This document shows, piece by piece, positions 1-21,556 of a stretch of 21,556 nucleotides of DNA. The DNA is taken from IMG/VR virus record IMGVR_UViG_3300032676_000852, positions 1 through 21,556 of that record. One strand, given 5' to 3'. A program made the position numbers and the translations under genes. The notes below the pieces were generated by a model. The model was not told the origin of the DNA, did no database searches, and saw only the letters and a program-made list of their open reading frames with translations. Numbering within the stretch: the stretch's first letter is position 1; each line of letters starts with the position of its first letter. This stretch comes from a virus.

Positions 1-372
1 TATGGTGTTTTGCATGAAATTTCAATGGGACTGGGTAACTTTTTTGAGCATAGTGAAAAGGCTCATGTTGAGTTAAAAGAAAGAGAAAAGAACCCCCCTA
101 AAGGAAAGTCAATACAGGCTCAAGCATTAGAAAATATATTGGCTAGAAAACAATTAGAACAAGCGCAATATGATCTAAGGCAGATGTTGGTTTATGAAAG
201 CCCTCCAGAGCTTGGAGATTTGTGGCATCAGTTTGAGAAAGAGCAGGCTAAATTAATTGCTGATCGAGCAAAGTATGAAGCGGCTCAAAAAAAAAGGATG
301 CAATTGAATCAAGGGATCGGCAAAGAAAGCAAGACGAGATCAACTATAAGATTGTCATTTGCATTTGCGTAA
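1..372 (+). CDS. Unknown phage protein, 5' end outside the window; probable frameshift near its end
   Basis: The frame is open from the first base, so this is the 3' part of a longer gene; the TTG at 10 and ATG at 25 are internal candidates only. The visible part is hydrophilic and rich in K, E, Q and A, with a likely helical or coiled-coil stretch (ENILARKQLEQAQYDLRQ and EKEQAKLIADRAKYEAAQ). I recognise no domain. After a run of nine A at 287-295 the frame reads KESKTRSTIRLSFAFA and stops, which does not look like a natural tail, whereas the -1 frame continues into a charged helix and a membrane segment (see the 375-560 entry). Its place just before the holin suggests a late gene, but that is inference. 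Confidence 0.5.
   Translation, partial: YGVLHEISMGLGNFFEHSEKAHVELKEREKNPPKGKSIQAQALENILARKQLEQAQYDLRQMLVYESPPELGDLWHQFEKEQAKLIADRAKYEAAQKKRMQLNQGIGKESKTRSTIRLSFAFA
287..295 (+). other. Nine-A tract, candidate -1 frameshift site
   Basis: In the reading frame of the upstream gene this tract contains the slippery heptamer A-AAA-AAA (288-294). A -1 slip moves translation into the frame that is open from 279 to 560 and encodes a membrane segment. A one-base length error in the homopolymer would look the same. Confidence 0.4.
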
Positions 373-374
373 TT

Positions 375-560
375 GTGTTTATGCTTTCCTGCGTTGGTTT
401 AATGTATGAAATAGATCATATGTACAAAACAGACAAATATAAACATGAGATTGATGTTGAGTTTAGAAAACGCTTTTATAGCGACACTAAAACGCTAGAG
501 TGCTTTCAAATATTTAAAGAGACTGGGTTTGTTCCAAAATACTGTAAGGATATATTATGA
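375..560 (+). CDS. Small single-span membrane protein upstream of the holin, possibly the frameshifted C-terminus of the preceding gene
   Basis: Possible starts are GTG 375 and ATG 381, but neither has a good ribosome binding site and both cut into a hydrophobic segment. Read upstream in the same frame, back to the stop at 276-278, the sequence gives a charged helix (ESRDRQRKQDEINYK) followed by a membrane span (IVICICVIVFMLSCVGLMY). The frame contains no ATG, GTG or TTG between 279 and 375. The natural protein is therefore probably a fusion made by a -1 shift at the nine-A tract. The part after the span is a basic and acidic domain of about 48 residues with two cysteines. The stop overlaps the holin start (ATGA). 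Function unknown; the position suggests a lysis or envelope role. Confidence 0.45.
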   Translation: MFMLSCVGLMYEIDHMYKTDKYKHEIDVEFRKRFYSDTKTLECFQIFKETGFVPKYCKDIL

Positions 561-1060
561 GTTGGTTAACACAAATTGCCCCCACTATTGCAACCGCTAT
601 TGCTGGACCCTTTGGTGGCCTAGCCTATGAGGCCGTATCTAAAGTATTGGGCGTATCTCAAGATGATGCCAAGCAAATGATGGATGATGGAAAGTTAACT
701 TCTGAACAAATAACAGCCATTAAACAGGCTGAATTAGACCTGAAAAAGACTGAGGAGACTCTTGGATTAAACTTTGAACAACTGGCTGTTGCAGACAGAA
801 CATCAGCCAGGAATATGCAAATAGCTACACATTCCTATTTGGTCCCAACTCTTGCGTTGATTATTGTTGGATCTTTTATAGCTACTATCTTTGGTACTCT
901 GATGGGTTATTCGCATATTGAAAGTGCTATGGCGGGTACTTTGGTTGGTTATCTATCAGCAAAGGCAGAACAGGTTACAGCGTTTTACTTTGGTAGCAGT
1001 CAATCTAGTCAGAAGAAATCTGAAATGCTTTATAACTCTACACCTACATCACCAAAATGA
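557..1060 (+). CDS. Holin, GTA-type three-TM family
   Basis: A 167-aa protein that I match to the holin family typified by gene-transfer-agent holins (three transmembrane segments). It has a hydrophobic N-terminus (residues 5-30), a charged helix ending in DRTSAR (80-85), a strong span at 95-117, a second at about 123-145, and the family-typical tail YFGSSQSSQKKSEMLYN (144-160). Holins form lesions in the inner membrane that release the endolysin at the programmed time. The ATG overlaps the stop of the upstream gene (ATGA), and the gene overlaps the endolysin start by four bases, giving a compact lysis cassette. Family assignment is from memory of sequence features; confidence is good. Confidence 0.8.
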   Translation: MSWLTQIAPTIATAIAGPFGGLAYEAVSKVLGVSQDDAKQMMDDGKLTSEQITAIKQAELDLKKTEETLGLNFEQLAVADRTSARNMQIATHSYLVPTLALIIVGSFIATIFGTLMGYSHIESAMAGTLVGYLSAKAEQVTAFYFGSSQSSQKKSEMLYNSTPTSPK

Positions 1061-1476
1061 TTAACTCAAGAGACTTAAATGAATTATTGCCGCAAGTTAA
1101 ATCAAGAGTTGATAATTTTATTGAGGCTTGTAAACTTGCAGGCATCGATATTCTTGTTACATCAACATACCGTGATAATGAAAGCCAAAATGCGCTTTAT
1201 GAACAAGGTCGCACAACTCCGGGGAAAATCGTCACTAACGCACGAGCAGGAGATTCTTTTCATAACCATCGTTGTGCTGTGGATGTTGTCCCTTTGGTGC
1301 TTGGCAAACCGGATTGGGATGGATCTCATCCCGTTTGGAACCAAGTAGGAAAAATAGGGGAGGCGTGCGGCCTAGAATGGGCGGGTAACTGGAAGTCTTT
1401 TAAAGAACTTGCTCACTTTCAATATACATCAGGATTAACTATAGCCGAGTTAAAAGAAGGCAAGATTATAAGTTGA
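1057..1476 (+). CDS. Endolysin, M15-family L-alanyl-D-glutamate/D-Ala-D-Ala type peptidase
   Basis: A 139-aa zinc peptidase of the VanY/M15 type, the size of T5-like and Ply500-like catalytic domains. The zinc-binding residues are visible as SFHNHRCAVDV (H69 and D76) and AHFQY (H120). The GLEWAGNW segment (105-112), typical of these lysins, precedes the last histidine. It should cut peptide stems in the peptidoglycan once the holin has opened the membrane. There is no signal peptide, as expected for a holin-dependent endolysin. The start overlaps the holin stop by four bases. It is the last gene of the rightward late unit before a convergent operon. Confidence 0.88.
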   Translation: MINSRDLNELLPQVKSRVDNFIEACKLAGIDILVTSTYRDNESQNALYEQGRTTPGKIVTNARAGDSFHNHRCAVDVVPLVLGKPDWDGSHPVWNQVGKIGEACGLEWAGNWKSFKELAHFQYTSGLTIAELKEGKIIS

Positions 1477-1516
1477 GGGGATAGTAGATTTCCCGCCCCT
1501 CGCCAGGATTATAGGG

Positions 1517-1588
1517 TCTATACAGTCAAATCTTTGGGGAACTGTATAGAACTTAGCATTTCTCATCTACCAGAATAGGTACTAAGTT
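1517..1588. terminator. Two consecutive hairpins between convergent operons
   Basis: A perfect 10-bp inverted repeat (1517-1526 with 1541-1550, 14-nt loop) is followed at once by a 7-bp inverted repeat (1550-1556 with 1582-1588). A further GAGGGG/CCCCTC pair lies at 1475-1480 and 1496-1501, at the endolysin stop. None is followed by a clear T run. Their place between the convergent lysis and ERF operons fits a bidirectional transcription stop, but this is inference. Confidence 0.4.
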
Positions 1589-1605
1589 AAGTATGACCCC
1601 CCAAA

Positions 1606-1707
1606 TTAATCTTTTGTTAAATACCATAAAGCTATAAACAAAAATATTGAAAACAAAGTCCAAAATAATATTGTGACTGTTGCAAAAATCAAAGCATCTA
1701 TTAACAT
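1606..1707 (-). CDS. 33-aa single-span membrane microprotein
   Basis: An ATG at 1707 is preceded by AGGA five bases upstream. The product, MLIDALIFATVTILFWTLFS followed by IFLFIALWYLTKD, is almost entirely one hydrophobic helix with a short polar C-terminus. It follows the ERF operon on the same strand after a 10-bp hairpin. No family recognised. Such small membrane proteins are common in phages but are often missed by gene callers. Confidence 0.5.
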   Translation of the reverse strand: MLIDALIFATVTILFWTLFSIFLFIALWYLTKD

Positions 1708-1722
1708 ATAAATCCTAAAGGC

Positions 1723-1771
1723 GGGTAGATGAAAGAGGAAGGAGTCCAATCAAAACCTCAATCACCTACCC
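1723..1771 (-). other. Stem-loop between the ERF operon and the 33-aa gene
   Basis: On the minus strand 1771-1762 pairs with 1732-1723 over ten positions with one G-U pair, and an inner GAGG/CCTC pair (1759-1756 with 1738-1735) can form in the loop. It sits just upstream of the ribosome binding site of the 33-aa gene. There is no T run, so an RNA-stability or translation-control element is as likely as a terminator. Confidence 0.35.
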
Positions 1772-1776
1772 TAATA

Positions 1777-2025
1777 TCAAAAAGGTATATCCGAGTCATC
1801 TTCAGCAAGTGGATCTCTACGAGTAGGGGTCTGAACATCTCTATCTTTAGGGGTTAATGATAGACTGAAAAACTTACTGTTGTCTTTTGTGTTTGTTTTG
1901 ACCCAGGCACTTAACCAATATTCAACTCCAGCCACATTGATCTGGCCCTTATATTCGGGATGGGTTTCTTTGCTTTTATCTCGGTTTTTACCAAGAATGC
2001 CTTTATTTGTGTTGTCGTAAGTCAT
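1777..2025 (-). CDS. Small protein with SSB-like acidic C-terminal tip, probable ssDNA-metabolism partner
   Basis: An 82-aa protein with a conserved-looking core (HPEYKGQINVAGVEYWLSAW, residues 22-41) and a hydrophilic tail ending DDSDIPF. That ending matches the acidic, phenylalanine-terminated tip through which bacterial single-strand binding proteins recruit repair enzymes. I recall similar small phage proteins of unknown function with this core; an OB-like fold is possible but not shown. The start codon overlaps the stop of the ERF gene (ATGA), so the two are translationally coupled, which supports a shared job in recombination. ssDNA binding is inference. Confidence 0.6.
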   Translation of the reverse strand: MTYDNTNKGILGKNRDKSKETHPEYKGQINVAGVEYWLSAWVKTNTKDNSKFFSLSLTPKDRDVQTPTRRDPLAEDDSDIPF

Positions 2026-2639
2026 TTAAGTGATTCTCCATGTTTTTTGATTGCTGACCTTGTTGTACTAGTTAACTTCTTCCAAAGGAATGTTTTCTCT
2101 TCGTCATCTGTTACTTTTAAATACTCTTTGTATGCTCCCACTATATCGCCCTGTGAGACGATATCTTCAATACCTATTGCAATGTCTACCAATTTGTTTT
2201 CAGCATCCTCATCGAGCTCTATAGCACTATCTGTGGGGGTTTGACGTTTAACTGGGGTCTGGCCTGTTGTGGCATCTAATACATCGTGCTCGACAATGCA
2301 AAGTGCCTGTACAAAAAGATACCTAGTTTGATAGGTTTCAACTGCACCAATATTTTGTACCTCATGGCATCCCTTGAGTGCGGCAGATCCCATTGGTGAA
2401 CTGATCACAATAGTGTGTTCTTCAGGAGCATCCACATTTACTATGATCATTTCCGCATATTCTTTGGTGAAAGAAATGGTTGCACACAATCCAATTTCGT
2501 GAAAGATATTTAAGGCGGGGATAAGAAAGTCTGATAACTCAAAGTATGAGTACCCTGCAAACTTATTTAACCCCGACTTCTTCAGCTTCTGTTGATGAAA
2601 CTTGCTCCTCGCTAGATTCAATTTCTGGTATGTGTTCAT
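2022..2639 (-). CDS. erf: ERF-family single-strand annealing protein
   Basis: A 205-aa protein with the ERF core in residues 1-122: NKFAGYSYFELSDFLIPALN near the N-terminus and GAVETYQTRYLFVQALCIVEHD at 98-119, matching the AETY..RYAL...L.I...D signature of ERF-type annealing proteins. ERF proteins form rings that anneal complementary single strands, used in phage recombination and in circularising or repairing replicating DNA. The C-terminal 80 residues are variable, acidic and helical, as is usual. The start overlaps the preceding gene by 77 nt. The linked SSB-tipped protein downstream fits a two-part annealing unit. Confidence 0.85.
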   Translation of the reverse strand: MNTYQKLNLARSKFHQQKLKKSGLNKFAGYSYFELSDFLIPALNIFHEIGLCATISFTKEYAEMIIVNVDAPEEHTIVISSPMGSAALKGCHEVQNIGAVETYQTRYLFVQALCIVEHDVLDATTGQTPVKRQTPTDSAIELDEDAENKLVDIAIGIEDIVSQGDIVGAYKEYLKVTDDEEKTFLWKKLTSTTRSAIKKHGESLK

Positions 2640-2829
2640 TTGTTTTATTCCTAATCTTATAAATTATCTGTTTATTAACCACTTCATAGTCAAATAAAGT
2701 ATCACAGGTGCTACATTTGTATGAGCCTGGATACTTTGCAAGGGAAAGGTCAGAGTGCTCAATCTTAAAGGCTTTGGTATGCCTTTTAATTCCGCAGTAC
2801 TTTCCCTCGCCCTGACACTCTTCACGCAT
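2563..2829 (-). CDS. Small zinc-ribbon-like protein
   Basis: An 88-aa protein from ATG 2829 (a TTG at 2838 is possible but less likely). Cysteine pairs in CQGEGKYC and YKCSTCDTLFDYE suggest a zinc ribbon or zinc knuckle. The tail is acidic and serine-rich (PEIESSEEQVSSTEAEEVG) and overlaps the first 77 nt of the ERF gene in another frame. The ATG overlaps the stop of the upstream gene by eight bases, indicating coupling. Unknown function. Confidence 0.6.
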   Translation of the reverse strand: MREECQGEGKYCGIKRHTKAFKIEHSDLSLAKYPGSYKCSTCDTLFDYEVVNKQIIYKIRNKTNEHIPEIESSEEQVSSTEAEEVGVK

Positions 2830-3022
2830 AGCGATCAAATTCTGTTGAGACTATTTTGCGCTGAGTTTCCCTGTCAAACTCCTGAAAGCTGAGAAAGTGT
2901 TTGTGTCCACAGCATTCGTCATTGGTTGTTTGTAATTCCAAACAGGTTTCACAATAATACAATCCATAGAATTCTTTTAAATTCTTAGCTATAAAATCTT
3001 CGTACTCTTGCTTTAATTTCAT
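2822..3022 (-). CDS. Small Cys/His-rich protein
   Basis: A 66-aa protein preceded by a strong AAAGGAG seven bases before ATG 3022. YYCETC (residues 22-27) and NDECCGHKH (34-42) make a likely single zinc site of CxxC...CCxHxH form. It precedes another cysteine-rich protein with an overlap, so the two may act together. No family recognised. Confidence 0.65.
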   Translation of the reverse strand: MKLKQEYEDFIAKNLKEFYGLYYCETCLELQTTNDECCGHKHFLSFQEFDRETQRKIVSTEFDRYA

Positions 3023-3094
3023 TTTGGATCTCCTTTAAATAGTTTACTAATCTTTTCTTAAATGACCAACTATATGGCCCATCTAGTTCAATTC

Positions 3095-3412
3095 TCATAC
3101 TGCCTTCATTACTCGTTGATTGCGGCCTGAAAACCCTGGGCGTTTCTGGCCTGTATCGACTACTAATCCTTTATGGATTAAAGGACGATATCGAGGTGTA
3201 ATTGATGATGATCTAACATGGGATAGGACAGACTCAACATCTTGGCTAATACAACCCTCTGGAAAGCTTTTAATAACGTCCAGAACGACTTGCTCCATGT
3301 TGCTAACGTCTACACTCTTAGCGGCCTCTTTTGATGTTTCAGGATCTGTGATTCGGGCAAAGCCCTGAGTAATCATATTATTCAGCTCTTCAAAAATTGA
3401 AAATGTTTTCAT
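3095..3412 (-). CDS. Winged-helix-like DNA-binding protein
   Basis: A 105-aa protein with a family-typical start, ARITDPETSKEAA (19-31), then a helix-rich middle (EQVVLDVIKSFPEGCISQDV) and a recognition-helix/wing pattern SSSITPRYRPLIHKGLVVDTG (68-88), ending in a basic SGRNQRVM. I recognise this layout from small phage proteins with a MarR-like winged-helix fold. AAGGGG lies five bases before the ATG. It may regulate the ERF operon or act in replication. Fold moderately sure, role unknown. Confidence 0.6.
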   Translation of the reverse strand: MKTFSIFEELNNMITQGFARITDPETSKEAAKSVDVSNMEQVVLDVIKSFPEGCISQDVESVLSHVRSSSITPRYRPLIHKGLVVDTGQKRPGFSGRNQRVMKAV

Positions 3413-3421
3413 ATTTACCCC

Positions 3422-3622
3422 TTATATGTAATATTCGTATGCCATCTCATGGAGAGCATCACCACATTCTTCGGTTAGTTTAATCAACTCATCATCAGTT
3501 AATTCTTCTTTGGTGTCTTCCCATATTGCATAACAAAAATATGCATCACAAAAGTCTGGGTAATCTGTTGGGTCAACACCATCTACTTCAACGTCTATAA
3601 CATTACGATTATTTAATTTCAT
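3422..3622 (-). CDS. Conserved acidic phage protein of unknown function
   Basis: A 66-aa acidic protein with the core VDGVDPTDYPDFCDAYF (residues 13-29) and LTDDELIKLTEE (41-52). I have seen the DYPDFCDA core in many small phage proteins of unknown function. CAGGAG lies seven bases before the ATG. The start overlaps the end of the upstream gene by 14 nt. Confidence 0.65.
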   Translation of the reverse strand: MKLNNRNVIDVEVDGVDPTDYPDFCDAYFCYAIWEDTKEELTDDELIKLTEECGDALHEMAYEYYI

Positions 3623-3773
3623 TTTGGGACTCCTGTTGTTGTCTAATCCAGATTATTAATTGGGCTACATCTACAAATTTGTGTTGGGTTGATTCTGAAA
3701 TCATGTCAAGTACAAATTGCTTGCCGTCTGCAAAACCCTGTTTATATGCATCTAATTCGTCTACTAATGCCAT
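3609..3773 (-). CDS. Hypothetical 54-aa protein
   Basis: I place the start at ATG 3773, one base after the stop of the upstream gene and with GGGGA just before it; the longer frame from 3839 would overlap that gene in full. The product begins MALVDELDAYKQGFADGKQF and looks like a short amphipathic helical protein. No family recognised. Confidence 0.55.
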   Translation of the reverse strand: MALVDELDAYKQGFADGKQFVLDMISESTQHKFVDVAQLIIWIRQQQESQNEIK

Positions 3774-3774
3774 G

Positions 3775-4029
3775 TTATTCCCCATCATATTCATTGCGTG
3801 ATGCCTGGATCTTGGCCCATACCAATTGCTCGATCTCATCTAAATTGTCATCATTAAGGACCGGTATTATGTCAATGCCGTTGTAAACAACTTCATCGAT
3901 TTCAATGTACTCATCAAAGTCAGGCTCATACTTCAAGCCTAAGCTATCTGTTGACCCTACTTGACCACCATCATATGTAAAGTAAACCTCTACATTTGCG
4001 CTGTTATAGAACACAGTTAACATACTCAT
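3775..4029 (-). CDS. Hypothetical acidic protein, first gene of the leftward ERF operon
   Basis: An 84-aa protein, strongly acidic (DFDEYIEIDEVVYNGIDI; NDDNLDEIEQ), beta-rich in its first half. A strong AAAGGAG lies six bases before ATG 4029. It is the promoter-proximal gene of the operon that runs through ERF, so it is likely made early and in quantity. Acidic early phage proteins sometimes mimic DNA or inhibit host factors, but nothing here proves that. Confidence 0.65.
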   Translation of the reverse strand: MSMLTVFYNSANVEVYFTYDGGQVGSTDSLGLKYEPDFDEYIEIDEVVYNGIDIIPVLNDDNLDEIEQLVWAKIQASRNEYDGE

Positions 4030-4074
4030 TTGGAACTCCTTTGTAGTTAATCAACCTGTTGTTGATGAACGTAG

Positions 4075-4187
4075 TTTACTATACTGGTTAACTAAATCAA
4101 TTGGTTGTTGTATTATTTTTGTACTTTAAACCCTAATAGGGTAAACCCTAATACTTATATATGGTTTACTGAATGTGGTATAGTAAA
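4075..4187. promoter_or_regulatory. Divergent promoter/operator region of the Cro-like switch
   Basis: The 10-mer TTTACTATAC at 4075-4084 recurs as its reverse complement at 4178-4187. Each copy contains a TATAGT -10 box, one pointing left toward the ERF operon (4083-4078) and one pointing right toward the Cro-like gene (4179-4184). The rightward box is preceded by TGG, giving an extended -10. The -35 regions are weak on both sides, suggesting activation or a relaxed promoter. TTTACT/AGTAAA (4165-4170 and 4182-4187) also forms an inverted repeat around the rightward -10. Confidence 0.55.
4128..4153. repeat. AAACCCTAATA direct repeat, candidate operator
   Basis: AAACCCTAATA occurs at 4128-4138 and 4143-4153, 15 bp apart, and CCCTAATAGGG (4131-4141) is a near palindrome. 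It sits between the two divergent promoters, where a repressor would bind. AAACCCT recurs three times in the non-coding region at 10846-11007. Confidence 0.5.
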
Positions 4188-4205
4188 TCTTTTAAGGAGC
4201 TAGGA

Positions 4206-4430
4206 ATGACAAAAAAAATAGATAACATAACTATTGAAGAGCTGGAGAAGAGAGCAGGATCTATGTACAAGGTAGCCAAGATCTTAGGGATTACAGTTGT
4301 AGCCGCTTACAAATGGAAGAGAAATAATAAAATTCCAGCTCCCAGGATTAAGTCTTTAATGCTCTTACATCCTGAGTGGTTTGAACCTATTGAAGAAAAA
4401 GTTGAAGAAAAAATAGAAATACCTGCATAA
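4206..4430 (+). CDS. Cro-like helix-turn-helix repressor
   Basis: I start at ATG 4206 because AAGGAG (4194-4199) lies six bases before it; the longer frame from GTG 4173 would begin upstream of the predicted transcription start. The 74-aa product has a helix-turn-helix at about residues 15-45 (MYKVAKILGITVVAAYKWKR, then NNKIPAPRIKSLM), the spacing and the W-K-R/PAPR pattern typical of Cro/YdaS-like proteins. The tail is an acidic and lysine-rich segment. Divergent orientation to the ERF operon, with repeats between, fits a switch protein that represses its own and the leftward promoter. Confidence 0.75.
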   Translation: MTKKIDNITIEELEKRAGSMYKVAKILGITVVAAYKWKRNNKIPAPRIKSLMLLHPEWFEPIEEKVEEKIEIPA

Positions 4431-4472
4431 TCGTATATACTGAAAGCGTTGCAGTGACTCGCAATGTTTTAG

Positions 4473-4553
4473 ACCACTTAACTAAGTATCTTGTCTTCAT
4501 GCAAATCAAGCATTGAGGAGAGTCACCAAGATACTTAACTTAAGTGGTTTTTT
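4473..4553 (+). terminator. Long hairpin with T tail after the Cro-like gene
   Basis: 4473-4493 pairs with 4527-4548 over 20 or 21 positions with one bulge, followed by six T (4548-4553), so this works as an intrinsic terminator. The 33-nt loop contains a small ATGC/GCAT hairpin. A 7-bp segment upstream (GTGACTC, 4454-4460) is complementary to GAGTCAC in the loop (4520-4526), which allows a pseudoknot or an alternative fold. Confidence 0.7.
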
Positions 4554-4824
4554 CATTGGGGAAGCGCAATACTGATCGGGGTTAGACAACCAGACCCTTG
4601 AGAATGTGAATGCGACAGACTCAGATAAACGTGCTGAATCAGGCAGGTATCTCCTAAAGACTAGATCTTTTCGGGGTAGTGAAAAACTGAACAAGGTAAC
4701 TTGTAAGCTAGATAAACGAGAGCATTAGCAAAGATGAAGTGAATAATCTTTGTAGTTATCAGATCTTCCTCTGGTTGTCAAATCGTGGGTTATTGTTTAA
4801 TTAGTAAACTTAAAGGAGTTAGAT
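4554..4824 (+). other. Gene-poor stretch before the early operon; possible non-coding RNA
   Basis: No convincing gene. A GTG at 4604 opens 46 codons to a TAG near 4728, but it has no ribosome binding site. G-rich patches and short inverted repeats (for example TTTTC/GAAAA around 4668-4686) suggest folded RNA. TTGTCA at 4775-4780 with an A/T-rich hexamer at about 4797-4802 is a weak candidate promoter for the following operon. Confidence 0.3.
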
Positions 4825-5193
4825 ATGGTTTCAAGAAGTGTAGAAGTAGATATGAAGTTAGATTCTTTAAAGAATTGTGTAGATGAACTTTATGAAAGAT
4901 TTGATCAAATTGATGTTGAATTAAAAAGATTAAATGAAAGTTTAAATATTTTAAAAAATAGATTAGACAACACATTAACTAGCATGAGTTATTCAGATGA
5001 GAAAGTGCTTGCAGTAGAAAGTTATTTTGGTGTTATTACCCAAAGATTAGATAACATAGAAAGTTATAGAGATTTCAAAGAGAAAAGATATGAAGAATTA
5101 AAGCAAAAAGTAGGAATAATTATTTCAGCTACCTTGATCTCTATATTTGTTTTTACTATTGGTTACTGTTGTGGGGTGTTGCAATGGAAATAA
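4825..5193 (+). CDS. Coiled-coil protein with C-terminal membrane anchor
   Basis: A 122-aa protein. Residues 8-50 and 70-95 are heptad-like coiled coil (DELYERFDQIDVELKRLNES; EKRYEELKQK), and residues 96-118 form one membrane span (VGIIISATLISIFVFTIGYC). It would sit in the inner membrane with its coil in the cytoplasm. AAGGAG lies just before ATG 4825. It is the first gene of the rightward early operon. Role unknown; a replication-complex anchor or exclusion protein are guesses. Confidence 0.6.
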   Translation: MVSRSVEVDMKLDSLKNCVDELYERFDQIDVELKRLNESLNILKNRLDNTLTSMSYSDEKVLAVESYFGVITQRLDNIESYRDFKEKRYEELKQKVGIIISATLISIFVFTIGYCCGVLQWK

Positions 5194-5525
5194 AAGTTAT
5201 AGATAGATTGTTTGAAAGATTTCAAGAGAAAGGATTTGTTACTGATTTCTTAAATAAAGAGGAATGGTTAAAAGAGTTATCTTGTTTTGAAAATAATTTA
5301 CAAATGATTAAATTTGGTTTACAAAATATAAAAGATGATTTACCCACTGCTAAACAATTTGTAAAAATGTGTTCTCCACTTTACTCGGTAGAAAGACACT
5401 TAAACACTTACGATGGTAAACAATGGGCTAGAGATATTTTGGCTAACTATCAAGCAGGCCGATCAGTAAGACCTATTTGTTTAACTTTTGCTAAAGAGGC
5501 TTTGAGGATAAAAAATGACATTTGA
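5184..5525 (+). CDS. Unknown protein, weakly similar to phage replication/helicase-loader proteins
   Basis: I prefer ATG 5184 (113 aa) to the GTG-side start at 5169 because it gives a normal N-terminus, MEIKVIDRLFERF; it overlaps the previous gene by ten bases. The segment WLKELSCFENNLQMIKFGLQ followed by DDLPTAKQFVKMCSP (about 48-65 onward) recalls the short conserved motif (P..xxFxxLC) in lambda P-like and related replication proteins. This is a weak resemblance; the protein is shorter than a normal loader. Confidence 0.5.
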   Translation: MEIKVIDRLFERFQEKGFVTDFLNKEEWLKELSCFENNLQMIKFGLQNIKDDLPTAKQFVKMCSPLYSVERHLNTYDGKQWARDILANYQAGRSVRPICLTFAKEALRIKNDI

Positions 5526-5730
5526 AGAATCATTAGAAGATTTGGAGTGGAAATACGCAGAATTAGCTATTAAACCAGGCTGGATTGAATACATAAGATT
5601 TGCCGTTGGCGAGAAACAAAAACAAAGTAAACTGTTTGCTGGGATGGGCGAACGAGTTAAACTAAAAATTGAAAGATTAAAGAATGAACAAACAAATGGC
5701 AATCAAAACATTGAGAGATCACCTGAGTGA
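5515..5730 (+). CDS. Hypothetical 71-aa protein
   Basis: The ATG lies within the last codons of the previous gene, as expected for coupled genes. The product has the pattern WKYAELAIKPGWIEYIR...KLFAGMGERVKLKIE, which I have seen in small phage early proteins of unknown function. Mostly helical and basic at the end. Confidence 0.55.
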   Translation: MTFEESLEDLEWKYAELAIKPGWIEYIRFAVGEKQKQSKLFAGMGERVKLKIERLKNEQTNGNQNIERSPE

Positions 5731-5890
5731 AAGTAGCACACACAAATGGAAATTAATAGAAAAAGCAATAGATATTCTTGAAATTCAAGATGCTATAGAT
5801 ATGCAGTTTGACAATGAATATTACAAAAGATTAGAAGATTTTAAATTTAATATAGAAGGAGCTTTTAATGACTTTCATGCTCCACTTTAG
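5684..5890 (+). CDS. Hypothetical 68-aa protein
   Basis: Overlaps the previous gene by 47 nt; a start at ATG 5696 would shorten this. The sequence is helical and mixed-charge (KWKLIEKAIDILEIQDAIDM; YYKRLEDFKF). Its last 23 nt overlap the RusA start, and the RusA ribosome binding site lies within it. No family recognised. Confidence 0.5.
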   Translation: MNKQMAIKTLRDHLSESSTHKWKLIEKAIDILEIQDAIDMQFDNEYYKRLEDFKFNIEGAFNDFHAPL

Positions 5891-6296
5891 AGTTGATATA
5901 GACCCTGTTGCAAAGGGTAGGCCTCGCTATGCCAAGCGTGGTAACTTTGTATCTACATACACTCCTACCAAAACAAGAGATTATGAACAAATAATCAAGT
6001 ATAAAGCTATTGAAGCAATGGGTAGCTCTGAGCCTCTAGAAAGCCCTGTAAGAGTCAATTTAGAGTTTGGTATGCCAATACCTAAGAGCACCCCAAAGAA
6101 AGCTTTAGAGGCTTATTTAGATGGATCTGTAAAGCATATAAAGAAACCTGATGTTGATAATTTAGCTAAAGCAATACTGGATGCGATGAATGATGTGGTT
6201 TATTTAGATGACAATCAAATAATTAGGTTAACAATTGAAAAAAAGTATAGTAAACTAGGTTATATTGAGATTAACGTCCAAGAAGATTTAGAGTAG
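5868..6296 (+). CDS. rusA: RusA-family Holliday junction resolvase
   Basis: A 142-aa protein, normal for the family. GRPRYAKRG (17-25) and KKPDVDNLAKAILDAMND (92-109) followed by VYLDDNQI (111-118) are the RusA hallmarks. D95, D97 and D114/D115 are the likely metal-binding catalytic acids. RusA resolves four-way junctions formed during recombination and replication, removing branches from concatemers before packaging. AAGGAG lies eight bases before ATG 5868, fixing the start. It fits functionally with the ERF annealing protein in the leftward operon. Confidence 0.9.
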   Translation: MTFMLHFRVDIDPVAKGRPRYAKRGNFVSTYTPTKTRDYEQIIKYKAIEAMGSSEPLESPVRVNLEFGMPIPKSTPKKALEAYLDGSVKHIKKPDVDNLAKAILDAMNDVVYLDDNQIIRLTIEKKYSKLGYIEINVQEDLE

Positions 6297-6303
6297 AGGT
6301 TAT

Positions 6304-6555
6304 ATGACTAAAGAAGATGCTGTTAAATTATTATGTGAGCATTTTAGCGAGGGAATGGTGCGTACGATTATGGATGCACTAAAGCAAGAGCAAAGTGAGC
6401 TTAAAGAATGGATAGGTTTGACACATGAAGAAATATCAGTCGAATGGTTTGCAGTTTTTGATGCTGATCCTGGTATTGGAAAAAATATAACCAATGGTGT
6501 ATTTGATTTTGCTAATGCAATAGAAGCTAAATTAAAGGATAAGAATGGATACTAA
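6304..6555 (+). CDS. Small unknown protein, tandem paralogue A (KEWxGL...AIEAKLKxKN family)
   Basis: An 83-aa acidic protein with KEWIGLTHEEI (residues 34-44) and the C-terminal FANAIEAKLKDKN. The same two motifs occur in the next gene, so the two share at least their C-terminal module. I have seen this motif pair near the ends of many small phage proteins. AGAGG lies before the ATG. Function unknown. Confidence 0.6.
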   Translation: MTKEDAVKLLCEHFSEGMVRTIMDALKQEQSELKEWIGLTHEEISVEWFAVFDADPGIGKNITNGVFDFANAIEAKLKDKNGY

Positions 6556-6787
6556 ACAAGATTGGAAGGGCTTAGATGGAGCTATTGCTTGGCATTTTAT
6601 TGAACGTCAAGCAGAAAACTGGAATCAAGTTGGCGAGATGATGAATGAATGGTTAAAGGCTAATACACCAACTAAAGAATGGGTAGGGTTATCTGGTGAA
6701 GATGATCTTGATTGGGAAGAAGGAGACAGTTTAATAGATTTGTTTAAAGCAATAGAAGCTAAATTAAAAGAGAAAAATGCGCTTTGA
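6545..6787 (+). CDS. Small unknown protein, tandem paralogue B
   Basis: An 80-aa acidic protein with a different N-terminal half (WHFIERQAENWNQVGEMM) but the same KEWVGL (residues 44-49) and LFKAIEAKLKEKN ending as the preceding gene. The DNA for the shared end is identical over 20 nt (6517-6536 and 6749-6768). It starts inside the preceding gene's last codons. Confidence 0.6.
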   Translation: MDTKQDWKGLDGAIAWHFIERQAENWNQVGEMMNEWLKANTPTKEWVGLSGEDDLDWEEGDSLIDLFKAIEAKLKEKNAL

Positions 6788-6965
6788 AAAAGGTCATAAA
6801 CGAGCAAAGGGAGGTAAACGTCCTGGTTCTGGAAGGCCGCCAAAGGATGATATTCGAAGAGTGTATATAAGCTTAAACCCTTTGCAGAAAAGATTACTGT
6901 ATGAGATTACGAAAGAGATAAGACCTCAGCAAGCAATTCAGAAGTTTCTTAACATGAATTTATGA
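6777..6965 (+). CDS. Small basic protein with a GRPP AT-hook-like motif
   Basis: A 62-aa basic protein. KGGKRPGSGRPPKDD (residues 11-25) resembles the AT-hook or N-terminal arm seen in small phage DNA-binding proteins. The rest (RVYISLNPLQKRLLYEITKE) could form a ribbon-helix-helix unit. A DNA-binding role is likely but inferred. Confidence 0.55.
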   Translation: MRFEKGHKRAKGGKRPGSGRPPKDDIRRVYISLNPLQKRLLYEITKEIRPQQAIQKFLNMNL

Positions 6966-7213
6966 TAGAAACGATTAGAAATGGAAGTAGGAAGTTTTAC
7001 AGGTGTTCAACCTGTTCAACATTGTTTAACGAACTAGGAGTTAGTAATGAGCATTCATGCGGATTTAATATCAAAATCAATAACCGGCAATCGAAGCCTG
7101 AAGGTGAGCCAGACGGACTTCGAACAACACCTCAGACACCTTTCAAACGATCTTATAACCTCGAGAGAACTACTGAAAGGTCTTTTGGAGGCAATGGATA
7201 CAAGAGATCCTAA
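6962..7213 (+). CDS. Small zinc-ribbon-like protein with overprinted tail
   Basis: The ATG overlaps the previous stop (ATGA). Residues 12-35 (FYRCSTCSTLFNELGVSNEHSCGF) give a probable zinc site. The last 50 residues are rich in R, S, T, G and P and overlap the next gene by 167 nt in another frame, so this tail is probably an accidental extension. The zinc part resembles that of the 88-aa protein at 2563-2829 (both contain CSTCxTLF). Confidence 0.5.
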   Translation: MIETIRNGSRKFYRCSTCSTLFNELGVSNEHSCGFNIKINNRQSKPEGEPDGLRTTPQTPFKRSYNLERTTERSFGGNGYKRS

Positions 7214-7262
7214 AAAATTAATTAACTTCATTGACCTTACCAAAACATTCTTAACGAAATGA
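7047..7262 (+). CDS. Hypothetical 71-aa protein
   Basis: AGGAG at 7036-7040, six bases before ATG 7047, makes this start convincing although the gene lies largely inside the upstream frame. The product is helical (FEQHLRHLSNDLITSRELLKGLLEAM). No family recognised. Confidence 0.65.
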   Translation: MSIHADLISKSITGNRSLKVSQTDFEQHLRHLSNDLITSRELLKGLLEAMDTRDPKKLINFIDLTKTFLTK

Positions 7263-7268
7263 ACAATC

Positions 7269-7607
7269 ATGGACGAAACAATACAAACGATAGACCCACA
7301 CAGGGCGATAGCTTACATAGTCGAGAAGGCCGAGGAGTATTCGGTAGCGAAGGGAAGCAGGATCGAGTCAGAACACCTATTGAAGACAGTAAAAGCAATC
7401 TTAATGAACGAAGAATCGGGAAGCGTAGCTCTAAAGGAAGCTTACGCACTCAGCCATGACACTTACATTCAAAAGATAGAAGAAATTAAGAAATATACAG
7501 TTCAAGAAGAATATTTAAAGATGATGTTGGATGCCGCCAAGGCCAGGATAGAAGTTTGGAAGGTTCAAGAGTATAGTAAACGTGCTGAGATGAAGGCAGG
7601 ATTATGA
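7269..7607 (+). CDS. Conserved phage protein of unknown function, helical
   Basis: A 112-aa helical protein. The pattern AEEYSVAKGSRIESEHLLKTVKAILM, then Y-containing helices and ARIEVWKVQEYSKRAEM at the end, matches a small early-gene family found in many phages near RusA-type genes. Function unknown; recombination or replication accessory is possible. The stop overlaps the next ATG (ATGA). Confidence 0.65.
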   Translation: MDETIQTIDPHRAIAYIVEKAEEYSVAKGSRIESEHLLKTVKAILMNEESGSVALKEAYALSHDTYIQKIEEIKKYTVQEEYLKMMLDAAKARIEVWKVQEYSKRAEMKAGL

Positions 7608-7693
7608 AGATATTGATTGAACTGGCTATGGACACCATAGCAATATCCTCGATATTGTTTTGTATTTACATAATTATTAAGTATTGCGAATGA
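7604..7693 (+). CDS. 29-aa single-span membrane microprotein
   Basis: Starts at an ATGA overlap with the previous gene. The product MKILIELAMDTIAISSILFC plus IYIIIKYCE is one hydrophobic helix with a short charged end. An 11-codon frame follows at 7690, also by ATGA overlap, and is probably not a real gene. Confidence 0.5.
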   Translation: MKILIELAMDTIAISSILFCIYIIIKYCE

Positions 7694-7714
7694 CATTTGA
7701 GCAAGGATTGATGT

Positions 7715-7876
7715 ATGAACCTTAGCCAAGGCAAATTAGCGGATAGTCTTGTTAATGAAATGCTAGAACTAATTCACAAGTACGATGAAACACTTTACAT
7801 GGCAACAGTTATTGGATGCGTAGAGTTAGTAAGGCAACAGTTAATTATTGATGCAATGGAAGAAGATGATGACTAA
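7715..7876 (+). CDS. Conserved small phage protein, 53 aa
   Basis: AAGGA at 7703-7707 lies seven bases before ATG 7715. The product begins MNLSQGKLADSLVNEMLELI and ends in an acidic EEDDD; the middle has YDETLYMATVIGCVELVRQQ. I recognise the pattern from small early phage proteins of unknown function. Confidence 0.65.
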   Translation: MNLSQGKLADSLVNEMLELIHKYDETLYMATVIGCVELVRQQLIIDAMEEDDD

Positions 7877-8093
7877 AGAAGAAATAATTGAGATGGCTAC
7901 AAAAGTTTATGGTAAATGTAAATGGCATGAATCTGCTTTGCAACACCTTCAAATCTTTGCCCAATTGATAGCAGAAAAAGAACGTGAGGAATGTGCAAAG
8001 ATATGTGATGCTATGGATAGCATAAGCGATTACTACACATTAAGGGTTGAGTTAATTTGTGCTCAAGCTATTCGTGCAAGGGGGCAAAAATGA
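7866..8093 (+). CDS. Small phage protein with ERexCAKICD and IRARGQK motifs
   Basis: Start taken at the ATGATG pair (7866/7869); a longer frame from 7848 lacks support. The product is helical with EREECAKICDAMD (residues 40-52 or so) and CAQAIRARGQK at the end, a pattern widespread in small phage proteins. The last codons contain an AAGGGGG that serves as ribosome binding site for the next gene, whose ATG overlaps the stop. Confidence 0.65.
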   Translation: MMTKEEIIEMATKVYGKCKWHESALQHLQIFAQLIAEKEREECAKICDAMDSISDYYTLRVELICAQAIRARGQK

Positions 8094-8293
8094 CTTATAA
8101 AAATACAGGTGAAATTTGTATGGTGACCGTTGAAGATGTAAGCAGAAAAGACGGCATTAAATTTGTTGATTTGGGTAATTACTTTACGGACGATAAAGGA
8201 AAAAAGTTTTTATTGACATCTCTTGAAAACGCTGAAAAATATTGGCATTTAGTTAACGTACCAATCTTAATTCGAGCAAGGGGACAAAAATGA
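8090..8293 (+). CDS. Hypothetical protein ending in the same IRARGQK module
   Basis: The ATG overlaps the previous stop (ATGA). The 67-aa product (MTYKNTGEICMVTVEDVSRK...) is unrelated to its neighbour except for the final IRARGQK. The last 24 nt match those of the previous gene at 22 positions and again supply the ribosome binding site for the next gene. A longer frame from 8057 would overlap more and is less likely. Confidence 0.6.
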   Translation: MTYKNTGEICMVTVEDVSRKDGIKFVDLGNYFTDDKGKKFLLTSLENAEKYWHLVNVPILIRARGQK

Positions 8294-8382
8294 ATACATG
8301 GCCCTTTCCCACTAAATTACCTGTAACGCCACCAAAACCCGTAAAATTTAATCCAGATAATTACGACCAAGCAACATTTTAA
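8290..8382 (+). CDS. 30-aa proline-rich microprotein
   Basis: Starts by ATGA overlap with CAAGGGG upstream. The product MNTWPFPTKLPVTPPKPVKF plus NPDNYDQATF is proline-rich and probably unstructured. Its stop (TAA) overlaps the AAGGAG of the next gene. Translation is likely from the signals; function unknown. Confidence 0.5.
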   Translation: MNTWPFPTKLPVTPPKPVKFNPDNYDQATF

Positions 8383-8391
8383 GGAGATATT

Positions 8392-8550
8392 ATGAAAGAC
8401 GGACTTTATGCCAACATCCATAAAAAGCAAGAGAGGATAAAACGTGAAAAAGCAGAAGGTAAGAAGGTTGAGAAGATGAGAAAGCCTGGATCTAAAGGTT
8501 CTCCTACTGCCAAAGCATTTGAAAATAGTAAAAAAACAGCGAAAAAATAA
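8392..8550 (+). CDS. Conserved small phage protein (MKDGLYANIHKKQ family)
   Basis: AAGGAG (8381-8386) precedes ATG 8392. The 52-aa basic product, with DGLYANIHKKQERI, MRKPGSKGSPTA and a lysine-rich end, belongs to a very common small phage family that I recognise by sequence. Its function is unknown. It is too short for many gene callers. Confidence 0.75.
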   Translation: MKDGLYANIHKKQERIKREKAEGKKVEKMRKPGSKGSPTAKAFENSKKTAKK

Positions 8551-8798
8551 TGCCAAGACATAAAAGTTCATTAACCGATGGAGTATGTTTTTCTGTTCGT
8601 ATGTCGAAAGCCCAGCGTGAAATGTTTAACGACTTGGGCGGCATCGATTGGCTGAGAAAATACATTGATAGACAGTTATTACAAGAAGAAATCCAATTAA
8701 GATGTACCGAGACAAAGACCTCCTCAGACTCGCAGAGAATCAACCCTGTATCTTACAAGCCCTATCCAACTGCCTCGGAGAGTCAGAGACAACCGTAA
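8550..8798 (+). CDS. Small ribbon-helix-helix-like protein
   Basis: Starts at a TAATG overlap with the previous gene. Residues 13-44 (CFSVRMSKAQREMFNDLGG, then IDWLRKYIDRQL) fit a strand plus two helices as in ribbon-helix-helix DNA-binding proteins. The last 30 residues are S/T/Q/P-rich and overlap the next gene by 97 nt, so they may be an accidental extension. Confidence 0.5.
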   Translation: MPRHKSSLTDGVCFSVRMSKAQREMFNDLGGIDWLRKYIDRQLLQEEIQLRCTETKTSSDSQRINPVSYKPYPTASESQRQP

Positions 8799-9055
8799 GC
8801 GCACACAGTAACCAGCTTGTACATGGCAAAGGAAGGGGCCTAAAGAGTGAGGATTGCTATTCAATTTGGGCTTGTTCACGGTGCCATGCATGGCTTGATC
8901 AGGGAAAAGGGTCAAAAATAGACAAGAATGCACATTTTGATGAAAGATTTCCTTACCAAGTTTGGGAATGGAAAAAAATAGCAAATGACAAACTTCAGAA
9001 GCCTTGGAAAGTTGATGCGGCTCAAAAGGTACTTAATTATTTAGAGGTAGTGTAA
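8702..9055 (+). CDS. YbcO-like (DUF1364) putative nuclease
   Basis: A 117-aa protein. C16 and C24, then H35 (TTVSAHSNQLVHGKGRG), and CSRCHAWLDQG (58-68) reproduce the C...C...H...CxxCH layout of the YbcO/DUF1364 family of small HNH-like nucleases found in lambdoid and other phages. Zinc ligands are probably C16, C24, C58 and C61 with H35 and H62 catalytic. Role likely in processing recombination intermediates together with RusA. Last gene of the early operon, followed by a terminator. Confidence 0.78.
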   Translation: MYRDKDLLRLAENQPCILQALSNCLGESETTVSAHSNQLVHGKGRGLKSEDCYSIWACSRCHAWLDQGKGSKIDKNAHFDERFPYQVWEWKKIANDKLQKPWKVDAAQKVLNYLEVV

Positions 9056-9064
9056 AAAATTGAT

Positions 9065-9127
9065 ACCCCCCTTCAATTTCAACGGGGGGGGTCAAATGCC
9101 CAAAATACCCCATTTTTTTGTTTTTTT
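9065..9127 (+). terminator. Intrinsic terminator of the early operon with two competing stems
   Basis: A C run (9066-9071), a run of eight G (9084-9091) and a second C run (9108-9111) are followed by seven T, one G and seven T (9113-9127). The G run can pair with the first C run or with the second, ACCCC; only the second pairing gives a hairpin next to the T tract. Confidence 0.65.
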
Positions 9128-9135
9128 ATCAATGA

Positions 9136-9364
9136 AAGTGAGTATTTACTTACATAAAAGTGAGCACTCACTTCGCTAAAATGTAAGTGAACACTCACTA
9201 ACTTAATAAAATCAATCTATCCAAATACCCTCAAAATAGTGCTTTAAAACCTCTTAAAACGACCTACAAGCCCTCAAAATAGTTAACCCAATACTACCCT
9301 AGTACTTTAAAAATAATGCCTTAAAAGGCCTAGATTTTAATGTAATTTAAGTGAATACTCACTT
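9136..9364. repeat. Four copies of a 16-bp palindrome, AAGTGARYACTCACTT
   Basis: Copies at 9136-9151, 9158-9173 (perfect 7-2-7 palindrome), 9185-9200 and 9349-9364. Between the third and fourth lie a 13-bp direct repeat, CCCTCAAAATAGT (9228-9240 and 9271-9283), and a GCCTT-AA-AAGGC palindrome (9318-9329). No gene in 9056-9420. The layout suggests operators or origin iterons. Confidence 0.7.
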
Positions 9365-9377
9365 CACTTACTAACTC

Positions 9378-9402
9378 AAAAAAACCGGGTATAAAACCCG
9401 GT
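9378..9402 (-). terminator. Intrinsic terminator of the second leftward operon
   Basis: ACCGGGT (9384-9390) and ACCCGGT (9396-9402) form a perfect 7-bp stem with a five-base loop. On the minus strand it is followed by a run of T (the A run before 9384). It lies just past the stop of the last leftward gene. Confidence 0.75.
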
Positions 9403-9420
9403 AAATTGACTATTTAAAAA

Positions 9421-9585
9421 TTACATTAACGCCCAAAAATCTGCATCCTCGCAAAAAAATACATAGATAGGGTTTTCTAAGTAATGATAAAAAACAATAT
9501 TGTTCATAATTTTAGTGATAACGCACAATTTTGCATCGTCAAAATTCTTATTAACGCCGATAGATCCAATTTTTAATTCGTTCAT
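9421..9585 (-). CDS. Hypothetical 54-aa protein
   Basis: ATG 9585 overlaps the stop of the upstream gene (ATGA), with AGGGG ten bases before it. The product begins MNELKIGSIGVNKNFDDAKL, is rich in aromatic residues later (VFYHYLENPIYVFFC) and ends DFWALM. No family recognised. It is the last gene before the leftward terminator. Confidence 0.55.
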   Translation of the reverse strand: MNELKIGSIGVNKNFDDAKLCVITKIMNNIVFYHYLENPIYVFFCEDADFWALM

Positions 9586-9746
9586 GGTAATTCATCCCCT
9601 AAAATTTCAAGATCAATTGCAATGGCCCATAATTGAGAATCGGAGAGATTTAAAAGATTTTCAATTGTAGGAGTAGGGTTAACTGTAGACTCAAGATCTA
9701 AGTTATATGCATCAAATATTAATTTAATTAATTCTCTTTTAAGCAT
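9582..9746 (-). CDS. Hypothetical 54-aa acidic protein
   Basis: Starts at ATG 9746, three bases after the stop of the cysteine-rich gene. The product has LKRELIKLIFDAYNLDLEST and LLNLSDSQLWAIAIDLEILG, mostly helical and acidic. ATGA overlap with the next gene. No family recognised. Confidence 0.55.
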   Translation of the reverse strand: MLKRELIKLIFDAYNLDLESTVNPTPTIENLLNLSDSQLWAIAIDLEILGDELP

Positions 9747-9749
9747 AAT

Positions 9750-10511
9750 TTAAACCTTCACTATTTGAATATTTTTTAACATACTATTAACCCGGTTTTT
9801 TTGTGCGCCATGCGCCGGGAAGCCGATAATAACGGCCCTATCTACTATTTGACACAATTGACAATTAGAACAATTAACATTGTCCTTATAAGTGGCCGGG
9901 CAAGTTATAACAGTATTACCCGCGGGTGTAATCTCTTTTTTAGGCGCATCAATTGATTGAAGAGTAACTACAGGCCCGGCTTTAAGTTCTTTTAATCTAT
10001 CCGCATCCGCATAATTATTGGCGCTTAGGTTAACTGTAAACCCGCATTTATTGGCTTGACGTATCCAATGAATATTTGATGCTAATTTGACCTTATGAGT
10101 ATAAGTAAACCCTCTTTTAAATAAATTGGCTTGAACTAATTCACCTAGTAAAACCGGATCAATGGCCTCATTCTCGCCCGGTAGATCACCGGCGATATCA
10201 TGCCGCCATAATTGTGCATCTGGTAATGATTTAATATTATTAATTAATTCGGGCCATGTAATGCCCCTCTCGCCATTGCTTACTTTACTCCAGTTCCAGC
10301 CTACAGGCCCCAAATCGGCATAACAGCCGTTTTTATTTTTTAATGGGCAACTATCAGGACATGATCTTTTGTCGCTTACTGTGCAGGGTATTGGCCCTAT
10401 TTTCGAATTGGCACTAACCCTAGTAAACTGATAATGATAATTAAACGCTAACCCTCTTGATGCATACGTATCTACTATCATCTCGCCAATTGGCGTTAAA
10501 ACTGTATTCAT
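9750..10511 (-). CDS. Cysteine-rich conserved phage protein of unknown function (DUF7227-like)
   Basis: A 253-aa protein. I recognise the family layout: SANSKIGPIP (33-42), CPDSCPLKNKNGCYA (51-65), GERGITWPEL (80-89), QLWRHDIAGDLPGE (100-113), FTYTHK (135-140), FTVNLSANN (158-166), GPVVTLQ (179-185), then C204 and NCSNCQLCQ (213-221) and GFPAHG (230-235). I think it is the phage family labelled DUF7227, but cannot check. Nine cysteines in clusters (43, 51, 55, 63; 204, 214, 217, 220) suggest one or two metal or iron-sulfur sites. Conserved R/H/D residues (RHD at 103-105) and the THK could form an active site. It sits alone among microproteins. Enzyme activity is likely but unknown. Confidence 0.7.
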   Translation of the reverse strand: MNTVLTPIGEMIVDTYASRGLAFNYHYQFTRVSANSKIGPIPCTVSDKRSCPDSCPLKNKNGCYADLGPVGWNWSKVSNGERGITWPELINNIKSLPDAQLWRHDIAGDLPGENEAIDPVLLGELVQANLFKRGFTYTHKVKLASNIHWIRQANKCGFTVNLSANNYADADRLKELKAGPVVTLQSIDAPKKEITPAGNTVITCPATYKDNVNCSNCQLCQIVDRAVIIGFPAHGAQKNRVNSMLKNIQIVKV

Positions 10512-10524
10512 AATCTATATCCTT

Positions 10525-10620
10525 TTAATAACCTAAATACTTTGCTCTGATATATAAAATGCCGCCATATCCAATAACGACAATTAACCCGGAAATAATG
10601 AATAAATCCATATAAATCAT
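10525..10620 (-). CDS. 31-aa single-span membrane microprotein
   Basis: AAGGGAG lies seven bases before ATG 10620. The product MIYMDLFIISGLIVVIGYGG plus ILYIRAKYLGY is one membrane helix with a basic C-terminus. It follows the 47-aa gene by two bases. No family recognised. Confidence 0.6.
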   Translation of the reverse strand: MIYMDLFIISGLIVVIGYGGILYIRAKYLGY

Positions 10621-10622
10621 AA

Positions 10623-10766
10623 TTAATCTCCCTTATTTAAACTAATAAATACTTCCTCTAATGAACCACTAAAAGTAGCAACCCATTGTTTTGCCATCTC
10701 CTCATACAAAAAATAGATAACGTCAAGTTTTGCATTCACTATATAAGTTACTTTATAAACAGTCAT
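10623..10766 (-). CDS. Hypothetical 47-aa protein, first gene of the second leftward operon
   Basis: AGGGG lies five bases before ATG 10766. The product begins MTVYKVTYIVNAKLDVIYFL and continues YEEMAKQWVATFSGSLEEVF, a plausible small beta-alpha protein. It is the promoter-proximal gene, 20 bp downstream of a 14-bp perfect palindrome. No family recognised. Confidence 0.55.
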   Translation of the reverse strand: MTVYKVTYIVNAKLDVIYFLYEEMAKQWVATFSGSLEEVFISLNKGD

Positions 10767-10789
10767 AAAAACCCCTAGAAAGTTAAGTA

Positions 10790-10803
10790 GTGCAATATTG
10801 CAC
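10790..10803. promoter_or_regulatory. Perfect 14-bp palindrome, candidate operator
   Basis: GTGCAATATTGCAC lies just upstream of the first gene of the second leftward operon, where a repressor would block its transcription. No clear -10/-35 pair was found beside it. Confidence 0.5.
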
Positions 10804-11339
10804 CTAATAATCTTAACGTGTTGCGCTTAAATGGTTAACTAGTAGAAACCCTATGTATTCACACAATAAAGTTAATTAGTTAACTGCATCATTATTAGTG
10901 ATCAATCAATCAAATCAATGGACATATATTAACTGTGCGTTAATCGCACAAATAAACCCTATTAGATCCATTAAAAGATCTTATATGGTTCGCAAACAAT
11001 AAACCCTCACGACATTAGTATGCAAAATACAGAGGAGAAGATACAACAGCATCAATTGTCTTACTTAGGTTATTAAACCGATCTGATCTAACTACAAATA
11101 CTCTAAGTCATAGGACCCCCCCTAGGTTAATTAAACCTACCCTTAGTTAATAAGTTAATTAAGTGGAGGGGGGTACAAGGGAATCTACTAAAGAGAGGGG
11201 GGGCCCACTCACCCATTCCCAAAATTTATTTAAAAATATTAGGTTAACAACAGAAAGTAAATACAGAAAATAGTAAAGGCGTTTTCTGTATAAAAATTTT
11301 TTATCTAAAAGTTTCTGGTAAACTAAGTATACTAAGAAG
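10804..11339. other. Non-coding region with palindromes and G/C homopolymers
   Basis: No gene found; the longest start-to-stop frame seen is 18 codons without a ribosome binding site. Contents: AAACCCT at 10846, 10954 and 11001; an inverted repeat TGTGCG-5-CGCACA (10934-10950); two TTAATTAA sites; a run of seven C (11116-11122), six G (11168-11173) and seven G followed by CCC (11197-11206). It separates the leftward operon from the packaging operon and could hold promoters, an origin or a packaging site. Confidence 0.5.
11328..11333 (+). promoter_or_regulatory. -10 box of the packaging-operon promoter
   Basis: TATACT at 11328-11333 predicts a start at about 11340, exactly where the first stem of the structured leader begins. 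No good -35 box is seen at 16-18 bp. Confidence 0.45.
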
Positions 11340-11460
11340 TATGAGGATTGAAGCGTAGCTGTCGGACGTGTTCCGTCTTTAAGTGCAGTCCTCATATTTG
11401 TTGGTGGCTGAACCGATAACAGTAGTACCCAAGGGTGGTTATCCTCGAAACCATCAACAA
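11340..11460 (+). ncRNA. Structured RNA leader of the packaging operon
   Basis: Two long stems stand side by side. Stem 1: 11340-11350 with 11386-11396 (11 bp, one G-U), enclosing a small CGGA/TCCG hairpin. Stem 2: 11398-11407 with 11451-11460 (10 bp, one G-U), enclosing GATAAC/GTTATC (11415-11420, 11438-11443) and an ACCC-AA-GGGT hairpin (11427-11436). The last stem ends four bases before the AGGAGG of the next gene. No T run follows, so it is not a plain terminator. Confidence 0.6.
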
Positions 11461-11476
11461 CTAACAGGAGGTAAGT

Positions 11477-12040
11477 ATGGAAATAGAGTGGGCATTAGCG
11501 CATCCCTTGCATGATGTAGAAGATATTGTAAATATGGCAGACCACATATTTGGGGACGAAGTACAAAACGTACTAACCACCAATAGACTGGTATTTGAAA
11601 AGAATGTGACGATAGCAACTACCGTCCAATGCTTTGATAAAACCAAAGAGTTTATTGCAGTGGCTAGGCCTGCTAACTTTAGTGGGACCGGAGAATTTAA
11701 TAATAAATTACTTGGGTTTTGTTGGTTTGACCGTTACGGTTATACAACATATTCCAATGAAGAGATATCCAACGCCAAGTTTCATCATGTGGATTTAGCT
11801 CTTCCTGCCAAACTTAGGGTAAAGCTATTAAACGCCATGATCGATCAACATATACTATGGGCGTATCACAATGGAATTCCTATTATTTGTAGCACTTCTA
11901 TTCGTGCTGACCACAACGGTTTTATGAGAATTCATGCTAAACGTGGGTTTGAGGTTAAAGGCTCTTATGCCTGGATTAAAACAAAGGATGGATTAAATGG
12001 TATCAAAGGTATCGAAATTGGAAGTAGCCAAGCCAGTTAA
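11477..12040 (+). CDS. GNAT-like acetyltransferase-fold protein
   Basis: AGGAGG (11465-11470) makes a very strong start. The 187-aa product has a beta-rich middle (FIAVARPANFSG; LLGFCWFDRYGYTTYSNEE) and a C-terminal part, KLLNAMIDQHILWAYHNGIP and then FMRIHAKRGFEVKGSYAWIK, whose last strand-turn pattern (helix, then GF-x3-G) is typical of GNAT folds. I recall GNAT-like proteins at this place in several podovirus head modules. Acetylation of a host or phage protein is possible; the clear acetyl-CoA loop (Q/RxxGxG/A) is not obvious, so it may be inactive or structural. First gene after the structured leader. Confidence 0.55.
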   Translation: MEIEWALAHPLHDVEDIVNMADHIFGDEVQNVLTTNRLVFEKNVTIATTVQCFDKTKEFIAVARPANFSGTGEFNNKLLGFCWFDRYGYTTYSNEEISNAKFHHVDLALPAKLRVKLLNAMIDQHILWAYHNGIPIICSTSIRADHNGFMRIHAKRGFEVKGSYAWIKTKDGLNGIKGIEIGSSQAS

Positions 12041-12347
12041 AAAGGCTGACTCTGTTGTCAACAAAGCCACCGAGTATGGCGTTTTGTTTAATAAACTAAA
12101 TCTTGAAAGACAAGAAAAAGGCTTGCCTCCCCTAAAGACTGCTATGGAGATACTAATAGAAGCTATGCAGTCAGATGAGTTAGACATTAAAGATAAGGCC
12201 AGAATAGCTGATAAGATGGCATCCTACGAATCTAGCAGAGCGCCCGTAATTACTGTAGACTATGTACAAAACGTCACCCAGCGAGAAGAAGCAAATGTGG
12301 ACGGTGCGTTAGAAGCATTCATGGATACTTTATCTAAGATAAAATAA
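11997..12347 (+). CDS. Putative small terminase subunit or DNA-binding head-module protein
   Basis: A 116-aa protein. AAAGGATGG precedes the ATG, which lies 44 nt inside the previous gene. The sequence ERQEKGLPPLKTAMEILIEA and KDKARIADKMASYESSRAPV is helical and conserved-looking; the tail is acidic then basic. Position upstream of TerL, and size, suggest a small terminase, which recognises the packaging site, but no clear helix-turn-helix is visible. This is a guess by position. Confidence 0.45.
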   Translation: MVSKVSKLEVAKPVKKADSVVNKATEYGVLFNKLNLERQEKGLPPLKTAMEILIEAMQSDELDIKDKARIADKMASYESSRAPVITVDYVQNVTQREEANVDGALEAFMDTLSKIK

Positions 12348-12619
12348 TGAAGAAACACGACAAGCCAATTGCGAAGAAAACAACTGGTAAAGGCAAGACC
12401 TACAACCCGACAGACAAGGGTGCGGGTATGACTGCAAAAGGTCGTGCAGAATACAACAGAAAGAACGGATCAAACTTAAAAGCACCAGCTCCTAATCCAA
12501 AGACAAAGAAAGATGCAGGCCGTAAAGCCAGTTTTTGTGCAAGGATGGAAGGTGTAGTTAAGAAAGCAAAAGGTCCTGCTGAACGGGCCAAAGCATCACT
12601 TAGAAATTGGAACTGTTAA
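12347..12619 (+). CDS. Basic conserved phage head-module protein (DUF6321-like)
   Basis: A 90-aa protein, strongly basic, with GAGMTAKGRAEYNRKNGSNL (residues 25-44), KDAGRKASFCARM (55-67) and a final LRNWNC. I recognise it as a widespread phage family of unknown function (I believe DUF6321). It may bind DNA. The start follows the previous stop by overlap (TAATG). Confidence 0.7.
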   Translation: MKKHDKPIAKKTTGKGKTYNPTDKGAGMTAKGRAEYNRKNGSNLKAPAPNPKTKKDAGRKASFCARMEGVVKKAKGPAERAKASLRNWNC

Positions 12620-12620
12620 A

Positions 12621-12773
12621 ATGCCATTAATCAAGTCAAAATCAAAAGCCGCCTTTGGTAAAAACGTGGCTAAAGAAAGAGAAGCAGGCAAGAAAGAGAA
12701 CCAAGCGCTTGCCATCGCATATGCGGTCAAGCGTGAGGCTGAAGCTAAACGTAAACCTAAAGGAAAGAAATGA
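12621..12773 (+). CDS. Conserved small basic phage protein, 50 aa
   Basis: Two bases after the previous stop. The product MPLIKSKSKAAFGKNVAKER, then AGKKENQALAIAYAVKRE and a lysine-rich tail, belongs to a common phage family that I recognise (MPLxKSKSKxAFxxN...QALAIAY). Function unknown. The stop overlaps the next ATG (ATGA). Confidence 0.75.
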   Translation: MPLIKSKSKAAFGKNVAKEREAGKKENQALAIAYAVKREAEAKRKPKGKK

Positions 12774-13090
12774 ACACCAATCAAAAACGTCCCAATCACG
12801 GCAACTACACTTCCGATAACTCGGCAGTAGCTCTTGTAAAACAAATGCCTATTCGCACAGGATTGACAGACGGCAAACGTCCATCACACAAAGGTGGTGC
12901 GACAGATGTTACGATTAAAAAAGGTTCAACAGACTACGCTCTCGGTCACATGGCCCAACCCTCTGCATCTAACTCAAATGTTGTTAATGGCAGACACCAA
13001 AAAGTTCAAGTCAGTATGCCAAAGCCTTATGTAACTACAGCAACAAACTGTAACTACATGAATTCAGATCGCACTAACTTTCTAAAGTGA
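12770..13090 (+). CDS. Hypothetical 106-aa protein
   Basis: Starts by ATGA overlap. The product is polar, rich in N, S, T, K and H (KRPNHGNYTSDNSAVALV; NGRHQKVQVSMPKPYVTTAT), with no membrane or coiled segment and probably little fixed structure. No family recognised. Location suggests a minor virion or assembly protein. Confidence 0.6.
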   Translation: MNTNQKRPNHGNYTSDNSAVALVKQMPIRTGLTDGKRPSHKGGATDVTIKKGSTDYALGHMAQPSASNSNVVNGRHQKVQVSMPKPYVTTATNCNYMNSDRTNFLK

Positions 13091-13097
13091 GATAAAT

Positions 13098-13349
13098 ATG
13101 TCTGGATACGGAAGAATCATTGACGGTGGTAAGTCTATGCGCAAAGGCGTAGACAAGCCTATTAACGACAAACTCAAAGAGTTTTCAGATGCTGATAAAC
13201 ACTCAGCCCACATTGCAAACACAGCTTTAAAGTGGTTAGGCCAAGAGTCTTTTTCTGACAACAAAATCAACGACATTAACGCCAAAAGAATTGGTGATAA
13301 AGTTGCCTATACAACTGTTAAAGACAAAGCTAACCTACAACCAAAATGA
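13098..13349 (+). CDS. Hypothetical 83-aa protein
   Basis: Short spacing and GAGATAA before the ATG. The sequence MSGYGRIIDGGKSMRKGVDK leads into a helical part (NDKLKEFSDADKHSAHIANT). Basic overall. No family recognised. Confidence 0.6.
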   Translation: MSGYGRIIDGGKSMRKGVDKPINDKLKEFSDADKHSAHIANTALKWLGQESFSDNKINDINAKRIGDKVAYTTVKDKANLQPK

Positions 13350-13672
13350 AACCACAAGACAAAATCAATTCATTCTTTGGATCTTTGGGCGGTGCTATTC
13401 CCCCGTCTGCTGAAAAACCAAAGAAGTCAGTTGGCAATGAATTTCAAAACGTCAATGAAGACTTTGAAAAAGCATCTTCTTTAGCCCACAGGTTAACCAG
13501 AAACGCTGAAGAGCAACATGAGCATCACGGAGCTCACCACGCTCATCATTCAGCATCTTGGCTTGGCATGGGTCATCCAGACAAAGAGCGTGTAGAAGAG
13601 CACAAAGAATTAGCTCATCACCACGCTGACAGAGCTAAAGAGAAGTACGAAGAAGAAATGTCAAAAGAGTAA
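13346..13672 (+). CDS. Histidine-rich small protein
   Basis: ATGA overlap with the previous gene. The 108-aa product has a histidine-rich segment, EEQHEHHGAHHAHHSASWLG (residues 56-75), and a second, AHHHADRAKEKYEEE, within charged helix. At least 13 histidines lie in about 40 residues, which would bind divalent metal. No family recognised. Confidence 0.6.
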   Translation: MKPQDKINSFFGSLGGAIPPSAEKPKKSVGNEFQNVNEDFEKASSLAHRLTRNAEEQHEHHGAHHAHHSASWLGMGHPDKERVEEHKELAHHHADRAKEKYEEEMSKE

Positions 13673-13693
13673 GTTTAGTAAAAGGAAATAGAA

Positions 13694-14338
13694 ATGGATA
13701 TTTATGATGTTGATGCCCTAAAGGCAGATCTTCCCACGGCAAGAGATCTCTCTCAATTTGTTTATGATAAGACTGGGTTAGCTCTTGATCTTATTGGTAA
13801 ACCAAAAGAGGAACAATACTTGGCGGCAAAGAATGCTTTGGAAGGTAAGAAAGTGCCCCAAGACTTCATTACTGATGACAACCCATATGTGGACAAGAAA
13901 GATCTTATACCAGTTGATGAGAAAAAGCCATTCCCTCCTCCAAGGGGCGCTGATCTTCCTCCTGAAACTTCAGAAATCCATCATTTTGGGGCTACTAATA
14001 TGCCTCACCCACTTGATCCACAGTCGGATCGTAAGTGCCAGATCATGTTTCGTAAGTACGATAATGGTGTAATCACTTATCAGGTAATGGGCCCAACAGA
14101 AATGATTGCCGTGGGATCAAGGATTAACAAGTTTGGTCAAACAGTACCAGAAAAGTATTCCTGGTTAGATCCCCGTACTGAAGAGATTATCTGTCGTAGA
14201 GCTGATGGCTCTTTTACAGAAAAAGGTAGGGGTATTTACACATACTGTATTGGTGAAAAAGGTGCAAACATTTGGCCTTTGATCGATAAAAACATTGTTT
14301 CAGTATCTGCTAAAAACATTGCTGACCCCTGGGCGTGA
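13694..14338 (+). CDS. Hypothetical head-module protein, 214 aa
   Basis: AAAGGAAATAGAA precedes ATG 13694. The N-terminal 45 residues (DLSQFVYDKTGLALDLIGKP; EEQYLAAKNALEG) are helical, a proline-rich linker follows (KKPFPPPRGADLPPETSE), and residues 95-210 look like a globular beta domain. I have seen similar proteins just ahead of TerL in podovirus genomes but know no function. Its stop overlaps the next start (GTGA). Confidence 0.6.
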   Translation: MDIYDVDALKADLPTARDLSQFVYDKTGLALDLIGKPKEEQYLAAKNALEGKKVPQDFITDDNPYVDKKDLIPVDEKKPFPPPRGADLPPETSEIHHFGATNMPHPLDPQSDRKCQIMFRKYDNGVITYQVMGPTEMIAVGSRINKFGQTVPEKYSWLDPRTEEIICRRADGSFTEKGRGIYTYCIGEKGANIWPLIDKNIVSVSAKNIADPWA

Positions 14339-14520
14339 CCGAAAAATACGATCCTGATGATTTCAACAATCGTTTAGGAAATCAAGCGGAGTTTTGTGCC
14401 CGTAAAATCTTTGAGTTTTTAAAGAAAGAAATCGGCACAATGACTGCGCTTGAGATCCATTACCTTGCTATGTCAGCAGAAATATTCCTAGATATTAGGG
14501 ATAAGTATGGCAAAAAGTGA
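14335..14520 (+). CDS. Small helical protein immediately before TerL
   Basis: GTG start at 14335 overlapping the previous stop. The 61-aa product (DDFNNRLGNQAEFCARKIFE, then LEIHYLAMSAEIFLDIRDKYG) is all-helical. It overlaps TerL by 14 nt. A small terminase-associated role is possible, but nothing in the sequence proves it. Confidence 0.6.
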   Translation: MTEKYDPDDFNNRLGNQAEFCARKIFEFLKKEIGTMTALEIHYLAMSAEIFLDIRDKYGKK

Positions 14521-16948
14521 AGCCAGTAATTATGTCCTACCGCTATACAAAACCAGGGCTATAAAGCATCTGGTTAACTTGGCGGGTGGTAAAAAGAAAC
14601 TTAAAGAGTTAACTAAAGAGCAGATTAATGCTATGCGTATCGCTACAGACAAAGTAGCAGAAGATATGCAGTACAACCAAATGAAGTGGTTTAAACCATT
14701 TTCATATCAACAGAAGTTTTTTGATTTAGGTAAAAACTTTTCCCGTAGAGGGATGATTGCCGCCAACAGAGCTGGTAAATGCTGTACTAAAGATACAGTA
14801 TTAGATTTGCCTGGTGGTAAAAAAATTACATATGGCGAGATGTATGAGCGTGGATTGCCATTTGATGTTTATTCTTGGGATGGGTCTAAAGTAGTTATTA
14901 AAACTGCAATAGAACCCATTAAAAAGCCACAAGAACCTTGCGTTAGGTTGTGGTTATCTGACGGTAGTTGGATAGAGCCTGCTTTACGTCATCTCGTTTT
15001 GGATTCCAAGGGCGATTACGTCTTTTGCTCCAGCCTTCTAGCATCGATCCATAACCTTCTGGAGTCCAATTCGGAACACAACCAGTCAATTCGTGTTTCA
15101 GGTGTTCAGCGTTTGAAGAAAAAACTTCAAGGTTTTCTGGTCGGTTGTCTGTCCGTATTCCGTTCCTGTGATGCACAACTTCTGAAGGCAACAAATAGCG
15201 TTTCAAGTTTTCTTCAACGACAAGGCGGTGTTCGGCTACTGTCTTCTTTTTCGTTGCAAACGGGTGATCTGGATAATAAATATACCAATATCCGCCAACT
15301 AACCTACGACCCCCTTTCCAACCAGTATGCTTATCGCCCGATCTTGGCCCCGTTCTTTGAGTTTTTAGACCGAGTGAATAGCAACGTCTTTGAATGGTTG
15401 CACGGTCGCATCCAAGCAATTCAGCGATTTGCACTTGCGTCAATTGTTCAACTTCAACAAGATGCTTCAAACGAGCCTCATCAAGTTCAATCTTCTTCAT
15501 TGTTTAATCCTTTTGTTAATGCTACAAATCAGATTATAGCCTATGAACCGATTGGATTCCATGATGTGTATGACTTTAGTGTTCCTGAAACTGAAAACTA
15601 CATAAGTTGCGGTATCGTGCATCACAACACAATTGCATCAACCTATGAAACAGCATTTCATTTAACAGGCAAATACCCTCCGCATTGGAAAGGTAAGATT
15701 TATGACTCGCCAATTATTGCTATGTGCGCTGGTGAATCCTGGGAACAAGTTGCAAAAACACTACAAAGTAAACTCTTAGGTTGCGATGACATTAAGCAAA
15801 GTTATCGTTTAGGTTCTGGTGCTATACCCAGAGATGCAATTGATGCTAAATCAATTCGTGCAGACGGTCAAAACGTGCTTGCTATGGAGGTTTGGCACGT
15901 TACGGGTGGTAAATCAAAGCTTTACTTTTCAAACTATACACAGCAAGTTAGGCATTTACAAGGATTTGAACTTGATTTGGTTGTACTTGATGAGCAACCG
16001 CCAGACGAAACCTTTTCCGAATTGGTAGTTAGAACGGCATCAAGGAATGGGCAAGTTATATGTTCATTTACTCCGCTCAAGGGTATGTCTGGCCTTGTTA
16101 GAAAGTTCTGGGATCAAATAGATGGATATGCCCACGTTCGGGTTACTTGGGATGATATTCCCTTTGTTAATGAATGGGGAGAGCCGTTCTTTAGCTTAGA
16201 GGAGCGAGAACAATTAGCCAGGGACTTTATGCCTTGGGAGCGTGATTGCCGTATGAATGGTATACCGCTAATGGGTAAGGGAGTTGTATTCCCATTATTA
16301 GAATGGCCTATATATGCTCAAGATGAGTATGATTTAAGAAATAATGACAAGCTGGAAAGGTTAATTAGTTTTGACTTAGGAATAAAAAATGACCCAACCG
16401 TTATCTCGTTCTTTTTTAGAGATGCAATTAATGAAATTATTTATCTTCACAGGCAAATCACAATCCCATCAGGGGAAACGCCTGACGAATATGTTCACTA
16501 TTTACTTGATAAGGAATCCAAAGGGGTCCCAATTGCTCTACCGCATGATGCGGCAACGGCAGGCAGATATACGCTTACAGAGCAAAGTGTCAGGGAGGTG
16601 TTTGAGGATTCATACGGCCTTAACTGCATATCTGGCGCAATCCTCAATCCTGCGAATGATCAGGGAAAGGTAACTAACCACAAAGCCTATGGAATCAATA
16701 TAATGAGGCTTATGATGGAGCGCCAAACGCTTTTGATAAACGAAAGTTGTAAAGCATTCTTAGATGAAGCCAGGAATTACGCTATTGACGAAATGGGCCG
16801 GTTTAATGATCCAGACGATCATATAGATTCAGCAAGAATTGGAGTATTAGCATTGATTCAAGGGCATGGAGAATCGGTAGTAAGCAGAGCTAATACATTC
16901 ATCAACCGCAGGATTCCTGTAGTTGAAGGCAAATTGCAAAGAATCTAA
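14507..16948 (+). CDS. terL: Terminase large subunit interrupted by an intein
   Basis: An 813-codon frame that splices, in prediction, to a 530-aa terminase. Packaging ATPase: FSYQQKFFD (65-73, adenine motif), Walker A AANRAGK (85-91) completed by T375 after splicing, Walker B LVVLDE (491-496) and coupling motif CSFTPLKG (519-526). Nuclease: SFDLGIKNDPT (621-631), PHDAATAG (679-686) and DDHIDSARIG (770-779), whose aspartates D623, D681 and D771/D774 are the expected metal-binding acids. TerL cuts concatemers and drives DNA into the prohead through the portal, encoded next. Without protein splicing the P-loop is broken between K91 and T375, so packaging should depend on the intein. Confidence 0.93.
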   Translation: MAKSEASNYVLPLYKTRAIKHLVNLAGGKKKLKELTKEQINAMRIATDKVAEDMQYNQMKWFKPFSYQQKFFDLGKNFSRRGMIAANRAGKCCTKDTVLDLPGGKKITYGEMYERGLPFDVYSWDGSKVVIKTAIEPIKKPQEPCVRLWLSDGSWIEPALRHLVLDSKGDYVFCSSLLASIHNLLESNSEHNQSIRVSGVQRLKKKLQGFLVGCLSVFRSCDAQLLKATNSVSSFLQRQGGVRLLSSFSLQTGDLDNKYTNIRQLTYDPLSNQYAYRPILAPFFEFLDRVNSNVFEWLHGRIQAIQRFALASIVQLQQDASNEPHQVQSSSLFNPFVNATNQIIAYEPIGFHDVYDFSVPETENYISCGIVHHNTIASTYETAFHLTGKYPPHWKGKIYDSPIIAMCAGESWEQVAKTLQSKLLGCDDIKQSYRLGSGAIPRDAIDAKSIRADGQNVLAMEVWHVTGGKSKLYFSNYTQQVRHLQGFELDLVVLDEQPPDETFSELVVRTASRNGQVICSFTPLKGMSGLVRKFWDQIDGYAHVRVTWDDIPFVNEWGEPFFSLEEREQLARDFMPWERDCRMNGIPLMGKGVVFPLLEWPIYAQDEYDLRNNDKLERLISFDLGIKNDPTVISFFFRDAINEIIYLHRQITIPSGETPDEYVHYLLDKESKGVPIALPHDAATAGRYTLTEQSVREVFEDSYGLNCISGAILNPANDQGKVTNHKAYGINIMRLMMERQTLLINESCKAFLDEARNYAIDEMGRFNDPDDHIDSARIGVLALIQGHGESVVSRANTFINRRIPVVEGKLQRI
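14943..15500 (-). CDS. HNH homing endonuclease encoded antisense within the intein
   Basis: A 185-aa protein from ATG 15500, with AAAAGGA ending seven bases before it. N-terminal helix-turn-helix at about 13-45 (LTQVQIAELLGCDRATIQRR at 20-39). Then GGYWYIYYPDHPFATKKK (69-86), AEHRLVVEENLKRYL (89-103), and the HNH core SEVVHHRNGIRTDNRPENLE (106-125) to AEH (131-133). H110, H111, N119/N123 and H133 are the likely catalytic and metal residues. This is the common free-standing phage HNH endonuclease family. It lies entirely within the intein on the opposite strand; its last 27 codons overprint block B. Expected role: cutting intein-less TerL genes to spread the intein. GC is about 45-48% at 15001-15180 against 37-40% in flanking TerL, suggesting separate origin. 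Confidence 0.93.
   Translation of the reverse strand: MKKIELDEARLKHLVEVEQLTQVQIAELLGCDRATIQRRCYSLGLKTQRTGPRSGDKHTGWKGGRRLVGGYWYIYYPDHPFATKKKTVAEHRLVVEENLKRYLLPSEVVHHRNGIRTDNRPENLEVFSSNAEHLKHELTGCVPNWTPEGYGSMLEGWSKRRNRPWNPKRDDVKQALSNYRQITTT
15507..15538 (-). promoter_or_regulatory. Promoter -10 and ribosome binding site of the antisense HNH gene
   Basis: On the minus strand TATAAT (15538-15533) is a perfect -10 box; a start about seven bases on would leave a leader of about 25 nt carrying AAAAGGA (15514-15508). The -35 is poor (TGGAAT, 17 bp upstream). These signals sit in the codons for the linker and the start of the C-terminal Hint part. Confidence 0.5.
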
Positions 16949-16957
16949 AGGTAAAAA

Positions 16958-19138
16958 ATGTTAAATAAACAAAACTTAGTTGTTGAAAATTTAGCTTCAC
17001 CCTCCGGCAATCGTGGTATTGCTGAAAAAGTATGCCATGAAGCGTACATGAAAATGGTTGACTATTTGCGTTTAACGCAGGCTAAAAACACATACAACAG
17101 GTTTACTGACTACCATTACCTAAACATTCCCGTATCTGAGTCTACAGAGCCTATTCGTGGCCTGGATTACATTCACCCCGTAGTTACACCTGGAATTGAT
17201 TACGCTACTGCCGTAATAACAAAGTGTTTAATGCCAAATGGCAAAGTAAATTTTGAGTTTGAGCGTTTTGACGAAAATGACCAAGATGCGGCAGAGCAGT
17301 CCACAGAAATGGTTAAGTATTTTATAAATAACAAGAACAATTCTTACATGATCATTCGTGATTGGGCGCAAGATGCCTTATTGCATAAGAATGGTATTGT
17401 GATGGTCACGCCTGTTAGGGATAACATTGTTCAGTACAAAGAAGTCACAGGAACTCGTGACCAACTTAAAGTATTTGAGATTGAGGCCACGCAAAAAGGC
17501 TTAAAACCTTTAAGACAAGAGATGCGTAAGGTTGACGTAAACCTCCAGCAAGCAATGATGGAAGCTATGCAACCTGGGGACGAGCAAGAGTCAGAACAAG
17601 AGACTGATCCAAACGCAGAACTCAATGAAGCAATACAAAAGAATACAGTTTATCGTGCTAAATACAAATTAACAGGCACAAAGACAAACATTCGTATTAA
17701 ACACGTTGCACAACATTATTTTGTATGTAATCCCACAATTCCTGAGATTATGTATCAAGATTTTGTGGGTTTTTATGAGCCTATGACAATCCATGAGGCA
17801 AAAGTCCAATATCCATTTATTGATATGGAAGAGTTTGCAGATCACGCCGCTTATGGGCCTGCCGGAGCTTATCAAGCTGGTGCACTAGAGAATGATTTGG
17901 CCTTACACGCTAGAGACTCAACGCCTGTTCCTGGTCAAGGTGTTATTGCTTCTCAGGGCGCAGACAGATACGCCAGAGTAGTAATGTTAACTACAGCTTG
18001 GCTTAGAAAAGACGTTGATAATGATGGAGAAGAGGAAATTGTTGAGGTATGTTACTCAGGATCATACATTTTGTATGTGAAAGAGGTAGATTTCATACCT
18101 TTGGCAAATATGTGCCCAAAACCCATTACAGGTAACTTCTTTGGTTATTCTTTGGGTGAGAGATTGGTCCCAATCCAAGAATACGCAACATCTGTTAAAC
18201 GTGCACAGCTTTCTTTTGCGATGCAGGCCTCTACACCTAAGATGGGTGTTAATCCAGAGTTTATTGATGCCGAAGAGATCCAACGTGGCGTATCTGCATT
18301 GTTTATCTTGGATCGCAAGTTTGATCCTACCAAACACGTTTATGAATTTGCTCCTTTACAGGGTAATTTGCAATATGTAGAGTCATCTATGCAGTCTTTG
18401 AAAGAAGACAATATGGCAATGATTGGAATGACTAGCCCCAACGACTCACTAAACCCAGAAATAATGCGAGATGGTAATTCTGGGTATAAATTGCAGACTG
18501 CAATGGGTCCAAACCAATTAATCCAAGATGAATTAGTTAAAAATTGTGCAATTGCTGTACAAGACTTAATTCATTTAGTTTGGCACACAATGATTCAATA
18601 TGCTGATGATTTTTCTGTACAGCAACTTGCCCATGCATGTTCTGAGCAAGGCGGACCATTCTTAGATGCCCAAAAGATGGCTAATTATGAGTTTATTGAC
18701 CGCAAAATGATCAACGTGGATCTTGGTTTAGGATTCATGTCCGATGAAAATAGATTGACTAGACAACAATTGATTACTCAAGCACAACAACAGTTTGGTC
18801 AGGCAATGATGCAATTAAGCCCTGATATGCCAGAGATGTTTGAAAAATTACGCAGGCCTTATGAGGATACTTTAAGGGTTTTGGGCGTAAGACACGTTGA
18901 TGCATATTTACCAACATTGGATGAGGCTAAGAAAGTGCTTGAGGCCAAATCTAAGCAACCACCACCCGCAGAAGACCAATTACATCAATCTAAAATGCAA
19001 CTTAACCAAGCAATGGCTAAAGAAGTTGAGGCTAAAACTAATAAAATTAGTAAAGAAACTCAGCAATTTGACGTTGACAATATGTTTGATGCTATGGCGG
19101 CTAAAAAAGGTACTTTGAAGGATGTAAGAATCGACTAG
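16958..19138 (+). CDS. Portal protein
   Basis: A 726-aa protein just after TerL, in the position and size range of large portal proteins of podoviruses. The N-terminal half has the long mixed helix-beta part (DYHYLNIPVSESTEPIRGLD; PGIDYATAVITKCLMPNGKV), an acidic linker at about 200-225 (PGDEQESEQETDPNAELNEA), and a C-terminal helical tail rich in Q, K and E (QLHQSKMQLNQAMAKEVEAK-type). Twelve copies would form the vertex ring through which TerL pumps DNA and to which the tail attaches. AAAGG precedes ATG 16958. The assignment rests on order and overall pattern more than on a single motif. Confidence 0.8.
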   Translation: MLNKQNLVVENLASPSGNRGIAEKVCHEAYMKMVDYLRLTQAKNTYNRFTDYHYLNIPVSESTEPIRGLDYIHPVVTPGIDYATAVITKCLMPNGKVNFEFERFDENDQDAAEQSTEMVKYFINNKNNSYMIIRDWAQDALLHKNGIVMVTPVRDNIVQYKEVTGTRDQLKVFEIEATQKGLKPLRQEMRKVDVNLQQAMMEAMQPGDEQESEQETDPNAELNEAIQKNTVYRAKYKLTGTKTNIRIKHVAQHYFVCNPTIPEIMYQDFVGFYEPMTIHEAKVQYPFIDMEEFADHAAYGPAGAYQAGALENDLALHARDSTPVPGQGVIASQGADRYARVVMLTTAWLRKDVDNDGEEEIVEVCYSGSYILYVKEVDFIPLANMCPKPITGNFFGYSLGERLVPIQEYATSVKRAQLSFAMQASTPKMGVNPEFIDAEEIQRGVSALFILDRKFDPTKHVYEFAPLQGNLQYVESSMQSLKEDNMAMIGMTSPNDSLNPEIMRDGNSGYKLQTAMGPNQLIQDELVKNCAIAVQDLIHLVWHTMIQYADDFSVQQLAHACSEQGGPFLDAQKMANYEFIDRKMINVDLGLGFMSDENRLTRQQLITQAQQQFGQAMMQLSPDMPEMFEKLRRPYEDTLRVLGVRHVDAYLPTLDEAKKVLEAKSKQPPPAEDQLHQSKMQLNQAMAKEVEAKTNKISKETQQFDVDNMFDAMAAKKGTLKDVRID

Positions 19139-19145
19139 GAGTTTT

Positions 19146-19535
19146 ATGAAGACTTTGATTAGTAATATTACGGATTTTTTTAACCGTAGGACAAGAATAG
19201 AAGATACCGAAAGCAATGCACCTTCCCACAAGAAGATTATTGTTGCGGAAAACGCACAGGCGGCAAAAAGATTGTTGGCAAGCAATGACCTTGCGTTGCT
19301 GTTTAATTTATACCGGTTCTATGTAATGGACCGAATTGAGGATTGCAAAACAGATCAAGAAAAAATTGATTATTCACATAATCTTATAGGAATTAGGGAT
19401 TTCATTACTTTCATAGAAAGAACGGAATTCATGGAACGGCTTTCAGATGTAAAAACCGAAAGAGAATTAGAAAAGACTAAACAAAAAGGTTTAAGTCTTA
19501 AAGAAGAATTGCAACAACTTAGAAAAATAGGATAA
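19146..19535 (+). CDS. Hypothetical helical protein between portal and scaffold
   Basis: A 129-aa protein with AGGAG just before the ATG. It is helical and charged (AENAQAAKRLLASNDLALLF; DVKTERELEKTKQKGLSLKE) with a coiled-coil C-terminus. No family recognised. Position suggests an assembly cofactor or internal head protein. Confidence 0.65.
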   Translation: MKTLISNITDFFNRRTRIEDTESNAPSHKKIIVAENAQAAKRLLASNDLALLFNLYRFYVMDRIEDCKTDQEKIDYSHNLIGIRDFITFIERTEFMERLSDVKTERELEKTKQKGLSLKEELQQLRKIG

Positions 19536-19538
19536 ACT

Positions 19539-20645
19539 ATGGAAAACGCAACCGCAGAGGCCGTTTCGCAACAAACTGGAAGCCCAGAAGCACAAATTGC
19601 TGAAATGATTGCCGTTAACAGACGGAACAATCCTCCAGTAATTGGCAGTAAAGAGCCTCCAGGTGGACAAGAGGAGGAGTTATCCGAATCCCCACAGGCT
19701 ACTCCCGATGAGGAAGTTGAACCTGAAGAAGGTACGAGTGAGACTGAGGAAACTGTAGATCAAGAAGATGGAGAGTCCTCCGATGGAGCAAACGAACCAG
19801 TAAACTTCTTTGAATTTGCAGAGCAAAATCCTGATATGCGGTTAAAGATACCAAATAAATACGCAGAAGGCGGATTTGTTGAAATAACTGCAAAGAAGGC
19901 GGCTACTCTCCTTGGACAAACAAGTGCTTTGGATGAAAATTCTAGAAAACTTAAAGCTGAAAAAGCTGATTTTGAAGAGTATGAGTCGAAGAGAAGGGCT
20001 GAATTAGACGGATTGCAAATTGGTATTGAGATGACGTTGGTTCCCCAGTTGCAAGAAGCGGCTGATGAACTTATAAAACTTCAAGGATATAACCAACAAT
20101 GGACACAAATCCGTGACAGGGCGCAAACTGAGTTAGAGAGATCTGAGGCTGAAGCGGCTATCCGCCAAAACGCCAATCTAATTCAAGAAAAGTCCAAGTT
20201 CATCCAGACAAACCGTCCGAGAGTACAAGAGTTTCTAGGAGCCAGGGCTGAATATGTTAAGTCAAATCTTGACAAAGCTAGGCAGAGTTTTTCAGACAGA
20301 GAGTTGGCAAACAAGGCCAATTTTGAAGAACTTAGAGAAAAATTGTCCAAGGACTGGAAAAGTGCGAATGCAACGCTTGTCCCAGGAGTAGCAAATATTG
20401 ATTTGATCTCTTCTGATGAGCACTTACTAGGTTTAATACGGGATGGGATGAAGTTCCGTGAGAAACCAGTAGTTCGCAATGTCGGTGGTTCTATTGCGGC
20501 TAGTGTTAAAACTGGTGCAAAAGCAAAGACATCACCTTCTAGTGAGACTGAGAAACTTCAACAAGCAAGCAACAGAGGCGATAAGAACGCAACTAGACAA
20601 CTTTTGGCAACAATGCTTGCAACTAACAAATCAAGGCGCAAGTAA
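19539..20645 (+). CDS. Scaffolding protein
   Basis: A 368-aa protein. Residues 36-90 are a very acidic, disordered-looking segment (QEEELSESPQATPDEEVEPE and more). Residues 125-280 are long coiled-coil helix (ENSRKLKAEKADFEEYESKR; IQEKSKFIQTNRPRVQEFLG). The C-terminus is basic (KSRRK), the usual capsid-binding end of scaffolds. It lies directly before the major capsid gene. Scaffolds guide prohead assembly and leave before or during packaging. No protease is seen in the window. Confidence 0.78.
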   Translation: MENATAEAVSQQTGSPEAQIAEMIAVNRRNNPPVIGSKEPPGGQEEELSESPQATPDEEVEPEEGTSETEETVDQEDGESSDGANEPVNFFEFAEQNPDMRLKIPNKYAEGGFVEITAKKAATLLGQTSALDENSRKLKAEKADFEEYESKRRAELDGLQIGIEMTLVPQLQEAADELIKLQGYNQQWTQIRDRAQTELERSEAEAAIRQNANLIQEKSKFIQTNRPRVQEFLGARAEYVKSNLDKARQSFSDRELANKANFEELREKLSKDWKSANATLVPGVANIDLISSDEHLLGLIRDGMKFREKPVVRNVGGSIAASVKTGAKAKTSPSSETEKLQQASNRGDKNATRQLLATMLATNKSRRK

Positions 20646-20663
20646 CCTTAAAGGAACTTTAAA

Positions 20664-21556
20664 ATGGCACAAATTACTTCAGCAAACCTAGGTAATGGTA
20701 ACGGACCATACCAAACAGATATCGTTGTTAAGGACATGGACTTAACAGTATCTAACTATGTTAAAGACCGTACACCCACAACCAACATGGCAATGTCTAA
20801 AAAGCGCAAGATTAACTCTACGCTACACATTTGGCCTAACGACTATTTCCGTCAACCAACTTTGAACGCTCAATTGGAAGGTGCGGCAGTTACTTCTTCT
20901 TTGGCTGAGTCTAATACTCGTTCAAACATTGGTAACTACACACAGATTTTCACAACTGTTATCGGTGCAACTGGTACAGCTCGTGCAGTTGAGCAAGCTG
21001 GTGGCGATCCACAAGCATATCAAGAAGTCAAGCAATTGACAGAGATCATGTTTGACGTTGAACTTCAGATGGTTCGTGCTGACGGTGCTTCTATCAAGTA
21101 TTCTGGTCAAGCGGCTACTCAAGGCGCATCACCCAACAACGGACGTAGATTCGGTTCACTCTTTGCTTTTGCAGGAACACGCTCTGGTAATGACACAGGC
21201 GGAACTTCTGTTCTTAACTTAGCAACTTCTGACTCTAACGACACAACTGCTGTAGTTAATACAAACACACCTTTCAACGGTTTGTTGTCTAACGCAGGAT
21301 TGGGTTATTTTAGCTTTGGTTCTAACGAGACATTGCAGAACTTCTCTCCTGTTCTGTACAAGCAATTGGTAACAACTGCTGAACAACGCTTCAACGCTAA
21401 GATCACGAACATGGTTGTTCCGACATCTATGCGTACAAGCATTTCTGACAACATTCCACAGTCACGTTCTATCAACAGGTTCAACCCTGCTGATAAGGGA
21501 GACACAATTGGTACATACGAAGGTGACTTCAACTATACATACCAAATCGATGACAA
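20664..21556 (+). CDS. Major capsid protein, SU10/DUF5309-type (3' end outside the window)
   Basis: Starts at ATG 20664 with AAAGGA seven bases upstream; 297 codons are visible and the frame runs off the right edge. The pattern HIWPNDYFRQP (55-65), AQLEGAAVT (69-77), RSNIGNYTQIFTTVIGATGT (86-105), then VEQAGGDPQAYQEVKQLTE and MFDVELQMVRADGA, matches the SU10 major head protein family (formerly DUF5309), HK97-fold shell proteins. Codon use differs from the early genes: more C-ending codons, as expected of a highly expressed gene. Confidence 0.88.
   Translation, partial: MAQITSANLGNGNGPYQTDIVVKDMDLTVSNYVKDRTPTTNMAMSKKRKINSTLHIWPNDYFRQPTLNAQLEGAAVTSSLAESNTRSNIGNYTQIFTTVIGATGTARAVEQAGGDPQAYQEVKQLTEIMFDVELQMVRADGASIKYSGQAATQGASPNNGRRFGSLFAFAGTRSGNDTGGTSVLNLATSDSNDTTAVVNTNTPFNGLLSNAGLGYFSFGSNETLQNFSPVLYKQLVTTAEQRFNAKITNMVVPTSMRTSISDNIPQSRSINRFNPADKGDTIGTYEGDFNYTYQIDD

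Follow-up and report, generated by a model that had tools for sequence, protein, structure and literature searches.

To our knowledge, the endonuclease of every mobile intein described so far is either fused in frame or encoded by a gene lying between the two parts of a split intein. The in-frame state is exemplified by the dCTP deaminase intein of cyanophage CL131 with its HNH_3 endonuclease domain (PMC6293099), and a nested HEN insertion site has been described for such conventional inteins (PMC6801210). The element reported here, found in the large terminase (TerL) gene of a virus, resembles these in several respects: a Hint domain, endonuclease coding between the two halves of this domain, insertion into a conserved host motif and a nuclease of the HNH_3 type. 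In those inteins, however, the endonuclease belongs to the intein protein itself; here it has a gene of its own on the complementary strand, complete with a start and promoter-like signals, and the middle of the intein is predicted to be disordered. Dassa et al. 2009 reportedly described split inteins accompanied by free-standing endonuclease genes ('fractured genes'). As in those, intein and endonuclease are here separate genes in one locus; unlike those, the host gene and the intein are continuous, and only one variant locus (L155, see below) is split.

Outside inteins, the closest parallel is I-DsqI, which is encoded antisense in the Didymium L2066 group I intron, is expressed and cuts the intron-less allele (PMC9548176). 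Both are self-splicing elements with an antisense endonuclease gene, splicing and cleavage being predicted in our case. The I-DsqI system, however, involves RNA splicing in rDNA and a His-Cys enzyme, and the strand opposite its endonuclease need not encode protein, whereas that of the intein must stay open. The intron endonucleases of phage T4 in td, nrdB and nrdD have promoters of their own (PMC2988022) and thereby share with our case the uncoupling of expression from the host gene, predicted here from sequence signals; they are, however, sense-strand genes in RNA introns, unlike the antisense HNH gene in an intein. The first-pass annotation of this DNA had held that antisense endonuclease genes are known for some group I introns and are not known for inteins. 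This was borne out in the open full-text literature, where PMC9548176 documents the intron case and an antisense endonuclease gene in an intein was not found; with the search covering open-access papers, the novelty is provisional.

The terminase intein and its antisense HNH gene

The window, i.e., the whole stretch of viral DNA analysed (21,556 nucleotides), contains a terL precursor ORF of 813 aa (14507-16948, + strand) that matches PHROG 31467 and PHROG 5653 and comprises an N-extein, an intein and a C-extein. It is one continuous ORF; the host gene is not broken into two as in a split-intein locus. The intein, with 283 aa (14780-15628, +), interrupts the Walker A motif at AANRAGK|T, and runs from Cys1 to a terminal HHN followed by a +1 Thr. 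It was delineated by conserved residues, profile matches and the Hint fold: once it is removed, the spliced TerL aligns without gaps to intein-less TerLs of 530 aa, the removal of the insert thus restoring the conserved host protein. Among 49 inteins C1, H71, D265 and N283 are invariant and H282 is nearly so, with T as the +1 residue, and the C-terminal splicing motif is present in the host TerL ORF. Among PDB entries, the intein family profile matches the mini-inteins of DnaB, DnaE and RecA (to 2.8e-24), these matches covering only intein residues about 1-103 and 250-284. In an AF2 model, pLDDT exceeds 85 for residues 1-90 and 80 from about residue 241 to the end, and is about 30 at residues 96-180, the part opposite the HNH core. 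Foldseek with this model recovered NpuDnaE (2.9e-6, TMt 0.85) along with other inteins, which points to a Hint fold. Profile searches with the sense (intein) frame gave no nuclease family match, i.e., no endonuclease was detected in frame. Judged by sequence and model, the insert in TerL is an intein with a Hint domain, which would splice itself from the precursor.

The complementary strand holds an HTH-HNH endonuclease gene of 185 codons plus stop, encoding 185 aa (14943-15500, −). The claim from which this study started, that a complete HNH gene lies antisense inside the intein, thus holds: the ORF falls wholly within 14780-15628 and matches Pfam HNH_3 (1.1e-7) and PHROG HNH families down to 2.8e-25 (phrog_20891). 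The residues H111, N119, N123 and H133 are invariant in 53 HNH relatives, and the AF2 model (pLDDT 85) predicts a helix-turn-helix at the N-terminus (8-43), an HNH region at 87-138 and, as its tail, a disordered stretch, with pLDDT of 85-97 in the catalytic core. A fold search with this model returned no strong whole-length match, and I-HmuI is only a weak sequence match (0.018). Given the coordinate map and the pLDDT of both models, the DNA-binding and catalytic core (15066-15470) faces the predicted disordered intein linker (intein residues ~96-230), and the HNH tail (14943-15065) faces the N-terminal splicing domain with block B, the codon of whose His71 (14990-14992) is opposite HNH residues about 170-171; it is the stretch homologous to this tail that shows two-frame constraint in the Ymer-type loci (see below).

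Several signals for expression of the HNH gene can be read on its strand: a Shine-Dalgarno-like AAAAGGA (15508-15514, −) 7 nt before the ATG; a −10-like TATAAT (15533-15538, −) 38 nt before the ATG; and, with a 17-nt spacer to the latter, a weak −35 TGGAAT (15556-15561, −) that matches 3 of 6 positions. With its −35 at 3 of 6, this candidate was not listed by a strict promoter scan of the window, and a generic scan of the window found sites in numbers no higher than in shuffles. The informative promoter test is the class-wide one only, in which synonymous recoding of the intein served as the null along with four control strand/position sets. Here the sigma-70-like promoter score on the HNH strand, taken over the 140 nt that precede the HNH start, was 8.89 against 8.18 of 12 (p=6e-14, a value inflated by related loci), and matches of at least 10 of 12 occurred in 27% of 123 loci against 0-3% in the four control sets. 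The −10 is placed 30-45 nt before the HNH ATG in 57 of 79 cases, the modal position of the class, and the sequence in Pseudoalteromonas phage PHS3 reads TTGACA-17-GATAAT. Likewise, Shine-Dalgarno sites precede 65% of first ATGs (82/127) as against 11% of internal in-frame ATGs (42/385; p=3e-31, again inflated by related loci). A terminator-like hairpin with a T-run lies directly after the HNH stop (14928-14942, −); terminators at this place show no enrichment across the class. Homology, catalytic residues, selection (see below) and the translation and promoter signals together mark the HNH frame as a real gene, presumably transcribed.

Register, stop avoidance and selection on the two strands

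Position 1 of each HNH codon lies opposite position 1 of an intein codon; recomputation of the register thereby agrees with the first-pass annotation. In this register every single-base change is non-silent in at least one of the two frames (no SS sites). Across the HNH gene the intein frame has 0 stops, and the other two sense frames have 7 and 12. The expectation for the intein frame is 8.5 stops under codon shuffling, 7.3 under synonymous shuffling and 8.6 under the codon usage of the window, and zero stops never arose in 20,000 draws of each of these three nulls. This range sits well with the earlier estimate of about eight chance stops against none present; of the hand counts behind that estimate, the 31 HNH codons ending in TT, CT or TC were found again, and the codons starting with A number 51 rather than 50. 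The same avoidance extends to 165 of 181 HNH loci: the facing frame of each has 0 stops, where 1112 would be expected over all of them together, a total that is not to be read as a probability because the loci are related and some repeat. In the other 16, mostly free-standing, stops in the facing frame are near expectation.

Overlap-aware substitution counts over 20 disjoint pairs gave dN/dS of 0.22 (0.20-0.25) for the HNH frame and 0.64 (0.56-0.73) for the intein frame; with the counts restricted to the clade of the window, the ratio for the intein is 0.80 (0.54-1.22), indistinguishable from 1. In the Ymer type, a second HNH subfamily, the HNH stop usually falls about 14 codons after Cys1, and the C-terminal domain of the HNH protein consequently faces the N-terminal splicing domain of the intein. 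Opposite this domain both frames are constrained (HNH 0.44, intein 0.40); in the remaining overlap the HNH frame stays constrained (0.28-0.29) and the intein frame evolves neutrally (0.96-0.98). The overlap is thus in part true dual coding and in part a linker that is only kept open. The double constraint on the HNH gene that had been proposed accordingly stands in part: stops are avoided, and there is constraint on both frames in the stretch of the HNH tail opposite the splicing domain, but across from the HNH core the intein frame is about neutral. Put in terms of the codon-level comparison suggested at the outset, the HNH frame is constrained throughout and the intein frame unevenly so among the Ymer-type pairs. 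This one gene, whose overlap passes from constraint on both frames to neutral but open, provides a clean natural example of two-strand coding in antisense that carries its own control.

A class of inteins with antisense endonuclease genes

About 160 loci, with TerL-type and other hosts, share this layout in a single register. Scanning viral contigs with an HNH alignment returned 338 relatives; the analysis went on with the best 80. In 76 of these best 80 of 338 the HNH gene lies antisense to a long open frame, in the register described above, and intein motifs are present in those 76 loci wherever the contig reaches far enough. The four exceptions among the best 80 are a free gene (L141), a split locus (L155), a locus open by chance without an intein (L164) and one at a contig end (L154). 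The HNH relative in L164 (3890-4435), with no facing-frame stops and no intein motifs, is perhaps an escaped copy. The Ymer-type subfamily yielded 241 relatives, and the arrangement is seen in all of the best 80 of these 241. In 160 of 167 loci the intein boundaries can be placed such that splicing restores the P-loop motif, as x|SGK[ST] or GK|[ST]; the N-termini were assigned by regex, which probably misplaces a few boundaries (e.g. L229, L243, L163). The hosts are mostly varied TerLs, and further include helicases, a clamp loader and an SbcC-like ATPase.

Among named phages, the arrangement was read in the cultured Pectobacterium phages Ymer, Sabo, Koroua and Taid and in Dickeya phage Setonix; Abuela, Amona and Pappous have HNH matches at 94-100% identity, and PHS3, likewise cultured, also carries it. 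The TerL of Escherichia phage KW1E_UTAR has the unoccupied counterpart of the Ymer insertion site, HPAFVAGFG|TGKSQT. In the record of Ymer (OP748252) the TerL precursor, CDS0009, is annotated as 'hypothetical protein', the HNH gene is unannotated and the intein missed; in that of PHS3 (KX912252, 17336-18511) TerL is annotated only from inside the precursor onward, without its N-terminal part, and the intein is likewise missed. Bacterial contigs from Polaromonas sp. CG9_12 (L168) and from Acidobacteria MAGs (L166/L167) have the same arrangement in helicase-like genes.

In the HNH tree (139 rows) the intein-linked rows cluster, the label needing 4-5 changes against about 25 when shuffled. A single origin with later escapes is possible for the intein-linked HNHs, the tree support being moderate. 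The comparison across loci identifies a conserved class rather than a chance ORF. We see in these inteins a third solution for the placement of an intein endonuclease, apparently old, common in phages and hidden by genome annotation.

Related loci depart from this layout in different ways. In L155 an AAA-type ATPase gene is split at the intein into two ORFs, with intein halves at 4146-4805 (−) and 2799-3623 (−); the HNH gene (3677-4336, +) lies antisense between and over these halves, and the C-half has its own ATG preceded by AAAGAGGT. From its sequence, L155 is a split variant of the class. L328 (1501-2286) has a TerL intein at the GK site without an antisense HNH gene and with stops in all antisense frames, possibly reflecting HNH loss or a pre-insertion state. 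The loci L329-L332 are other phage inteins, L329 with an HNH-like sequence in the sense frame and L331 a mini-intein.

Mobility, proposed mechanism and alternatives

The intein of the window differs from that of L008 at 1.5% of bases, as against 17.6% for the exteins; the L008 extein, in turn, differs by 0.3% from that of the intein-less L016, and comparison of L008 with L017 reveals an exact 849-bp insertion. In the TerL tree the six TerLs with an intein are dispersed among 62 without one (530 aa). TerL loci without the intein lack the HNH gene too, even where TerL is only 0.3% different. Conversely, in loci fetched by the intein, not the HNH, the latter is intact in all 35 full-length Ymer-type cases and in 5 of 6 type-1 cases, the opposite of the pattern that the first-pass annotation had named as counting against its reading, namely a broken HNH frame beside an intact intein in all homologues. 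No long co-conversion tract was detected flanking the insertion, the flanks beyond about 24 nt being no more alike than the rest. These comparisons indicate that the element occupies a precise site and moves horizontally.

We consider it highly probable that this is a mobile intein whose homing endonuclease is a separate, antisense and independently expressed gene within the linker DNA. Its anatomy, the intact and selected HNH gene with translation and promoter signals, the precise insertion and the horizontal movement are read from the DNA; splicing, transcription, cleavage and homing by the HNH enzyme would proceed as follows. TerL would be made as a precursor, from which the Hint domain (residues 1-95 and 240-283) would excise the intein, joining AANRAGK to T and restoring Walker A. 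The antisense promoter and ribosome site in the DNA of the C-terminal part of the intein would yield the HTH-HNH protein independently of TerL. P-loop genes lacking the intein would be cut by this protein at the insertion site or close to it, and repair by recombination would copy the whole 849-bp element, so that both genes would move together.

Some phage HNH proteins encoded beside terminase act in DNA packaging, and most hosts of the element are large terminases; the HNH protein might on this account serve packaging with TerL, its place in an intein being incidental. We regard this as very unlikely, since the HNH is missing from the intein-less TerL loci, even those 0.3% different, and the same family is found in helicases, a clamp loader and an SbcC-like ATPase. 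Somewhat better placed, though still improbable, is the proposal that the HNH is a passenger or a recently inserted free gene, with the intein moving by other means (general recombination or a co-infecting endonuclease): free-standing HNH relatives exist, as does a TerL intein without the HNH (L328), and cleavage by the HNH is itself a predicted step. Yet the union appears old and conserved, in the same register in two subfamilies and with few changes on the tree; the HNH is under strong purifying selection and rarely lost; and it is the sole endonuclease gene in the element.

Antisense ORFs do arise by chance and some antisense registers are permissive, which would make the HNH frame a chance or codon-bias mirror ORF and not a gene; HNH-family homology, a dN/dS of 0.22, the Shine-Dalgarno and promoter signals and a folded model with conserved catalytic residues leave this hardly any credence. 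Just as little attaches to the reading of the insert as a group I intron instead of an intein: such introns are known to harbour homing endonuclease genes in antisense (PMC9548176), but no Rfam match was obtained up to E=1 in 14500-16000, and the insert has an open frame, intein motifs and a Hint fold, on which grounds we rejected it.

Returning to the mobile intein with an antisense endonuclease gene, we think it likely, with less assurance than for the locus itself, that the loci represent an ancient phage-wide class of such inteins, with one fixed register, a conserved promoter inside the intein and a timing of homing that does not depend on the late host gene. A single stretch of DNA in the larger subfamily would encode both the splicing domain (with block B) and the conserved C-terminal domain of the endonuclease, and occasional frame breaks would be rescued by splitting of the intein (L155), a link to split inteins. 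Such inteins make testable how selfish elements time an endonuclease against an essential late gene, and offer a route from continuous to split inteins.

Elsewhere in the window, a second, unrelated HNH protein (phrog_131) is encoded at 8702-9055, and a conserved phage protein of unknown function (phrog_2554, 2.5e-40) at 9750-10511 (−).
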